From: Humibacter sp. RRB41
Lineage (GTDB): Bacteria; Actinomycetota; Actinomycetes; Actinomycetales; Microbacteriaceae
Assembly (NCBI RefSeq): GCF_022761015.1
Contig: NZ_JAKWJQ010000002.1
Span: forward strand, 186,001-250,000
Length of the DNA stretch: 64,000 nt
Direction of reading: 5' to 3'
In this document: positions 1-64,000 of the stretch, piece after piece
Position numbering within the stretch: the stretch's first letter is position 1
How the letters are laid out: each line of letters opens with the position of its first letter
Notes under the pieces: generated by a model
The model's database searches: none
Told to the model about the DNA's origin: nothing
The model's input: only the letters and a program-made list of their open reading frames with translations
Position numbers and translations under genes: made by a program

Positions 1-1
1 C

Positions 2-484
2 GACGCGGTGCGTGAACTGCCCGACGGTGCACAACCCGCCGAGGTGCTTCGCGCCTCGGCGATGAAGCTGATCTCGTCGGTGGGCGGGGCGGCGGGACCG
101 CTTTACGGAACAGCTCTGCTGCGGGCATCCGACGCGGTCGCCGGACTGTCGGAGGTCGATTCTGCGCACGTCCTGGCGCTGCTCGAGGCGGCCTTGGGTG
201 GCATCGAGGACCGTGGACACGCTGCACCTGGCGACAAGACCATGGTCGACGCCTGGTCGGTGGCGGTGGATGCCGCTCGTTCCGCTGTCGCGGAGGGACG
301 AACCTCCGCCGAGATTCTCGACGCCGCTGCCGACGGGGCGGAGTCGGGCGCTGAGACCACGGATGCGATGCTGCCGCACAAGGGACGCGCGAGCTATCTC
401 GGCGAGCGAGCCGTCGGCCATCGTGACCCGGGTGCCGTTTCGACGGCGATCATCCTCCTGGCAGCTGCGGAAGCCGCGAAGTGA
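2..484 (+). CDS. dhaL: Dihydroxyacetone kinase subunit DhaL, 5' truncated by window edge
   Basis: The reading frame enters from the left edge, so about the first 50 residues of a roughly 210-residue DhaL are missing. DhaL is the ADP-binding subunit that phosphorylates dihydroxyacetone held by DhaK, with phosphate passed on by DhaM. The family signature PGDKTMVDAW is present, as are the glycine- and alanine-rich helices of the eight-helix barrel and the conserved C-terminal segment GRASYLGERAVGHRDPGA. The stop overlaps the GTG start of dhaM by four bases, so the two are translationally coupled. dhaK presumably lies just outside the window. Confidence 0.95.
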   Translation, partial: DAVRELPDGAQPAEVLRASAMKLISSVGGAAGPLYGTALLRASDAVAGLSEVDSAHVLALLEAALGGIEDRGHAAPGDKTMVDAWSVAVDAARSAVAEGRTSAEILDAAADGAESGAETTDAMLPHKGRASYLGERAVGHRDPGAVSTAIILLAAAEAAK

Positions 485-1182
485 CCGCCGCGACCGACCG
501 TCGGCTGGTCTCGCTCGTCGTGGTCTCGCACAGCGACCTCATCGCCAAGGGGGTCGCTGAGGTCGTTTCCCAGATGAGTCCTGACGTTGTGGTCGAAACT
601 GCCGGAGGAACACCGCTCGGGGGTGTCGGCACCGATGTCGAGCGTGTGATGACGGCGATCCGGAGCGCCGAGAGGGGCGCAGGAGTCGTCGTTCTGACCG
701 ATCTCGGCTCGGCGGTGCTCAGCGCCGAGACGGCGCTCGAGCTGCTGGGTGATGACGACGTGGTTGCGGTGAAGATCTCCGATGGCCCGCTGGTCGAGGG
801 TGGCGTCGCCGCCGGTGTGCGTGCCCAGACCGGAGGCGATGTCGACGACGTGCTTGCGGCATCCCTGGCACACGTCGTCACACGGCCTGCAGACTCGCCG
901 ACCTCACACGAGGATGGCGGCAGCGGCTACCTACGCACGGCCACCCTCGTCAACGCCGACGGATTGCACGCCCGTCCGGCAGCGGAGTTCGTGAAGCTCG
1001 CGACGAGCCTCGGCGTGAAGATGACGGTGAACGGCAAGGACGCCAGGAGCCTGCTGGGCATCCTCTCCCTCGGCCTGGCGCAGGGGGCGACCGTCGACAT
1101 CGCCACGGATGACCCGGGGGGAACCGCCGCGGTGGACCGTCTCATCGAGCTCGTCGAGTCGGGTTTCAGCGGCCAACGGTGA
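481..1182 (+). CDS. dhaM: PTS-dependent dihydroxyacetone kinase phosphotransferase subunit DhaM (EIIA-Man plus HPr)
   Basis: This 233-residue protein relays phosphate from PEP/EI/HPr to the ADP bound on DhaL. Residues 8-130 form an EIIA-mannose-like domain with its phosphoacceptor histidine in VVSHSD (His17). Residues 150-230 form an HPr domain with the phosphohistidine motif GLHARPAA (His163) and a regulatory-serine-like segment ARSLLGILSL. The third domain (EI-like) found in Escherichia coli DhaM is absent, as is usual in actinobacteria. The GTG start inside the dhaL stop codon is preferred because of the GTGA overlap. The pair implies that a working PEP-dependent phosphotransferase system exists elsewhere in the genome. 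Confidence 0.95.
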   Translation: MTAATDRRLVSLVVVSHSDLIAKGVAEVVSQMSPDVVVETAGGTPLGGVGTDVERVMTAIRSAERGAGVVVLTDLGSAVLSAETALELLGDDDVVAVKISDGPLVEGGVAAGVRAQTGGDVDDVLAASLAHVVTRPADSPTSHEDGGSGYLRTATLVNADGLHARPAAEFVKLATSLGVKMTVNGKDARSLLGILSLGLAQGATVDIATDDPGGTAAVDRLIELVESGFSGQR

Positions 1183-1230
1183 CGACCGGGGCGAAGGTGA
1201 GCAACGCCACCGCAACGAATGAGCTGGAGG

Positions 1231-1731
1231 TCACCGCGTCTCGTCTCCCTCGAGCACGCGTCTCGCGAATGCCGTGATGTGCTCACGAAGGGCTGCGACG
1301 CGCTCGAGGCGGGCCGCCTCGACGTCGAATCCCAGGTAGGCGACCGGAGGGAGGCGACGCACGTTCCGCGCGCACTCGAACTTCGCGCAGGCCAGCGTGC
1401 CGATCGTGTTGCCGTTTCGTCCGGCGGCTCCTGCACGCCGCGCACTGTAGAACACGACGTCGTTCGGTAGATGCACGTCTTCGCACCAGGAACACTGAGG
1501 GCGGGCACGGTGCGGGGCGTCTCCTTGGCGCAGCAGTATGCCCGTCGGCGTGCCGTCGAGGTCGACGACGACGTAGCCGAGGCTCGGGTATTTGCGGTCT
1601 CGCCACCCGAGGAAGTCGAGTGAATCCCAGTCGAGCTCGTTGAAATCTGCGGGAAGAGAGAGGTTCTTGCGTTCGCGGAGGGACGCGTTGACGAAGGATG
1701 CGCGAATGGTCGCGTCGGTCAAGGGGAGCAT
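1231..1731 (-). CDS. FBP/FusB-like treble-clef zinc-finger protein
   Basis: This 166-residue protein matches the FBP_C/FusB family, whose characterised members bind elongation factor G and release it from fusidic-acid-stalled ribosomes. The C-terminal half carries a four-cysteine zinc site: CSWC (Cys80, Cys83) and CAKFEC (Cys115, Cys120). The N-terminal half (residues 1-70) has the helical region plus a strand segment YVVVDLDGTPTGILLR. I start at ATG 1731; the frame stays open to 1821, but the added residues look like non-coding translation. It is convergent with dhaM. Actual fusidate resistance cannot be inferred, since many actinobacterial homologues are uncharacterised. Confidence 0.8.
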   Translation of the reverse strand: MLPLTDATIRASFVNASLRERKNLSLPADFNELDWDSLDFLGWRDRKYPSLGYVVVDLDGTPTGILLRQGDAPHRARPQCSWCEDVHLPNDVVFYSARRAGAAGRNGNTIGTLACAKFECARNVRRLPPVAYLGFDVEAARLERVAALREHITAFARRVLEGDETR

Positions 1732-1953
1732 GAATCGAGCCGTTCTGGTGATGTCGCAGGCACGTCGGCGTGCGAAGTTCTCACATGACAGCGCAGGAGG
1801 ATACCTGCGAGTTTCAAACAAAAATCCTGATCATATGGAGAAACTGTCGCTATCTCGGCTCGGCGTCGAACGCGCCGCAAACCTCCGAACGCCCTTTGGG
1901 CATCGTGGAAGAGCCGAAATGATTCACCAGTCAAGACTAGAACACAGCGCCTT

Positions 1954-1959
1954 TAGGCT
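1954..1959 (+). promoter_or_regulatory. -10 hexamer of a probable leaderless gene
   Basis: TAGGCT ends six bases before the GTG start at 1966, and no Shine-Dalgarno sequence sits in front of that start. This is the spacing expected if transcription begins at the start codon. No convincing -35 is visible. Confidence 0.45.
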
Positions 1960-1965
1960 GGTCTG

Positions 1966-2778
1966 GTGCAACGGAACGGCGAGCCTTCGGCCTACTTCGA
2001 GCGAGTCGGGCCCGACCTCTACCGGCCGACCACTCATGCAGGGGGAGCGTGGAACGAGGGCGAGATCCATTTCAGCCCGCTCGGTGGTCTGATCATTCAT
2101 CAGATGGACCGCCATCGTGCCGCCGAGGGCAGGGGAGGGGATCGCAAGGCTCTCGCTCGTGTCAGCTTCGACATCCTGGGATTCCTCGCAGCGGATGTCT
2201 GCGACGTGCAGGTGCGCACGATTCGGCCGGGCCGAACGATCGAGCTCGTCGAGGCATCCGTGATGATCGCGGGCCGTGCCGCGGTTCTTGCCAGGGCGTG
2301 GTTCGTTGCGGACAACGACACGGCCGCGATCGCGGGGGGCGAGGGCTCGCCCATGGCAGCCCCCGAGACCTGCACGCCATGGTTGATGGGCGAGACCTGG
2401 CCGGGAGGCTATGTGGCATCGGTCGAGATTCGCACCGACGGCCCTCCGTTACCCGGCCGTGCGCGCGCGTGGCTCCGCACCGAGAACGCCGTCGTCGCCG
2501 GCGAACCGAGCACTCGGCACGCTTCATTCATCGCCCTGGTGGACACGGCCAACGGTGTCGCGGTACGCACGCCGCCGACCGAGTGGATGTTCCCCAATCT
2601 CGACCTCACCATCCATCTTTTCCGCCAGCCGGCGGGGGAGTGGGTCGGGCTCGACACGACGGTCACGTTCGGGCCGGCGGGTCACGGCCTCACCAGTACC
2701 GTGCTTCACGATGAACGCGGAGCGATCGGCCGTGCCGAACAGATCCTCACGGTGCGGCCGATCGCGATGACCGACTGA
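1966..2778 (+). CDS. Thioesterase family protein (TesB-like double hotdog)
   Basis: The 270-residue product resembles acyl-CoA thioesterases with two tandem hotdog folds (4HBT_3 type). The first fold is around residues 20-125, with the helix GGLIIHQMDRHR and strand ALARVSFDILGFL. The second is around residues 150-265, with strands GYVASVEIRT and GLDTTVTFGPAGHGLTSTVLHDERG. Its substrate is unknown. The GTG at 1966 seems to be a leaderless start because TAGGCT ends six bases upstream. It stands alone, divergent from the FBP protein across a 234-bp spacer in which I see no other gene. Confidence 0.75.
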   Translation: MQRNGEPSAYFERVGPDLYRPTTHAGGAWNEGEIHFSPLGGLIIHQMDRHRAAEGRGGDRKALARVSFDILGFLAADVCDVQVRTIRPGRTIELVEASVMIAGRAAVLARAWFVADNDTAAIAGGEGSPMAAPETCTPWLMGETWPGGYVASVEIRTDGPPLPGRARAWLRTENAVVAGEPSTRHASFIALVDTANGVAVRTPPTEWMFPNLDLTIHLFRQPAGEWVGLDTTVTFGPAGHGLTSTVLHDERGAIGRAEQILTVRPIAMTD

Positions 2779-2807
2779 ATCGTCGAACGGCGGCAGGGAG
2801 GCGATTG

Positions 2808-3152
2808 TCAGAGGACCTGCCGCACCTCGACCTTGCGGTTGCAGGCCTTCGAACCTTCTGCCGCCAATTTCAGGGCCGCGTCGTGATCGGCGGCTTCGAT
2901 GATCCAGAATCCCGCGACGAACTCCGTGGACTCCACGTAGGGCCCGTCGGTGAACTCACCGGCGTTGTCCCTATTGTCGATGACCGTCGCTGCGTCGGGG
3001 GCGCCCAGTCCGCCTGCGAAAACCCAGTTTCCGTCGGCGATGAGCCTTTCGTTGTAGACGTCGATCGCGGCCATCTCAGCGGCCGTCGCGGATTCCGACC
3101 TTCCGGCCGCTACGGCTTGTCCGTTGTCGATCACGCACACCAGAAACTGCAT
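2808..3152 (-). CDS. YCII/DGPF-domain protein
   Basis: This 114-residue protein covers the length of a YCII domain. It carries the DGPF-type signature FTDGPYVESTEFVAGFWII (residues 67-85) and a closing segment KVEVRQVL. YCII domains form small ferredoxin-like dimers related to muconolactone isomerase; in actinobacteria they are often encoded beside ECF sigma factors, but none is present here. The ATG at 3152 follows a GGAGATGA ribosome-binding site. The catalytic role is unknown. It is convergent with the thioesterase gene. Confidence 0.8.
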   Translation of the reverse strand: MQFLVCVIDNGQAVAAGRSESATAAEMAAIDVYNERLIADGNWVFAGGLGAPDAATVIDNRDNAGEFTDGPYVESTEFVAGFWIIEAADHDAALKLAAEGSKACNRKVEVRQVL

Positions 3153-3300
3153 CTCAGGTCATCTCCCATGGCTCGTGGTTGTCGTGAGCGGTTGCTCACC
3201 ACTACGTCGAACGACTTCGCCCCGATTCGACATCGTCGCCCCGATTGTTCCGGCAACTCGTGGCGAGAGTCTGAGATTCGCCCTCGGACGAGCGTCCGAT

Positions 3301-3933
3301 CTACTTGGAATCGGTGACGACGACGATCCGCCTGATGAAGGTGTCTTCCACGGCGGAGCGGAGGAGGAAGTCGGCGACGCTCGAGCGCGAGGTCGAGGGG
3401 AGGATCGGCAGTTTCGTGACGTCATCCAGGGCGACCGCGGAGTAGCGGGTGCTGTCCCGGTCATTCAGTGCACCAGGGTACTCGAGGGTCCACTTCAGAT
3501 CGCTGGCGCGCAAGAGCACTTCCGATGCGGCCTTGTCTGCGTATTTCTTACGCAGAGCGGTACGGAAGATCAGTCCAGCAAGGAACGAGGCCTTTGCCAG
3601 CGAGTCTCCGACACCGAATGCGGACACCATGACGAACCGGTCGACGCCGGAGGTCTTCGCGGATGCGACGACGGCGCGGACCATATCGGTGATCAGCGTG
3701 GGGGTTTCGCGGATGTTCTTGGCACCGAGCGCGCTGATGACCGCATCATGCCCGCTGGCTGCCGTCGCGATCGTGGCGGGGTCCGTGACATCTCCGCTGA
3801 CGATGCGAGCGCGCGGGTCGACGTCGGCATCGGCCTTTCGAACGAGAGCGGTGACCTCGTGTCCCTGGTCGAGTGCCTTTTTCACGAGGGGGATGCCGGT
3901 ACGGCCGGTCGCTCCGAGGACAAGAAACTTCAC
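3301..3933 (-). CDS. NmrA-like NAD(P)-binding oxidoreductase
   Basis: The 210-residue protein opens with the Rossmann signature VLGATGRTG (residues 4-12). It continues with GDVTDPATIATAASGHDAVISALG and RFVMVSAFGVGD, typical of atypical short-chain reductases of the NAD(P)H-binding/NmrA group. I chose the GTG at 3933 because AGAAGG lies about nine bases upstream and the glycine-rich loop then falls at the usual position; an upstream in-frame ATG at 4005 is less likely. Its promoter at 4011-4040 contains a palindromic operator in the spacer. Control by the upstream MarR gene is therefore likely, suggesting a stress- or xenobiotic-inducible reductase. Confidence 0.82.
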   Translation of the reverse strand: MKFLVLGATGRTGIPLVKKALDQGHEVTALVRKADADVDPRARIVSGDVTDPATIATAASGHDAVISALGAKNIRETPTLITDMVRAVVASAKTSGVDRFVMVSAFGVGDSLAKASFLAGLIFRTALRKKYADKAASEVLLRASDLKWTLEYPGALNDRDSTRYSAVALDDVTKLPILPSTSRSSVADFLLRSAVEDTFIRRIVVVTDSK

Positions 3934-4010
3934 GATAGGTTGCCTTCTTTTGAAGGGCGGACGGTGTCGATGCAGCCGTCCACCGTTGGAAATCGTCAGG
4001 ATCATTGACG

Positions 4011-4040
4011 ATAATAGTCAGAGAATCTGACTATTGTCAA
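4011..4040 (-). promoter_or_regulatory. Promoter with embedded palindromic operator (MarR-type)
   Basis: Read on the minus strand, TTGACA (4035-4040) and TATTAT (4011-4016) are separated by 18 bases. A perfect inverted repeat lies across this promoter: arms AATAGTCAGA (4013-4022) and TCTGACTATT (4026-4035) with a three-base centre. A protein bound here would block the promoter of the oxidoreductase gene starting at 3933. The half-site GTCAG/CTGAC recurs at the second MarR locus (5121-5164). Confidence 0.8.
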
Positions 4041-4086
4041 GACGAGTCGAAATCCCTCGAGGTCCGTCCGGCTCGGTGCGGCCGGT

Positions 4087-4530
4087 TCACCGTCCGTAGG
4101 TGTCGGTGATCTCGCGGAGCTGGTCCAGGATCTCTTGCAACAACGTGAAGTTGCGGGTGCCCAGGTAGTCCTTCCATTCCGAGAGGATCTGGTCGAGAGT
4201 CGCCTTCGCCACCTTGACTGCCCGCTGGCCACGGTTCTCGATCACGATCAGCCTGGCGCGGCCGTCCGTGGGGTCAGGAACTCGGCGGACATAGCCGAGG
4301 TGTTCCAGTTGGTCGACCAGCACGCCTGCGCTCTGCTTGCTCATTTGCGCCTGGTCCGCGAGGTCCGTGAGGCGAGATCCGTCCGCGGCGACACGTTGAA
4401 AGACCCTGCACTGGGCGAGGGTCCAATCATCGAACCCGGCGTCCTGGAGAGCCCGGAAGATCCGGTCCTCGGTGTATCGATACGGGATGAACAACGACAC
4501 CCCTAGATCCATCCGCTGCTCGTCGCCCAT
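4087..4530 (-). CDS. MarR family transcriptional regulator (locus 1)
   Basis: This 147-residue winged-helix regulator has the MarR arrangement. A dimerisation helix is at the N-terminus. The DNA-reading segment around residues 50-90 contains LTDLADQAQMSKQSAGVLVDQLE and the wing VRRVPDPTDGRARLIVI, with the family hallmark DPTDGRA. ATG 4530 is preferred over an in-frame GTG at 4566 because GGAG lies just upstream. It sits immediately upstream of, and in the same direction as, the oxidoreductase gene, whose promoter carries a matching palindrome. That makes it the likely repressor; a TATAAT -10 for this gene is visible at 4628-4633 on the minus strand. Confidence 0.9.
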   Translation of the reverse strand: MGDEQRMDLGVSLFIPYRYTEDRIFRALQDAGFDDWTLAQCRVFQRVAADGSRLTDLADQAQMSKQSAGVLVDQLEHLGYVRRVPDPTDGRARLIVIENRGQRAVKVAKATLDQILSEWKDYLGTRNFTLLQEILDQLREITDTYGR

Positions 4531-4683
4531 GACGCTGACTGCTCCAATCGCCCGTTCTGATCCCACGAGGTGCGTCTCGTGTCGACGCAGAGCTTCTGCT
4601 GAACAAGGTTGGTAGTAAAGATACCTGATTATATGGACGGGCTGGAGAGTCGACGCCCATGGGGAGATGATCCGAACGAGATC

Positions 4684-5121
4684 TCAGTCTCTGAGGGAAC
4701 GGATCATGCTCTGCAGAATTGCGAACGCACCCGACTGCTCGGCCTGGGTCATGCCGCTCAGCATCCGGATCTCGACGGACCGGACTGCAACTGTCGCTTT
4801 CGCGAGGCTCCGGCGACCGCGTGACGTGAGCCGTGCGGGAAGGACCTTCCCGACGGATGCCTGCGCCGGCCTGGTCACGTACCCGTCTCGTTCCAAGGTC
4901 TGAAGCAGCACGTTCATCGACTGTCTTGTCACGAACGTGCCTCGCGCCAGCTCGGAGTTGGACAGGCCAGGGCGCTGTGCGAGCAGCTCGAGGCAGGAGT
5001 AGTGCGTCACGGTCATCCCCAGCGGCCGCAGTACCGCGTCCATGGCGACGTGAAGGGCGCTCGACGCCTCCTTCAGCAGATAGCCCAGTGAGGTCTCGAG
5101 GTGGACTCCGTCTTGACTCAT
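4684..5121 (-). CDS. MarR family transcriptional regulator (locus 2)
   Basis: The 145-residue protein is a second MarR-type winged-helix regulator. The recognition region reads LSNSELARGTFVTRQSMNVLLQTLERDGYV, followed by a wing with RPAQASVGKVLPARLTSRG. The start at ATG 5121 is inside the first of two palindromic operators, which fits autoregulation; the frame is open further upstream but runs through the operators. It is divergent from the VOC gene at 5195, whose promoter has the palindrome in its spacer. The inducing ligand cannot be read from the sequence. Confidence 0.9.
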   Translation of the reverse strand: MSQDGVHLETSLGYLLKEASSALHVAMDAVLRPLGMTVTHYSCLELLAQRPGLSNSELARGTFVTRQSMNVLLQTLERDGYVTRPAQASVGKVLPARLTSRGRRSLAKATVAVRSVEIRMLSGMTQAEQSGAFAILQSMIRSLRD

Positions 5122-5164
5122 GTCAGTATTCTGACATAGATTGATTGTTGTCAGATAACTGACA
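5113..5164 (+). promoter_or_regulatory. VOC gene promoter with two palindromic operators
   Basis: On the plus strand TTGACT (5113-5118) and TAGATT (5137-5142) are 18 bases apart. The spacer is filled by the palindrome TGTCAG-TATT-CTGACA (5121-5136). A second copy, TGTCAG-ATAA-CTGACA (5149-5164), covers the expected transcription start. Centre-to-centre distance is 28 bases. The sites also cover the start of the divergent marR gene, so both genes could be controlled together. Confidence 0.78.
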
Positions 5165-5194
5165 CATCGATAGACGACTCGAAGGAACTTCACA

Positions 5195-5563
5195 ATGCCC
5201 GCCACCGGCCCCGACTTCATCTCCTTGCAGGTTCGCGATCTGGATGCCTCGCAGGCGTTCTACGAGCAGTACCTCGGCCTCGTCCGCTCTCAGGCCGGCC
5301 CTCCACATGCTGTCGTCTTCGAGACGACGCCGATCGCATTCGCTCTGCGCGACATCGTTCCTGGCACGGATCTCGCGTCCGTCGCCCAGCCCGGCATCGG
5401 TGCCGCGATCTGGCTCCATGCCACCGACGTGCAAGCCATACACGACGCTCTCGTCGCCGACGGCCGCACGATCGTTGCGGCCCCGATCGACGGCCCGTTC
5501 GGTCGCACGTTCACCTTCGCCGATCCCGACGGCTACCAGGTCACGCTCCACGACCGCGCCTAA
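5195..5563 (+). CDS. VOC superfamily (glyoxalase/bleomycin-resistance-like) protein
   Basis: The 122-residue protein has the paired beta-alpha-beta-beta-beta modules of the vicinal oxygen chelate fold. The first runs from ISLQVRDLDASQAFYEQYLGL (residues 9-29). The second ends with FADPDGYQVTLHD (residues 108-120), where the family metal-binding acidic residue usually lies. GAAGGAA sits eight bases before ATG 5195. It is divergent from a MarR regulator and apparently repressed by it, a pairing seen for glyoxalases and dioxygenases that respond to electrophiles or quinones. Enzyme versus binding protein cannot be decided. Confidence 0.85.
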   Translation: MPATGPDFISLQVRDLDASQAFYEQYLGLVRSQAGPPHAVVFETTPIAFALRDIVPGTDLASVAQPGIGAAIWLHATDVQAIHDALVADGRTIVAAPIDGPFGRTFTFADPDGYQVTLHDRA

Positions 5564-6148
5564 GACGTCGTCTTGCCCACGGATGCTCTGCGGAAAACGC
5601 GAGCTGGGGGGGGGGCGAACGGCGCGGCGTCACGGCGCTCTCATTCCGGCGTCGTCCTGGTCGCGTGGCGCGTTTGCCGCGGGCAGGGGAGTGGAAGGAG
5701 GATCGCCCTGGCGACATCCGGTTGAGTTCCAAGGGTAGACACCATGGGTATTGTCGAGGTTGACGAACGGATGTCCCTGATCGGATCGTCGGGTCACCCC
5801 AGGCGAAGGAAGCCTGGAGGCGGAGGAGTCGGCGACGGGGCAGTGGCATCCGATCTCGTCACGGATGGCACGTTCGGCAATGACACGATCGGGAACTGAC
5901 ATAATGTGCATTATCGGACACAAGACCTGGCGCTGAGAGGGGCTGGGTCGGTAGCTCCAGAGCTTCGGGCGCATACACCCACAGTCACGCGCATTTTCAC
6001 GTTCGCACTCCGGTGCTCGCTCCGGATCTGCGGTGCGTCACATTCGCACGATGTAGGCGAATACGGGCGTTTCCGTCCCCACCCGGTGGCTTTCTCCCCT
6101 ATGCTCGGCCTGTAATTCTCAGGTTCCTCACAGGAAGGGTGGACCCCC
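5564..6148. other. Gene-free stretch of about 585 bp
   Basis: I see no convincing gene here on either strand. It holds a run of ten G residues (5606-5615), a short A/T-rich palindrome (5901-5914), and the promoter region of the HdeD-like gene, with a TATGCT-like -10 near 6101-6106 and the ribosome-binding site AGGAAGG before 6149. Small open frames in the stretch have no family signature. Confidence 0.6.
5901..5914. promoter_or_regulatory. Short palindrome ATAATG-TG-CATTAT, possible operator
   Basis: Six-base arms are separated by two bases. It is strikingly A/T-rich against its surroundings and looks like a regulator binding site. No recognised gene starts close to it; the nearest supported start is 6149. 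Confidence 0.35.
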
Positions 6149-6709
6149 ATGTCCGCTGAAAGTCCGGCCGCCAAAACCGCGGTCAATGGCATCCGTACCG
6201 CCTTCGGCGTCGGCGGTCTCGTCGCGCTCATCGTCGGCATCATCATTCTGGTCTGGCCCGGTCACGCGGCCGTGGCTCTGACTGCCATCGTCGCTATCTA
6301 CGCCATCGTCGGAGGCCTCGTTTACGGCGGCCTCGGAATCTTCTCGAAGACGATGGGCGGCTGGTCCCGTGTCGGGCACATCATCCTCGGCGTTGTCTTC
6401 ATCGTCGCCGGCGTGATCGCGCTGTTCAATCTGGGTCACACTGCGGTCTGGCTCGCGCTGTTCATCGGAATTCTGGTCGGCATCATGTGGATCGTCGAGG
6501 GCATTGTGGCTCTGACCACGCTCGGCGCCTCGGACTCGAGGGGTTGGACGATCTTCTTCGCGATCCTGAGCATTATCGCGGGCATCATCCTGCTGTTCTC
6601 GCCGCTCTGGGGCGCGATCGTGCTCTGGTGGCTGCTAGGTATCTCGCTCGTTGTGCTCGGCATCATCCAGATCGTGCGTGCGTTCACCTGGAAGGGTGCC
6701 GCCGCCTGA
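6149..6709 (+). CDS. HdeD-like DUF308 membrane protein
   Basis: This 186-residue protein is almost entirely hydrophobic. Six membrane segments lie at about residues 19-37, 39-63, 75-93, 98-122, 134-152 and 155-178, with short polar linkers; this is the HdeD/DUF308 layout. HdeD in enterobacteria supports acid resistance at high cell density, but actinobacterial members are uncharacterised. AGGAAGGGTGG precedes ATG 6149. A strong hairpin follows the stop. The gene stands alone. Confidence 0.85.
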   Translation: MSAESPAAKTAVNGIRTAFGVGGLVALIVGIIILVWPGHAAVALTAIVAIYAIVGGLVYGGLGIFSKTMGGWSRVGHIILGVVFIVAGVIALFNLGHTAVWLALFIGILVGIMWIVEGIVALTTLGASDSRGWTIFFAILSIIAGIILLFSPLWGAIVLWWLLGISLVVLGIIQIVRAFTWKGAAA

Positions 6710-6721
6710 ACACAGGCAGGC

Positions 6722-6766
6722 ACGACGAAGGCGCCGGGACGGATGTTCGCCCGGCGCCTTCGTCGT
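6722..6766. terminator. Bidirectional hairpin terminator
   Basis: Perfect 17-bp arms (6722-6738 and 6750-6766) enclose an 11-base loop between two convergent genes. There is no T-run, so it may act as a mixed or bidirectional terminator. Confidence 0.75.
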
Positions 6767-6778
6767 CTCGTCGAAGTC

Positions 6779-8782
6779 TCAGCGCCTGGGATTCGCCGCA
6801 GAAGGCAGGGTGCGAGCCCACCAGTCGAGGATGATGTCGAATCGCTGCTGCCTGTGACGCGGACGCCCGGAACGGCTGAGCTCGTGATCCTCACCGGGGA
6901 ACACCACGAGCTCCGTCTGGACTCCCCCGCGCTTCAAGGATGCGTAGTAGCGCTCCGCCTGCCCGAGAGGGCAGCGCAGATCATTCTCGGAATGCAGCAC
7001 AAGCGTCGGAGTGCGCACGTCTCCGACGTGCGCCTGCGGGCTCTGCGCCGCGATCTGATCCGCATCGACCCCGTTGTACTCCTCGCCGAAGAACGACCCG
7101 ATGTCGCTCGTGCCGAAGAAGTACTCCGGGTCGAGGAAGCCACGCTCCACGATCGCGCCGGCGAACCGATGGTCCTGTGCGATGGTCCATGCCGTGAGGT
7201 ATCCGCCGTACGAGCCGCCGAGAATTCCCAGACGGTCCCCGTCGAGCTGCGGATGCTCCGCGACCGCCGCGTCGAGAAAATCGAGCACGTCGTCGAGGTC
7301 GACAGTTCCCATCCGTCCCTTGATGGCGCGACCGTGTTCCTCGCCGTACCCGGCGGAGCCGCGCGGATTGCAGTAAACGACCGCGTAGCCGGCATCCGCG
7401 TAGATCTGGGACTCGTCGAAGAGGTGCACCGAATACTGCGCGAACGGGCCGCCGTGGATGTTCAGCAGCACCGGATGGGGACCGTCACCCTCGGGGAGCA
7501 CGACCCAGCCATGCACCGGATACCCGTCGCGTCCGGTCGTCTCGAACTCGATGGGCGACCGAATGCCCGTCGCCCGCACATCGGCTGAGAAGTCCGTCAG
7601 CACTCGAACGTCATCTCCGTCGAGCACGGCGAGGTCGCCGAACGTCGACTCCGACTGGAACGAGAACACCACGCTCTCCCCCGCCGCCGCGACACCTGTC
7701 ACCTCGCGGTCGGCGACCAGCACGGATGCCTCGCCGTTGTCAGAGACGGCCAGCAGCGTCACACGACCACGCTCGGTGTTCTGTACGAGCACACCCCTGG
7801 TCGTGAGGACGACGGTGCTGCCCGTGAGGTCGATCGTCTCCGCGTCCGTGAGCCTGCGCGGCTCGGCTCCGGGCGTCGGAACGACGTACAGACCGGAGTT
7901 GCGGGCGACGAAGTCGCGACCCGACTCCCCCACGCTCTGCGCGATGAAGTAGAGGGCGCCGTCGTCTCCGAACGCCACCGAACCCGGACCGTCCGAGATC
8001 GACAGGTCGGCATCCGCTCCGACGGCGACGATCGGGTCGCCGCCATCCACAGGCACGAGAGTCACGATGCTGCGCAGATCGTCGTCGGCACCCGGATGCC
8101 CGTCCGAGACGACGGCGACGAGCCTCCCGTCGGCCGAAAAAGCGATGCCGCCATGCTCGGCGTCGTCCTCCGTGAGTCTGCGCGGCTCGGCGACCTCGTC
8201 GAGCTTGTCGGCGGCGCCGGCAGCGGATGCCACCGGCTGCACGACAGGAGCCGACGTGACATCGGGTGCATCGACCACGAACACTTGCGTACGCCTGTCA
8301 CGCAGCCAGCCGAGGCCGTTTGCGGTGTAGCGGTAGGTCGTGACGCGACGCGGCGGTTCCGCGGAGGCATCCACGCCCTCGACGGTGCCGTAGCGGCCCA
8401 GTTCGGGATCGCGGGACACGAAGGCGAGCCTGGAGCCGTCGCAGGCCCAGACGAAATCGGAGACCCCGAGCTTTCTGTCCGTCACCTTCACCGGCTCGCC
8501 GCCCGCAGTGGCGAGCACGTGGAGTTGAGGTGGTTTGCCCGGCTCGGCACGGAGGAACGCAATGGCCGATCCGTCTGGCGAGAAGCTCGGCGAGCCGTCC
8601 CGGAAGCCGCGGGTGATTCGACGGGGCTCCACGCCGCCCTTGACCGCGACCGACCAGAGCTGGCCGACGTAGGAATCCGCATCGAGATCGGGGTGGGTGG
8701 CCGCGACGACGGCTGTTCCACCGTCGGGGCTCAAGGTAGGGCGCGAGAGCGAGACCAGGTGAACGATGTGCTCGGCCTTCAT
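6779..8782 (-). CDS. S9 family peptidase (prolyl oligopeptidase/acylaminoacyl-peptidase type)
   Basis: The 667-residue protein has an N-terminal beta-propeller (residues 1-400) with WD40/TolB-like repeats such as GSPSFSPDGSAIAFLRAE. A C-terminal alpha/beta hydrolase domain follows. The triad is visible as GGSYGG (Ser524), ENDLRCP (Asp601) and GEDHE (His633). No signal peptide is present, so it is probably cytoplasmic and cleaves short or acylated peptides. Its ATG overlaps the stop of the upstream SDR gene by four bases, so the two form an operon. Confidence 0.93.
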   Translation of the reverse strand: MKAEHIVHLVSLSRPTLSPDGGTAVVAATHPDLDADSYVGQLWSVAVKGGVEPRRITRGFRDGSPSFSPDGSAIAFLRAEPGKPPQLHVLATAGGEPVKVTDRKLGVSDFVWACDGSRLAFVSRDPELGRYGTVEGVDASAEPPRRVTTYRYTANGLGWLRDRRTQVFVVDAPDVTSAPVVQPVASAAGAADKLDEVAEPRRLTEDDAEHGGIAFSADGRLVAVVSDGHPGADDDLRSIVTLVPVDGGDPIVAVGADADLSISDGPGSVAFGDDGALYFIAQSVGESGRDFVARNSGLYVVPTPGAEPRRLTDAETIDLTGSTVVLTTRGVLVQNTERGRVTLLAVSDNGEASVLVADREVTGVAAAGESVVFSFQSESTFGDLAVLDGDDVRVLTDFSADVRATGIRSPIEFETTGRDGYPVHGWVVLPEGDGPHPVLLNIHGGPFAQYSVHLFDESQIYADAGYAVVYCNPRGSAGYGEEHGRAIKGRMGTVDLDDVLDFLDAAVAEHPQLDGDRLGILGGSYGGYLTAWTIAQDHRFAGAIVERGFLDPEYFFGTSDIGSFFGEEYNGVDADQIAAQSPQAHVGDVRTPTLVLHSENDLRCPLGQAERYYASLKRGGVQTELVVFPGEDHELSRSGRPRHRQQRFDIILDWWARTLPSAANPRR

Positions 8783-9552
8783 GATCGGGCTCCTTCGCCG
8801 AAGTCGCTCACGTCACCGATCAATCGCGTGTTGTCCGACGGGATCGGATCGACCGCGGCCGAAGCGACCTCCGCAGCGAACTCGCTCACGTTGTAGAGCC
8901 TACCGGCCGACTCTTTGCGGGCGCTGATGGCGCCCGGGTTCGCGCGCTCGAGAAGCGTCGCGGTGATCGTTCCCTCGATCATGTCGCCGGAGACGACGAC
9001 GAAGCCGATGCCGCGGGCATTCAGGTCGGGGATCAGCTCACGCAGGGCGTCTTCCCCTGCTCGCTTGCTGAGGGCGACGGGCTCGTACTCCGGCATCGTC
9101 GGCGTCGTTCGGATGAAGTGCGCCTGGTGGCTGGTGACGAACACGACTCGGGAACCCTCTCCGAGCAGCGGCAGCGCGGACTTCAGCACGTTCACCTGGG
9201 CGTCGCGGTTCAGCAGCATCGCGTAGTCGGCCGCCATGCCCGACTCCATTCCGCCAGAGGCGTTCAACACCAGGATGTCCAGCCCGCCCCACTCCTTCTC
9301 GATCGCGGCGAACAAGGCCGCGACGGACTCGGGGTCGGTGAGGTCCGCTCCGACGACGAGGGTGGAGCCGCCGGATGCCTCGATCGAGTCGGCGAGCTTT
9401 CGCGCTCGCGCCTCTTTGTTGCGATAGTTGATGGCCACTTTCGCACCGGCCTCTGCCAGGTAACCGACGGTGTCGGCCCCGATTCCGCGCGACGAGCCCG
9501 TGACGAGGGCGCGCTTTCCGGCGAGGGAAGACGTGGCGAGGGGGTTGCTCAC
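8779..9552 (-). CDS. Short-chain dehydrogenase/reductase with altered catalytic motif
   Basis: This 257-residue protein has the SDR nucleotide-binding motif TGSSRGIG (residues 19-25), GADLTD and NASGG, and a Ser in VTSHQAH (Ser141). The expected YxxxK catalytic motif appears as VALSK (residues 159-163): Lys163 is kept, but the Tyr position is Val, with a tyrosine three residues earlier. It may therefore bind NAD(P) with changed or no reductase chemistry. GTG 9552 is chosen because AAGGAG lies nine bases upstream. It overlaps the downstream S9 peptidase gene by four bases. Confidence 0.88.
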   Translation of the reverse strand: MSNPLATSSLAGKRALVTGSSRGIGADTVGYLAEAGAKVAINYRNKEARARKLADSIEASGGSTLVVGADLTDPESVAALFAAIEKEWGGLDILVLNASGGMESGMAADYAMLLNRDAQVNVLKSALPLLGEGSRVVFVTSHQAHFIRTTPTMPEYEPVALSKRAGEDALRELIPDLNARGIGFVVVSGDMIEGTITATLLERANPGAISARKESAGRLYNVSEFAAEVASAAVDPIPSDNTRLIGDVSDFGEGARS

Positions 9553-9743
9553 GATGGAATGCTCCTTCGAGTGTGACGATGGCCCGGCCGCGGGCACCAA
9601 GACAGTATCTCAGGCCCGATAGCGGCTCGGCGGCCCATCCGGCCGACGACAGTCGTCCACTGCGATCGAGAATCTCGCAGTGCGGTTGCGGGGTACAGGC
9701 AGCATCCTGGTAGCGTCGGGGTCACCACGGAGGGAGCAACGAC

Positions 9744-10214
9744 ATGGATGTCGTTTCGTCGTTCGCCTGGATCGGCTGGCTCGTGCTGATCCTGGTGTTC
9801 GTGATCATCGAGATGCTCACTCTCGATTTCATCTTCCTCATGCTGGCGATCGGATCACTCGGTGGCCTCCTCAGCGGCTTGTTCGGCCTGGACTGGTGGG
9901 CTCAGCTGATTGTGGCCGCCGTTCTCTCGGTACTGCTGCTCTTCCTGTTGCGTCCGCCGTTGTTGCATGCGCTTCGCAGAGGCGGCGATCCCGCACGTAG
10001 CAACGTCGCGGCGCTGCTCGGACAAGAGGGCAAGGTCGTCCAGTCGTTCGGCGGCGAGGACAAAGGTCTCGTGAAGCTCGCCAACGGCGAAGTCTGGACA
10101 TCCAGACTGGGCGGCACGGCTTCCGCCCCTGTGCAGCCAGGCGAGTTGGTACTCGTCACCAAGATCGAAGGGGCGACGGCCTTCGTCGTACCCAAGGAGA
10201 GCTCAACCACATGA
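9744..10214 (+). CDS. NfeD family membrane protein
   Basis: The 156-residue protein has two or three membrane segments at residues 8-35 and 38-70, including LVLILVFVIIEMLTLDFIFLML. A C-terminal OB-fold-like domain (residues 88-150) contains GQEGKVV and PGELVLVTKIEGATAFV. NfeD proteins are encoded with SPFH/stomatin-like proteins and partner them in membrane microdomains. The stop overlaps the start of the SPFH gene by four bases. It belongs to the short NfeD class lacking the ClpP-like protease domain. Confidence 0.9.
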   Translation: MDVVSSFAWIGWLVLILVFVIIEMLTLDFIFLMLAIGSLGGLLSGLFGLDWWAQLIVAAVLSVLLLFLLRPPLLHALRRGGDPARSNVAALLGQEGKVVQSFGGEDKGLVKLANGEVWTSRLGGTASAPVQPGELVLVTKIEGATAFVVPKESSTT

Positions 10215-11299
10215 CAGATACGGAGTCGCTCGTCGTGCAGATCATCGTCGGCATCATCGTCCTGATCGTCGTCATCTTCGTGATCGTCACTCTGGCAAGG
10301 GCGATCAGGATCGTGCCGCAGGCCAGGGCCGGGGTCGTGGAGCGGCTGGGCCGCTATCACAAGACGCTTACCCCAGGGCTCAACATCCTCGTACCGTTCG
10401 TCGACCGGTTGCGGCCTCTGCTGGACATGCGCGAACAGGTGGTGAGCTTTCCGCCACAGCCGGTGATCACCGAAGACAACCTCGTCGTCTCGATCGACAC
10501 TGTCGTCTACTTTCAGGTGACGGATGCGCGTGCCGCGAGCTACGAGATCGCCAACTACCTCGGCGCGGTCGAGCAGCTCACCACCACCACCCTCCGCAAC
10601 GTGGTCGGCGGGCTCAACCTGGAGCAAGCACTCACGGGTCGCGACAGCATCAACAGCCAGCTGCGCGTGGTGCTCGACGAGGCGACCGGCAAGTGGGGAA
10701 TCCGCGTCAGTCGCGTGGAGCTCAAGTCCATCGACCCGCCAGCGTCGATCATCGACTCGATGGAGAAGCAGATGCGCGCAGAGCGTGATCGTCGTGCGCT
10801 CATCCTGACGGCGGAGGGTACGAAGCAGTCGGCCATTCTCACGGCGGAAGGCAACCGGCAGGCCGCGATCCTGAACGCCGAGGGCAGCGCGCGCGCCGCG
10901 GTGCTGGTCGCCGAGGGTGAAGCGAAGGCGATCGAGACGGTGTTCACCGCCATCCACGAGGGAAATCCCGACAACCTGCTGCTGGCCTACCAATACCTGC
11001 AGACCCTTCCGAAGATCGCGGAGGGCGCGTCGAACAAGCTCTGGTTCATCCCGAGCGAACTCAGCGAGGCACTGCGCGGTATCGGCGAAGGGTTCGCATC
11101 GATGGGCAAGCGCCCGCCTGGAACACCGTCGGCGAAGAAGTCCTATGCGGATCTCGACCGCATCGCGGCAGAGACCGCCGATCTGCCGACCGAGACGCCG
11201 ATCGACAAGCTCATCGACACCCCGGTCGAGAAGCTCATCGACACGCCTCCGGCAGAACCGACCACTCCCCCGGATGCGCCCGCGCCAGGAGATGCCTGA
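10211..11299 (+). CDS. SPFH/band 7 (stomatin-like) protein
   Basis: This 362-residue protein has one N-terminal membrane segment (residues 8-30). The SPFH domain follows (QARAGVVERLGRYHKTLTPGLN through the region DSMEKQMRAERDRRALI). Next is a coiled helical stretch made of near-11-residue repeats (ILTAEG, ILNAEG, VLVAEG; residues 195-240), typical of oligomerising stomatins. The C-terminus is proline-rich with a duplicated element, DKLIDTP then EKLIDTP. It probably forms membrane scaffolds with the NfeD protein upstream. The downstream GDPD gene begins within its last codons. Confidence 0.92.
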   Translation: MTDTESLVVQIIVGIIVLIVVIFVIVTLARAIRIVPQARAGVVERLGRYHKTLTPGLNILVPFVDRLRPLLDMREQVVSFPPQPVITEDNLVVSIDTVVYFQVTDARAASYEIANYLGAVEQLTTTTLRNVVGGLNLEQALTGRDSINSQLRVVLDEATGKWGIRVSRVELKSIDPPASIIDSMEKQMRAERDRRALILTAEGTKQSAILTAEGNRQAAILNAEGSARAAVLVAEGEAKAIETVFTAIHEGNPDNLLLAYQYLQTLPKIAEGASNKLWFIPSELSEALRGIGEGFASMGKRPPGTPSAKKSYADLDRIAAETADLPTETPIDKLIDTPVEKLIDTPPAEPTTPPDAPAPGDA

Positions 11300-12080
11300 C
11301 CAGCCCGCCTTCTTCGACGGGGAGCCCCCGCGGGTCATCGCCCACCGGGGGCTCGCGTCGAACGCGCCGGAGAACACTATCGAGGCGTTCCGCGCGGCTC
11401 TGAACGCCGGCGCGGACATCCTCGAGACCGACGTGCACGCCAGCTCGGACGGCGTGGCTGTGATCTGCCACGACGACGATCTCGTGCGAATGGCCGGGTC
11501 AGCCCGCTCCGTCGAACAGCTCACGCTGGCAGAGCTGCTCGCCCTCGAGCTCACCGGTGGAGGACGTCTGGCGACCCTCTCGGAGGCGCTTGAGATGTTG
11601 CCCGGCGCGCGTTTCAACATCGACGTGAAGACCGATGCGGCCGTCGAACCCGCCGTCAAGGCGATCCGGGCAGCAGGGGCCGAAGCGCGCGTGCTCGTGA
11701 CGGCATTCGACCAGCGCCGGCGTCGGCGGGCTGTGAAGGCCCTCGGCGCGGTGGCCACCTCCGCCTCGACGCCGGGGGTGGTCGTCTCGATGCTCGGCAC
11801 CTGGCTGCACCTCGGCGTGCTGGTACGGCTGGCGCTGCGCGATGTGGACGCCGTGCAGGTACCGCTGCGGCAGGGGCGCGTGGCGGTTGTCTCTCCCGCC
11901 TTCGTGCGGGCCGTGCACAATGCCGGCCGAGAGGTGCACGTGTGGACGATCAACGAGCCGGCGCAGATGCGCCGGCTGCTCGAACTGGGCGTCGACGGCA
12001 TCATTTCGGACCGCTGCGACCTGCTCTCAGACACCGTCGAAGCCGTCCAGAAAGCAGGTGCCGTGAGGAAAATCACCTGA
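11292..12080 (+). CDS. Glycerophosphodiester phosphodiesterase
   Basis: The 262-residue TIM-barrel enzyme hydrolyses glycerophosphodiesters to glycerol-3-phosphate and an alcohol. Active-site motifs are present: AHRG (His18), ETDVH (Glu45, Asp47) and ICHDDD (His60). HVWTINE and GVDGIISDRCDLL are found near the C-terminus. No signal peptide is present. The ATG overlaps the SPFH gene by eight bases with AGGAG directly adjacent, so translation probably depends on coupling from upstream. Confidence 0.9.
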   Translation: MPDQPAFFDGEPPRVIAHRGLASNAPENTIEAFRAALNAGADILETDVHASSDGVAVICHDDDLVRMAGSARSVEQLTLAELLALELTGGGRLATLSEALEMLPGARFNIDVKTDAAVEPAVKAIRAAGAEARVLVTAFDQRRRRRAVKALGAVATSASTPGVVVSMLGTWLHLGVLVRLALRDVDAVQVPLRQGRVAVVSPAFVRAVHNAGREVHVWTINEPAQMRRLLELGVDGIISDRCDLLSDTVEAVQKAGAVRKIT

Positions 12081-12170
12081 AAGGAGGCTGAATCCCTGCG
12101 CGCGCCGGGCAGAGAACGCCCAGCTTGACGGTTTATAAGTGTGGATGCATCGCGAGAAGGGGACCACACA

Positions 12171-12536
12171 ATGGCAGATCGCAGCTTGCGGGGTATGAGA
12201 CTGGGCGCCCAGAGCTTACAGAGCGAAGAGGGTGTCACTTTTTCTGCCCGCACCACCTACACCTACAAGTGCGCGTCGTGCGACCGGGATACTGAGGTCG
12301 TGTTCGCCGCAGACGCAGAAGCGCCCGAGACCTGGGAGTGCAAGTACTGCGGTCACGAGGCCACGCTGCTCGTGAACGACGCACCGGTCGAGATCGACCG
12401 CTCCGACGTGAAGGCACCGCGCAGCCACTGGGACATGCTGCTCGAGCGTCGCACCCGTGCAGAGCTCGAGGAGTTGCTCGAAGAGCGTCTCGCGTACCTG
12501 CGCGCCCGCCGTGGCGAGCACAAGATCGGCGCCTGA
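12171..12536 (+). CDS. rbpA: RNA polymerase-binding protein RbpA
   Basis: This 121-residue actinobacteria-specific factor binds RNA polymerase and group 1/2 sigma factors, stabilising the open complex. The RbpA core domain has a cysteine-pair zinc-like site: Cys34, Cys37, Cys57, Cys60. The basic linker and sigma-interaction helix (DVKAPRSHWDMLLERRTRAELEELLEERL in sense, residues 79-107) follow. ATG 12171 has AGAAGGGG upstream; a TATAAG -10 candidate lies at 12134-12139. It is monocistronic, ending in a strong terminator. Confidence 0.97.
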   Translation: MADRSLRGMRLGAQSLQSEEGVTFSARTTYTYKCASCDRDTEVVFAADAEAPETWECKYCGHEATLLVNDAPVEIDRSDVKAPRSHWDMLLERRTRAELEELLEERLAYLRARRGEHKIGA

Positions 12537-12550
12537 GCTCGAACGATTCG

Positions 12551-12584
12551 AACACGGCCTGCCAACCGGCAGGCTGTGTTTTTT
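12551..12584 (+). terminator. Rho-independent terminator of rbpA
   Basis: A 13-bp stem (arms 12551-12563 and 12568-12580, one G-U type mismatch) with loop AACC is followed by a run of six T. Confidence 0.92.
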
Positions 12585-12654
12585 CGTGCGCCCGCGGGAG
12601 TGGACGGCATACGGGACCATGGACCGCGGTTGTCCCCGCAGCCTGAGGATGCGT

Positions 12655-14229
12655 TCAGCGACGGCGAGAGCGCCTGCGCGGCATGGTCACGGCCGCCACC
12701 ACGACAGCACCGAGTCCGAGCCCGCACACGAGCACCTCTATGGCCCTGCTGAGCAGGGTGGCGGGCGTTGTCGTCGTGCCGAGCGGTACATCCGTCAGCA
12801 TGGCTCCCGGTCTATAAGCCGGGATCTGGTCGATGGTGCGGCCGTCCGGATCGATGATCTGGCTCGTGCCCACCGTGGAGATGTTGACGAGACTCCTGCC
12901 CGTCTCGATCGCCCGCAGCCTGGCGATCGCCAGCTGCTGCATGTTCTCTTTCGTGCGACCGAAGTCGGCGTTGTTCGTCTGCGCCAGAATGACCTGTGCG
13001 CCGCCGTTCATCATGTCGGTGGTGAGCTGGTCGTCGACGATGTCGAAGCAGATCGAGATGCCGGCCTTGACGCCGTTCACGTCGAAGACGTTCGGCCGAG
13101 TGCCAGGCGTGTACTGGCGCTGGATGAGGCCGAGCAGGCTGGGAGCGAACGGCAGCCAGAACGAACGATCGGGAACGTACTCGCCGAACGGCACAGGGTG
13201 CTTCTTGTCGTAGTACGCGACAGCGCCCTTGCCGGCCTTCCAGAGCAGTGATGTGTTGTAGTACTTCCCGTGCCGATGCGTGATGGTGCCCACGATCATC
13301 GGCGCGCCGAGCTGGGTGCTGAGGTTGTTCATCACGGCAGCAGAGGAATAGTCGCTCGTCGGATCGATGTCGGCGCTGCCCTCCGGCCACACCACCATGT
13401 CGACCTTCTTGCCGATGAGCGGGATCGTCGCCTTGATCTGAGCGTTCATCACGTCGCCGGGGTGCGCGTGATCGAAGTATCCCGCCGGCCCATTGCCTTG
13501 CACGGCTGCGATGCGCGTCGTACCCGAGGTCGCCGCGGGCCACAGCGGTACGGCGAGCACGAGGGCGATCGCACCGAGTGCCAGCGCGACGCGCGGCCAC
13601 GGACGTGCGGCGGGGGCATCCGTGCGCTTCTCGCGAAGCCAGACGAGAGGATGTCCGCGGTAGCGCACGCATTCGATCGCCAGGGCGACGAGCCAGACCA
13701 TCAGGAACGAGACGCCGGCGATGCCGAACCACGCGACGAGGTGCGCCAGCGGGCTCTGCGACTGCGAGAGGGCAGCTCTCCCCCACGCGAAGCCGCCGTA
13801 CGGCCAGTTGCCGGAGGCCCACTCGCGGGCCGTCCACACCCCCGCCACGGCGACAGGCAGGAGGCCGAGGCGGCCTGCGGCGCTCGGGAACGCGCGAGGG
13901 ATCCAGCGGTACGCCAGTGTGATCACCAGCGCTGCGACCGCGAAGAACAGGGACTCGAAGATCGACAGGGCGACCCACGGGACCGGTCCGAGGTAGAGCG
14001 CCGTCCACGACACCTGCGTGAGGTAGAACGCGAGACCGGAGCAGAACCCGACCAGCAGGCCACCGCCTGCCGATCTGCCGATCAGGGGAAGAAGCATGAG
14101 CGCGAGTCCGACGAACGCCAGAGGCCACCAGCCGATCGCTGGGAACGCTCCGTCGTAGACGACTCCCCCGCCTGCCCCGACGATGACCGCCAACCACAAC
14201 GGAAGAAGCGGGCGGGGTGGCTGACTCAC
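12655..14229 (-). CDS. lnt: Apolipoprotein N-acyltransferase
   Basis: The 524-residue protein has an N-terminal membrane domain (about eight segments, residues 10-232) and a C-terminal nitrilase-type domain. The catalytic triad is visible: Glu283 in WPEGS, Lys342 in YYDKKHPVPFGEYVP, and Cys394 in GISICFDIV. Lnt adds the third acyl chain to lipoprotein N-termini. In many actinobacteria Lnt is fused to, or lies next to, the polyprenol mannose synthase Ppm1; here it is unfused and no Ppm1 gene follows. It is the last gene of the minus-strand run from pafB. Confidence 0.95.
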   Translation of the reverse strand: MSQPPRPLLPLWLAVIVGAGGGVVYDGAFPAIGWWPLAFVGLALMLLPLIGRSAGGGLLVGFCSGLAFYLTQVSWTALYLGPVPWVALSIFESLFFAVAALVITLAYRWIPRAFPSAAGRLGLLPVAVAGVWTAREWASGNWPYGGFAWGRAALSQSQSPLAHLVAWFGIAGVSFLMVWLVALAIECVRYRGHPLVWLREKRTDAPAARPWPRVALALGAIALVLAVPLWPAATSGTTRIAAVQGNGPAGYFDHAHPGDVMNAQIKATIPLIGKKVDMVVWPEGSADIDPTSDYSSAAVMNNLSTQLGAPMIVGTITHRHGKYYNTSLLWKAGKGAVAYYDKKHPVPFGEYVPDRSFWLPFAPSLLGLIQRQYTPGTRPNVFDVNGVKAGISICFDIVDDQLTTDMMNGGAQVILAQTNNADFGRTKENMQQLAIARLRAIETGRSLVNISTVGTSQIIDPDGRTIDQIPAYRPGAMLTDVPLGTTTTPATLLSRAIEVLVCGLGLGAVVVAAVTMPRRRSRRR

Positions 14230-14341
14230 GAAGATCGAGCATAGGGGACGTGGCCATGCATGCCCCGGGAGCTGCAGGGCGCTCGGCCCGGTGGACTACG
14301 GACTGGCCCGCCCACTGTGCAACAGGCAGATCTCCCGAGAG

Positions 14342-14358
14342 CAGGCAGATCCTGCCTG
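14342..14358. repeat. Short hairpin with dispersed CAGGCAG copies
   Basis: CAGGCAG (14342-14348) and CTGCCTG (14352-14358) form a 7-bp stem with a 3-base loop. Further copies lie at 14323-14329 (CAGGCAG) and 14381-14387 (CTGCCTG), giving a compact cluster of inverted repeats between lnt and the helicase gene. Confidence 0.6.
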
Positions 14359-14430
14359 TTGTGCGGAGGAAGGCGCTTTCCTGCCTGTTTTCGCGGGAGG
14401 CGGCGGTGCGGGTGGCGGCGGCGCGTGGAC

Positions 14431-14472
14431 GGTGGGGCGGGGGCGGTGGGGCGGGGGCGGTGGGGCAGGGGC
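14431..14472. repeat. G-rich 14-bp tandem repeat, three copies
   Basis: The unit GGTGGGGCGGGGGC occurs twice exactly (14431-14444, 14445-14458) and once with one change (14459-14472). The plus strand has successive G-tracts able to form a quadruplex. It lies just past the 3' end of the helicase gene. Confidence 0.85.
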
Positions 14473-14481
14473 GGAGGATGC

Positions 14482-16911
14482 TCAGGCGACGCCCGAGTAT
14501 GCGACGATGCCCCTGCGTACCGACAGCAGTGCGTCGCGGGCGACGGCGGCCAGGGGTCCGACGGCCACACCGGAGAGTTGGTCGAGCAGATCGATCACCT
14601 GCTTCGCCCAGCGCACGAAGTCACCGGCAGGCAGGTCCGCCTCGGAGAGAACCGTCGCGAGCGGGCGGCCGGATGCCCACTGATGCATCGCGATGCACAG
14701 CGCCGTCGCGAGCGGTTCGCTTCCCGGCAGACGGTTCTCGCGCTCGAGATCGTCGAGGCGCGACCAGAGGTTCTCCGTCTTCTGCAGCGCCTCGCGAAAG
14801 GCCCCGCCGGGGAGGAAGCGCTCGGCTGGGTTCGGCTCGTCACGTCGCGGCTCGAAGACGAGGGCGCAGGCCATCGCCGCGAGGCCGGGAGCGTCCAGTC
14901 GATCCCAGACGTTGCGGCGAAGGCACTCCGCGACGAGCAGGTCGCGTTCGCCGTAGATGCGAGCGAGCGTGTGGCCGTGCTGCGACGGTGCCAGCGTGCC
15001 GTCGTGCTCGAGGAGATAACCCAGTTCGATGAGCACGTCGGTGACGCGGTCGAAGACCGTGGCGACGGCGCCGGTGCGGTGCTGGATCTGGCGGGTGAGG
15101 GCATCCGTCTCGCGCTTCAGGCGCCACCAGCGCTCTGCCCATCTGGCGTGCTGCTCGCGCTCAGCGCAGCCGTGGCACGGATGCCGCTTCATGCGCCGGC
15201 GCAGGTCGGCAAGTTCGCGGCCGCGCCGCTCCCTCGCTGCCGCGCTCTGCGATCCCGATTTCGCGTTCGCCCGCTCGAGATCGCTGAGCTGCCTGCGCAG
15301 GGCCGCGTACTCACCGAAGTCGCCGAGATGGCACTGCATCGCACGCTCGTAGCCCGCCAGCGATTCCTCCTGCTTGCGCACGGTGCGCGCGAGGTCCACC
15401 ACGGCACGATCGGCCTGATATTGAGCGAACGACGACTCGAGTATTTCCCTTGTGCGCTCTCTGCCGAACTGGGCGATGAGGTTGACCGCCATGTTGTACG
15501 TCGGGCGAAAACTCGAGTTCAGCGGATAGCTGCGCCTCGACGCGAGTGCGGCGACCGCCTGCGGATCCAGACCGTCGCGCCACTGGATGACGCAGTGTCC
15601 CTCGACATCGATGCCTCTGCGTCCTGCTCGGCCGGTCAGCTGGGTGTACTCCCCCGGCGTGATCGGCACCCTGGCCTCGCCGTTGAACTTCTCGAGCTTC
15701 TCGAGAACGACGGTGCGCGCCGGCATGTTGATGCCGAGTGCGAGAGTCTCGGTGGCGAACACCACCTTCACCAACTTGCGCCGGAAGAGCTCCTCGACGA
15801 CCTCCTTGAACGCGGGAAGGATACCGGCATGGTGCGCAGCGACGCCACGCTGCAACCCCTCGAGCCACTCCCAGTAGCCGAGCACGGCGAGGTCCTCGTC
15901 CGCGATCGTGCGGCAGCGTTCCTCGGCAACGGCGCGGATCTCGTCGCGCTCGTGCGCCTCGGTGAGACGGATTCCCGACCGCAGCACCTGCGACACCGCT
16001 TGGTCGCAGCCGGCACGGCTGAACACGAACACGATCGCCGGCAGCAGGTTGCGGTCATCGAGCAGACGGATGACCTCGGAACGGTCGAGCCGTCCGGAGT
16101 CCGGCCGCGCTCCCCTGGAATGGCGGCGTCCGCGATCGCTGAACTGGCGAGAACCCGACGGCCGACCGCCGACGCGCGCCATCTGCACGAGTTCCGGATT
16201 CACCCGGTAGGCGGCGCCCCGTGAGGCCGATTCGAAGAGGTCGACCAAGCGCTGGCGCACCAGCACGTGCTGCTCGAGCGGAACGGGCCTGCTCTCCGAG
16301 ACGATCACATCCGTGTCGCCTCGCACTGCCTGCAGCCAGTCCCCGAACTCCTCGGCGTTCGAGACCGTCGCGCTCAGCGAGATGAGCCGCACCTCGCTTG
16401 GCAGGTGGATGATGACCTCCTCCCAGACCGCGCCGCGGAAGCGGTCGGCGAGGTAGTGCACCTCGTCCATCACCACGTAGGCGAGATCCTGCAACAGGTC
16501 GGACTCCGCGTAGAGCATGTTGCGCAGCACCTCGGTGGTCATCACGACCACGCGGGCGCCGGCGTTCACGTTGGTGTCGCCGGTGAGCAGGCCGACGGCA
16601 TCCGTGCCGTATTCGTCAGCGAACTCCTGATACTTCTGGTTGGACAGCGCCTTCATCGGTGTGGTGTAGAACACCTTCGCGTTCGGCTGCGCCATCGCAA
16701 GCGCCACGGCGAACGCTGCGACAACGGTCTTGCCGGCGCCGGTCGGCGCCGCGACCAGCACGCTGCTGCCGTCCTCCAGGCTCGCGCAGGCCTCGAGCTG
16801 GAACGGATCGAGGTCGAAGCGCTGCCACCGCTGGAACTCGTCGAGTCGCGGATGCCCGTTTCGGGTGCGCGACGCGGCGAACCGTTCGGCGGGCGAGAGC
16901 TGGTCGGTCAT
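14482..16911 (-). CDS. helY: Ski2/Mtr4-like DEAD/DEAH-box RNA helicase (HelY type)
   Basis: This 809-residue superfamily 2 helicase has Walker A APTGAGKT (Lys61), DEVHYLADR as Walker B (149-152), SLSATVSN as motif III, and motif VI within QLTGRAGRRGID. A long C-terminal region follows, including a cluster HPCHGCAEREQH that could hold metal. The family relates to yeast Ski2/Mtr4 and mycobacterial HelY and probably acts in RNA turnover. It lies 54 bp downstream of tatC in the pafBC-tat-helY-lnt order common in actinobacteria. Confidence 0.92.
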   Translation of the reverse strand: MTDQLSPAERFAASRTRNGHPRLDEFQRWQRFDLDPFQLEACASLEDGSSVLVAAPTGAGKTVVAAFAVALAMAQPNAKVFYTTPMKALSNQKYQEFADEYGTDAVGLLTGDTNVNAGARVVVMTTEVLRNMLYAESDLLQDLAYVVMDEVHYLADRFRGAVWEEVIIHLPSEVRLISLSATVSNAEEFGDWLQAVRGDTDVIVSESRPVPLEQHVLVRQRLVDLFESASRGAAYRVNPELVQMARVGGRPSGSRQFSDRGRRHSRGARPDSGRLDRSEVIRLLDDRNLLPAIVFVFSRAGCDQAVSQVLRSGIRLTEAHERDEIRAVAEERCRTIADEDLAVLGYWEWLEGLQRGVAAHHAGILPAFKEVVEELFRRKLVKVVFATETLALGINMPARTVVLEKLEKFNGEARVPITPGEYTQLTGRAGRRGIDVEGHCVIQWRDGLDPQAVAALASRRSYPLNSSFRPTYNMAVNLIAQFGRERTREILESSFAQYQADRAVVDLARTVRKQEESLAGYERAMQCHLGDFGEYAALRRQLSDLERANAKSGSQSAAARERRGRELADLRRRMKRHPCHGCAEREQHARWAERWWRLKRETDALTRQIQHRTGAVATVFDRVTDVLIELGYLLEHDGTLAPSQHGHTLARIYGERDLLVAECLRRNVWDRLDAPGLAAMACALVFEPRRDEPNPAERFLPGGAFREALQKTENLWSRLDDLERENRLPGSEPLATALCIAMHQWASGRPLATVLSEADLPAGDFVRWAKQVIDLLDQLSGVAVGPLAAVARDALLSVRRGIVAYSGVA

Positions 16912-16965
16912 GCCATCAGACTACGGGCGCGTGCCCGCGGGGATGGCGGCCACCGCCCGAGCGCC

Positions 16966-17763
16966 TCAGGTGGCGAGTTCCGTCTCGATGTCGGCGCTCT
17001 GCTTCTCGATGCGACGGTCGTGCAGCCATGCCACGACCCACGACAGGACGTACAGCACCACCAGCGGCAGTGCCAGCAGGAACATCGAGATGACATCGGC
17101 GGACGGTGTGGCGATCGCCGTGAAGACCATGATCGTGAGGATGGCCCAGCGCCACGACTTGATGATGGCCTTCGCGGAGATGACGCGCATGAAGTTCAAC
17201 AGCACGATGAACACCGGCAGCACGAACGCGATGCCGATGACGATGATCAGCTTGAGCACGAAGTTGAAATAGTCGGACGCCACCAGCAGCGTCGTCTCAC
17301 CGCTCGGCACGAAGCTGGTCAACACCCCGACGATGTGGGGAACGACCCACCATCCGGCCGCGCATCCCGCGAGGAACAACGGAACAGCGGTGAAGAAGAA
17401 CCCGAACGTGTACCCCTTCTCTTTGCGAGACAGGCCAGGGGTGAGGAACGCGAAGATCTGGTACAGCCACAACGGCGACGTGATGATGATGCCGATGTAG
17501 ACACTCAACTGCAGCTTCAGATCGAATGCGGCTGTGACATTCGGCCAGTTGATGCTTGCATGTTGCGACTTTGCAATCTCATGCACTGGGAGGCTGATGG
17601 CATCCCATACATACGGCTCCAGGAACCAGCCGGCGATCGCGCCGACCACGATGCCCCCGGCAATCCAGAAGAAGCGGTTCTTCAGCTCCCTGAGGTGTGC
17701 CCCCAGGGACATCCTGCCGTCAGGGTTCCTGCTGCCGCGCTTGGTTCGAGCGGCGGTGGTCAC
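16966..17763 (-). CDS. tatC: Sec-independent protein translocase subunit TatC
   Basis: The 265-residue membrane protein has six hydrophobic segments. Its N-terminal signature MSLGAHLRELKNRFFWIAGG corresponds to the TatC HLxELR region that reads twin-arginine signals, and SPLWLYQIFAFLTPGLSRKEK is the usual second conserved block. TatC and TatA export folded proteins. It lies directly downstream of tatA, separated by a few bases, and upstream of the helicase gene. Confidence 0.96.
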   Translation of the reverse strand: MTTAARTKRGSRNPDGRMSLGAHLRELKNRFFWIAGGIVVGAIAGWFLEPYVWDAISLPVHEIAKSQHASINWPNVTAAFDLKLQLSVYIGIIITSPLWLYQIFAFLTPGLSRKEKGYTFGFFFTAVPLFLAGCAAGWWVVPHIVGVLTSFVPSGETTLLVASDYFNFVLKLIIVIGIAFVLPVFIVLLNFMRVISAKAIIKSWRWAILTIMVFTAIATPSADVISMFLLALPLVVLYVLSWVVAWLHDRRIEKQSADIETELAT

Positions 17764-17769
17764 GGCCGG

Positions 17770-18000
17770 CTAGATCTTGTCAGCGGGCTTATCAGCCGCT
17801 GCGGACTCGGACGTGGCGTCGGCCTTGGCCGCGTCTGCTGCCTCGTCGTCCTTCTGGCTCTCCCGGATCTCCTTCTTGAAGATGCGTGTGGACTGGCCGA
17901 TGCTCCTCGCCAGAGCGGGAAGGCGTGTGGCACCGAACAAGAGCACGATGATGAGCAGAATGATCCAGATGTGCCAGCCGCTGAACAGATCGCCAAGCAT
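17770..18000 (-). CDS. tatA: Twin-arginine translocase subunit TatA
   Basis: This 76-residue protein has one N-terminal membrane helix (residues 6-24, WHIWIILLIIVLLFGATRLP). An amphipathic helix RLPALARSIGQSTRIFKKEIRE and an acidic, alanine-rich disordered tail follow, the standard TatA layout. The start at 18000 is chosen so that the helix begins at the N-terminus. It starts one base after the stop of the small membrane-protein gene upstream. Confidence 0.95.
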   Translation of the reverse strand: MLGDLFSGWHIWIILLIIVLLFGATRLPALARSIGQSTRIFKKEIRESQKDDEAADAAKADATSESAAADKPADKI

Positions 18001-18001
18001 T

Positions 18002-18358
18002 TTAGTGTCGCTTTCGCAGTAGGTGGGAGAACCGACGTGGATCGGCACTCACCAGGAGTTTACCGCGTCGTACTCGGGCTTCCCGTCGAGTATGCCTGAT
18101 CGTTGCATTGGTTGCACGACGCTCCTCCCAGCCTTGTGCGTATTCACGGGTAGGGCCCAACACCGCCGGACGGAAGGGCGGGTCGGGCTCATCGTCGAAT
18201 CGTCGTGACAGAAGCTCGGTTTTCTCGGTCAGGTCGCCCAGTGCGCGCAGGGTCGTCATCCCCTTGACGAACAGGCGGTAACCGAGGTACATGAACATTC
18301 CGAGCAGCGCCAACACCAGCACCACCCAGATGACGAGCCACGACCACCAGGGCATCAT
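18002..18358 (-). CDS. Small single-pass membrane protein between pafC and tatA
   Basis: The 118-residue product starts MMPWWSWLVIWVVLVLALLGMFMYLGYR: one strong membrane helix, then a short helical region GMTTLRALGDLTEKTELLSRR and a basic C-terminus rich in Arg. No catalytic motif is visible. Its ATG overlaps the pafC stop by four bases (ATGA), and its TAA ends one base before tatA, so it is firmly inside the operon. Its function is unknown; the position suggests an accessory role near the membrane. Confidence 0.85.
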   Translation of the reverse strand: MMPWWSWLVIWVVLVLALLGMFMYLGYRLFVKGMTTLRALGDLTEKTELLSRRFDDEPDPPFRPAVLGPTREYAQGWEERRATNATIRHTRREARVRRGKLLVSADPRRFSHLLRKRH

Positions 18359-19341
18359 GCGCCCTGTTCGTCGTAGCGGGCGGCGCCGGCTGCTACCCAT
18401 TCCGCGACCGCGGCCCGGGCATCCTCGGGGCCGGTGACCGTGATCGAACCGGCGAAGCGCGCGACCAAGCGCTTCAGACCGTGATAGTGCGCGACCCGCA
18501 CCTTGGTGTGCACGATGTCGCCGTCACGAACTCTGGCCGCCTCGTCGGGGATGTAATCGGCGATCAGCGGCAGTGCGGCGGCCGCGACGTCGACCGAGAC
18601 CGTGAGATCGTCGGAGGAGCCCTGGAAGAGACGCTCGGGAAGCACGACGCCCGCCGCGTGCTCGCTGATCGGCCGGCCCGTCGAGGCGAGGTGGTCGATG
18701 CGGTCGAGCCGGAACGTGCGCACCGCCTGGCGCAGGTGGCACCAGCCGCGCACGTACCAGTCGTCGTTGACGGACTCGATGCGCAGCGGATCGACGGTGC
18801 GACGCTCGCCGTCTCCTCGTGCGCTGACATAGTCGAATTCGACCTGCGTGCGTGCGTCGATGGCATCCCGGATCGTCGCCACCGTGTCACGCAGCGACAC
18901 AGGGGCGACCGCCACCTGGGCGGCGCCCGCGGCCGTTCCGCGCTCCAGCTTGGCCATCAGCGAGGCCATGGCGTCCCGGTCGGCGTGCTCGGGAAGCGAG
19001 CCGAGGTACTGCAGTCCGGCGATGAGCGCTGCGGCCTCTCGTGCAGACAGGCGAGGCGTGTCGTCGATAGCCACGGTATGGGTCAGAGAGATGCGATCGT
19101 TCTGCTCGAGGTCGTCCCAGTCGATGTCGAACAGGTCGTCTGCAAGATAAGCACGCGACTCGCCTGGCACCCCGGCCACCGCGATGAGGTGAACCGCCTC
19201 GCGGATCTGCTTGGGGGTGACGCCGAAGGCCGCGGCGACATCCGTCACCGGAGCGCGATCGTGGTCCATCAGATACGGAATCAGCGAGAGCAGCAGCGCG
19301 AGTTTGTCGCGGGCGTCGCGGGGTGCGGTGGTGTCAGCCAC
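18355..19341 (-). CDS. pafC: WYL-domain regulator PafC
   Basis: The 328-residue protein has an N-terminal winged helix-turn-helix (residues 10-75, VTDVAAAFGVTPKQIREAVHLI). A WYL domain in the middle (YVSARGDGERRTVDPLRIESVNDDWYVRGW) precedes the C-terminal WCX extension. With PafB it forms PafBC, which in mycobacteria activates the LexA-independent DNA-damage regulon. The GTG at 19341 overlaps the pafB stop by eight bases. Candidate targets within this window carry RecA-NDp-like promoters (see 31381, 41966 and 50338). Confidence 0.92.
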   Translation of the reverse strand: MADTTAPRDARDKLALLLSLIPYLMDHDRAPVTDVAAAFGVTPKQIREAVHLIAVAGVPGESRAYLADDLFDIDWDDLEQNDRISLTHTVAIDDTPRLSAREAAALIAGLQYLGSLPEHADRDAMASLMAKLERGTAAGAAQVAVAPVSLRDTVATIRDAIDARTQVEFDYVSARGDGERRTVDPLRIESVNDDWYVRGWCHLRQAVRTFRLDRIDHLASTGRPISEHAAGVVLPERLFQGSSDDLTVSVDVAAAALPLIADYIPDEAARVRDGDIVHTKVRVAHYHGLKRLVARFAGSITVTGPEDARAAVAEWVAAGAARYDEQGA

Positions 19342-20335
19342 TGACGGTCTCCTCTCGATGCGCGGCGAGCGTGGTCTGCAGGCGCTGGAGAACGGCATCC
19401 ACGAGGGACTGCGGCGACAGCACCCTCGCCTCGGGCCCGTAGCCGGCGAGTTCGTCGGCCAGCAGGGCAAGATCGGAGTAGTGCACCAGGAGGTGGCCGT
19501 CGTCGGTGACCTCGGTGTCTTCGCGCTTGCTCAGGCGCAGGCGGGCATCCGTGTCGGGCACGACATCGACCTCGGCCACGTTGCGAAGCCAGATCTCTTC
19601 GAGCTGGTCGATGGCGCGTGCCGCGAAGTCGGTGCCGCGGCGGGTGAACGTGGTCTGTGTCACGCGTGGCTGACCGATCACGCGGGAGAGCAGGAAGGTG
19701 CGAGGGCCGTCAGCACCCCTGTCGTGGCCCTGCAGCAGCCAGCGGCCGTGGAACTGTACGAGCGCCAGCGGCTCGACGACGCGCTTCGTCGGTGCCGGCT
19801 CGCCCGGTTTCAGGTACTCGAACTGGACGACGGCGTTGCGTTCCAGAGCGATCTCGAACGGCCCGAACGCGGCTTCTCTGGTGCGCAGCCGCGGCGCATA
19901 GCCGACGACCGGATCGTCGGCCTCGACGCCCAACGTGCGCAGCTTCATGATCGCGCGGCGCGACTCGGCGGACAGCGAACCCTCGCGCCAGACGCGGGCG
20001 GCAAGGAGCAGCAGTGTCATCTCCTGCGGCGAGAACGTGATGTCGGACGGAAGGTCGTAGCCGGTCTTCGGGATGCGATAACGCAGCGCCTGATTGTTGC
20101 CGGGGTCTCCCGGGTCTTCGACGGTCTCCAACGGGACACCGAGTTCGCGGATGTCGTCCTTGTCGCGTTCGAACTGCCGCTCGAGGGCGCTGTTGTCTCC
20201 GCCCTCCCGGTAGCGGGAGTTGTAGCCCTGCACGCTCGAGAGGATCTCGTTCTTCGTCAGTCCCGATTCGGTGGCGACGAGGGCGAGAACAAGCGAGAAC
20301 AGACGCTCTTCGACCGGCACCCTGTGTTGAGACAC
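19334..20335 (-). CDS. pafB: WYL-domain regulator PafB
   Basis: This 333-residue paralogue of PafC has an N-terminal winged helix (residues 6-80, with RLFSLVLALVATESGLTKNEIL). A WYL domain (RVVEPLALVQFHGRWLLQGHD) and a WCX C-terminal extension follow. The GTG at 20335 is preceded by TAGGAT ending seven bases upstream, so the transcript is probably leaderless. PafB and PafC act as a heterodimer. In mycobacteria the genes lie next to pafA of the proteasome system; here no proteasome gene is adjacent. Confidence 0.92.
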   Translation of the reverse strand: MSQHRVPVEERLFSLVLALVATESGLTKNEILSSVQGYNSRYREGGDNSALERQFERDKDDIRELGVPLETVEDPGDPGNNQALRYRIPKTGYDLPSDITFSPQEMTLLLLAARVWREGSLSAESRRAIMKLRTLGVEADDPVVGYAPRLRTREAAFGPFEIALERNAVVQFEYLKPGEPAPTKRVVEPLALVQFHGRWLLQGHDRGADGPRTFLLSRVIGQPRVTQTTFTRRGTDFAARAIDQLEEIWLRNVAEVDVVPDTDARLRLSKREDTEVTDDGHLLVHYSDLALLADELAGYGPEARVLSPQSLVDAVLQRLQTTLAAHREETVSG

Positions 20336-20342
20336 GATGCCA

Positions 20343-20348
20343 ATCCTA
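20343..20348 (-). promoter_or_regulatory. -10 hexamer of the pafB operon
   Basis: On the minus strand TAGGAT ends seven bases before GTG 20335, consistent with a leaderless start. No -35 match is visible at the usual distance. Confidence 0.5.
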
Positions 20349-20406
20349 GAGGCGGCGGGACGAACGGGTGGCGCCCCAGCGCGGCCGGTTGCCGCCGGGC
20401 GGTCAG

Positions 20407-21324
20407 CTACTTCTTCCAGATGCCGAGGATGTCGATGACGAGCGCTGTCGCGCTGCTCCCAGGGGTGACGACGACGATCTGGCTTCCGACCTTCTGTCCC
20501 ACCAGCCGCTTCAGCACGGATGCCGGCGGCGAGTAGTTCTGTCCCGTCGTGTCGGGCCAGACCACGGGAGAACCGTTCTCCCAGCTCGATGACGCCACGG
20601 TGTCCGGGCTGCTCCATGCCACGGCGGTGTAGTTGACGAGCAGCTCGTCCTTGGCCGTCACGGTCTCGCCGGAGCCCTGCTTGAGCACGGCGGACGCCAG
20701 GCTGGTCGGTGCGTCGTGCGACGGGATCTTGATACCCGGCTGTCCGTTCGGCGCGAGCACGACGGTGGGCATGCCCGGCTGCGCGGGGCGGGGGGCTCCG
20801 GTGGCGCGGCTCGGGAACGCCTTCTTGAGATCGAAGACGAACACCATCGTCGTGCTGCCGGAAAGCCCGACCTGCGATGGGTCGGAGAAGAGTTCCTTGA
20901 CCGTGCCTGTGACCGCGATGCGCGACCCGACGGTGCTGCACGCCATCGCCTTCTGCAGGCCGGGGAGCGTGCTTTTGCCCGTCGTGTCGGCGCCGGCGAC
21001 GATGTCGGTCTCGCCCGGATCTCCGAGGGCTGCGCCCGTGGCGCCGTCGTAGTAGGCCACCTCTCCGACGACCAGCTGACCGCTGGAGATCGTGCTGCCG
21101 TCGCCCTTGCTGATGATGCTCTTCTGAAGGGTGCTGGAGTGCAACGGCTTCGGGAACGACACCTTCGGGGATCCGAAGTCTCCTGAGGCGTTCACGAGCT
21201 TCGAGGCGTCACCCGGCTGAAGGCACGAGCTCGAACCTGCCGCGGTGCATCCGGTCAGGGCCAGCGCGACGAGTGCGGTTGCGGCAAGGAGTGCTGGCAC
21301 TCTGCGTGCGGGTACTGTGCGCAC
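20407..21324 (-). CDS. FKBP-type peptidyl-prolyl isomerase lipoprotein
   Basis: The 305-residue protein begins with a lipoprotein signal: basic start, hydrophobic core LLAATALVALALTGC, acylated Cys26. The C-terminal 100 residues form an FKBP domain (ELLVNYTAVAWSSPDTVASSSW, SVLKRLVGQKVGSQIVVVTPG, LVIDILGI). The middle region (60-180) resembles a second, degenerate FKBP-like domain. It likely helps fold exported proteins at the outer face of the membrane. GAGGAA lies right before GTG 21324. Confidence 0.85.
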   Translation of the reverse strand: MRTVPARRVPALLAATALVALALTGCTAAGSSSCLQPGDASKLVNASGDFGSPKVSFPKPLHSSTLQKSIISKGDGSTISSGQLVVGEVAYYDGATGAALGDPGETDIVAGADTTGKSTLPGLQKAMACSTVGSRIAVTGTVKELFSDPSQVGLSGSTTMVFVFDLKKAFPSRATGAPRPAQPGMPTVVLAPNGQPGIKIPSHDAPTSLASAVLKQGSGETVTAKDELLVNYTAVAWSSPDTVASSSWENGSPVVWPDTTGQNYSPPASVLKRLVGQKVGSQIVVVTPGSSATALVIDILGIWKK

Positions 21325-21383
21325 TGTTCCTCTTTCGACTTTTCTTTCGTTGGGGGCACGGGCGGGCGCTCCGGCATCCCATG

Positions 21384-22421
21384 CTAGTCGACCGGGTGAT
21401 GGCTCTCCGCCACGCCGGGATCGTCATCCGACGCCTCGCGCTCGGCCGCGAGCCTGGCTGATTCCGAGGCTTCCCGAACCCGCTTGCGCAGGCTTTTCGG
21501 GCTCACCACGCGCTCGCCGAGTGCGCCAGGAGTCCACGCCTCGACGTCCTCTTCGCTGTACTCGCTCTTCGACGCCCTGCGCTTCAGCTCGGGAAGCACC
21601 GTGCCCGGTGCCAGGCGGCGCGCAGTGATGAGGAAGCCGGTGTGGGCGATCATGCGATGGTCCGGCCGAACGGCGAGTCCCTCGACGTGCCACCCGCGCA
21701 CCATCGTCTCCGACGAACTCGGATGCGTGAACTGCTCGGTGCCCCTGATCGCCTCCGCGACGCGGGACAACTGCGTGACCGTCGCGACGTAGCACAGGAG
21801 CACGCCACCGGGCTTGAGAGCGGTTGCGCAGGCATCCACGCACTCCCACGGCGCGAGCATGTCGAGCACGATTCGGTCGACGGTGCCCTCAGGCGCCGCG
21901 AGCGGAAGCTCCTCCTGCAGATCTCCGACGGTGATCGACCAGGTGTCTGGCACCTGACCGAAGAACGTCTCCACATTGCCTCGGGCGATGTCGGCGAACT
22001 CGTCACGGCGCTCGAACGAGGCCAGGCGACCCTCCGGGCCGATCGCGCGCAGCAGCCAGAGTGACAGCGCGCCGGAGCCGACGCCCGCCTCGACCACGTT
22101 GGCACCGGGGAAGACGTCCGCCTGCGCAAGGATCTGCGCGGCATCCTTCGGATACACGATCGCGGCGCCACGCGGCATCGACATCACGAAATCGGTGAGC
22201 AGGGGCCGCAGCGCGAGATGCTCGACGCCCGCCTCGTTGGCGATCACGGAGCCGTCGGGCTGGCCGATGATCGCGTCGTGCTCGAGCGGACCCTTGTGGG
22301 TGTGGAACACCTGGCCGGGAACGAGCGTGATGGTGTGCAGATGGCCGCGGGGACCGGTGAGCTGCACTCTGTCCCCTGCGCGGAACGGGCCGGATGACGC
22401 CGGCTGCGGTGTCTTGCTCAT
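21384..22421 (-). CDS. trmI: tRNA (adenine-N1)-methyltransferase TrmI
   Basis: The 345-residue protein matches the TrmI family that makes m1A58 in the T-loop of tRNA. The N-terminal domain (residues 12-80) precedes a Rossmann SAM-binding fold with VVEAGVGSGALSLWLLRAIG, followed by DRIVLDMLAPWE, the family signature. A C-terminal acidic/basic tail is probably disordered. ATG 22421 overlaps the stop of the upstream HAD gene by four bases. Confidence 0.93.
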   Translation of the reverse strand: MSKTPQPASSGPFRAGDRVQLTGPRGHLHTITLVPGQVFHTHKGPLEHDAIIGQPDGSVIANEAGVEHLALRPLLTDFVMSMPRGAAIVYPKDAAQILAQADVFPGANVVEAGVGSGALSLWLLRAIGPEGRLASFERRDEFADIARGNVETFFGQVPDTWSITVGDLQEELPLAAPEGTVDRIVLDMLAPWECVDACATALKPGGVLLCYVATVTQLSRVAEAIRGTEQFTHPSSSETMVRGWHVEGLAVRPDHRMIAHTGFLITARRLAPGTVLPELKRRASKSEYSEEDVEAWTPGALGERVVSPKSLRKRVREASESARLAAEREASDDDPGVAESHHPVD

Positions 22422-23095
22422 GCCACGCGCTCCTCGAACAGGGTGACCAGATCGCCGTAGCCGCGCTCGGCCAGTGTCGGCCAGAGGGTGTGTTCGTCTT
22501 CGTTGACGGGCAGCGGGATCATGTGCGGGACACCGATCGCGATGGTGCCCGCCGCAACCGCGGAGGTCAGGCCGTTCATCGAGTCCTCGATGGCGATGCA
22601 CTGCCTTGCGTCCACCCCGAGCGCGCGCGCAGCATCCAGGTAGGGGTCTGCATACGGCTTCGGTCGCTCCACCTCGTCACCGGTGATGAGCACGTCGAAC
22701 GCGGGGAACGGGATGCTCGACACGATCTGCTCGGCCATCTCGCGGATCGACATGGTCACCAGCGCCGTCTTGACGCCGTGCTCCTTGATGTCGAGCAGCA
22801 GCTCCTTGGCACCGGGGCGCCACGGCACGCCGTGCAGGTCGAGCTGCTCCTGCACGCGACGGGTGAGCGTGTCGACGATCGTGTCGGCGTCGAGGTCGAC
22901 TCCGTGCTGCTGGAACACCTTCGCGGACTCCCACAGACCGGAGCCGACGAGAAGCAGCGCATCATCATGCGTCCAGCTCCCACCGTGCGCGTGAACGAGC
23001 TCGGTTTCCGCCTGCATCCAGTACGGCTCGGTGTCGACGAGGGTGCCGTCCATGTCGAAGAGAACGGCGGAAGGAGCGGCGGAGGTCACGAGCAT
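22418..23095 (-). CDS. HAD-superfamily phosphatase (beta-phosphoglucomutase-like)
   Basis: This 225-residue protein contains the HAD motifs FDMDGTLVDTEP (nucleophile and acid/base Asp), TMS as motif II and Lys in ERPKPYADPYLDAA as motif III. IAIEDSMNG(L)TSA is motif IV. A helical cap between motifs I and II places it with subfamily I phosphatases that act on sugar phosphates or nucleotides. It is translationally coupled to trmI. The substrate is unknown. A GTG two codons further on is an alternative start. Confidence 0.88.
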   Translation of the reverse strand: MLVTSAAPSAVLFDMDGTLVDTEPYWMQAETELVHAHGGSWTHDDALLLVGSGLWESAKVFQQHGVDLDADTIVDTLTRRVQEQLDLHGVPWRPGAKELLLDIKEHGVKTALVTMSIREMAEQIVSSIPFPAFDVLITGDEVERPKPYADPYLDAARALGVDARQCIAIEDSMNGLTSAVAAGTIAIGVPHMIPLPVNEDEHTLWPTLAERGYGDLVTLFEERVA

Positions 23096-23204
23096 CCAGT
23101 CTAGGCGGCGGCGTGCGGTGACCCGGCCCGGGCTGGTCGTGCGGCCTATCCTTGGTAGACGCGTCCGTGCCGGACGTGCAGGGTGGAATGGAGCGGCTCA
23201 CAGC

Positions 23205-24134
23205 GTGACCAACGACAGCGGGATCTTCGACGGGCGCATCCTGGTGGTTGCGTTCGAAGGGTGGAACGACGCGGGCGAAGCTGCCAGCGGCGCGGTGCGC
23301 ACCCTGAAGGACGCCCTCGATGTGGTGCCTGTCGCCAGCGTCGACCCTGAGCTGTACTACGACTTCCAGTTCAATCGCCCGGTGCTCGCATCGGACGAGG
23401 AGGGGCGACGCAGGCTCGAGTGGCCGGGAACCGTCGTCTATGCCCCGGTCTCCCCCGGCGTCCGCGTCGATCCGCTCGAAGAAGACGCCGAGTTCCATGC
23501 CAGCGGTTCGGGAGTTGGCAACCTCTATCTTCTGCTCGGCACCGAGCCGTCCCGTAGTTGGAAGGCGTTCACCACCGAGCTCATCGACGCAGCACTGTCC
23601 GCGGGCGTCGACGGGGTGGTGCTGCTCGGGTCCATGCTCGCCGACGTGCCACACACCCGGCCGATCTCCGTGTTCGCCTCGAGCGACAACGCAGAGGTGC
23701 GCACCGACCTCGGAGTCGAGCGGCCGACGTACGAGGGGCCGGTCGGCATTCTCACGGTGGTGGCGGAGGCGGCGGAAGCCGTTGGCATTCCCACGCTGTC
23801 GTTGTGGGCATCCGTACCGCACTACGTGCACAACTCGCCCAGCCCAAAGGCGATGCTCGCTCTCATCGAGAAGCTCGAGCAGATCATCGACGTGACCGTG
23901 CCGCGCGGCGACCTGGTCGCCGATTCTGCGGCGTGGGAGAGCGGCATCGACGCGCTCGCCGCCGACGACGAAGACATGGCCTCGTACATCGAGCAGCTCG
24001 AGCAGGCCCGCGACACCGTTGACTCGCCGGAGGCCAGCGGGGAGGCGATCGCTCAGGAGTTCGAGCGGTACCTGCGCAAGCGCGGCGACAAAGGCGATGG
24101 GCGTGGCCCGGAGGAGCCCTGGCGGCGCGACTGA
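23205..24134 (+). CDS. PAC2 family protein (proteasome assembly chaperone-like)
   Basis: The 309-residue protein shows the PAC2 pattern: ILVVAFEGWNDAGEAASGAVRTL at the N-terminus, YDFQFNRP, then GVDGVVLLGSMLADVPHTRP and GILTVVAEAAEAVGIPTLSLWASVPHYV. An acidic C-terminus follows. Family members relate to eukaryotic proteasome assembly chaperones, but the bacterial role is not established. GGAG lies upstream of GTG 23205. It is divergent from the HAD-trmI operon. Confidence 0.88.
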   Translation: MTNDSGIFDGRILVVAFEGWNDAGEAASGAVRTLKDALDVVPVASVDPELYYDFQFNRPVLASDEEGRRRLEWPGTVVYAPVSPGVRVDPLEEDAEFHASGSGVGNLYLLLGTEPSRSWKAFTTELIDAALSAGVDGVVLLGSMLADVPHTRPISVFASSDNAEVRTDLGVERPTYEGPVGILTVVAEAAEAVGIPTLSLWASVPHYVHNSPSPKAMLALIEKLEQIIDVTVPRGDLVADSAAWESGIDALAADDEDMASYIEQLEQARDTVDSPEASGEAIAQEFERYLRKRGDKGDGRGPEEPWRRD

Positions 24135-24154
24135 GGGGCCGCCTCCGGCATCGC

Positions 24155-25399
24155 TCAGCCCAGATCGATGCCGAGCAGGGCGTCCGCGATCGCGCTGATC
24201 AGCTCAGGGTCGTCCGTGCCGGCCGCCGCGGCATCGTCGATCGCAGCAAGTGCGCCGGGCGTGTCGAGGTCATCGGCCAGCCGGGCGCGCACCGTGGCGA
24301 GTACCTCGGACGCCGGCACGCCGTTCTCAGTTGAGCGGATGCCCCGCCACCGCTGAAGACGGTGCAGCGCTCCGTCGAGTTGATCGTCGGCCCACTCCCA
24401 TTCTTCGCGGTAGTGGTGGGCGAGCAGGGCTAGCCGGATGCCCGCAGCCGGCACGCCGTCCGCGAGGAGGTCCGAGATGAGCACGAGGTTCCCCAGCGAC
24501 TTGCTCATCTTCTCGCCCTGGTACGACAGCAGCCCTGCGTGGCTGTAGACCTTGGCGAGCGGATGCCCGCTGAGCGCGGCGGCGTGCCCGGCACTCAGCT
24601 CGTGGTGCGGAAAGGAGAGGTCCGCTCCCCCGCCTTGCACGGTGAAGTCGTGGCCGAGGTGGTCGAGCGCGATGACGGAGCATTCGATGTGCCAGCCTGG
24701 TCGGCCAGGTCCGACGACCGATTCCCAGGTCGGCTCTCCGTCGCGGGCGGCCCGCCAGAGCAGCGGGTCGAGCGCGTCGCGTTTGCCGGGGCGATCGGGG
24801 TCGCCTCCGCGCTCCGCCGACAGACGCAGCATCTCGTCGCGGTCGAGGTTGCTCTCATCGCCGATTCGCCACGGTGCGACCTTCTCGGCCGCCGCGACGT
24901 CGAAGTAGAGGTCGTCGCCCTCGGAGTCCGGCGTGTCGACCGGATAGGCGATGCCTCTGGTGCGAAGCGAGCTCACGGCATCCGCGATGCGATCGATCGA
25001 CTCGGTGACGGCGACGTAGTCCTGAGGCGGCAGGATGCGCAGAGCGGCCATGTCGTCACGGAACAGCTGGATCTGCTGATCGGCGAGCTCACGCCAGTCC
25101 ACGCCCGTTGCGTTTGCGCGCTCCAGCAGCGGGTCGTCGACGTCGGTGATGTTCTGCGCGTAGTGCACTTCGAGGCCTGCGTCGAGCCAGACTCGCTGCA
25201 GGGTGTCGAAAGCCAGGTAGGTGTTGGCGTGGCCGATGTGCGTCGCGTCGTACGGCGTGATGCCGCACACGTAAAGCCGTGCGATGACGTCGTCGGGCGA
25301 CGAGCACTGCAGCGATTCGCTCGCGCTGTCGTACAGCCAAGGGGCCGTGCCCGTGCCGGGAAGCGAAGGGATCGGTGGACGGCGCCAGGAATCAGGCAT
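24155..25399 (-). CDS. mshC: Cysteine:glucosaminyl-inositol ligase (mycothiol synthesis)
   Basis: This 414-residue class I synthetase relative joins cysteine to GlcN-Ins, the third step of mycothiol biosynthesis. It has [16 protein letters not shown] (zinc Cys45, HIGH 54-57), GWHIECS (Cys240), HHELS and the KMSKS loop (297-301). It differs from cysteinyl-tRNA synthetase by lacking the C-terminal anticodon domain, and it has the MshC-specific N-terminus with PIPSLPGTG. Its start overlaps the uppP stop by eight bases. It shows that the organism uses mycothiol. Confidence 0.95.
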
Positions 25400-26261
25400 G
25401 CAGCACCCCGGTGACGAGCAGGATCATGACCAGCACTCCGATCGCGATGCGGTAGACGACGAACGGCAAGAAACTGTGCCGCGAAATGTACCGCATGAAG
25501 AAGGCGATGACGAGGAGCCCGACGGCGAACGCGACGACTGTTGCGCCGAGCGTGTCGATGCCGTTGAAGACCTCAGGCGCGCACGCTTGCGTGAGCGCGG
25601 CATGGGAACCAGCGACGCACGGGTCCTTGATCGACTTGTACAGCTCGAAGAGGCCGCTGCCGAACACGGCGGGCATCGCAAGGAGAAAGGAGTACCTGGC
25701 GGCGGCACTGCGCTGGTAGCCCATGAAGAGTCCGGCGGAGATCGTTCCGCCTGACCGCGAGACACCGGGCACCAGGGCGAGCGACTGCGCGAGCCCGTAG
25801 ATCGCGGCGTGACCCCAGGTGAGGTCGGCGACTCGAAGCTTCTTCGCGCCGAACCTGTCGGCAACCCAGAGGACGACGCCGAACACGACCAGCATCACGG
25901 CGACGATCCAGAGCGATCGGAACGTGGTCTCGATCGCGTTCTGGAGCAGCACGCCGAGCACGACGATGGGGATGCTGCCGACGATGATCATCCAGCCGAG
26001 GCGGGCATCCGGATCGTTCCGCGGGATGCGGCCGAACAGCGCGAGGAACCACTGCTTGATGATGTGCGTCACGTCACGCCAGAAGTAGACGAGCACCGCC
26101 AGTTCGGTGCCCAGCTGGATGATCGCGGTGAACGCCGCGCCAGGGTCGCCGCCCGTGCCGAGCAGCTCGCCGACGATACGGACGTGCGCACTCGAGGAGA
26201 CGGGCAGAAACTCGGTGAGTCCCTGCACGAGGCCCAGAATCAGGGCGTTGACGAAATCCAT
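25392..26261 (-). CDS. uppP: Undecaprenyl-diphosphatase UppP/BacA
   Basis: The 289-residue integral membrane enzyme recycles undecaprenyl pyrophosphate to the lipid carrier of peptidoglycan synthesis and gives low-level bacitracin resistance. Signatures are [13 protein letters not shown] (residues 14-26, catalytic Glu) and [17 protein letters not shown]. About eight membrane segments are present. ATG 26261 is chosen because the first helix starts there. It overlaps mshC by eight bases, a gene order seen in other actinobacteria. Confidence 0.96.
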
Positions 26262-26283
26262 CGCTCGCTTTCGGGGATGCGGA

Positions 26284-27618
26284 TCAGTAGGTGGCGAGCA
26301 GGTCGCGCAGCGCTGCACGGCCGAACACGAGCGAGTCGAGCGGAACCCGCTCGTCGACGCCGTGGAACATGGCTGGGAAGTCGGTGTCCGCCGGCAGCTT
26401 GAGTGGAGCGAAGCCGTAACCCGTGATGCCGAGGCGGCTGAGCGCCTTGTTGTCCGTGCCGCCCGAGAGCAGATAGGGCAGCACCGACGCCTCTGGGTCG
26501 TGAGAGAGGAGCGCGCCCGTCATGGCATCGACGAGGGGACCGGAGAAAGAGGTCTCCAGTCCGATGTCGCGGTGCACGATCTCGATCTCGATATCGTCGT
26601 CCAGAAGCTCGCGCACCCTGGCGAGGGCGACATCCTCTTCGCCCGCGAGAGTGCGGATGTCGACGAGGGCCTCCGCGCGCTCCGGCACCACGTTGTGCTT
26701 GTAGCCCGCCTTCAACAGCGTGGGGTTGCTCGTGGTGCGCAGTGTGGCCTGGATGAATCCGGATGCCGTCCCGCTGCGCAGCACCACCTCGTCGGGTCCC
26801 AGCGCGACCGGGTCGACGCCCAGGAGGGCGGCGAGTTCGTCGACGAGCTGCGTCGTCGTGTCGGTGAGCCGGATCGGCCACTCGTGGTTTCCGATCGCGA
26901 CGACGGCTTCTGCGAGCTTGGTGACGGCGTTGTCGCGCACCAGGCGCGAGCCGTGCGCCGCCCTGCCTCTGGCGATGAGCCGGATCCATACAAGGGACTT
27001 CTCCCCCGTCTGCAGCAGGTATGCGCGCTTGCCTGCGATGTCGACCGAGTATCCGCCGACCTCGCTGATCGCCTCGGTCGCACCCTCGAAGACCTCGGGA
27101 TGCCGGTCGACCATGAAATGCGACCCGAGCAGTCCGCCGTCTTCCTCGTCGGCGAAGAACGCGATCACCAGGTCGCGCTCCGGTGCCTCGCCCGCGCGCA
27201 GGATGTCGCCGAGCGCGGTGAGGATCATGGCGTCCATGTTCTTCATGTCCACGGCACCGCGACCCCAGAGCAGCCCGTCGCGAATCTCACCGGCGAATGG
27301 GTCGAAGGTCCAGTCGGCCGGGTCTGCGGGAACGACATCGAGGTGTCCGTGCACGACGAGCGCAGGCTTCGAGCTGTCTCGTCCGGAGACCCTGGCCACG
27401 ACGGATGTGCGGCCAGGCTCCGACTCGTAGGTTCGTGGCGACAGGCCGAGTTCGGTGAGCCGCTCGCTGACGTAGGCGGCCGCATCCGTCTCGCCCTTCG
27501 ACCTGCCCGCGCCCCAGTTCGTGGTGTCTATGCGGATCAGGTCACGGGCGATCTGCGCCGTCTCCTCGAGGCCCTGTTCGGATGAGTTGCCGATGGGGAT
27601 CTCGCCGGAGATGGTCAT
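26284..27618 (-). CDS. M20/M25/M40 family metallopeptidase
   Basis: The 444-residue enzyme has the M20 metal sites: [10 protein letters not shown] (His and catalytic Asp), GRGAVDMKN (bridging Asp), ADEEDGG (general-base Glu pair), with IRTLAGEED later. [23 protein letters not shown] supplies the last ligand region. A dimerisation lid lies around residues 200-320. It is a cytosolic aminoacylase or dipeptidase-like hydrolase; the substrate is unknown. ATG 27618 follows TAGCGT by seven bases, suggesting leaderless transcription. Confidence 0.9.
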
Positions 27619-27625
27619 GGTGCCA

Positions 27626-27631
27626 ACGCTA
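27626..27631 (-). promoter_or_regulatory. -10 hexamer of the M20 peptidase gene
   Basis: On the minus strand TAGCGT ends seven bases before ATG 27618; leaderless arrangement without a ribosome-binding site. Confidence 0.5.
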
Positions 27632-27809
27632 CCGGCGCGCCAGGCGGGCGACCAATCGGATGGAGCACCGAGCCCGAGAACTGTGGCGCAGCACGCACGG
27701 TTCCGACTGTACGGTGCGTCCGTCGCGACGGCCGTGCACGTGATCGGCGGCCGTTTCGATTCGTGCTAATCTCTTACGTCGGCGGCTGATTCATCGGCTA
27801 CTGAACTGC

Positions 27810-27895
27810 GCGCGGGTGGCGGAATAGGCAGACGCGCTAGCTTGAGGTGCTAGTGCCCTTTATCGGGCGTGGGGGTTCAAGTCCCCCCTCGCGCA
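27810..27895 (+). tRNA. tRNA-Leu, anticodon GAG
   Basis: The 86-nt class II tRNA folds with a 7-bp acceptor stem (27810-27816 with 27888-27894, one G-U pair) and discriminator A27895. The anticodon arm is CTAGC/GCTAG with loop TTGAGGT (anticodon 27844-27846), a long variable arm follows, and the T arm contains GGGGGTTCAAGTCCCCC. CCA is not encoded. A strong terminator follows six bases later. Confidence 0.97.
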
Positions 27896-27901
27896 CAGAT
27901 G

Positions 27902-27936
27902 AAAAGAGCGGGTCCCGACTGGGACCCGCTCTTTTT
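27902..27936 (+). terminator. Rho-independent terminator after tRNA-Leu
   Basis: A 15-bp perfect stem (27902-27916 with 27921-27935) and loop GACT end in a run of five T. Confidence 0.95.
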
Positions 27937-28070
27937 CACGTATGCCCGAGGTGGTCCCCTTGAACTCGTCGGGTTCGGGTCGACGTGAGCCTAAACTGGC
28001 GGCGTGTCGGACCCTCTGCTCCGCGAGGATGCGGTGCAGGCGGCGGCACACGACTGCCGAGGAGTCATCC

Positions 28071-28643
28071 ATGTCCATCGTGAAGACCGTCCGCGAAGAA
28101 GACGCCACGGGTGAAGTGGCGAAGATCTACGGCGAAGACATCGAAGAGATCGGATACGTGCCGAGCCACACCAGGGTGATGGCTCTGAATCCGCAGGCCG
28201 TTCGTGCGTTCGAGGGACTCGTGCGCACGATTGCGTTGCCTCTCGGAAAACGCAACTACGAACTCGTCACTCTGGCTGCGGCACGCGGTCTGCGTTCGCA
28301 GCACTGCCTGCTCGCCCACGGCAGAAAGTCCCTCGCGATCTTCGCGGAGCCCGACCTCATTCGTATCGCAGAGGATTACCACGACGCAGGACTCACCGAG
28401 GCAGAAGTCACGATGATGGAGTATGCGGAGAAGGTCAGCACGGCATCGTCCGCGATGACGGATGCCGACAGTCGGCGACTGCGCGATGTCGGGTTCTCCG
28501 ATGCCGACATCGTGAACATCACTCTCGCTGCCGCCGTGCGCAATTACTACAGCCGGGCCATCCAGGCGCTCGCTGTCGACGTGGACGTCCCAGCCGAACT
28601 CAGTCCTGGGCTCAAGGACGCCCTCGTTGGCAGCCTGCAGTAG
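28071..28643 (+). CDS. Carboxymuconolactone decarboxylase/AhpD-like protein
   Basis: This 190-residue helical protein resembles peroxidase-related AhpD-fold enzymes. The expected active motif CxxCxxxH appears as SQHCLLAH (Ser76, Cys79, His83): the resolving cysteine and histidine stay, but the first cysteine is Ser, so classical disulphide chemistry is unlikely. Glu64 aligns with the proton-relay glutamate. ATG 28071 has GAGGAG eight bases upstream; the longer open frame before it has no ribosome-binding site. Confidence 0.85.
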   Translation: MSIVKTVREEDATGEVAKIYGEDIEEIGYVPSHTRVMALNPQAVRAFEGLVRTIALPLGKRNYELVTLAAARGLRSQHCLLAHGRKSLAIFAEPDLIRIAEDYHDAGLTEAEVTMMEYAEKVSTASSAMTDADSRRLRDVGFSDADIVNITLAAAVRNYYSRAIQALAVDVDVPAELSPGLKDALVGSLQ

Positions 28644-28698
28644 GGGGCGGCGTCACCCGGCCAGGGTGAGGCGCCTTCTGCCGGCGGGCGGGCATCCG

Positions 28699-28704
28699 TA
28701 GCAT
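28699..28704 (+). promoter_or_regulatory. -10 hexamer of the HerA-like ATPase gene
   Basis: TAGCAT ends six bases before ATG 28711, with no ribosome-binding site between; probable leaderless transcript. Confidence 0.5.
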
Positions 28705-28710
28705 GTGCAC

Positions 28711-29793
28711 ATGGCGTCGGATCTGCCGATCGGTACACAACTGTCGTCCGCCGAGCCCGCCGTTCTGAGGGCTCCACGCCTGAATCGACACACGTTCTGG
28801 TGCGGCCAGAGCGGGTCGGGCAAGACCTACGCACTCGGTGTGCTGCTCGAGCAGGTCCTGCTGAACACCCGGCTTCCGATCGTGGTGCTCGACCCCAACT
28901 CGGACTTCGTGCACCTCGACACCGTGCGGGACGATGCACCTGATGCCCAGGCCGGTCAACTGCGCGACCGAGAGATTCGAGTGCTGCACTCGGTACCGGG
29001 TCGTGGCGAACCGCTCAAGGTGCGTTTCATGGACATGGACATCCGCTCGCGCGCCGCTGTGCTCGAGCTGGACCCGGTGATCGACGCCGAGGAGTTCAAT
29101 GCCATGCTCCGGTTCGGATCGGCGTTGATCTCCGAACTGGACGAGCCGCTGGTGCCGTGGTTGCGTGCGAGCGGCGACCTCATGTTCTCCCGCATCGCCA
29201 CCCGCCTGGAGAACCTCGGCGTCGCCGACTGGGATCTGTGGGCGTGGGGCGCCAGCGACGTCAACGACGTCGTGAGCGAGCAGCCGGATGCCACGGTCGT
29301 CGACCTGGGAGGATTCGACACACCGCGGCAGGCGCAGACCGCAGCGCTCGCCGTTCTCGACGGACTGTGGGCACGGCGCGACGAACGCGTCGGGCGTCTC
29401 GTCGTCATCGACGAGGCGCACAACCTCTGCTCGCCCGACGCGGCTACACCACTCGAGCGGCTGCTCACCAAGCGGATCGTGCAGATCGCCGCCGAAGGAC
29501 GCAAATACGGGATCTGGCTGCTGCTGTCGACCCAGCGGCCGTCCAAGCTGCATCCGAACGCGCTCTCGCAGTGCGACAACCTCGCGCTCATGAAGATGAG
29601 CTCGACGAGGGATCTCGAGGAGTTGGCTCAGGTGTTCGGCTACGCGCCATCGGACCTGCTGGAGAGGTCACCGCAGTTCACCCGAGGACAGGTTCTGTTC
29701 GCCGGGGGCTTCGCGCCCGAGCCGCAGATCGTGCAGATGGGGGCACGGCTCACCCGTGAGGGCGGGTCGGACGTGGCGATTCCGCTGCGCTGA
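28711..29793 (+). CDS. HerA/DUF87-like ATPase
   Basis: The 360-residue protein is a FtsK/HerA-superfamily ATPase. Walker A GQSGSGKT is at residues 32-39 and Walker B VVIDEAHN at 231-238 (DEAH 234-237). STQRPSKLHPNAL serves as sensor, followed by the arginine-containing C-terminal region. Bacterial HerA-like ATPases pump DNA or partner nucleases, but no NurA-type nuclease gene is next to it; the neighbours are an AhpD-like protein and an MscS channel. ATG 28711 is preferred over a GTG six bases upstream because of the leaderless -10. Confidence 0.85.
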   Translation: MASDLPIGTQLSSAEPAVLRAPRLNRHTFWCGQSGSGKTYALGVLLEQVLLNTRLPIVVLDPNSDFVHLDTVRDDAPDAQAGQLRDREIRVLHSVPGRGEPLKVRFMDMDIRSRAAVLELDPVIDAEEFNAMLRFGSALISELDEPLVPWLRASGDLMFSRIATRLENLGVADWDLWAWGASDVNDVVSEQPDATVVDLGGFDTPRQAQTAALAVLDGLWARRDERVGRLVVIDEAHNLCSPDAATPLERLLTKRIVQIAAEGRKYGIWLLLSTQRPSKLHPNALSQCDNLALMKMSSTRDLEELAQVFGYAPSDLLERSPQFTRGQVLFAGGFAPEPQIVQMGARLTREGGSDVAIPLR

Positions 29794-29814
29794 GCCCCTT
29801 CGAGAGGAGATCGC

Positions 29815-30651
29815 ATGATCGTCGCAGCCTCGGATGCCACTCAGGCAGCCGGATTCTTCGCAGGCCTGGACCCGTGGGATGTGGCGTTCGCGCTGCTCAG
29901 CGTGGCGCTCGGCATCGTCTTCGGCGTTCTTGCCAAACGCGCGACGTCAGCCGTGCTGGCGCGCGTACCGAGCCTGTCGAACACGGTCGCGAACCGCGTG
30001 GCGAGAAGCGTTCGGCTTGTGCTCATCCTGCTCGGGGTCGGCATCGCGCTGACGTTCCTCGGTGCGCCGATCCAGCCGGTGATCGCGCTGGCGATCGTGC
30101 TCGCCGTGATCGCCGTGCTCGCGCTGCGCGGTGTCGCAGAGAACTACGCGGCCGGACTCGTGATCCAGACCAGGCGCCCGTTCGAGCGAGGAGATGCGGT
30201 GCGCGTCGGCGAGTACGAGGGTGTGGTCACCGAGATCAACGGCAGATCTGTGACGCTGCGGCAGTTCGACGGCGCGGTCGCGCACATCCCGAACGCCAGC
30301 GTGCTCTCGAGCCCCTTCCTGAACGAGTCGGAGCGCACGGCTCTGCGCTCCGAGGTGCAGGTGCGCGTGCGATACCGGGATCGCGACGATCTGGATGCCG
30401 TGGTGGCGGGCATCCGCACTGCCTGCGCCGGCGTCTCCTCGATCGTCGACGGCAAGAACGCCGAGGTACTCTACCTGACTCTCGAGCCGAACCGGGCGAC
30501 GCTCTCGGTGCGGTATCGGCACAGGCCGACGCATCGCGGGGCATCCCGATCGGACATGGTCGCCGCCGTGCATGCCGCGGTCGCGGATCGGGATGCCGTC
30601 GTCACCTCGATGAAGGTCGATCCGCCGCTCACGCCGCCCGCCGCGCTCTGA
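29815..30651 (+). CDS. Small-conductance mechanosensitive channel family protein (MscS)
   Basis: This 278-residue protein has three membrane helices (about residues 24-42, 63-82 and 85-112). The third continues into RGVAENYAAGLVIQTRRPFERGDAVRVGEYEGVVTEINGRSVTL, the MscS pore-lining helix and beta domain. A cytosolic alpha/beta domain follows. Such channels release solutes on hypo-osmotic shock. GAGAGGAGA precedes ATG 29815. It sits 21 bp behind the ATPase gene and is probably co-transcribed with it. Confidence 0.9.
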   Translation: MIVAASDATQAAGFFAGLDPWDVAFALLSVALGIVFGVLAKRATSAVLARVPSLSNTVANRVARSVRLVLILLGVGIALTFLGAPIQPVIALAIVLAVIAVLALRGVAENYAAGLVIQTRRPFERGDAVRVGEYEGVVTEINGRSVTLRQFDGAVAHIPNASVLSSPFLNESERTALRSEVQVRVRYRDRDDLDAVVAGIRTACAGVSSIVDGKNAEVLYLTLEPNRATLSVRYRHRPTHRGASRSDMVAAVHAAVADRDAVVTSMKVDPPLTPPAAL

Positions 30652-30663
30652 GCCATCGCAACG

Positions 30664-31374
30664 TCAGGATGCGAGGGGTTCGATGAGTGATGAATCCAAG
30701 GGGTCGACGGTGCGGGAGTTGTTGACCCTGGGATCGACTTCATAACCGACGATCGTGCCCGCGACCTTCTCGGATTCGGCGGTCAGCAGTTGCACCATGT
30801 GCTGTTTGCCGTCGTCGTCGAGCTTGTCTGGTGTGAGGAACTCCTCCCAGACGTCGCGCTCGAGGAAGACGGGCATCCTGTCGTGGATCTCCCCCGACGC
30901 GTCACGTGCTTCGCGGGTGATGATCGCCGTCGACACCTGCCACTCCTCGCCGATCTTTCTGATGGTGTAGATGCCGGCAGCGGCGAGCAGCCCCCCGTCT
31001 CCGGAGTGCAGGAAGTGGGCTCGCTTGCTGCCAGCCTCTCCCGTCCATTCGTAGTAACCGCGCATCGGCACGATGGCTCTCGATGAGGCGAACGCGCCCT
31101 TCCAGAGCCCGTTGCTGGTGACAGTTTCGATACGGGCGTTGAAGTTGGGGCGCTTGGAATCCCGCATGAAGGCCGGGTGGAAGTCCCATGTCGCCCCGTC
31201 GACGCTACGACGCACCTCTCCCGTCGCCTTGTCGAGGCGTTCACGCACGATCGGCACGACATCCGTCGGCGCGAGCGAATAGGTGGGACGCCAATCGCGG
31301 AGGTCGCCTCCTGCGGCGACGAACTCCGTGATCAACTCGTTGACGGTGTCGTCCATGGCGAATCTTCCGCACAT
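30664..31374 (-). CDS. SRAP domain protein (YedK/HMCES, abasic-site DNA-protein crosslink)
   Basis: The 236-residue protein starts with the autoprocessed MCGRF: Cys2 becomes N-terminal and bonds covalently to abasic sites in single-stranded DNA. Other active residues are Asn79 in PNFNARIET, Glu109 in GYYEWTG, and His164 in IHDRMPVF. It protects abasic sites from error-prone processing. The start is fixed by the catalytic Cys2. It is divergent from imuA'-imuB-dnaE2, and a LexA-independent damage-type promoter motif lies six bases upstream. Confidence 0.95.
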   Translation of the reverse strand: MCGRFAMDDTVNELITEFVAAGGDLRDWRPTYSLAPTDVVPIVRERLDKATGEVRRSVDGATWDFHPAFMRDSKRPNFNARIETVTSNGLWKGAFASSRAIVPMRGYYEWTGEAGSKRAHFLHSGDGGLLAAAGIYTIRKIGEEWQVSTAIITREARDASGEIHDRMPVFLERDVWEEFLTPDKLDDDGKQHMVQLLTAESEKVAGTIVGYEVDPRVNNSRTVDPLDSSLIEPLAS

Positions 31375-31380
31375 GCGAAC

Positions 31381-31402
31381 AGTCTGCTCCACGCCACCGA
31401 CA
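31381..31402 (-). promoter_or_regulatory. RecA-NDp/PafBC-like promoter of the SRAP gene
   Basis: On the minus strand TGTCGGTG (31395-31402), eight bases, then CAGACT (31381-31386) end six bases before ATG 31374. The known LexA-independent damage promoter is TTGTCRGTG-N8-TANNNT. The upstream element and spacing match; the -10 has C instead of T in first position. Confidence 0.6.
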
Positions 31403-31561
31403 TCTGCTCCGCGCTTTGTCACGGGAATGATCGCTGCCGGATGCTGTCCGTGGCGGTTTCTAGTCTGCGAAGGAACGCCGTGGTTCCGGTGCGATACCCC
31501 CTGCCACCGACATAGCGTAGCCTCGAAGAATAAACCGGTAACGACACGCCGCGTGGTTTGA

Positions 31562-31587
31562 CAGTCTCGAATGAGTGTTCGAGACTG
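31562..31587. promoter_or_regulatory. LexA-type SOS box in the imuA' promoter
   Basis: Perfect 10-bp arms, CAGTCTCGAA (31562-31571) and TTCGAGACTG (31578-31587), have core TCGAAT-GAGT-GTTCGA, close to the actinobacterial LexA consensus TCGAAC-N4-GTTCGA. It overlaps a TTGACA (31558-31563) and a candidate -10 GAGACT (31581-31586), so LexA binding would block transcription of the mutasome genes. Confidence 0.88.
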
Positions 31588-31592
31588 AAGGA

Positions 31593-32282
31593 GTGACACT
31601 TCTCGCTGAACACCCCCTCGAGCAGGCCAAGGCCGACCTCGAGCGGCTGCTCAGCCTGCGCTCTCGCATGGGAGAACTGGAGCGCACCAGGGTCGACGAT
31701 GCCGTGCTGCACACGGATCAGACGTTGGCTGATCTGCTGCCGGGCGGCGGTCTTCAGCCGGGCGGCGTCTACTCCGTGCAGGAGTCGACCTCGTTGGTGA
31801 TGGCGCTGCTCGCCGGCCCCAGCTCGGCTGGAGCATGGTGCGCCGTGGTCGGTATGCCGGGCTTCGGCATCGAGGCCGCATCGAGGCTGGGAATCGATCT
31901 CGGTCGGCTGGTGCTCGTTCCGAGTCCCGGTGACCGGTGGTTCAGCGTGACGGCGGCGCTGACCGATGCGGTCGGGGTGGTCGTCACCGCTCCCCGCTCA
32001 CGTGTCGGCGATGCTGAGGCAGCCAGGCTGGCCGCCCGGCTGCGGCAGCGCGGCACGGTGCTCGTCGTGTGCGGCGAGTGGCCTCGGGTGGATGCACGGG
32101 TGAGGCTGGCATCCAGCGGATGGGCAGGTGTCGGCGCCGGTCACGGCTACCTCGGCACGCGCGAGGTGACGGTCGCAGTGGAGAGCCGGTCGTGGGGGCG
32201 GGAACGCCGTGCCGACCTCGTGCTGCCGTCTGCGGGTGGTCTGCAGCCCGGTCCCCGACCCGTGCTCAGAGCGGTCGGATAG
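31593..32282 (+). CDS. imuA': ImuA'-like protein, first gene of mutasome cassette
   Basis: This 229-residue protein sits where ImuA/ImuA' is always found, ahead of imuB and dnaE2. It has weak RecA-like features: PGGGLQPGGVYSV in place of a Walker A loop, and VVVTAPRSRVGDAEAARLAARLRQRGTVLVV. No intact ATP-binding motif is visible, as in actinobacterial ImuA'. Mycobacterial ImuA' links ImuB to RecA in damage-induced mutagenesis. GTG 31593 lies six bases after the candidate -10 and its AAGGAG touches the codon, so leaderless initiation is likely. It is under a LexA box. Confidence 0.8.
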   Translation: MTLLAEHPLEQAKADLERLLSLRSRMGELERTRVDDAVLHTDQTLADLLPGGGLQPGGVYSVQESTSLVMALLAGPSSAGAWCAVVGMPGFGIEAASRLGIDLGRLVLVPSPGDRWFSVTAALTDAVGVVVTAPRSRVGDAEAARLAARLRQRGTVLVVCGEWPRVDARVRLASSGWAGVGAGHGYLGTREVTVAVESRSWGRERRADLVLPSAGGLQPGPRPVLRAVG

Positions 32283-32284
32283 CC

Positions 32285-33856
32285 ATGAGCGGTGGAACAG
32301 AGACGGGAGTGAACGCCGCACGCAGCATCGTGCTGTGGTGTCCCGACTGGCCGGTGCGCACGGCGGTGGCTGCAGGACTGGCGGAGGACGGGCATCCGAT
32401 CGCGCTCATCGACAAGGGGATGGTGTTCGCGTCGTCTGCCGCGGCGCGACATGAGGGTGTACGAAGGGGGCTGCGAGTGCGCGAGGCGCAGGCGCGCTGC
32501 GCGGAGCTCACGGTGCTGCCCTACGATGCGACCGCCGATCAGCGGCACTTCGATCCGCTGATGACGGCGATCGAGCAGGCAGTCCCCGGTGTGCAGCCGG
32601 TGAGGCCTGGGCTGTGCGCGCTGCGAGCCCGCGGTCCGGCGCGGTTCTATGGAGGAGAAGACGCCGCGGCCGCGGAACTGCTGCGCGTCGCGGCCGAGCA
32701 CGGCTCCCCCGATGCCTGCATCGGCATCGCGGACGGGCCGTTCGCCGCCGAGCAGGCGGCACGGGCTGCCTCCCGCACCGGTCGGGTGCTGATCGTGGAG
32801 CCTGGACGGTCCGCGGAGTTCCTCGCACCTCTCCCCGTCGATGTGCTGGGCGATCCGGCATTCGCGACGTTGCTGCACCGGCTCAGCCTCGACACGCTCG
32901 GTGCCGTCGCGAAGCTCACCACGCTCGAACTGGGAGACAGATTCGGTGAGCTCGGTGTGCGGACGCACGTACTGGCGAACGGCTCGGACCGCACAACGGT
33001 GGTGCCGAGGGAGCCGCAGGCTCTGCTGGAACGCTCCGCGGAGTTCGAACCGGGGCTGGACCGCGTCGACGAGCTCACGTTCGCGTTCCGGCGAACCGCC
33101 GACGACTTCGTGGCCGGGCTCACCGCGGTGAAACTCGTCGCGACGGCCGTCAGGGTGTCGGTGGAGGCGGAATCGGGTGCACAGAGCGAGCGCACCTGGC
33201 TGCATCCGAGATGGTTCACCGCGGTCGACGTGGTCGACCGGGTGCGATGGCAACTGCAAGGCTCGGGGATCGACAGCGGCCTCGACTCCCCCGTGGTGCG
33301 CGTGACGGTGGCTCCAGAGACGGTCGACGCCGCGTCGCACCACGAAGACGGGCTGTTCGGCGGTGGGCCGGACGAGCGCGTGCACCATGCGCTCTCCCGG
33401 GTGCAGAGCATGCTCGGTCACGATGCCGTCGGCACGCCTGCCGTGAGCGGCGGACGCCTGCTCGCCGATCGCGCGGTGCTCGTGCCGTGGGGCGATCGGG
33501 TTCCGGATGCCGTCACCAGCGACGCCGCTAAGCCCTGGCCCGGCGCCCTCCCTCCCCCGCTGCCTGCCACGGTGTACTCGCCGACTGTGTCGTGCTCCGT
33601 CGTGAGTGCGACGGGCGATCAGGTCGATGTGGACGAGGCGGGGATGCTCACCGCCGACCCCACCGGGTTCTCCGTCAGGGGCAGACCGACGGTGCGGGTG
33701 ACGGCGTGGGCAGGCCCGTGGCCCGTCGAAGAGCGTTGGTGGGACGAGGATGCCGCGCGCAGCCTGAGCAGACTGCAACTGGTCGACGAGACGGGCGGCG
33801 CGTGGCTCGTGCTGCTGGAACGCGGCGCATGGGCGCTGGAGGCACGCTATGACTGA
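32285..33856 (+). CDS. imuB: ImuB, catalytically inactive Y-family polymerase homologue
   Basis: The 523-residue protein has a Y-family fold, but the N-terminal active-site segment reads IVLWCPDWPV instead of the DMDxFF type and no catalytic acidic pair is seen later, as expected for ImuB. RFYGGEDAAAAELLR and GIADGPFAAEQAARAAS correspond to palm and fingers. A little-finger region and C-terminal extension follow, the part that binds the beta clamp and ImuA'/DnaE2. It starts two bases after the imuA' stop. Confidence 0.92.
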   Translation: MSGGTETGVNAARSIVLWCPDWPVRTAVAAGLAEDGHPIALIDKGMVFASSAAARHEGVRRGLRVREAQARCAELTVLPYDATADQRHFDPLMTAIEQAVPGVQPVRPGLCALRARGPARFYGGEDAAAAELLRVAAEHGSPDACIGIADGPFAAEQAARAASRTGRVLIVEPGRSAEFLAPLPVDVLGDPAFATLLHRLSLDTLGAVAKLTTLELGDRFGELGVRTHVLANGSDRTTVVPREPQALLERSAEFEPGLDRVDELTFAFRRTADDFVAGLTAVKLVATAVRVSVEAESGAQSERTWLHPRWFTAVDVVDRVRWQLQGSGIDSGLDSPVVRVTVAPETVDAASHHEDGLFGGGPDERVHHALSRVQSMLGHDAVGTPAVSGGRLLADRAVLVPWGDRVPDAVTSDAAKPWPGALPPPLPATVYSPTVSCSVVSATGDQVDVDEAGMLTADPTGFSVRGRPTVRVTAWAGPWPVEERWWDEDAARSLSRLQLVDETGGAWLVLLERGAWALEARYD

Positions 33857-33866
33857 ACACACACTG

Positions 33867-33899
33867 CCCTTCGACTCGCTTCGCTCGCTCAGGGAACGG
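33867..33899. repeat. Candidate dispersed intergenic repeat
   Basis: The element runs from CCCTTCGACTCGC to GCTCAGGGAACGG and ends in complementary CCCT/AGGG, with GCTTCGCTCGCTC inside. It resembles the CCCTTCGAC...GCTCAGGG elements scattered through many actinobacterial genomes. It fills the short gap between imuB and dnaE2. Confidence 0.5.
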
Positions 33900-33908
33900 G
33901 GGTGACTG

Positions 33909-36900
33909 ATGGGCTGGAAGAATCCGGCGATCCCGTGGTCGGAACTGGAACGCACCCTCTCGGGCCGCAGGCCGCCTGAGGGCAGCCTCGCCGCGCTGGA
34001 CTCCCCCGCGCGCAGTGTCAAACGGCGCGTCTACCGCAGCGAGCCGGTCGTGCCAGTCGATGGCGCGTATGTGCCGTACGCCGAGCTGCACGCGCACTCG
34101 GACTTCAGCTTTCTCGACGGCGCCAGCGATCCGGAGCGACTCATCGAACAGGCGGCAAGACTGCGCCTGACGGCTCTTGCACTCACCGATCACGACGGGC
34201 TGTACGGCATCGTGCGTCTCGCCGAGGCGGCAGAGACGCACACGAGCGTGAAGACGGTGTTCGGCGCGGAGTTGTCGCTCGGGCTGGGGGGTCCGCAGAA
34301 CGGCGAGGCCGACCCGGAGGGCACCCACCTCCTCGTGCTCGCACGTGGCGGGGAGGGCTATCACCGACTTGCCGGCGCCATCACGGACGCCCAGCTGCAC
34401 CCCGAGGCAGAGAAGGGCAGGCCGGTCTACGACCTGAACCGTCTGGCGGATCAGGCGGGAGGCCACTGGACCGTGCTCACCGGATGCCGCAAGGGCTCCG
34501 TGCGGCAGGCCATCGCCCGCGGCTCAGCCGACGGCTCCGAGCCGGACGTGGGTGCGGCATCCCGCGCTCTCGACGACCTCGTCGGACTGTTCGGGGCCGA
34601 CCATGTCGTCGTCGAGCTGTTCGACACCGGAGCCCCGCTGGACTCCGTGCACAACGATGCGCTCTACGCGCTGGCACAGCGCAAGGGGCTGGCATCCGTC
34701 GCCACCGGCCTCGTGCACTATGCGACGAAGGCGGAGCGACCGCTGGCCACGGCGATGGCCGCCGTGCGCGCCAGACGGAGTCTGGACGAACTGGACGGCT
34801 GGCTCCCTTCAGCCGCGACCTCGCGACTGCGTTCCGGTGCGGAGATGGCCAGACGGTTCTCGCGCTACCCCGGCGTGATCGAACGCACCGTCGAGATCGC
34901 CGAGAGTCACGCCTTCTCGCTGCGTTCCGCCAGGCCGAAGCTGCCGAAACAGGAGGTACCGGAGGGCCGCACGCCGATGAGCCATCTGCGCGCGCTCGTG
35001 GCGCAGGGGGTCGCCGAGCGGTATCCGGCCGACTATCCGCACGCGAGTGCCGAGGAGGTCGTCGCACGCATGGAGAAGGAGCTGAAGGTGATCCAGGAGA
35101 AGGATTTCCCCGGCTACTTCCTCATCGTGCACGACATCGTGCAGTTCGCCCGAAACGAGGGCATCCTGTGCCAGGGTCGCGGCTCGGCCGCGAACTCGGC
35201 GGTCTGCTACGCGCTCGGCATCACGGCGGTGGACTCGATCCGCTACAACCTCCCGTTCGAGCGGTTCCTTTCCAGCATGCGGCCGGAGGAGCCGGATATC
35301 GACGTGGACTTCGATGCGCGCCGACGCGAGGAGGTCATCCAGCACGTGTTCAAGAAGTACGGCAGGCGCAACGCCGCCCAGGTGGCCAACGTGATCAGCT
35401 ACCGGCCGAAGAACGCCGTGCGCGACATGGCGAAGGCGCTCGGCCACTCCACAGGGCAGCAGGATGCCTGGTCGAAGCAGGTAGAGCGGTACGGACCGGA
35501 CGTGTTCACCGGCGATCACGACATTCCGGATGCCGTCGTCGCGCTCTCCGAGCAGCTGTTGCGCGCTCCGCGGCATCTTGGCATCCACTCCGGTGGCATG
35601 GTGCTCACCGACCGCCCGATCGGCGAGGTGTGCGCCATCGAGCACGCCCGCATGGAGAACCGCACGGTGCTGCAGTGGGACAAGGGCGACTGCGAGTGGA
35701 TGGGCCTGGTCAAGTTCGACCTTCTCGGCCTCGGCATGCTCGCCGCCGTGCAGTACATGTTCGACATGATCGAGGCGCACCTCGGCGAGAGGTGGACGCT
35801 CGCCACGATCCCCGGCGAGGAGCCTGCGGTCTACGACATGCTGTGCAGGGCGGATGCCATCGGCGTGTTCCAGGTGGAAAGCCGTGCGCAACTGGGCACG
35901 CTCCCCCGGCTCCTGCCGCGCGAGTTCTACGATCTCGTCATCGAGGTGGCGCTGATCCGTCCGGGGCCGATCCAAGGCGGTGCTGTGCATCCGTACATCC
36001 GGCGACGTGCTCGCAAGGAGGATGTGACGTACGCGCATCCCGATCTGAAGCCGGTGCTCGAACGCACTCTGGGCATCCCGCTTTTCCAAGAGCAGGTGAT
36101 GCAGATGGCGATGGCGATCGGAGACTGCACCGGCGAGGACGCCGACCTGCTGCGGCGGGCGATGGGCTCCAAGCGCGGCATCGAGAAGATCGGCACACTG
36201 CGCGACAAGGTGTTCGCCGGCATGGCGAAGCGCCGGCTCGACGACACGGCGGCGGCCGGCATCTGGGCCCAGATCGAGGCGTTCGCCGACTTCGGCTTCG
36301 CCGAGAGCCATGCGCTCAGCTTCGCCCTCATCGTCTACGCCAGCTCCTGGCTGAAACTGCACTACCCTGCCGCGTTCCTCGCCGCGCTCATCAAGGCGCA
36401 GCCGATGGGGTTCTACTCGCCGCAGACTCTCACGGCGGATGCCGTGCGGCACGGCGTGACGGTGCGTCACGTCGACATCCAGCGATCCGGTGTGCACCCC
36501 GATCTGGAACCTGTCGACGAGCGGCTGGGCGGCGAACAGCGACACCTCGGCGAACAGCGGCTCATCGACGACCACCCGGCCTCTCCCACCGGCATGGATT
36601 CCTGTGTCGACCAGAAGCAGCCGCCCATCCCGAAGGATTTCCACCGAGACGCACCGGATGTCTCGCACGAGCACCGCAGAGACAGCGCTCTCGCCGTGCG
36701 CCTCGGCCTCGCCGGGGTGAACACGATCGGCGAGAAGCACGCGCAGCGCATCGTGGGCGAGCGCGAGGCATCCGGTCCCTACGCCGGCATGGACGACCTC
36801 GCGCGCCGGGTAGGGCTGACGGCCCCACAGCTGGAGGCGCTGTCGGCCGCCGGCGCGTTCGAGTCGCTCGGCATGACGCGCAGGCAGTCCCTCTGGGCGG

Positions 36901-37394
36901 CAGGTCCGGCATCCAGAGAACGACGCGACTACCTGCCGTCGTCTGCTGTGTTCGTGCAGCCTCCTCTGCTGCCGATGCTGACCGAGTCGGAGCAGACCGT
37001 GTACGACCTGTGGGCGACCGGCATCTCGCCGGGCGATCACCCGATGCGACACGTGCGAGAGAGGATGGCGGGGCGCGGCATCCGCTCGATCGACGAGCTG
37101 CTGCGGGTGGAGACCGGCACCAGGGTGCACGTCGCCGGGGTCGTGACCCATCGCCAGAGGCCGGCGACAGCAAGCGGCATCACCTTCATGAACATCGAGG
37201 ACGAGACGGGAATGCTCAACGTGATCTGCAGCGTCGGGGTGTGGGGTCGCTACCGCAGGATCGCCAGGGATGCGCCGGCCGTGGTGGTGAGAGGCATTCT
37301 GGAGCGCTCGGAGGAGGGCATCGTCAACATCGTCGCCGACCAATTCGAGACCCTGCCGTTGAAGGCACGAACGACGTCGCGCAACTTCCAGTGA
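33909..37394 (+). CDS. dnaE2: Error-prone DNA polymerase DnaE2
   Basis: The 1161-residue C-family polymerase has an N-terminal PHP domain (AELHAHSDFSFLDGASDPE, residues 57-75). The palm contains PDIDVDFD (462-469; Asp465 and Asp467 catalytic), and GRGSAANS and the fingers motif ADLLRRAMGSKRG follow. A helix-hairpin-helix region (GVNTIGEKHAQRI) and a C-terminal OB fold (RVHVAGVVTHRQRP) complete it. It performs translesion synthesis with ImuA' and ImuB. A charged insert of about 60 residues (862-925) includes a six-residue tandem duplication. It is expressed from the SOS-controlled promoter upstream. Confidence 0.96.
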   Translation: MGWKNPAIPWSELERTLSGRRPPEGSLAALDSPARSVKRRVYRSEPVVPVDGAYVPYAELHAHSDFSFLDGASDPERLIEQAARLRLTALALTDHDGLYGIVRLAEAAETHTSVKTVFGAELSLGLGGPQNGEADPEGTHLLVLARGGEGYHRLAGAITDAQLHPEAEKGRPVYDLNRLADQAGGHWTVLTGCRKGSVRQAIARGSADGSEPDVGAASRALDDLVGLFGADHVVVELFDTGAPLDSVHNDALYALAQRKGLASVATGLVHYATKAERPLATAMAAVRARRSLDELDGWLPSAATSRLRSGAEMARRFSRYPGVIERTVEIAESHAFSLRSARPKLPKQEVPEGRTPMSHLRALVAQGVAERYPADYPHASAEEVVARMEKELKVIQEKDFPGYFLIVHDIVQFARNEGILCQGRGSAANSAVCYALGITAVDSIRYNLPFERFLSSMRPEEPDIDVDFDARRREEVIQHVFKKYGRRNAAQVANVISYRPKNAVRDMAKALGHSTGQQDAWSKQVERYGPDVFTGDHDIPDAVVALSEQLLRAPRHLGIHSGGMVLTDRPIGEVCAIEHARMENRTVLQWDKGDCEWMGLVKFDLLGLGMLAAVQYMFDMIEAHLGERWTLATIPGEEPAVYDMLCRADAIGVFQVESRAQLGTLPRLLPREFYDLVIEVALIRPGPIQGGAVHPYIRRRARKEDVTYAHPDLKPVLERTLGIPLFQEQVMQMAMAIGDCTGEDADLLRRAMGSKRGIEKIGTLRDKVFAGMAKRRLDDTAAAGIWAQIEAFADFGFAESHALSFALIVYASSWLKLHYPAAFLAALIKAQPMGFYSPQTLTADAVRHGVTVRHVDIQRSGVHPDLEPVDERLGGEQRHLGEQRLIDDHPASPTGMDSCVDQKQPPIPKDFHRDAPDVSHEHRRDSALAVRLGLAGVNTIGEKHAQRIVGEREASGPYAGMDDLARRVGLTAPQLEALSAAGAFESLGMTRRQSLWAAGPASRERRDYLPSSAVFVQPPLLPMLTESEQTVYDLWATGISPGDHPMRHVRERMAGRGIRSIDELLRVETGTRVHVAGVVTHRQRPATASGITFMNIEDETGMLNVICSVGVWGRYRRIARDAPAVVVRGILERSEEGIVNIVADQFETLPLKARTTSRNFQ

Positions 37395-37406
37395 CAGCAG
37401 AGAAAG

Positions 37407-37910
37407 TCAGCTGCGAACGCGACGGGCGATCAGCGGCAGCGCGATCCAGAGAGACACGATCACGAGCGCCGTGACCCCACCGGCCACGAACCCTGCACCG
37501 CGCGACACCACGACATCGAAGATGAAGAGCACGACCCCCACAACGAGCAGGCCGACGGTTGCGAGGGTGATGCGCAGCACGACGTTGCCGATGGCCACCA
37601 ATTCCCTCTTCACCTGCCGACGGAACAGCCAGCGATGCAGCGTCACCGGCGTCAGGTTGAGGGCCGTCGCCGCCGCCGCGAGGCAGACCAGGATCAGATA
37701 GATCACCGCCGAGAACTCGTCGAGCGCCGTGAATCTCGGCTGGAATGCCAACGCGAGGAGGAAGCCGGTGATGATCTGCGTGCCGGTCTGGGTGACGCGG
37801 AGCTCCTGGAGGATGTCGGCCCAATTGCGATCCGACCGCTGCACGATCGTCTCCGTGCGGCCGTCGCCAGGGATGTCGCCGGTGATGTCGCCGATCTCGC
37901 TCTGATCCAC
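37407..37910 (-). CDS. DUF6328 family membrane protein
   Basis: This 167-residue protein carries the DUF6328 signature WADILQELRVTQTGTQII (residues 30-47) followed by four membrane segments (about 47-66, 68-87, 108-127 and 140-160). The function is unknown. It is convergent with dnaE2 with a gap of 12 bp and has no clear partner gene. ATG 37910 is used. Confidence 0.82.
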   Translation of the reverse strand: MDQSEIGDITGDIPGDGRTETIVQRSDRNWADILQELRVTQTGTQIITGFLLALAFQPRFTALDEFSAVIYLILVCLAAAATALNLTPVTLHRWLFRRQVKRELVAIGNVVLRITLATVGLLVVGVVLFIFDVVVSRGAGFVAGGVTALVIVSLWIALPLIARRVRS

Positions 37911-37930
37911 GCTGCGATGCTAAGGCATGC

Positions 37931-38428
37931 CTAGCGGGTTCGGCCCTCGCCGAGGAGCTGTCGCCAGCCGTCGCCCTGCGCGTTCTCGAAGATGAGGCTC
38001 GTCTCGGTGTGCGAGACGGCAGGGTTGCCGGTCAGGTGATCCAGCACGAAGTCCCGCAACTCCCCCGCGTCCCTGGCGGCGACGTGCAGCAGGTAGTCGT
38101 CGGCCCCCGCCGTGTGGAACAGGGCGATCACCCCCGGCAAGTGCGGCGCGACCGCCCTGAAGGCATCGATCTGGGAACGTGAGTGCTTCGCCAGGCGCAC
38201 CGCGATCATCGCCTGCAGCGGGATGCCCGCAGCCACCAGGTCGACCTCGAGCCGGTATCCGGAGATGATGCCCCTGCGCTGCAGGTTCTTCAGCCGCAGC
38301 GAGACGGTGGACTCGGCGACTCCCACCTCGGCGGCGAGGGCGGCGCCGGTGGTGCGTGCATTCTTCGACAGGGCGAGCACGAGTGCACGGTCGATGTCAT
38401 CGAGTTCGGAAACCTTCGAATCGGGCAT
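37931..38428 (-). CDS. Lrp/AsnC family transcriptional regulator
   Basis: The 165-residue protein has an N-terminal helix-turn-helix (LDDIDRALVLALSKNARTTGAALAAEVGVAESTVSLRLKNL in sense, residues 9-49) and a C-terminal RAM ligand-binding domain (LPGVIALFHTAGADDYLLHVAARD). It is divergent from a PLP-dependent trans-sulfuration enzyme 84 bp away and probably regulates it in response to an amino acid. The operator is not obvious to me. Confidence 0.93.
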   Translation of the reverse strand: MPDSKVSELDDIDRALVLALSKNARTTGAALAAEVGVAESTVSLRLKNLQRRGIISGYRLEVDLVAAGIPLQAMIAVRLAKHSRSQIDAFRAVAPHLPGVIALFHTAGADDYLLHVAARDAGELRDFVLDHLTGNPAVSHTETSLIFENAQGDGWRQLLGEGRTR

Positions 38429-38511
38429 GCCTGCGACCTTGCATTGTGAAGAGTGTGCGCCGAACGGCGCCGATATCGAAGCATATGCGGCAGATCTGTC
38501 GAACGGAAGCG

Positions 38512-39765
38512 ATGTCTGCTGTCATGGACGGCATGACAGAGTCGTCGTTCGATCCGTTCGCGCCAGCAGGCATCCATTTCGAGACCCGTGCCGTGCATGC
38601 GGGAATGGAGGGCCTCGCGGAGTCGGGATCGCACGTGCCGCCGATCGATCTCTCCACCACCAACCCGCTGGCGAGCGTGGAGTCGGGCGGCGACTCGTAC
38701 GAGAATCTCGCGACCGGCGGCATCCTTCAGGCCGGCGAGTCCCCCGTCTACCAACGGCTCTGGCAGCCGGGGGTCGCACGTTTCGAGCGCGCCCTCGCAG
38801 ACCTGGAGGGAACGGAGGAGTCGGTGGCGTTCGCCACAGGGATGGCCGCTCTCACCGCGTGCCTGATGGCCGCCGTGGCCGCGGGAACGCCGCACATCGT
38901 GGCGGTGCGTCCGCTGTACGGCGGAACTGACCACGTGCTCGCGACCGGCCTTCTCGGCACGCGCGTGACGTGGGCCGAACCCGATCGCATCGCGGATGCC
39001 CTCTGTGCCGACACCGGGCTCGTCGTGCTGGAGACTCCTGCGAACCCGACACTCGAACTCGTGGACATCGCCTCCGTCGTGCGTCAGGCCGGCTCGGTTC
39101 CGGTGCTCGTCGACAATACGTTCGCCACCCCCGTGCTGCAACGGCCGGCTGAGTACGGCGCACGACTCGTGCTGCACAGCGCGACCAAGTTCCTCGGCGG
39201 GCACGGCGACGTGATGGGCGGGGTGGTCGCCACCGACGACGAGTGGGCACGTCGGCTGCGAGGGCTGCGTGCACTCACCGGTGCCCTGCTGCATCCGTTC
39301 GCCGCGTACCTGCTTCATCGAGGGCTGCGCACCCTGCCGGTGAGGGTGCGAGCGCAGCAGGAGACGGCCGGCGAGCTCGCGGTTCGCTTGCAGTCGCATC
39401 CCGCCGTGCATCGTGTTCTCTACCCTGGGCTTCCGGGACAGGATCCACTGGGACTGCTCGGGCGACAGTTCGATGGGCCGGGATCGTTGATCTCGCTCGA
39501 CCTCGGCGCCTTCGACGCGGCCGTACGCTTCACGGAATCGTGCAAGCTGGTGACGCACGCGGTCTCGCTCGGCGGCGTCGACTCGCTGGTGCAGCATCCC
39601 GCCTCGCTGACTCACCGTCCGGTCGCATCGGACGCGAAGCCGCACGCGGGTGTGGTTCGGCTGTCGATCGGTCTCGAGCACGTCGACGATCTGACCGCCG
39701 ACCTGATGACGGCGCTCGACAGTACGCTCCGCATCCCCGCCGCGGCGTCGCGAGTGCCGGTGTGA
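38512..39765 (+). CDS. Trans-sulfuration family PLP enzyme (cystathionine gamma-lyase/synthase-like)
   Basis: The 417-residue PLP enzyme has the Cys/Met-metabolism signature with the Schiff-base lysine in HSATKFLGGHGD (Lys226). Other cofactor contacts are ATGMAALTA, LETPANPTLELVDI and VDNTFATPVLQRP. Substrate preference (cystathionine, methionine or O-acetylhomoserine) cannot be assigned. ATG 38512 is used; in-frame ATGs at 38524 and 38533 are alternatives, as no ribosome-binding site decides. The divergent Lrp regulator suggests amino-acid control. Confidence 0.88.
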   Translation: MSAVMDGMTESSFDPFAPAGIHFETRAVHAGMEGLAESGSHVPPIDLSTTNPLASVESGGDSYENLATGGILQAGESPVYQRLWQPGVARFERALADLEGTEESVAFATGMAALTACLMAAVAAGTPHIVAVRPLYGGTDHVLATGLLGTRVTWAEPDRIADALCADTGLVVLETPANPTLELVDIASVVRQAGSVPVLVDNTFATPVLQRPAEYGARLVLHSATKFLGGHGDVMGGVVATDDEWARRLRGLRALTGALLHPFAAYLLHRGLRTLPVRVRAQQETAGELAVRLQSHPAVHRVLYPGLPGQDPLGLLGRQFDGPGSLISLDLGAFDAAVRFTESCKLVTHAVSLGGVDSLVQHPASLTHRPVASDAKPHAGVVRLSIGLEHVDDLTADLMTALDSTLRIPAAASRVPV

Positions 39766-39843
39766 AGTGGCTGTCAACCCCTTGTCGCTGCGCGCCGTCG
39801 TCCGTAACGTCGCTGCCCTGACATCAACCCTTGAGGAGGACCT

Positions 39844-40023
39844 ATGGGTGACGACGACAAGATCCAGAACAAGAAGGACGAGCTGTGGGGAAAGGGCAAG
39901 GAGGCGGTCGGAAAGGCGACCGGCGACGAAGGGCTCGAGAACCAGGGCAAGCTCGATCAGACCAAGGCGAATCTCAAGCAGGCCGGCGAAAAGGTGAAGG
40001 ACGCCTTCACGCACAAAGACTGA
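39844..40023 (+). CDS. CsbD family stress protein
   Basis: This 59-residue hydrophilic protein is a CsbD-like helical stress protein. Its pattern is KDELWGKGKEAVGKATGDEGLENQGK with a repeat-like QTKANLKQAGEKVKDAF. Family members are induced by general stress in bacilli and actinobacteria. GAGGAGGA precedes ATG 39844. It stands alone and ends in a strong terminator hairpin. Confidence 0.95.
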   Translation: MGDDDKIQNKKDELWGKGKEAVGKATGDEGLENQGKLDQTKANLKQAGEKVKDAFTHKD

Positions 40024-40034
40024 CCTGAGGGATG

Positions 40035-40067
40035 CGAAGGGGACCGCTTGTCGAGCGGTCCCCTTCG
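40035..40067. terminator. Hairpin terminator between csbD-like and helicase genes
   Basis: Perfect 14-bp arms (40035-40048, 40054-40067) enclose a 5-base loop at the junction of convergent genes. No long T-run follows. Confidence 0.8.
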
Positions 40068-40103
40068 TCGCGTCCACGCCTTGCAGAGCTCACTTCGGGT
40101 GCT

Positions 40104-41957
40104 CTAGTGGTGTCCCAGTCTCTTGCGCAGCAGATCGATGCGAGCCTGGAGCTGCGTCACGCTCGCCTGGGCCACCGCCGGACCGCCGCACAACCGGCGA
40201 AGTTCGGCGTGCACCAGACCGTGCGGCTCCCCCGCGTTCTTCGCATACAGTCCGACGAGGCTGTTCAGCAGGCTGCGCTGCTCCTTGAGCGTTCGATAGA
40301 CAGGCAGCGGAGCCGCCGAACTGCTCGAGTCGCTCTCGGGTGACGGAGCAGGACGGGATGCCGCTCGCTTCGACTGCCTCGCCTGTCTGGTTCGCAGAAG
40401 ATCGTGCACCTGCTCGGGTTCCAGCAGGCCGGGGAGTCCGATGAAGTCCCATTCCTCGTCGCTGCCGGGCTCCGCGTACCCGCCGAACTCGGCGCCGTCG
40501 TAGAGCACTCTGTCGAACGCCGCGTGCGAGTCCAACGCTTCGAACGCGAACTCCTGCTGCAGCGCGTCGGATGCCTTATCGCTGCGCTCCGCGGCCTGGG
40601 CCATCGCATCCTCTGGATTCCAGAGGTCCCCGTCGTCGTCCTTCGACACCCGGTCGAGTGCGTGGTCGCGTTCGAGCTCCAATGCTCTGGCCAATGCCAT
40701 CAGCACGGGAACATCGGGCAGGAAGACGGATGCCGTCTCACCGCGGCGTCTGGCCCGCACGAATCGCCCGATCGCCTGGGCGAAGTACAGGGGTGTCGCC
40801 GCACTCGTCGCGTAGACGCCGACGGCGAGGCGTGGAACGTCCACGCCCTCCGAGACCATACGCACGGCGACCATCCAGCGCGAGGCGGCCCGGGAGAACT
40901 CGTCGATGCGCTCGCTGGACTCCTTCTCGTCCGAAAGCACGACCGTGACGCGCTCGCCGCAGATCTCCTCGAGGATGGTGGCGTAGGCACGGGCCGCGAC
41001 CTGGTCGGTCGCGATGACGAGGCCACCGGCATCCGGAACCGCCTGACGCACCTCGCTCAGCCTGCGGTCGGCGGCGCGCAGCACCTGCGGCACCCACTCG
41101 CCCTTCGGGTCCAAGGCGGTACGCCACGCCTGCGACGTGATGTCCTTGGTGTTGCCCTCGCCGAGCCTGGCCTCCATCTGATCGCCGGTCTTCGTGCGCC
41201 AGCGCATGTGTCCCGCGTAGACCATGAACAGCACGGGGCGCACGACCCCGTCGGCCAGCGCGCGACCGTACCCGTAGTTGTAGTCCGTTCGCGACGTGCG
41301 GATGCCGTCCTCGTTCTGCAGATACGACACGAAGGGAATGGGCGATGTGTCGCTGCGGAACGGCGTGCCCGTGAGCGAGAGACGCCTGGTCGCATGCTCG
41401 AACGACTCGCGGATGGCGTCGCCCCAGCTGAGAGCATCACCGCCGTGATGCACCTCGTCGAGGATGACGAGGGTGCGCCGGTCGAGTGTGATGTCGCGGT
41501 GCAGCGCCGCGTTCACCGCAACCTGCGCATACGTGACCGCCACCCCGCGGTAGTGCGAGCCGTACCGTCCGTTCGCGTTCTTGAAGTTCGGGTCGAGTGG
41601 GATGCCCACCCTGGCCGCAGCCTCTGCCCACTGCCTCTTGAGGTGCTCGGTCGGCGCCACGACGGTGACACGCTCGACCGTGCGTCGTTTCAGCAGTTCG
41701 ACGGCAAGCCGCAGGGCGAACGTGGTCTTTCCGGCACCAGGCGTCGCTGCGGCGAGGAAGTCGCGCGGCTCATGGCGGAAGTACTCCTCGAGTGCCTCCT
41801 CCTGCCAGGCGCGCAGCTTGCTGGCTGTGCCCCATGGAGCACGAGCCGGGAACGACGGCGAGAGATGCTCGATCGCCCAGGTGCCGACGCTCTGCCCCTC
41901 GGCCGGGAACTCTTCTGGCGATCCGATCGGAGCGGATGCAGGGGTCGAGGTGCTCAC
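40104..41957 (-). CDS. DEAD/DEAH-box helicase (SSL2/RadD-like)
   Basis: The 617-residue superfamily 2 helicase has a Q-like segment KLRAWQEEALEEYF, Walker A TPGAGKT (residues 73-78), DEVHHGGD as Walker B (167-170) and SLTGTPFR as motif III. Motif VI in FAQAIGRFVRARRRGET and a C-terminal region with no known domain complete it. Relatives act in DNA repair or double-strand-break processing. GTG 41957 has GGAG close upstream and a RecA-NDp-like promoter at 41966-41987, hinting at damage induction. Confidence 0.87.
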   Translation of the reverse strand: MSTSTPASAPIGSPEEFPAEGQSVGTWAIEHLSPSFPARAPWGTASKLRAWQEEALEEYFRHEPRDFLAAATPGAGKTTFALRLAVELLKRRTVERVTVVAPTEHLKRQWAEAAARVGIPLDPNFKNANGRYGSHYRGVAVTYAQVAVNAALHRDITLDRRTLVILDEVHHGGDALSWGDAIRESFEHATRRLSLTGTPFRSDTSPIPFVSYLQNEDGIRTSRTDYNYGYGRALADGVVRPVLFMVYAGHMRWRTKTGDQMEARLGEGNTKDITSQAWRTALDPKGEWVPQVLRAADRRLSEVRQAVPDAGGLVIATDQVAARAYATILEEICGERVTVVLSDEKESSERIDEFSRAASRWMVAVRMVSEGVDVPRLAVGVYATSAATPLYFAQAIGRFVRARRRGETASVFLPDVPVLMALARALELERDHALDRVSKDDDGDLWNPEDAMAQAAERSDKASDALQQEFAFEALDSHAAFDRVLYDGAEFGGYAEPGSDEEWDFIGLPGLLEPEQVHDLLRTRQARQSKRAASRPAPSPESDSSSSAAPLPVYRTLKEQRSLLNSLVGLYAKNAGEPHGLVHAELRRLCGGPAVAQASVTQLQARIDLLRKRLGHH

Positions 41958-41965
41958 TTGACTCC

Positions 41966-41987
41966 ACGCTACCGAAAGCCGCCGACG
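41966..41987 (-). promoter_or_regulatory. Weaker RecA-NDp-like promoter of the DEAH helicase gene
   Basis: On the minus strand CGTCGGCG (41980-41987), eight bases, then TAGCGT (41966-41971) end eight bases before GTG 41957. Spacing and -10 fit TTGTCRGTG-N8-TANNNT; the upstream element differs at two of eight positions. Confidence 0.4.
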
Positions 41988-42034
41988 CTCGTGCACACCG
42001 TCGCTCGAACGCGTGGGTCCGGGTGGAGAGCAGA

Positions 42035-42847
42035 ATGGAAGGCATGACGGAGCCGCTGCATCCCTTCCATCGGTACGTCGCTCTCGGCGACTCGTTCACC
42101 GAAGGCATCGGCGACCCCGATCCGAACGCTCCGGCCGGGCACCGTGGCTGGGCCGACCGCGTCGCCGAAGTGCTCGCCCGCGGCATCGACGACTTCGCCT
42201 ACGCGAATCTTGCTGTACGAGGCAAGCTGATCCGCCAGATCGCCGACGACCAGGTCGACGCGGCGATCGCCCTTGACCCGGATCTCATCACGATCTCGGC
42301 GGGCGGAAACGATGTGATCCGTCCGGGCACCGACCCCGACGAGATCGGTGGGCTGCTCGACGAGATCATCACCCGCCTGTCCGTCACAGGAGCAACCATC
42401 GTCGTCTTCACCGGCGTCGACGTCGGCTTCTCGCCCGTGTTCAAGGCGATTCGCGGCAAGGTCGCCATCTACAACGAGAACGTGCGCAAGGTCGCAGAGA
42501 AGCACGGATGTCTCGTCGCCGACCAGTGGGCCCTGGTCGCTCTGCAGGACCAGCGAGTCTGGTCAGCCGACCGCCTGCATCTCAACCCGCTCGGCCACCA
42601 CACCGTCGCGCGCATGGTGCTCGAGACCCTCGGTGTGCCGAACGATCTGCAGCCCATGGAACCGGAGCCTCTGCCTGAGCGCTCCTGGCGGCAGGCCCGC
42701 GCCGAAGACCTGTCGTGGGCGAGAGAGTACTTCGTGCCGTGGATCGTGCGCCGCATCAAAGGCGTCTCCAGCGGCGACAACCTGCTGCCAAAGCGACCCG
42801 AACCGGCCCCGGTGACGACGCCAGGAGACGAGACGACGGCGATGTGA
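42035..42847 (+). CDS. SGNH/GDSL hydrolase
   Basis: The 270-residue esterase/lipase-like protein has block I ALGDSFTEG (Ser20), the block II glycine region, block III SAGGNDV, and block V DRLHLNPLGH supplying Asp and His. No signal peptide is present. ATG 42035 is preferred to the ATG three codons later because GGAGA sits at a good distance. It is divergent from the helicase gene. The substrate is unknown; deacylation of a small ester is typical. Confidence 0.9.
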   Translation: MEGMTEPLHPFHRYVALGDSFTEGIGDPDPNAPAGHRGWADRVAEVLARGIDDFAYANLAVRGKLIRQIADDQVDAAIALDPDLITISAGGNDVIRPGTDPDEIGGLLDEIITRLSVTGATIVVFTGVDVGFSPVFKAIRGKVAIYNENVRKVAEKHGCLVADQWALVALQDQRVWSADRLHLNPLGHHTVARMVLETLGVPNDLQPMEPEPLPERSWRQARAEDLSWAREYFVPWIVRRIKGVSSGDNLLPKRPEPAPVTTPGDETTAM

Positions 42848-42866
42848 CCCCCGCTGCGCTGGGCTG

Positions 42867-44138
42867 TCAAAACACGAGCAGCAACGGGTGGGTGAGCCGC
42901 CAGCCGAGACCTGGATCGGTCACCGCCTTCGAGACGGTCAAGGTTCTGGTGACGGTCTGTCCAGCGCCGGTGTAGGTGACGGTTCCGACGTCGTCGCCGG
43001 GCTTCGCCACCTGAACGGGCGATGAGCGCACCGTGACCTTGATCGGGGCGTTCGAGAAGACGAAGATGCTTCCGGTCTTCTCGCTCTTCAGCTTCGCCGA
43101 TTCGCCCCACACGCTGCGGTACGTGCCGTAGTCCGTCGACGTCGTGCCGACCTTCACCTCGTGGAAGCCGGCCTCGACACTCGTCAGCAGTTTCGGCACG
43201 TCCTGCCACAGGTCGGAGTAGTCCGGTGCCCCTGTCACCACCCCGACGAGCTGGAGCTTGTGACCCTGCACCGTGACCGACGCGGCGAACAGCAGGCAAT
43301 GCCCCGCCTGATCGGTCCAGCCGGTCTTGATGCCGACGACACCGTCCTTGCCGAGCAGCTCATTGCCGTTGTTCACGGTCCCCGCTCCCGGCAGAGTGGC
43401 CGACGGCGTGTCCACGATGCTCGCCAGCACGGGATTCGCGATGAGCAGCTTGCCGATGCCCACCAGATCAGCCGGAGTGCTCACACTTCCCGGGTCGAGG
43501 CCGGCCGGATCGGTCACGTGCGTTCCCTTGAATCCGTGTGCAGACAACCACGAGTTCGCGGCGGTCAGGAAGGCTGCGACAGACCCGAATCCCCAGATCG
43601 CCAGCGAGATGGCGTAGTTGTTCGCGCTCGGCAGCAGCATCGCGGTGAGAGCCTGCTTCTCGGTGAGCTGCTCCCCCGCCTGCACGGGCGCCCACGAGCC
43701 GTCCTCGTCCCAGACCTGCTGCAGAATGTCGACATCCGCTTGCGTGAACGTGATCGTCGGCCCGCTGCTTCCCGAAGCGATCGGATGCTTGTCCAGCAGC
43801 ACCAGCGCCGTGATCGTCTTCGTCATGCTCGCGATCGGTGCGCTCTGCGTGCTCCCGTTCTGCACGAGCAGCCCGTCTTGCCCCACGAGCCCCACGGCGG
43901 CGCTTCCACCCCAGGAAGGGAACGTCGGCTGCACCGCGGCAGGCGTGATCGTGCTCGACCCGGATGCCGCCTCGGCCGAAGCGGGCAACGGTGCGATCGC
44001 CGCTAGCGCGACATACGCCGCCAGAGCCATCGCGAGACCGAGGGCACCGAACACCACGATGCGGCGGCGACGGAATCGGCCGCGCCGGCTGCGGGTGGTT
44101 TCAGACGCGTGCGACACGGCTGACATGGTACGGGTCAC
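42867..44138 (-). CDS. D-alanyl-D-alanine carboxypeptidase (S11 family)
   Basis: This 423-residue exported protein has a basic N-terminus and a membrane/signal segment at residues 27-50. The penicillin-binding motifs follow: SMTK (Ser104, Lys107), SAN (171-173) and KTG (271-273). It trims the terminal D-Ala of peptidoglycan side chains. The C-terminal 120 residues form a separate beta-rich domain. It is convergent with the SGNH hydrolase gene and lies downstream of the SpoU gene. Confidence 0.93.
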   Translation of the reverse strand: MTRTMSAVSHASETTRSRRGRFRRRRIVVFGALGLAMALAAYVALAAIAPLPASAEAASGSSTITPAAVQPTFPSWGGSAAVGLVGQDGLLVQNGSTQSAPIASMTKTITALVLLDKHPIASGSSGPTITFTQADVDILQQVWDEDGSWAPVQAGEQLTEKQALTAMLLPSANNYAISLAIWGFGSVAAFLTAANSWLSAHGFKGTHVTDPAGLDPGSVSTPADLVGIGKLLIANPVLASIVDTPSATLPGAGTVNNGNELLGKDGVVGIKTGWTDQAGHCLLFAASVTVQGHKLQLVGVVTGAPDYSDLWQDVPKLLTSVEAGFHEVKVGTTSTDYGTYRSVWGESAKLKSEKTGSIFVFSNAPIKVTVRSSPVQVAKPGDDVGTVTYTGAGQTVTRTLTVSKAVTDPGLGWRLTHPLLLVF

Positions 44139-44153
44139 TTCTATGGGGGCCTC

Positions 44154-44969
44154 TCAGGACTCTCCGCGCACGCGCAGTGCATACAACGCGACGGCGGCGG
44201 CGGATGCCACGTTCAGCGAGTCCACCCCGTGCGCCATCGGAATGGTCACCACGGTGTCGGCGACTGCCAGCGCGCGCCTGCTGAGGCCATCGCCCTCCGC
44301 CCCCATCACCATCGCCAGCCGCTCGGGAGGATCTGCGGCGTAGTCGTCGAGGGACACCGCGTTGTCGGCGAGGGCGAGCGCCGCGAGTCGGAAACCGGCA
44401 TCGTGCAGGCGGGGCGCGGCATCCGACCACTCTCCGATGCGCGTCCACGGCACCTGCAGAACGGTGCCCATGCTGACCCGAACGCTGCGCCGATACAGCG
44501 GGTCGGCGCAGCGCGGCGTGACGAGCACGGCATCGGCACCGAGCCCTGCGACGGCGCGGAAGGCGGCACCGACGTTCGTGTGGTCGACGATGTCCTCCAG
44601 CACGACAACCCGGCGCGCACCCTCGAGTACTTTCTCGAGCGGCGGAAGGGCGGGGCGGTGCATCGCAGCCATCGCGCCGCGGTGCAGGTGGAAGCCGGTG
44701 AGTGACTCGAGCGCCTCCTCACGACCGACGTACACCGGGACATCCGGAAAATCGACGAGCAGCGGCTCGATGCCGCTCAGCCAACGCTCCTGCACCAGCA
44801 CCGAGCGAGGCACGTGCCCAGCTGCGATGGCACGAGAGATCACCTTGGTCGACTCTGCCAGGTACAGACCGCCTGCGGGCTCCAGCGCTCGCCGCAGCGC
44901 GACATCCGTGAGGCCGGCGTAATCGGCCAGTTCGGGCACGTCCACCGATTCGATGGGGATGATGCGCAT
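44154..44969 (-). CDS. TrmH/SpoU family RNA methyltransferase
   Basis: The 271-residue protein has an N-terminal L30e-like substrate domain (residues 1-100) and a SPOUT knot domain. Its motifs are VVVLEDIVDHTNVGAAFRAVAGLGADAVLVTPR (motif 1 in sense), LAMVMGAEGDGLS (motif 2) and IPMAHGVDSLNVASAAAVALY (motif 3). It likely 2'-O-methylates rRNA or tRNA. ATG 44969 is chosen from family alignment. It is divergent from the sirtuin gene. Confidence 0.92.
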   Translation of the reverse strand: MRIIPIESVDVPELADYAGLTDVALRRALEPAGGLYLAESTKVISRAIAAGHVPRSVLVQERWLSGIEPLLVDFPDVPVYVGREEALESLTGFHLHRGAMAAMHRPALPPLEKVLEGARRVVVLEDIVDHTNVGAAFRAVAGLGADAVLVTPRCADPLYRRSVRVSMGTVLQVPWTRIGEWSDAAPRLHDAGFRLAALALADNAVSLDDYAADPPERLAMVMGAEGDGLSRRALAVADTVVTIPMAHGVDSLNVASAAAVALYALRVRGES

Positions 44970-45044
44970 CGCGTGACTTCCAGATACGGGAAACAATTCG
45001 GAAAACTGCGCTGTTTACACTTACCGGAAGATGAGGGGGTGCGC

Positions 45045-45878
45045 GTGAGCACAGTTGTGACCGCGGACGCGACGATCGAATCCGCCATCGACATCCTCGC
45101 AGACCGTTCGGTCGCCGTGCTCACAGGTGCAGGCATCTCCACCGATTCGGGCATTCCGGACTACCGCGGAGAGGGCGCCCCTCGCCGCACGCCGATGTCG
45201 TTCTCCCAGTTCCTCGGCGATGAGCGCTCGCGTAAGCGCTATTGGGCCGGCAGCCACCTCGGGTACGCCCGCTTCCGCGCTGCTGAGCCGAACGAAGGCC
45301 ATTTCGCGCTGGCACGCATGGAACTCGCCGGGGTGATTCCGGGTGTCATCACGCAGAACGTCGACGGACTGCACACGCGTGCCGGGTCTCGACGCGTCGT
45401 GCCGCTGCACGGCACCATGGACCGCGTCGTCTGCCTGAACTGCGGTCAGATGTTCGCACGCGAAGACATCGCGGCGCAGATCGACGTGCTCAACCCGTGG
45501 CTGACGCTGCCGGATGCCGTGACCATCGCTCCGGACGGCGACGCCGACGTCAACGACGTCGACTCGTTCGTCATCCCCGTGTGCAGCATCTGCGGCGGCC
45601 CGCTCAAACCCGACGTCGTCTTCTTCGGAGAGTTCGTGCCTCCGCTGCGATTCAGGGCGGCGAAGGAGCTCATCGACGGAGCCGCTGCGCTGCTCGTCGC
45701 AGGATCGTCGCTGGCCGTGAACTCGGGCATCCGCCTGATCGAGCAGGCGCGTCGCCGCAAGATGCCCATCGTCGTGATCAACCGGGGAGAGACGAAGGGC
45801 GACACGAGGGCGACCCTGAAACTGGATGCCGGCACCACCGAGACCCTCGTCGCCCTGGCCGACGCTCTGATCGCGTGA
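45045..45878 (+). CDS. Sir2-family NAD-dependent protein deacylase
   Basis: The 277-residue sirtuin has GAGIST (residues 28-33), TQNVDGLH, catalytic His122 in LHGT, zinc cysteines Cys130/Cys133 and Cys180/Cys183, and GSSLAVNSG. It removes acyl groups from lysines using NAD. GAGGGGG lies just before GTG 45045, and a TACACT -10 candidate is at 45016-45021. The stop overlaps the GTG of the phosphatase gene by four bases, so they are co-translated. Confidence 0.94.
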   Translation: MSTVVTADATIESAIDILADRSVAVLTGAGISTDSGIPDYRGEGAPRRTPMSFSQFLGDERSRKRYWAGSHLGYARFRAAEPNEGHFALARMELAGVIPGVITQNVDGLHTRAGSRRVVPLHGTMDRVVCLNCGQMFAREDIAAQIDVLNPWLTLPDAVTIAPDGDADVNDVDSFVIPVCSICGGPLKPDVVFFGEFVPPLRFRAAKELIDGAAALLVAGSSLAVNSGIRLIEQARRRKMPIVVINRGETKGDTRATLKLDAGTTETLVALADALIA

Positions 45879-46561
45879 GCGCGGGCGGCACGCGGCTCAC
45901 CCTGGTGCGCCACGGCGAGACGGACTGGAACCTTCAGCGACGCATCCAGGGCTCAACGGATGTCCCCCTCAACGAGACTGGTCGCGGGCAGGCCCGATCG
46001 GCGGGAGAAGGCATCGCCGGCGTCGGGTACTCGACGATTCACTCGAGCCCGCAGGCACGCGCCCTCGAGACGGCCGGTCTCATCGCAGCCGTCGCGGGGC
46101 TCGGCGAACCGGACACCCACTACGACCTGCGGGAACGCGAGTTCGGTCCGGCGGAGGGCATGACCGATCACGAGATCGCCCTGCGTTTTCCGCACGGCAT
46201 CCCAGGGCAGGAGACGCGCGACTCCGTCGTGGAGCGGGCGCTGCCCGTTCTGCTACGGCTCGCCGAACGACACGCGGGAGAGGCGATCTTGGTCGTCACT
46301 CACGGCGCCGTGATCAGCTCGATCGTCCGGCGCCTCACCGCTGGCGAACGACCGGCTCCTGGCGAAGCGGTCTTCAACCTGTCGCTGAGCCACTTCGAGG
46401 TCGCGGACGGTGTTCTGCAGTTGGAGCGCTTCAACGTGTCGGCCCAGTCGCTTGGGGGTGCCGCCCAGTGTCAGGATGCCGACGGTCTCGCCGGCGACTC
46501 GTCCCCGGCCGTCTCCCTCAGCAGTTCGAGCAAGGCGGAGGCCGACGCGCCCCAGGTGTAG
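45875..46561 (+). CDS. Histidine phosphatase family protein
   Basis: This 228-residue protein carries the phosphoglycerate-mutase-like motif LVRHGETDWN (His13). ExxFGPAEG(M) supplies the acidic residue and VVTHGAVIS the second catalytic His. Substrate unknown; metabolite phosphatases are common in this group. It is coupled to the sirtuin gene by a GTGA overlap. The last 30 codons run antisense to the end of the glycosyltransferase gene, a 91-bp convergent overlap. Confidence 0.9.
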   Translation: MSAGGTRLTLVRHGETDWNLQRRIQGSTDVPLNETGRGQARSAGEGIAGVGYSTIHSSPQARALETAGLIAAVAGLGEPDTHYDLREREFGPAEGMTDHEIALRFPHGIPGQETRDSVVERALPVLLRLAERHAGEAILVVTHGAVISSIVRRLTAGERPAPGEAVFNLSLSHFEVADGVLQLERFNVSAQSLGGAAQCQDADGLAGDSSPAVSLSSSSKAEADAPQV

Positions 46562-47568
46562 CGGGACGCCGCAGTGACGCCGAGCGCCGAGCGCCTCGCC
46601 CACTCGCCCGGTCGATCCAGATCGCGCACCGCGTCCGCGAAGGACGCCGGATCGCGCGGGTCCGCGTAGACGGCTGCATCGGAGCCGATCTCGCGGAAGA
46701 TCGGAATGTCGCTCACCACGACGGGGGTTCCCACCCGCATGGCTTCCACGACCGGGATTCCGAAGCCCTCGTCGAGGGACGCCGTCACGAGCGCCGTCGC
46801 GTTCAGGAGCGCGTCGAAATACTCCTCATCGCTCGCACCGTCGTGGAAGACGAGGCCGGCGCCCGGCGCAGCGGCGGTCAGGCGTTCGCGTTCGGCATCC
46901 CCCACCCTGCTCATCAGGTGCAACTCATGACCAGGCAGCAGCGCCACGGCCTTCACCAACGTCTCGACATTCTTGTACGGCATGAACGAGCCCATGTAGA
47001 CCAGCGATGTCGTCGCCGGCCGGTCGCGCGGCACGATCGGCACGCCGTCCGGCACATCGGGCGCATTCGCCACCACGTGCACCGGCTTGCGGGTGAGACG
47101 GTGCTCCGCGATCAAGTCGCGGGTGGTCTGCGAGACCGCAACGACGGCATCCGACCGGTTCAGGAGCATCCGTTGCGGCCACCACGCCAGGTGGTAGAGC
47201 CGCCACAGGCCGCGCACGAACGCGGGGAGATCGCGTGGAGGCGTGCGGTTGCGGTAGTAGATGAGGTCGTGCACGGTGAGCACGAGCCGGTACCTGCGGC
47301 CCAGCGATCCCATGGTCTGCATGGGCGTGAACACGATGTCGGGTGCCAGCTTGTTCACCTGGCGCGCGACGAATGGTTCCAGCGGGCTGGTCGGCGACGA
47401 CGCCATCGACCATGGCAGGGAGGGCAGCATGTCGAGCTGCGCGTGGTCGCTGATCAACATGGTGACGTCGTGCAGCTTCGCGAGCTCGGTCACAAGGGAT
47501 GCCGTGTAGCGGCTGATCCCGTCGTGCCGGCCGATGCGCGTGTACCGGCAGTCGAACACGATCTTCAT
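46471..47568 (-). CDS. GT4-type glycosyltransferase
   Basis: The 365-residue GT-B enzyme has an N-terminal half with DGISRYTASLV and VLTVHDLIYYRNR. The C-terminal donor-binding half contains YMGSFMPYKNVETLVKAVALLPG and EGFGIPVVEAMRVGTPVVVSDIPIFREIGSDAAVY, the EX7E region of GT4 enzymes. Donor is probably a nucleotide-mannose or glucose; the acceptor is unknown. Its ATG overlaps the stop of the alpha/beta hydrolase gene by four bases. Confidence 0.9.
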   Translation of the reverse strand: MKIVFDCRYTRIGRHDGISRYTASLVTELAKLHDVTMLISDHAQLDMLPSLPWSMASSPTSPLEPFVARQVNKLAPDIVFTPMQTMGSLGRRYRLVLTVHDLIYYRNRTPPRDLPAFVRGLWRLYHLAWWPQRMLLNRSDAVVAVSQTTRDLIAEHRLTRKPVHVVANAPDVPDGVPIVPRDRPATTSLVYMGSFMPYKNVETLVKAVALLPGHELHLMSRVGDAERERLTAAAPGAGLVFHDGASDEEYFDALLNATALVTASLDEGFGIPVVEAMRVGTPVVVSDIPIFREIGSDAAVYADPRDPASFADAVRDLDRPGEWARRSALGVTAASRYTWGASASALLELLRETAGDESPARPSAS

Positions 47569-48488
47569 GCAGCGTTCCCGTCGAGGAACGCGACCACCAT
47601 GGCCGCCGCGCGGTCAGGGGCCTCGTAGTGCACGAGGTGGCCGACGCCGCCGTCGACGACCCGCAGAGTCGCATCGGGGAACTGCGTCTGCAGCCGGCGC
47701 TGCGCGGTCAACGGGGTGATGTCGTCCTTGTCGGCCGCGATCAGCAGCACCGGAGTCGCGATGCGCTCCGCGTACTCCGACACGTCATGGCTCACGGATG
47801 CCCGGAACGCGTCGAGCACGACCGCCCGGCTCGTGAACGCGCTGAAGTACTCGGCGTGCTGGCCGTGGATCCACCTGCGCAGCCGCCTGTCCTTCGTCCT
47901 CGCCATCGCCTCACTCATCACCCGCACGATGACGGCGTTGCGAAGGAGCGCGAAGCCGAGTCGCTCGGGCAGCGCGGCCGCGAGCCAGTAGTAGAAGATC
48001 GCCAGCCTGGTGAAGATCGCGCGCGGACCCTTCAGCGCAGGTGCGCCGATCGGGTTGATCAGCACGACGAGGTCGGGACGCGGCTCGCCGTCGACAGGAT
48101 GCCCGGCCTGATCCGCCAGCGTCGCCGACACCACGATGGACCCGAACGAGTGACCCAGCAGCACGAACCGTCCGCTCGGCCGCAGTGCGGTGAGAAGGGC
48201 TCGCAGCCAGTGCACGTAGCCGTCGATGTCGTGGACATGTCTGAGGGGCTCGGACTCGCCGAAGCCGGGGAGGTCGGGCACGACGACGCGATATTCGGTG
48301 AGGCGCGCAGCGATCGGCTCGAGCCCGTGGTGCTCGCCGCGAAAGCCGTGCACGAGCACGATCGTGGTCATGGCATCCGCGTCGCCGTACTCCCAGAACG
48401 AGGTGCGCACTCCGTCGACATCGATCGTCCGCCGACGCGCCGTGACGCGGGCGCCGGAGTGGGCGGAGGGCGCGGGTCGGGCTGACAT
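47565..48488 (-). CDS. Alpha/beta hydrolase
   Basis: The 307-residue protein has an oxyanion-hole segment VLVHGFRGEHHG and nucleophile elbow LLGHSFGS (Ser114). ADKDDITP provides the acid and VGHLVHYE the His. A helical lid lies at about residues 150-210. The ATG 48488 sits directly after an in-frame GTG, which is an alternative start, and TACACT eight bases upstream suggests a leaderless transcript. It is operonic with the glycosyltransferase gene downstream. Confidence 0.88.
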   Translation of the reverse strand: MSARPAPSAHSGARVTARRRTIDVDGVRTSFWEYGDADAMTTIVLVHGFRGEHHGLEPIAARLTEYRVVVPDLPGFGESEPLRHVHDIDGYVHWLRALLTALRPSGRFVLLGHSFGSIVVSATLADQAGHPVDGEPRPDLVVLINPIGAPALKGPRAIFTRLAIFYYWLAAALPERLGFALLRNAVIVRVMSEAMARTKDRRLRRWIHGQHAEYFSAFTSRAVVLDAFRASVSHDVSEYAERIATPVLLIAADKDDITPLTAQRRLQTQFPDATLRVVDGGVGHLVHYEAPDRAAAMVVAFLDGNAA

Positions 48489-48599
48489 CACGCTCAAGTG
48501 TAGGCGGCGCCGACGCCGTTCTAGACTCGATGGACGCCCCCTTCGCGGACACCGTCGTCGTCTCTGATCGCCATCATCGAAGTCCCAGGAGCACCGCCA

Positions 48600-50306
<1,707 letters not shown>

Positions 50307-50309
50307 CCG

Positions 50310-50345
50310 CACCGACGCGGCGCGCCGAACCGTGCCGCGTCGGTG
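50310..50345. terminator. Hairpin after treS
   Basis: Perfect 12-bp arms, CACCGACGCGGC (50310-50321) and GCCGCGTCGGTG (50334-50345), have a 12-base loop and start four bases after the treS stop. There is no T-run. Its right arm contains the RecA-NDp-like string of the next gene. Confidence 0.55.
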
Positions 50346-50359
50346 GTCGCTCCTAACGT
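50338..50359 (+). promoter_or_regulatory. RecA-NDp-like promoter of the DnaQ-like exonuclease gene
   Basis: CGTCGGTG (50338-50345), eight bases, then TAACGT (50354-50359) end seven bases before ATG 50367. It matches TTGTCRGTG-N8-TANNNT except for the initial T. Caution: the left element is also an arm of the treS hairpin. Confidence 0.5.
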
Positions 50360-50366
50360 TGCAGCC

Positions 50367-51053
50367 ATGAAGCGATGGCATGACGAACTCGGCGTATTCG
50401 ACCTGGAGACGACGGGGGTCGACGTCGATACGTCGCGCATCGTGTCCGCTCACGTCGGCGTGCTGGATTCCGACGGCATCGTGATCGAACGCCTCGACTG
50501 GCTCGTCGACCCTGGTGTGCCGATTCCGCCCGGCGCCACAGAGGTGCACGGCATCACCACGGAGCGCGCGCGAGCCGAAGGTCGTTCAGCCGCGGCCGCC
50601 GTGCACGAGATCGTCGCGGCACTGCGGGCGCTGATCGATCGAGGCATCCCGATCGTCGCGTACAACGCGCCGTACGATTTCTCTCTGCTGGATCGGGAGG
50701 CACGCAGGCACGGCGTGGAGCCGCTGAACGATCCGGCGCCGATCGTGGACCCGCTCGTCATCGACAAGGCCGTCGACAGATATCGCAAGGGCAAGCGCAC
50801 CCTCGAGATGACCGCTGGGCACTACGGTGTGGGTCTGACCGACGCGCACGACGCCGGTGCGGATGCCATCGCCGCCGGCCGTGTCGCCCAGGCCATCGCC
50901 CGAGCGTTCCCGGACGAACTCGGAGTCGAGGCGGCAGAGCTGCACACCCTGCAGGTGGGGTGGTGCCGGGAGCAGGCCGAGGACTTCCAGGCTTACATGC
51001 GCAGGGTCAGAGACCCGGAATTCGTGGCGGTCGGCGACTGGCCGCGCCGCTGA
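50367..51053 (+). CDS. DnaQ-like 3'-5' exonuclease (DNA polymerase III epsilon-like)
   Basis: The 228-residue protein has the DEDDh exonuclease motifs: VFDLETTG (Asp12, Glu14), VAYNAPYDFSLL and HDAGADAIAAG. It is a stand-alone proofreading-type exonuclease. The C-terminal 50 residues add a small helical segment with HTLQVGWCREQAEDFQAY. ATG 50367 seems leaderless, with TAACGT seven bases upstream. The DNA-damage-like promoter motif suggests a repair role. Confidence 0.9.
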   Translation: MKRWHDELGVFDLETTGVDVDTSRIVSAHVGVLDSDGIVIERLDWLVDPGVPIPPGATEVHGITTERARAEGRSAAAAVHEIVAALRALIDRGIPIVAYNAPYDFSLLDREARRHGVEPLNDPAPIVDPLVIDKAVDRYRKGKRTLEMTAGHYGVGLTDAHDAGADAIAAGRVAQAIARAFPDELGVEAAELHTLQVGWCREQAEDFQAYMRRVRDPEFVAVGDWPRR

Positions 51054-51075
51054 CGGCATCCGTGAGCACGCAAAA

Positions 51076-51096
51076 GGCCCCGTCATCGACGGGGCC
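51076..51096. terminator. Bidirectional terminator between exonuclease and L31 genes
   Basis: A 9-bp perfect stem (GGCCCCGTC/GACGGGGCC) with a 3-base loop is flanked by AAAA on one side and CTTT on the other, serving both convergent genes. Confidence 0.85.
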
Positions 51097-51110
51097 CTTT
51101 GCGAAGATTT

Positions 51111-51362
51111 CTACTTGCCGAAGTTCTTGAAGCGCTGGTTGAACTTCTCGACGCGACCGGCGCTGTCGAGGATGCGCTGCTTGCCCGTGTAGAACGGGTG
51201 CGACTCGCTGGAGATCTCGACGTCGATCACGGGGTACGTGTTGCCGTCCTCCCACTCGATCGTCTTCTCGCTGGAGACGGTCGAACGGGTCAGGAACGTC
51301 GCACCGGAAGCGAGGTCACGGAAGACCACCGGCGCGTAAACGGGGTGAATGTCAGACTTCAT
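51111..51362 (-). CDS. rpmE2: 50S ribosomal protein L31 type B
   Basis: This 83-residue L31 lacks the CxxC zinc motif, marking it as the zinc-free type B form that replaces the zinc form when zinc is scarce in many bacteria. The family core is [20 protein letters not shown] and [32 protein letters not shown] precedes ATG 51362. I see no obvious Zur box upstream. Whether a zinc-type L31 also exists cannot be told here. Confidence 0.97.
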
Positions 51363-51477
51363 CAGGACTTCCTCGAAAGAGCGGATTGGTGACTTGACGC
51401 GCCGCCTCGAACGGGGCGCGGAAGCGTGTCGGGCCGAGACAAGCGTCAACGGCCAAAGAAAGAGTTTAGCAGACGAC

Positions 51478-52281
51478 TCAGGCCTCTTCGGCCGCGGCCT
51501 TGGCACGGGCGGTGTACCGGCCGTCGTGGGACGACACCTCGATCGGCAGCCCGAACGTCTCGGTGAGACGCTCGGAGGTGAGGGTCTCCTCGAGGGGACC
51601 CGCCGCGACGATCTTGCCGTTCTTCAGCAGCAGAACGTGGGTGAAGCCTGTCGGAATCTCCTCGGCGTGGTGCGTGACCATGATCATCGCGGGCGACCGC
51701 GAGTCGCTGGCATAGCCGCCGAGAAGCGTGACGAGCTCTTCGCGCGCCCCCAGGTCGAGGCTCGCCGCTGGCTCGTCGAGGATGAGCAACTCGGGATCGG
51801 TCATCACCGCGCGGGCGATCTGCACGCGCTTCTGCTCGCCGTCGCTCAGCGTTCCGAACGCGCGGTCCGCCAAGGCGTCGAGCTTCCACTCGGCCAGCAC
51901 CCGCCTGGCTCTGCGGGTGTCGATGGCCTCGTACTCCTCGTTCCACCTACCGGTGACCGAGTACGCCGCCGTGAGCACGACGTCGAGCACCGTCTCGCGT
52001 TTCGGGATGCGCTTGGCCAGCGCGCTCGACGCGTAGCCGATGCGCGGCTTGAGTTCGGCGAGGTCTGCTTTGCCCAGCTCCTCGTCGAGGATCGTCACTC
52101 CCCCGGACGTCGGATGCGACGCCGCTGCCGCCAACTGCACGAGCGTCGTCTTGCCCGCGCCGTTCGGACCGAGGATGACCCAGCGCTGGTCGGCGGTGAC
52201 CGTCCAGTCCGCCGCGTCCAGGATCGCGTTCCCGTCGCGCACGACAGACACGGAGCGGAGCGAAAGGACGGTGTTCGACAT
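51478..52281 (-). CDS. Stand-alone ABC transporter ATP-binding protein
   Basis: The 267-residue ATPase has Walker [10 protein letters not shown] (residues 37-45), signature [10 protein letters not shown], Walker [13 protein letters not shown] and the H-loop in VTHHAEE. The LSDGE signature and overall form resemble ModF/iron-type ATPases. No permease gene is adjacent, so its partner is unknown or it acts in another process. ATG 52281. Confidence 0.9.
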
Positions 52282-52357
52282 GCGAACTAGCCTAGGGCAG
52301 CGCGCTGGAGCTTAAGAGCGGACGCCATTTCCTGCGTCTACGCGAGCGGCGTCATCG

Positions 52358-53545
52358 TTACTGCACCACCAACCGCCGGTAGAGCGCGAGCGTCTGGTCC
52401 GCGATGGCCGACCAGGAGAACTGGGTCTGGGCGCGCATCCGGCCCGCCGCTCCCTGCTCGTGTGCTCGCTGCCGATCCGAGACGACAGACGTCAGCGCCT
52501 CAGCCATGTCGGCGACGAATCGCTCGGGATTCAGCGGAGTTCCGGTGCCGTCTGCCGCCTGCTCGATGGGCACGAGCCTGCCGGTCACACCGTTCTCGAC
52601 GACCTCGGGGATGCCGCCGGTCGCCGTCGCCACAACGGGCAGCCCGCACGCCATGGCCTCGAGGTTGACGATTCCCAGCGGCTCGTAGATCGACGGGCAG
52701 ACGAACACGGTTGCCGCGCTGAGCAGCGCGGCGAGCTCGGGCTGCGGCAGCATGCGGTCGATCCAGATCACGCCGTCGCGGGAACGCTGAAGTTCGCGCA
52801 CCAGCTCGGTCACCTCGGCCATGATCTCGGCGGTGTCCGGTGCGCCCGCGCAGAGCACGAGCTGCATGTCGGGAGACAGAGCAGCGGCCGCGCGCAGAAA
52901 GTACGGCAGACCCTTCTGCCGGGTGATGCGGCCGACGAAGATGACCGTCGGCCGATCGGGATCGACGCCCAGCGAGCGCACCAGATCGGGATCGTCGACG
53001 ATCTGCCAGCGCTCGAGGTCGATGCCGTTGTAGATCACGTGCGTGCGTGCCGGGTCGACGTTCGGGTAGACCCGCAGGATGTCGCGCCGCATCCCTTCGC
53101 TCACGGCGACGACGGCATCCGCCGCCTCGTATGCCTCGCGTTCCACCCAACTCGAGACGCGGTAGCCCCCGCCGAGCTGCTCAGCCTTCCACGGGCGGAG
53201 CGGCTCGAGGCTGTGCGCGGTGACGACGTGCGGGATGCCGTGCAGCAGCTGCGCCAGCCGCCCGCCGTGATTCGCGTACCAGGTGTGCGAGTGCACGAGG
53301 TTCGCCCCCTCGACCGCCTGCGCGAACTGCAGATCCACGCCGAGGGTTGAAAGCGTGGCATTGGCTCCCGCGAGCTGTTCGGGAACGGCGTACCCGGTCG
53401 TGTCGGCCTCATCGCGCTGTGCGCCGAAACAGCGCACCTGGACCTCGATCGATCGGCGCAGGGACGCGACCAACTCGGTGACGTGTACTCCGGCTCCGCC
53501 GTAGATGTCCGGTGGGTATTCACGGGTCAAGAGGTCCACGCGCAT
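52358..53545 (-). CDS. glgA: Glycogen synthase, actinobacterial GT4 type (GlgA/GlgM)
   Basis: The 395-residue enzyme transfers glucose from ADP-glucose to alpha-1,4-glucan or to glucose-1-phosphate. It opens with [21 protein letters not shown], whose GGAGVH is the family donor loop. It also has [29 protein letters not shown] and [20 protein letters not shown]. It is divergent from glgC, whose product supplies ADP-glucose; both genes seem leaderless. Confidence 0.93.
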
Positions 53546-53552
53546 GAGGTCG

Positions 53553-53558
53553 ACGCTA
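53553..53558 (-). promoter_or_regulatory. -10 hexamer of glgA
   Basis: On the minus strand TAGCGT ends seven bases before ATG 53545; leaderless arrangement. Confidence 0.5.
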
Positions 53559-53632
53559 CGGCATCCTGGAACGATCTGCGCCAGACCCGGACGGGGTTCG
53601 AGTCCATGCTGGTCGGCGACCTGCGGCGGCTC

Positions 53633-53638
53633 TACTGT
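53633..53638 (+). promoter_or_regulatory. -10 hexamer of glgC
   Basis: TACTGT ends seven bases before ATG 53646; leaderless arrangement. The spacer between divergent glgA and glgC is only 100 bp. Confidence 0.5.
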
Positions 53639-53645
53639 TGGTGTC

Positions 53646-54887
53646 ATGGCGGGCAAGAAGATCTTCGGCATTGTGTTGGCGGGCGGCGAAGGCAAGCGCC
53701 TCATGCCGTTGACGGCGGATCGGGCCAAGCCCGCCGTGCCGTTCGGCGGCCAGTACCGTTTGATCGACTTCGCGCTGACGAACCTCGTCAATTCCGCGCT
53801 GCGTCAGATCGTCGTGCTGACCCAGTACAAGTCGCACAGCCTCGACCGGCACGTGTCGCAGACCTGGCGTCTCTCCGGACTGCTCGGCTCCTACATCGCC
53901 TCGGTTCCGGCGCAGCAGCGGCTCGGCAAGCGCTGGTTCTCGGGATCGGCGGACGCCATCCTGCAGAGCCTCAATCTGATCCGCGACGAGAAGCCCGACA
54001 TCGTCGTCGTGGTCGGCGCCGATCACGTGTACCGCATGGACTTCGCCCAGATGATCGACGCGCACATCGCGTCGGGCGCCGCTGCGACGGTCGCGGCCAT
54101 CAGGCAGCCCATCTCGCTGGCAGACCAGTTCGGAGTGATCGAGGTCGACCCGAGCGAACCGGAGCGCATCTCGGCGTTCCGTGAGAAGCCGTCCGATCCG
54201 ATCGGGCTTCCCGACGCGCCCGATGAGGTGCTGGCATCGATGGGCAACTACGTCTTCGACGCCCAGGCGCTCATCGAGGGGGTGCAGCGCGACGGAGAGC
54301 GTCCCGATTCGAACCACGACATGGGAGGCGACATCATTCCCGACTTCGTGTCGCGCGCCGAGGCAGGCGTGTACGACTTCCGTCGCAATGACGTGCCGGG
54401 CTCGACAGACCGCGACCGTTACTACTGGCGCGACGTAGGAACGATCGACTCGTTCTTCGAGGCGCACCAGGACCTGGTGTCGGCCCTGCCGATCTTCAAC
54501 CTCTACAACAATGCGTGGCCGATCTTCAGCCAGCAGCTCAACTCGCCTCCCGCGAAGCTCGTGCGCGACGTGCGCGGTGCCATCGGAACCACGATCGACT
54601 CCATCGTCTCGCTCGGTTCCGTGATCAGCGGCGCCCACCTGGAACGCAGCGTGCTCGGACCGTGGGCGAAGATCGAGTCGGGTGCGCACGTCGTCGATTC
54701 CGTCATCTTCGACCGCGCGATCATCGAGCCGAACGCCTTCGTCGGCCGGGCTATCCTCGACAAGGACGTCGTCGTGACCGAGGGTGCGAAGATCGGCGTC
54801 GATCCTGAGCGCGATCGTGCTCGCGGCTTCACCGTCACACCGTCCGGCCTCACTGTGGTCGGCAAAGGAGTCCACGTCGTTCCATGA
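53646..54887 (+). CDS. glgC: Glucose-1-phosphate adenylyltransferase
   Basis: The 413-residue enzyme makes ADP-glucose for glycogen. It has the nucleotidyltransferase motif [26 protein letters not shown] (residues 10-35), [20 protein letters not shown] and the fructose-bisphosphate-type region [14 protein letters not shown]-terminal left-handed beta-helix follows. Its stop overlaps the serB start by four bases. Confidence 0.97.
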
Positions 54888-55546
54888 GCACTGAACAGTC
54901 CGCCTCGTCCGCGCGTTTGCTCGTGGTGCTCGATGTGGACTCCACGCTCATTCATGACGAAGTCATTGAGTTGCTCGCCGAGCACGCCGGCTCGCGATCG
55001 ATGGTGGCCGAGATCACCGAGCGTGCCATGCGCGGGGAACTCGACTTCGGGCAGAGCCTCACGGAACGGGTCGCGACCCTCGCCGGGCTGGACGAATCCG
55101 TGTTCGACGAGGTCGCGCGGCGCATCCGTGTCACGGACGGCGTTCCCGAGCTCGTCGCGGGTGTCCACGCCGCAGGAGGACTCGTCGGCGTGGTCTCGGG
55201 GGGCTTTCACGAGCTGGTCGACCCGCTCGCTTCGACACTCGGACTCGATCGCTGGCGGGCCAACAGGCTCGAGATCGTCGACGGAGTCCTCACCGGCCGG
55301 GTCGACGGGCCCGTGATCGATGCGGCGGCGAAGGAACGGACGTTGCGCGAGTGGGCAACGGATGCCGGTGTTCCACTCACGAGAACCGTCGCGATCGGAG
55401 ACGGCGCGAACGACCTCGCCATGATGCGGGCGTCGGCGCTGTCGGTCGCATTCTGCGCAAAGCCCGCGGTGAGAGGCGCCGCAAGCGTCTCGGTCGACAC
55501 GCGGGATCTCTCCCAGGTGCTGCCACTGCTCGGACTTCGCGGCTGA
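54884..55546 (+). CDS. serB: Phosphoserine phosphatase
   Basis: This 220-residue HAD enzyme performs the last step of serine synthesis. Motifs are [13 protein letters not shown] (Asp17, Asp19), VSGGF (Ser), Lys in AAKERTLR and [11 protein letters not shown]. No ACT domain is present, as in the short form. It overlaps glgC by four bases; serine synthesis with glycogen genes is a known actinobacterial neighbourhood. Confidence 0.94.
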
Positions 55547-55556
55547 GGCTTGGTCG

Positions 55557-56768
55557 TCAGGCCCCTTGGTCCTTCGGGTCGGGCTCGCCCGTGTCACGTG
55601 CTCGGTCGTCGCCGAGCACGTACACCTCGTCTGACTGTTGCTCGATCTCGCGCCCGGCCGCCGGCTTGTCGTCTGTCGCAGCATCGGCGTCGGTGTCGAA
55701 CGGGATGGGCGTGCCTGTCAGGGCAGGACGCGCTGGAGCTCCGGCCTCCACCGTGGCACCGGGTCGCGCAACCCACCGGCTGAGCGGTATGAAGCCGTCG
55801 AGCGCCTCGTCCTCGGTCTCCTCGTCGGTGAACGCCTTCGTGGCAGCCTTGCGCACGCGGGTCTCTTCTCTGCGCTGCTCCTCCGGATCGTCGACGTTGA
55901 TGCGGCGGAACTCGCGGACGGCGCCACGCCAGAGCATGAAGAAGCCGATGAGGGCGAACAGGATCCACTGGATGACGTACGAGTAGTGGTAGCCGACGCC
56001 CTCGGCCGGCGGTGAGGCTTGAACGCGCGCGAGCCCTTGCCCGGTCGAGCCGGGCGAGACGATCACCCCCCAGGCTGCCGAGTAGACGTCGCTGCCGACG
56101 ACCGGTGCCAGTTCATCGAGATCGACCGACTCGATCTGTCCGTTCTGAACTCCGCCCTCGCCGCGCTTCGCCTGGCTCGGTTGAAGGCGGGCGACGACGT
56201 CGATGACACCGGGCGGCGGTGCGGGTCGTTCGGCCGGAACTGTCGTGTCCTTCGACGCCGCCGCGACCCAGCCGCGATCGATCAGGAACGTTCCGCCCGT
56301 GGTGACCTTCAGCGCCGTGACCACCTGGAAGCCGGTCTCGCCGCTGCGGATGCTGTTGCGCACGTAGTACTGATGCGAGGCATCCCATGTGCCGCTCATC
56401 GTGACCCGCCGCCAGATCTGATCGGAGGTGTAGGCGGACCTCGTCGGCAGTGCCGTCGTCAGCGCAACCGCCGGCGCTGCGAAGTTCGCGGCGTAGAGAT
56501 GGTTGTCCTGGGAAGCTCCCTGGCCCCTGTCGAACTGCCAGAGTGCGAGGGCGGAGCAGATCAGGGCGAAGGCGACGGCGATCGCGAAGTATCCGATCCA
56601 GCGCCCCGTGCGCAGGAACTGCCATCCGCTCAGGCCCTCGGTGACCGTGTCGTACACGGCAGCCGGCTTGGCGACGCCACCTGCTGCGGTGCGACGCGAA
56701 AGCTCGGCGTTCCGGCGTGCGAGTGCACCGGTTCCGGGCGTCGAGGTAGCCGTGCTCGGTCCTTTCAT
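55557..56768 (-). CDS. SURF1 family cytochrome oxidase assembly protein
   Basis: The 403-residue protein has two membrane helices (about residues 58-77 and 272-290) framing a periplasmic domain. The SURF1 signature is GRWIGYFAIAVAFALICSALALWQFDR in sense, and FLIDRGWV and YHYSYVIQWILFALIGF follow. It helps assemble heme a into cytochrome oxidase. A 110-residue charged C-terminal tail is unusual and looks disordered. It is convergent with serB across 10 bp. Confidence 0.9.
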   Translation of the reverse strand: MKGPSTATSTPGTGALARRNAELSRRTAAGGVAKPAAVYDTVTEGLSGWQFLRTGRWIGYFAIAVAFALICSALALWQFDRGQGASQDNHLYAANFAAPAVALTTALPTRSAYTSDQIWRRVTMSGTWDASHQYYVRNSIRSGETGFQVVTALKVTTGGTFLIDRGWVAAASKDTTVPAERPAPPPGVIDVVARLQPSQAKRGEGGVQNGQIESVDLDELAPVVGSDVYSAAWGVIVSPGSTGQGLARVQASPPAEGVGYHYSYVIQWILFALIGFFMLWRGAVREFRRINVDDPEEQRREETRVRKAATKAFTDEETEDEALDGFIPLSRWVARPGATVEAGAPARPALTGTPIPFDTDADAATDDKPAAGREIEQQSDEVYVLGDDRARDTGEPDPKDQGA

Positions 56769-56831
56769 CGTGCTCGACGTTAGCCCGCCATGCTGGAGAT
56801 CGACCCCGCCACGACGGATCTCGCCGTCTGC

Positions 56832-57542
56832 CTAGTGACCCATTCCCATGCCGCCGTCGACGGGGATGACTGCTCCCGAGATGTACGAGGTGTCGTCGGA
56901 GGCGAGCCATGCGACGGCCTTGGCGACCTCTGACGCCTTTCCGTAGCGTCCGACCGGAATGGACTTCTTGTACTCGGTCTGCTTCTCCTCCGGCAGCTCG
57001 GCCGTCATGTCGGTCTCGATGAATCCGGGCGCGACGACGTTGGCGGTGATTCCCCTCGCTCCGAGCTCGCGGGTGAGCGAGCGGGCGATGCCGACGAGGC
57101 CGGCCTTCGACGCGGCGTAATTGACCTGGCCGGGAGAGCCCATCAGACCCGCAACGCTGGCGATCAGGATGACGCGGCCGAAGCGCGCCTTGAGCATGCC
57201 CTTCGACGCCCTCTTGACGACGCGAAACGATCCGCCGAGGTTGGTGTCGACAACGGTGTCGAAGTCGTCGTCGCTCATGCGCATGAGGAGGGTGTCGCGC
57301 GTGATGCCGGCGTTCGCCACGATCACCTCGACCGGGCCGAGCTCTGCCTCGACGGCCGAGAACGCGGCATCCACCTGGTCGCTGTCCGTCACGTCGGCGC
57401 GCACGGTCAGGGAACCGATCGGGCCCTCGCCGCTGCGGGCCGTCACGGCCACTCGGTGTCCTTGCGCGATGAATTCTTCGGCGATGGCGCGGCCGATCCC
57501 GCGGTTCCCTCCGGTGATGAGAACGGTTCGGGGCGTCGTCAT
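56832..57542 (-). CDS. fabG: 3-oxoacyl-ACP reductase (beta-ketoacyl reductase)
   Basis: The 236-residue SDR enzyme has TGGNRGIG (residues 10-17), NAGI, Ser129 and YAASK (Tyr142, Lys146), with ETDM in the substrate loop. FabG reduces 3-oxoacyl-ACP in fatty acid synthesis; no other fab gene is adjacent, so a paralogue role is possible. TAGACT lies about 40 bases upstream. It is divergent from the DUF3099 gene. Confidence 0.9.
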   Translation of the reverse strand: MTTPRTVLITGGNRGIGRAIAEEFIAQGHRVAVTARSGEGPIGSLTVRADVTDSDQVDAAFSAVEAELGPVEVIVANAGITRDTLLMRMSDDDFDTVVDTNLGGSFRVVKRASKGMLKARFGRVILIASVAGLMGSPGQVNYAASKAGLVGIARSLTRELGARGITANVVAPGFIETDMTAELPEEKQTEYKKSIPVGRYGKASEVAKAVAWLASDDTSYISGAVIPVDGGMGMGH

Positions 57543-57695
57543 GGGTCAGTCCTCGTGGTCGGGCGAATGCAAACGGAATTCAGTCTAGAGTCCGACCGGT
57601 GGCGGTCCTGCCGGAGGGCGGTCCGACCCGGTGAAAGGCACGTAGTCTTGGGGTGTGGATGGCGTTGGTCACCCGCTACTCCAGGAGCCGCACCG

Positions 57696-58004
57696 ATGAA
57701 ACACGATTCGATCACATCGCTGCCGCACGCCCCAGCAGACGAGCGTCGCGGTCGCATGCTCGAGTACACGGTGATGATGTCCATCCGCGTGCTCTGCATC
57801 GTCTCGCTCATCTGGGTGCGCGGATGGTGGCTCCTGATTCCCGCGGCCGGCGCCATCTTCCTGCCGTACTTCGCCGTCGTGATCGCGAACGCTGTCAGGC
57901 CGCGCGCCGGAGATCCGCTGCGCCCAGGGGCGATCGTGCCCGTCACTCCCCCGGCCCCTATCGACGATCGCACGGAAGACGGCGACGACAAGCCGGCGTC
58001 ATGA
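57696..58004 (+). CDS. DUF3099 family small membrane protein
   Basis: The 102-residue protein carries the DUF3099 core MLEYTVMMSIRVLCIVSLIW with two membrane segments (about residues 22-42 and 45-65) and an acidic proline-rich tail. Function unknown. AGGAG lies eight bases before ATG 57696. Its stop overlaps the ATG of the next gene by four bases. Confidence 0.85.
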   Translation: MKHDSITSLPHAPADERRGRMLEYTVMMSIRVLCIVSLIWVRGWWLLIPAAGAIFLPYFAVVIANAVRPRAGDPLRPGAIVPVTPPAPIDDRTEDGDDKPAS

Positions 58005-58228
58005 CGTTGCTCGACGCGCTGGGCGGTGACCCGGAGGTTCTCACCTGCTCGCGGGCAGGATGCCGCCAGGGTGCGAGCTGGCGGATCGACTGGCGCAATC
58101 CGCGCATCCACTCCGAAGATCGACGCAAGACCTGGTTGGCGTGTGATGAACACGTCGAGTTCCTGCGAGGTTTCCTGTCGTCGCGCGACTTCCCGCTCGA
58201 GGTCAACTCGCTGACCGATCAGCCCTGA
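58001..58228 (+). CDS. Small cysteine-containing protein, possible zinc ribbon
   Basis: This 75-residue protein is conserved in style with small actinobacterial proteins sometimes labelled acetone carboxylase, a name not supported by its size. It has Cys16-x4-Cys21 and Cys48-x2-His51, suitable for binding zinc, plus a conserved RIDWRNPRIH block. ATG 58001 is coupled to the DUF3099 gene. Function unknown. It is convergent with the ABC-F gene, one base away. Confidence 0.8.
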   Translation: MTLLDALGGDPEVLTCSRAGCRQGASWRIDWRNPRIHSEDRRKTWLACDEHVEFLRGFLSSRDFPLEVNSLTDQP

Positions 58229-58229
58229 A

Positions 58230-59828
58230 CTACGCCAGCGCGATCAGGTCGGCGTAGTCCGCGTTCCAGTGGTCCTCGACGCCGTCCGGCAGGATGAGCA
58301 CCCGTTCCGGATTCAACGCCTCAACTGCGCCCGGGTCGTGCGAGACGAGAACGACGGCGCCCTCGTAGTGCGCGAGGGCATCCAGAATCTGCTCACGGCT
58401 CGCCGGGTCGAGGTTGTTCGTCGGCTCGTCGAGCAGCAGCACGTTCGCGCCGGAGACCACGATCATGGCCAGCGCCAGCCTGGTCTTCTCCCCGCCGGAG
58501 AGCACGCCGGCCGGCTTGTGCACGTCGTCGCCCGTGAACAGGAATGAGCCGAGCACCCTGCGCGCCTCGGTCTCCGTCAGGTTCGGAGAGCTCGAGACCA
58601 TGTTCTGCAGCACAGAGCGGGCGACGTCGATGGTCTCGTGTTCCTGCGCGTAATAGCCGATTCGCAGGCCGTGGCCGGGCTCGATGGCTCCGGTGTCCGG
58701 CACGTCGACCCCGCCCAGGATGCGCAGCAGCGTCGTCTTGCCTGCACCGTTCAAGCCGATGATGACCACCTTCGATCCGCGGTCGATCGCGAGGTCGACT
58801 GCGGTGAAGATCTCGAGCGATCCGTAGCTCTTGGACAGGTCGGATGCCATGATCGGCGTACGCCCGCACGGAGCGGGCGTCGGGAACCGCAGCTTCGCGA
58901 CGCGGTCGTCCTGTCGCACCTCGTCGAGGCCGGAGAGCAGCTTCTCGGCGCGCGCGACCATCTGGTGGGCCGCCGCCGCCTTCGTCGCCTTCGCTCCGAA
59001 CTTCGCGGCCTGCAGCTGCAGAACCGAGGCCTTCTTCTCGGCGTTCGCCCTCTCCTTCTTGCGACGCTCCTCGTCTGAGGCGCGCTGGGCGAGATAGGCC
59101 TTCCAGCCCATGTTGTATATGTCGATCACCTGGCGGTTGGCGTCCAGGTAGAAGACCTTGTTGACCGTCTCCCCCACGATGTCGACGTCGTGGCTGATCA
59201 CGATCAGCCCGCCCTTGTAGCTCTTCAAGAAGTCCCGCAGCCAGAGCACCGAGTCGGCGTCGAGATGGTTGGTCGGCTCATCGAGGATCATCGTCTCCGC
59301 GTCGGAGAACAGGATGCGCGCGAGCTCGATGCGGCGGCGCTGACCGCCGGAGAGCGTTCGCAGTGGCTGGTCGAGGATGCGATCCGGCAGCGACAGGTTG
59401 TGGGCGATGGACGCGGCCTCCGCCTCTGCGGAATAGCCGCCGAGTGACTCGAAGCGCTCTGTCAGGTTCGCGTAGCGTCGCATCGCCTTCGCCGCGGCAT
59501 CCGCGTCGTCCGAAGCCATTTCCAACGACGCCTCGTGCATGCCGATCGCGAGCGAGCCGAGCCCGCGAGCATCCAGAATGCGCGTGCGTGCGAGCATGTC
59601 GGGGTCGCCGGTGCGCGGGTCCTGCGGCAGGTAGCCGAGCTTGTCCGAGCGCTCGACACGGCCGTCGCTGGGGAGCAGATCCCCCGCCAATACCTTGGTC
59701 AAGGTCGTCTTTCCAGCACCGTTGCGACCGACCAGACCGATCTTGTCTCCGGCGGCGACGCGGAATGACACCCCTGACATCAGGGTGCGTGCGCCGACGC
59801 GGATCTCGAGGTCGTGCACGGCGAGCAC
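58230..59828 (-). CDS. ABC-F family ATPase
   Basis: The 532-residue protein has two ABC domains: GRNGAGKTT (35-43), LSGGQRRR and ILDEPTNHLD in the first; [17 protein letters not shown] and LLDEPTNNLD in the second. A charged linker lies between (residues 220-310, rich in Lys/Glu). ABC-F proteins act on ribosomes as translation factors or antibiotic-protection proteins; no transmembrane part exists. Start is GTG 59828 or the GTG three codons later. Confidence 0.93.
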   Translation of the reverse strand: MLAVHDLEIRVGARTLMSGVSFRVAAGDKIGLVGRNGAGKTTLTKVLAGDLLPSDGRVERSDKLGYLPQDPRTGDPDMLARTRILDARGLGSLAIGMHEASLEMASDDADAAAKAMRRYANLTERFESLGGYSAEAEAASIAHNLSLPDRILDQPLRTLSGGQRRRIELARILFSDAETMILDEPTNHLDADSVLWLRDFLKSYKGGLIVISHDVDIVGETVNKVFYLDANRQVIDIYNMGWKAYLAQRASDEERRKKERANAEKKASVLQLQAAKFGAKATKAAAAHQMVARAEKLLSGLDEVRQDDRVAKLRFPTPAPCGRTPIMASDLSKSYGSLEIFTAVDLAIDRGSKVVIIGLNGAGKTTLLRILGGVDVPDTGAIEPGHGLRIGYYAQEHETIDVARSVLQNMVSSSPNLTETEARRVLGSFLFTGDDVHKPAGVLSGGEKTRLALAMIVVSGANVLLLDEPTNNLDPASREQILDALAHYEGAVVLVSHDPGAVEALNPERVLILPDGVEDHWNADYADLIALA

Positions 59829-59925
59829 AGGCGTTGTCCAGTTCTGCTCAAAGGGTGGGTATGGTGCGCGATGGCGCCCGTCAAGGGTATCCGACGTACA
59901 CGGACTGTGAGTCCTCTCAGGGCTG

Positions 59926-59944
59926 TTAGGGTTGCCTTACCTAA
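59926..59944. promoter_or_regulatory. DtxR/IdeR-type iron box
   Basis: The 19-base site matches TTAGGTTAGGCTAACCTAA at 15 positions, including both outer TTAGG and CCTAA arms (59926-59930 and 59940-59944). It lies 22 bases before the start of the siderophore-binding protein gene, so iron-dependent repression is expected. Confidence 0.85.
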
Positions 59945-59966
59945 CTCGAACGAATGGGAGATCTCC

Positions 59967-61001
59967 GTGCCCCGACGCACTGTCCTCGCCACTGCAGCAG
60001 CCGCGGTGACCGCCGTTGCTCTGCTCCTGACCGGATGCACCGGCCCGACGAACGCCGAAGCCACTGCCGGCTCCGACAGCTCGTCCTCGGACGCGGCCTT
60101 CCCCGTGAGCATCAAGCACGTCTACGGGACGACGACCATCGAGTCGAAGCCGAAGCGCGTGGCGACGGTTGCCTGGTCGAACGGCGAAGTGCCGCTCGCA
60201 CTGGGCGTCGTTCCGGTCGGAATGGCGAAGGCGACCTGGGGCGACAACGGCGACGGCGTGTACCCGTGGGTGGCAGACCAGTTGAAGAGCCTGGGGGCGA
60301 AGACGCCGGCTCTGTTCGACGAGACGGATGGAATCGACTTCGAGGCGGTTGCGAACTCGCGTCCCGACGTGATCCTCGCCGCGTACTCGGGACTGAGCAA
60401 GGAGGACTACGAGACGCTCTCGAAGATCGCGCCGACGATCGCCTACCCCGATGTCGCTTGGGGCACGTCGTACGAGGACACGATTCTGATGGACTCCAAG
60501 GCGATCGGGCTCGAGGCGGAGGGCAAGGCCCTGATCAAGAAGCTTCACGCCGAGGTGAACGCCTCACTGGCGAAGTACTCCGTGCTCGATGGCAAGAAGA
60601 TCCTGTTCTCGTACATCGACCCGAAGGACCACAGCAAGATCGGCTTCTACACGAGCCATGACACGCGTCCCGGATTCCTCGAGGACCTCGGACTGCCGAC
60701 GCCGACGGTCGTGAAAGAGGAGTCGAAGAAGACCGACGAGTACTACGTCACGGTGAGCTCCGAGCAGGCCGACCGATTCGACGACGTCGACCTGTTCGTC
60801 ACGTACGGCGACGACGCGGATGCCATGATCAAGGAACTCCAAGCCGACCCGCTGCTCTCCAAGATCCCGGCGATCGCGGCCGGACACATCGCGGTGCTCA
60901 AGAACGCCACACCGCTGGCCGCATCGGCGAACCCGTCGGCTCTGTCGATCGGCTGGGGCATCGACGACTACTTCGCTCTGCTGGCGAAGGCGCTGGGCTG
61001 A
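59967..61001 (+). CDS. Iron-siderophore ABC transporter substrate-binding lipoprotein
   Basis: The 344-residue protein has a lipoprotein signal with lipobox LLTGC (Cys24) and a class III (TroA/FhuD-like) binding fold: RVATVAWSNGEVPLALGVVPVG, DGIDFEAVANSRPDVILA, and a long central helix. It captures ferric siderophores for the two permeases downstream. GGGAG lies before GTG 59967. It is under an iron box. The last codons and stop lie within a 15-bp tandem duplication. Confidence 0.93.
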   Translation: MPRRTVLATAAAAVTAVALLLTGCTGPTNAEATAGSDSSSSDAAFPVSIKHVYGTTTIESKPKRVATVAWSNGEVPLALGVVPVGMAKATWGDNGDGVYPWVADQLKSLGAKTPALFDETDGIDFEAVANSRPDVILAAYSGLSKEDYETLSKIAPTIAYPDVAWGTSYEDTILMDSKAIGLEAEGKALIKKLHAEVNASLAKYSVLDGKKILFSYIDPKDHSKIGFYTSHDTRPGFLEDLGLPTPTVVKEESKKTDEYYVTVSSEQADRFDDVDLFVTYGDDADAMIKELQADPLLSKIPAIAAGHIAVLKNATPLAASANPSALSIGWGIDDYFALLAKALG

Positions 61002-61018
61002 TCGGCGCTGGGCTGATC
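60989..61018. repeat. 15-bp tandem duplication across a stop codon
   Basis: GGCGCTGGGCTGATC occurs at 60989-61003 and 61004-61018; the first copy holds the TGA of the binding-protein gene. A third partial copy GGCTGATC lies at 61027-61034. Confidence 0.85.
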
Positions 61019-61036
61019 AGGAACGGGGCTGATCCG

Positions 61037-62080
61037 TTGTCCGTCACCGATGTGCGCACCACGCCGCCGAGCGTCGCCGGGTTGCGGCGTTCGGCGGCCG
61101 TGCGCCTGATCTGGATCGTTGTGCTGGTGGTGGCGATCGTGGTGCTCTGCGCCGCCTCTGTGGCGTTCGGCGTGCGTGCGGTGTCGATGAACGACATCCT
61201 CGCCGGGCTCGGCGGCGACACGAGCACGGTGGCTCGGTCGGCCGTCGTCGCACGCGTCCCGCGCACCGTTCTCGCATTGCTCGTCGGCGCGGCGTTGGCG
61301 ATGTCGGGCACAACCATGCAGGCGGTCACGCGAAATCCGCTGGCCGATCCGGGCATCCTGGGCGTCTCGAGCGGTGCGGCGCTGGCCGTCGTGATCGGCA
61401 TCGCGTTCTTCGGCATGTCGTCGCCGTACGCCTTCCTGGTCGTCGCGATCGCGGGTGCTGCGGTCGCCGCAGTCTTCGTCTACCTGATCGGATCGATCGG
61501 CGGTGGTGCATCGCCGTTGAAGCTCGCGTTGGCAGGCGCCGCGATCTCGGCGGCCTTCGCATCGCTCGTGAGCGCTGTGCTCCTCCCCCGCGTCGATGTC
61601 GTCGAGTCGTTCCGGTTCTGGCAGATCGGCGGCGTAGGGGGCGCGACCTGGGATCGCATCGCCGTCATCGCGCCGGTGCTCGTGGTCGGTGCCGTCGTCT
61701 GCCTGGTGATGGCCGGGGGCATGAACTCGCTCGCGCTCGGCGACGAACTGGCGACAGGACTGGGCGTGAACGTGCTGCGCTCGCGCCTGACCTCCTCGGC
61801 GGGCGCCGTCATCCTGTGCGGCGCTGCCACAGCGATCGCCGGTCCGATCGGCTTCGTCGGGCTCGTCGTCCCTCACGTCTGCAGGCTGCTGGTCGGCACG
61901 GACCACCGCTGGCTGTTGCCGTTCAGCGCCCTCGGCGGCGCCGCGCTCCTCGTCATGGCCGATGTCGTCGGACGCCTCGTCGCGCGTCCTTCCGAGATCG
62001 ATGTCGGCATCGTGACCGCGATCATCGGGGCGCCGTTCTTCATCTGGATCGTGCGACGCCAGAAGGTGCGTGAACTGTGA
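61037..62080 (+). CDS. FecCD family iron-siderophore permease 1
   Basis: The 347-residue permease has the FecCD pattern: TVLALLVGAALAMSGTTMQAVTRNPLADPGILGVSSGAALAVV in sense, and GPIGFVGLVVPH near the C-terminus, with about ten membrane helices. It starts at TTG 61037; a GTG five codons later is an alternative. Its stop overlaps the next gene by four bases (GTGA). Confidence 0.9.
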   Translation: MSVTDVRTTPPSVAGLRRSAAVRLIWIVVLVVAIVVLCAASVAFGVRAVSMNDILAGLGGDTSTVARSAVVARVPRTVLALLVGAALAMSGTTMQAVTRNPLADPGILGVSSGAALAVVIGIAFFGMSSPYAFLVVAIAGAAVAAVFVYLIGSIGGGASPLKLALAGAAISAAFASLVSAVLLPRVDVVESFRFWQIGGVGGATWDRIAVIAPVLVVGAVVCLVMAGGMNSLALGDELATGLGVNVLRSRLTSSAGAVILCGAATAIAGPIGFVGLVVPHVCRLLVGTDHRWLLPFSALGGAALLVMADVVGRLVARPSEIDVGIVTAIIGAPFFIWIVRRQKVREL

Positions 62081-63129
62081 GCGCGGGCATCCTCGGCGCC
62101 CGGTCCGAGGTGCGCACGATCGTCGCCGGTCGCAGGAAGCGGATGCGCCGCCGCGGCCTTGTCATCGCGATACTCGTGATCGCCGTGGTCGCCGTCTTCC
62201 TCGCCACCCTGATGATCGGCCAGACCTTCTACGGCCCCGGAGATGTCATCAGGGTGATCTTCGGGCAGACGGTGCCAGGGGCATCCTTCACGGTCGGAGA
62301 CCTGCGCCTGCCGCGAGCGAGCCTCGGCCTGCTCTCCGGATTCGCCTTCGGCATCGCCGGAGTCACGTTCCAGACCATGCTGCGCAATCCGCTCGCCTCA
62401 CCCGATGTGATCGGCATCAGCTCAGGAGCGAGCGCGGCTGCCGTGTTCGGGATCATCGTGCTATCGCTCGACGGCGCCGCCGTCTCGCTGCTCGCGCTGT
62501 GCGGCGCGCTCGTCACCGCGGCCGTGATCTACCTCCTGTCGAACCGCGGAGGCTTCGGCGGAACGCGCCTGATCCTGATCGGCATCGGCGTTGCGGCGAT
62601 GCTCGAGAGCGTCATCTCGTACGTGCTCTCCCGTGCCGCGGCGTGGGACCTGCAGACGGCGATGCGATGGCTCACGGGAAGTCTGAACGGCGCAGAGTGG
62701 TCCAGTGTTCTTCCGCTCGCCGTCGCGAGCCTCGTGCTGGTGCCGCTGCTGCTTTCTCAGGGGCGTTCGCTGAGCACTCTTCGGCTCGGCGACGACTCCG
62801 CTGCGGCTCTCGGCGTTCGCGTCTCGCGCATCCGCCTGCTGGCGATCATCGCCGCTGTCGCGCTGCTGGCGATCGCCACGTCGGCCGCCGGTCCCATCGC
62901 CTTCGTCGCCTTCATGTCGGGGCCGATCGCCGCCCGTCTCGTCGGCCCAGGAGGCTCTCCTCTGTTGCCGGCCGGTCTCGTCGGCTCGCTGCTCGTCATG
63001 CTGTCCGACCTGGTCGGCCAGTTCGCCTTCGACGGCCGTTACCCGGTCGGCGTCATCACGGGCGTGCTCGGCGCGCCCTACCTCGTCTTGCTCCTCACCA
63101 GGATGAACCGCACGGGAGGATCCCTGTGA
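62077..63129 (+). CDS. FecCD family iron-siderophore permease 2
   Basis: This 350-residue permease is the partner of the preceding one, with LGLLSGFAFGIAGVTFQTMLRNPLASPDVIGISSGASAAAVFG and AAGPIAFVAFMSGPIAARLVG in sense. A basic N-terminus precedes about ten membrane helices. The GTG start overlaps the previous stop and its own stop overlaps the ATPase gene start. Confidence 0.92.
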   Translation: MSAGILGARSEVRTIVAGRRKRMRRRGLVIAILVIAVVAVFLATLMIGQTFYGPGDVIRVIFGQTVPGASFTVGDLRLPRASLGLLSGFAFGIAGVTFQTMLRNPLASPDVIGISSGASAAAVFGIIVLSLDGAAVSLLALCGALVTAAVIYLLSNRGGFGGTRLILIGIGVAAMLESVISYVLSRAAAWDLQTAMRWLTGSLNGAEWSSVLPLAVASLVLVPLLLSQGRSLSTLRLGDDSAAALGVRVSRIRLLAIIAAVALLAIATSAAGPIAFVAFMSGPIAARLVGPGGSPLLPAGLVGSLLVMLSDLVGQFAFDGRYPVGVITGVLGAPYLVLLLTRMNRTGGSL

Positions 63130-63965
63130 CCGAATCGCACACACTCGCCGCCGATGCCCTGACACTCGCCTACGGCGACCGCACGATCGTCGACGGCCTC
63201 GACCTCGTCGTGCCGCCTGGACGGATCACCGCCATCGTCGGTGCGAACGGCTGCGGCAAGTCCACGCTGCTGCGCGCGCTCGCGCGCATCGTCACTCCGA
63301 AGTCCGGTCAGGTGCTGCTCGACGGCACGTCGTTGCGCGAGCTGCCGACCAAGGAGATCGCCCGCACGCTGGGGCTGCTCCCCCAGTCGCCGACGGCGCC
63401 GGAGGGAATCGCGGTGTCCGATCTCGTGGGCAGGGGCAGGCATCCGCACCAGAAGTTCCTGGCGAGGTGGAGCGAGGGCGACTACGAATCGGTCGCGCGG
63501 GCATTGGCCTCGACGCGGACCACCGAGCTGGCCGATCGGCCGGTCGACGAACTCTCCGGTGGGCAACGGCAGCGGGTCTGGATCGCCATGGCGCTCGCTC
63601 AGGAGACCGACGTGCTGATGCTGGACGAGCCGACCACCTATCTCGACGTCGCGCACCAGATCGAGGTTCTCGACCTCCTCGCCGACTTGAATCAGGAACG
63701 GGGAACGACGATCGTGATGGTGCTTCACGACATGAATCTGGCCGCGCGTTACGCGGATCACGTCTTCGCGATGCGCGAAGGGCGCATCGTCGCAAGCGGA
63801 CCACCTGCCGAGGTGATGACGAGCGAACTCATCCGAACGGTCTTCGACCTGGACTGCACGGTCATCCCCGACCCGGTGTCCGGAGCGCCGCTCGTGCTCC
63901 CCCGTGGACGGCACCATGCGCGGGACGCCGAGCTCGAGCAGGTGGGAGCCTTCGATGCCCGCTGA
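63126..63965 (+). CDS. Iron-siderophore ABC transporter ATP-binding protein
   Basis: The 279-residue ATPase has Walker A GANGCGKST (residues 39-47), signature ELSGGQRQRV, Walker B MLDEPTTYLD and the H-loop in VLHDMNLAARY, typical of FepC/FhuC enzymes. GTG 63126 overlaps the permease stop. It powers the importer. The next gene starts eleven bases before its end. Confidence 0.94.
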   Translation: MTESHTLAADALTLAYGDRTIVDGLDLVVPPGRITAIVGANGCGKSTLLRALARIVTPKSGQVLLDGTSLRELPTKEIARTLGLLPQSPTAPEGIAVSDLVGRGRHPHQKFLARWSEGDYESVARALASTRTTELADRPVDELSGGQRQRVWIAMALAQETDVLMLDEPTTYLDVAHQIEVLDLLADLNQERGTTIVMVLHDMNLAARYADHVFAMREGRIVASGPPAEVMTSELIRTVFDLDCTVIPDPVSGAPLVLPRGRHHARDAELEQVGAFDAR

Positions 63966-64000
63966 GACAGCGCGATTCTTCCGTGCCAAGGTCGCGGTGA
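63955..64000 (+). CDS. Probable siderophore-interacting protein, 3' cut by window edge
   Basis: An ATG at 63955 overlaps the ATPase stop and opens a frame to the edge (MPAETARFFRAKVAV). The position after an iron-siderophore ATPase gene and the FFRAKVAV opening fit a siderophore-interacting (FAD-dependent ferric reductase) protein, but only 15 residues are visible. Confidence 0.4.
   Translation, partial: MPAETARFFRAKVAV

Follow-up and report, generated by a model that had tools for sequence, protein, structure and literature searches.

Two neighbouring MarR-type repressor modules with distinct predicted GTCA operators in an actinobacterial genome

Examination of a 64-kb stretch of DNA (hereafter, the window), taken from contig 7 of a 3.89-Mb genome, revealed two MarR-type regulator genes with palindromic sites at the promoters around them. 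The locus very probably holds two independent MarR repressor modules side by side, each with its own operators, and each predicted to act through steric repression and small-molecule release. Comparison with relatives strongly supports the regulator encoded at 4087–4530 (MarR1) as the owner of TAGTCA-N7-TGACTA, and that encoded at 4684–5121 (MarR2) as the owner of tandem TGTCAG-N4-CTGACA sites. Two features tell the site types apart, namely the distance between the GTCA arms (7 bases for MarR1, 6 for MarR2) and the base preceding GTCA (A for MarR1, T for MarR2). We establish below that the sites are present, conserved and linked to the regulators.

Layout of the locus and its candidate operators

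The features of the locus are listed in Table 1. On the minus strand, the order of transcription is MarR2, MarR1 and then an NmrA-like gene; the VOC gene lies on the opposite (plus) strand and diverges from MarR2. A YCII-domain gene (2808–3152) lies directly after the NmrA-like gene on the same strand. Both regulators score above the curated cut-offs for MarR_2 (38.8 bits for MarR1 and 44.1 for MarR2, cut-off 27) and for MarR (31.2 and 34.6 bits, cut-off 24.6). Their membership of the family is also reflected in a 16–20 bp palindrome at the regulator's own or a neighbouring promoter, found in 52/52 MarR1 loci and 91/91 distinct MarR2 loci. The NmrA-like protein has an NAD(P)-binding Rossmann domain (NAD_binding_10, 146.6 bits), and its best solved matches are flavin and biliverdin-IX-beta reductases (E 3.7e-16). 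The VOC protein carries a glyoxalase/bleomycin-resistance domain (Glyoxalase, 43.7 bits against a cut-off of 20.6).

Table 1. Genes, predicted promoters and predicted operators of the two modules (window coordinates)
Feature	Position	Strand	Basis or remark
NmrA-like / NAD_binding_10 oxidoreductase gene, GTG start	3301..3933	-	Predicted MarR1 target; Pfam NAD_binding_10 E 9.9e-43, NmrA E 3.2e-12
MarR1 operator O2, TCGTCA-N7-TGACGA	3993..4011	-	22 bp from O1; over expected NmrA transcription start; matrix 19.9, second in window
Predicted NmrA promoter, TTGACA-18-TATTAT	4011..4040	-	Sequence; MarR1 site inside spacer
MarR1 operator O1, TAGTCA-N7-TGACTA (site 1 of the earlier note)	4015..4033	-	Sole perfect match in the 3.89-Mb genome; matrix 22.9, top in window
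MarR1 gene	4087..4530	-	ATG at 4530, upstream GTG at 4566 possible; Pfam MarR_2 E 1e-9
MarR1 autoregulatory operator, TAATCA-N7-TTACTA	4613..4631	-	Upstream of MarR1; matrix 19.0, third in window
MarR2 gene	4684..5121	-	Pfam MarR_2 E 2.3e-11; start codon overlaps its own operator
Predicted VOC promoter, TTGACT-18-TAGATT	5113..5142	+	-35 within MarR2 codons 2-3
MarR2 proximal operator, TGTCAG-N4-CTGACA (site 2 of the earlier note)	5121..5136	.	At most one mismatch in 91/91 distinct loci
Possible -10 element CAGAAT of a leaderless MarR2 transcript	5128..5133	-	Suggested by the invariant T at -7
MarR2 distal operator, TGTCAG-N4-CTGACA, perfect	5149..5164	.	28 bp from the proximal site; over expected VOC transcription start
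VOC (glyoxalase-fold) gene	5195..5563	+	Predicted MarR2 target; Pfam Glyoxalase E 4.3e-11

The two promoter regions read TTGACAATAGTCAGATTCTCTGACTATTAT (4011–4040, minus strand) and TTGACTCATGTCAGTATTCTGACATAGATT (5113–5142, plus strand). An earlier note on this DNA had described both, and the sequence bears out its description: the hexamers and 18-bp spacers are exact at each locus, and each spacer contains GTCAG...CTGAC arms, with a gap of five bases at the first and four at the second. We likewise read both as predicted MarR operators inside promoter spacers, upstream of the NmrA-type gene and the VOC gene respectively, with gaps that differ by one base. The distance of about 600 bp that the note gave between the MarR genes holds from start to start (5121 to 4530), but the space between the genes is only ~150 bp. 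Three sites were found beyond its two (3993–4011, 4613–4631 and 5149–5164, the last of which lies within the range it covered), giving three MarR1-type sites of 19 bp and two MarR2-type sites of 16 bp (18 bp with flanks).

To gauge how rare these palindromes are, the 1.4 kb from 3901 to 5300 were simulated 20,000 times under a first-order Markov model. GTCAG-N3..6-CTGAC was seen at least once in 1.5% of simulations and at least twice in 0.015%, while the actual count is three. Across the whole genome, there are 25 occurrences of this pattern, compared to 10 for the reversed control. There is a single perfect TAGTCA-N7-TGACTA in the genome, site 1, and perfect TGTCAG-N4-CTGACA is found at three places, namely 5121–5136, 5149–5164 and a paralogous MarR2/VOC pair on contig C10. 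With up to two mismatches, neither pattern was more frequent in the genome than its reversed control (28 vs 50 places for TAGTCA-N7-TGACTA, 50 vs 66 for TGTCAG-N4-CTGACA), and weak matches elsewhere therefore carry little weight alone.

Association of the sites with their regulators in relatives

MarR1 is found at 82% identity or more in 5 of 299 genomes from the window's family (six copies, the window's own genome included), and at 81–90% identity in 46 loci of named genomes, including Streptomyces, Frankia, Nocardia, Amycolatopsis and mycobacteria. The set used here comprises 52 loci, after removal of L071 (45% identity) and L187–L189 (31–44%). Elsewhere in the counts, L089 was left out as a duplicate of L037. 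All 52 contain TAGTCA-N7-TGACTA within two mismatches, and 43 perfect sites were observed. At gaps of 2–6 and 8–12, the same 52 loci gave zero perfect sites and at most one single-mismatch site per gap. It is because every MarR1 locus carries the N7 site, perfect only at that gap, that we assign the site to MarR1. After deduplication, 100 MarR1-type sites remained in 48 loci, split equally between positions upstream of MarR1 (50) and positions before the next gene downstream (50). Tandem pairs are separated by 22 bp (13 pairs) or 21 bp (3 pairs), and the base before GTCA is A in 33 of the 36 good target sites.

Target promoters of MarR1 have TTGACA and TANNNT flanking the site in 28/38 cases, of which 17 have a 17-bp spacer and 11 an 18-bp spacer, while the remaining 10 have no clear hexamers. 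The 18-bp spacer, which the earlier note had presented as a design common to both loci, is thus the rarer of the two lengths for MarR1 targets, and we dropped it as a general rule. Of the 52 rows, 31 have an NmrA gene near MarR1: in 26 it lies downstream in the same orientation (a few at 1–3 kb), and in 5 it is divergent. These five (L150, L158, L160, L167 and L176), unlike the window in their gene order, are all Mycobacterium or Mycolicibacterium records. In several of the MarR1 loci that lack NmrA, the gene adjoining the site encodes another NAD(P)-binding oxidoreductase-like protein. The N7 site accompanies MarR1 when the target gene changes or is divergent.

Two places elsewhere in the genome resemble the MarR1 sites. 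A DUF2269 membrane-protein gene (G000:C14:125409-125501; L190 2276-3001), unlinked to MarR1 here, is preceded by two MarR1-type sites, one a single-mismatch copy of the pattern and the other a weaker copy 74 bp away. Given these sites, and since relatives of this gene adjoin MarR1 in several other loci, we predict that it is a third, distant target of MarR1. The other is a MarR1-like site with one mismatch (G000:C1:198112-198130; L191) where an alpha/beta-hydrolase-like gene begins; this gene and another MarR gene are divergently arranged.

Relatives of MarR2 are far more widespread in the family, with 114 matches in 112/299 genomes. The counts that follow refer to 91 distinct family loci, 23 of the 114 matches having been left out, including most of those below 55% identity. 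In each of the 91, a VOC gene stands divergently beside MarR2. The proximal site always ends on a base that also belongs to the start codon of MarR2, which is ATG in 90 loci and GTG in 1, and the distal site is present in 91/91 with at most two mismatches. Proximal and distal sites are most often 28 bp (64 loci) or 27 bp (14) apart, within an overall range of 25–31 bp. There was no perfect match at gaps other than 4 in these 91 loci, and the base before GTCA is T in all 91 proximal sites. In the VOC promoter, at least five of the six -35 bases occur together with TANNNT in 70 loci, while the other 21 miss at least one of these features; the 18-bp spacer is conserved in VOC promoters.

A wider search of the class returned MarR2 matches in 52/394 genomes (54 match rows). 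We examined 28 of these loci, and found the N4 site in 27 and a divergent VOC gene in 26. No site was seen in the portion inspected around the partial match L219, and L220 and L221 had no VOC match. One perfect TGTCAG-N5-CTGACA was found somewhere among the 28. The genome of the window itself has a second MarR2/VOC pair (G000:C10:21721-22146; L024 5704-6586), whose MarR2 is 73% identical and whose tandem operators, one perfect and one with a single mismatch, lie in the same places. The two paralogous MarR2-type repressors probably read each other's sites, and cross-talk between them is likelier than cross-talk between MarR1 and MarR2.

There is no space for a ribosome-binding site of the usual kind, as the MarR2 start codon overlaps the operator. 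At position -7 relative to this codon, all 91 loci have T, even though this base falls within the free centre of the operator, which suggests that MarR2 has a leaderless transcript with its -10 element inside the proximal site.

Could the palindromes be something other than operators, namely chance repeats, RNA hairpins or terminators? They are inverted repeats that RNA could fold, and site 1 comes immediately past the MarR1 stop codon. Yet they are rare in simulation, keep their spacing with a variable centre across distant genera, are duplicated at 21–22 or 25–31 bp, and stand upstream of genes too rather than solely at their ends, so that this explanation is barely credible. Nor do we think that the NmrA site is read by a different regulator of the genome. 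The genome has 51 MarR-domain matches overall, and regulators commonly act far from their own genes, but the N7 site goes with MarR1 relatives in 52/52 loci from many genera, and precedes MarR1 as well, which makes a reader other than MarR1 very improbable.

Discrimination between the two site types

Matrices were built from the relatives (100 MarR1 sites and 183 MarR2 sites), each at one fixed spacing and with the window's own sites included. Over the 64-kb window, the MarR1 matrix scored highest at 4015 (22.9), 3993 (19.9) and 4613 (19.0), with the next place at 5.8. The MarR2 matrix scored highest at 5120 (30.1) and 5148 (20.8), with the next at -1.3. Within the window, either matrix scored negative when applied to the sites assigned to the other regulator. 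When the MarR1 matrix was applied to all MarR2 intergenic regions, the best scores centred on a median of -6.0 and rose no higher than 4.8; its own sites had a median of 22.1 and a lowest value of 4.0, so that the weakest MarR1 sites overlap the top cross score. Because the spacing is fixed and the window's sites are included, these scores reflect evolutionary retention rather than the binding range of the proteins, and a tolerance of one base would stay hidden.

The two modules are also found apart. MarR1 and NmrA occur at high identity in the same 5/299 family genomes, two of which have no MarR2 match, while MarR2 is present without MarR1 in more than 100 family genomes, including three of the window's genus. 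In the two other genomes with both modules, these are not neighbours. When the window's first 10 kb was compared over short stretches of DNA with loci of the three same-genus genomes, similarity extended over MarR2–VOC only. The adjacency of MarR1 and MarR2 seems to be a chance event in this lineage. The idea of one MarR governing both genes was discarded, as the modules are inherited independently and the spacing is fixed per lineage.

These observations bear on the claim of the earlier note that the two MarR proteins may read near-identical sites, with cross-talk or discrimination by spacing. Under the cross-talk reading, both proteins would recognise GTCA half-sites and each would bind both operators in the cell, coupling NmrA and VOC expression. 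There are likenesses that would allow this: GTCA/TGAC, usually then G, is common to both arm types, the predicted recognition helices have QS at the same position (KQSA vs RQSM), which may account for the common GTCA core, and there is weak similarity between the proteins (29% over 92 aligned residues). Against it, within each lineage there is hardly any variation in spacing or in the base preceding GTCA, and that base differs between the two lineages; the cross scores in the window are strongly negative, and each module persists without the other in other genomes. We consider cross-talk between MarR1 and MarR2 unlikely, since the matrices from relatives fully separate the window's sites, and the comparison does not support describing the sites as near-identical.

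Building on two separate modules, a more detailed picture can be put forward, though we hold it tentatively and would give it somewhat less than even chances. Two distant MarR lineages may have converged on, or kept, the GTCA half-site, and may be orthogonal through one base pair of spacing and one flanking base. At the same time, the MarR2 proximal operator would serve as the spacer of the VOC promoter, contribute to the MarR2 start codon and supply the -10 region for leaderless transcription of MarR2, such that one dimer would block two face-to-face promoters.

Proposed mechanism and comparison with known MarR systems

In the proposed mechanism, as predicted from the positions of the sites, MarR1 dimers would bind O1 in the spacer of the NmrA promoter, O2 over the NmrA start and the site before MarR1. 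By analogy with the MarR family, this would turn off both the oxidoreductase gene and the MarR1 gene. MarR2 dimers would bind both TGTCAG-N4-CTGACA sites between MarR2 and VOC, the proximal lying in the -35/-10 spacer of VOC and across the MarR2 start codon and the distal over the VOC start, and both divergent genes would be switched off. With one dimer in the spacer and another over the start assisting it, RNA polymerase should be kept out. Each repressor would be freed from DNA by a small molecule, probably an aromatic or quinone-like one. Binding, repression, occlusion of the polymerase, ligand release and the nature of the inducers are all modelled here on other MarR proteins.

Rv0560c of Mycobacterium tuberculosis is a methyltransferase gene. 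Its MarR repressor, Rv2887 (structures PDB 5hsm, 5hso, 5x7z and 5x80), is the closest solved relative of MarR2, with a phmmer E of 7.3e-27 over MarR2 residues 9–131. The available portion of the Rv2887 study (PMC5526998) describes recognition by alpha-4, two dimers per promoter, and salicylate and p-aminosalicylate as ligands that weaken DNA binding; the footprint includes CGTCAG, and its authors favour indirect readout. Rv2887 and MarR2 share sequence similarity over most of the protein, but the published footprint, as far as that portion gives it, has no TGTCAG-N4-CTGACA palindrome, and the target is Rv0560c rather than VOC. We therefore do not treat MarR2 as an Rv2887 ortholog, as the similarity is there while the same operator and target gene are not. 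Having a relative whose DNA binding is weakened by salicylate makes an aromatic inducer for MarR2 plausible at most (PMC5526998).

CrtR of Corynebacterium glutamicum is, like the regulators here, an actinobacterial MarR with a motif over the -35/-10 and a gene divergent from its target, and it is reported in the accessible text to be autoregulated and to have a leaderless transcript (PMC5401885). What sets it apart there is a TTAA-type motif, a carotenoid operon as target and isoprenoid pyrophosphates as effectors. MhqR of Staphylococcus aureus and Bacillus subtilis represses quinone reductase and dioxygenase genes and has an 18-bp palindrome, making it a functional parallel for MarR1–NmrA and MarR2–VOC (PMC12893000, excerpt). 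The operator given in that excerpt, TATCTCGAA-ATCGAAATA, is unrelated to those described here. Both operators of MarR1 and MarR2 are GTCA-based and lack the TCTCGAA-type palindrome of MhqR-type quinone repressors.

Typical MarR operators are palindromes of 16–20 bp according to the sections available of a recent review (PMC10458429), and those sections together with the CrtR text indicate that such palindromes over promoter elements are the standard MarR design (PMC10458429, PMC5401885). The operators here (19 bp, and 16 bp or 18 bp with flanks) fit this size, and nothing of substance sets them apart from typical MarR operators. The sites are thus of an ordinary design, and by analogy MarR1 and MarR2 would be two further cases of known steric MarR repression.

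In the open-licence literature, we found no study of either operator or of either regulator. The present work gives operator assignments for two actinobacterial MarR regulators, of which we found none published, that are based on comparison and firm on ownership. In several families the MarR2 type is linked to a VOC gene, and the MarR1 type is linked to oxidoreductase genes of the NmrA/SDR type in Streptomyces, Nocardia, mycobacteria and other groups. The tandem sites could be used as orthogonal repressor parts, and the MarR1/MarR2 pair offers a natural test of how MarR dimers discriminate GTCA sites by their spacing.
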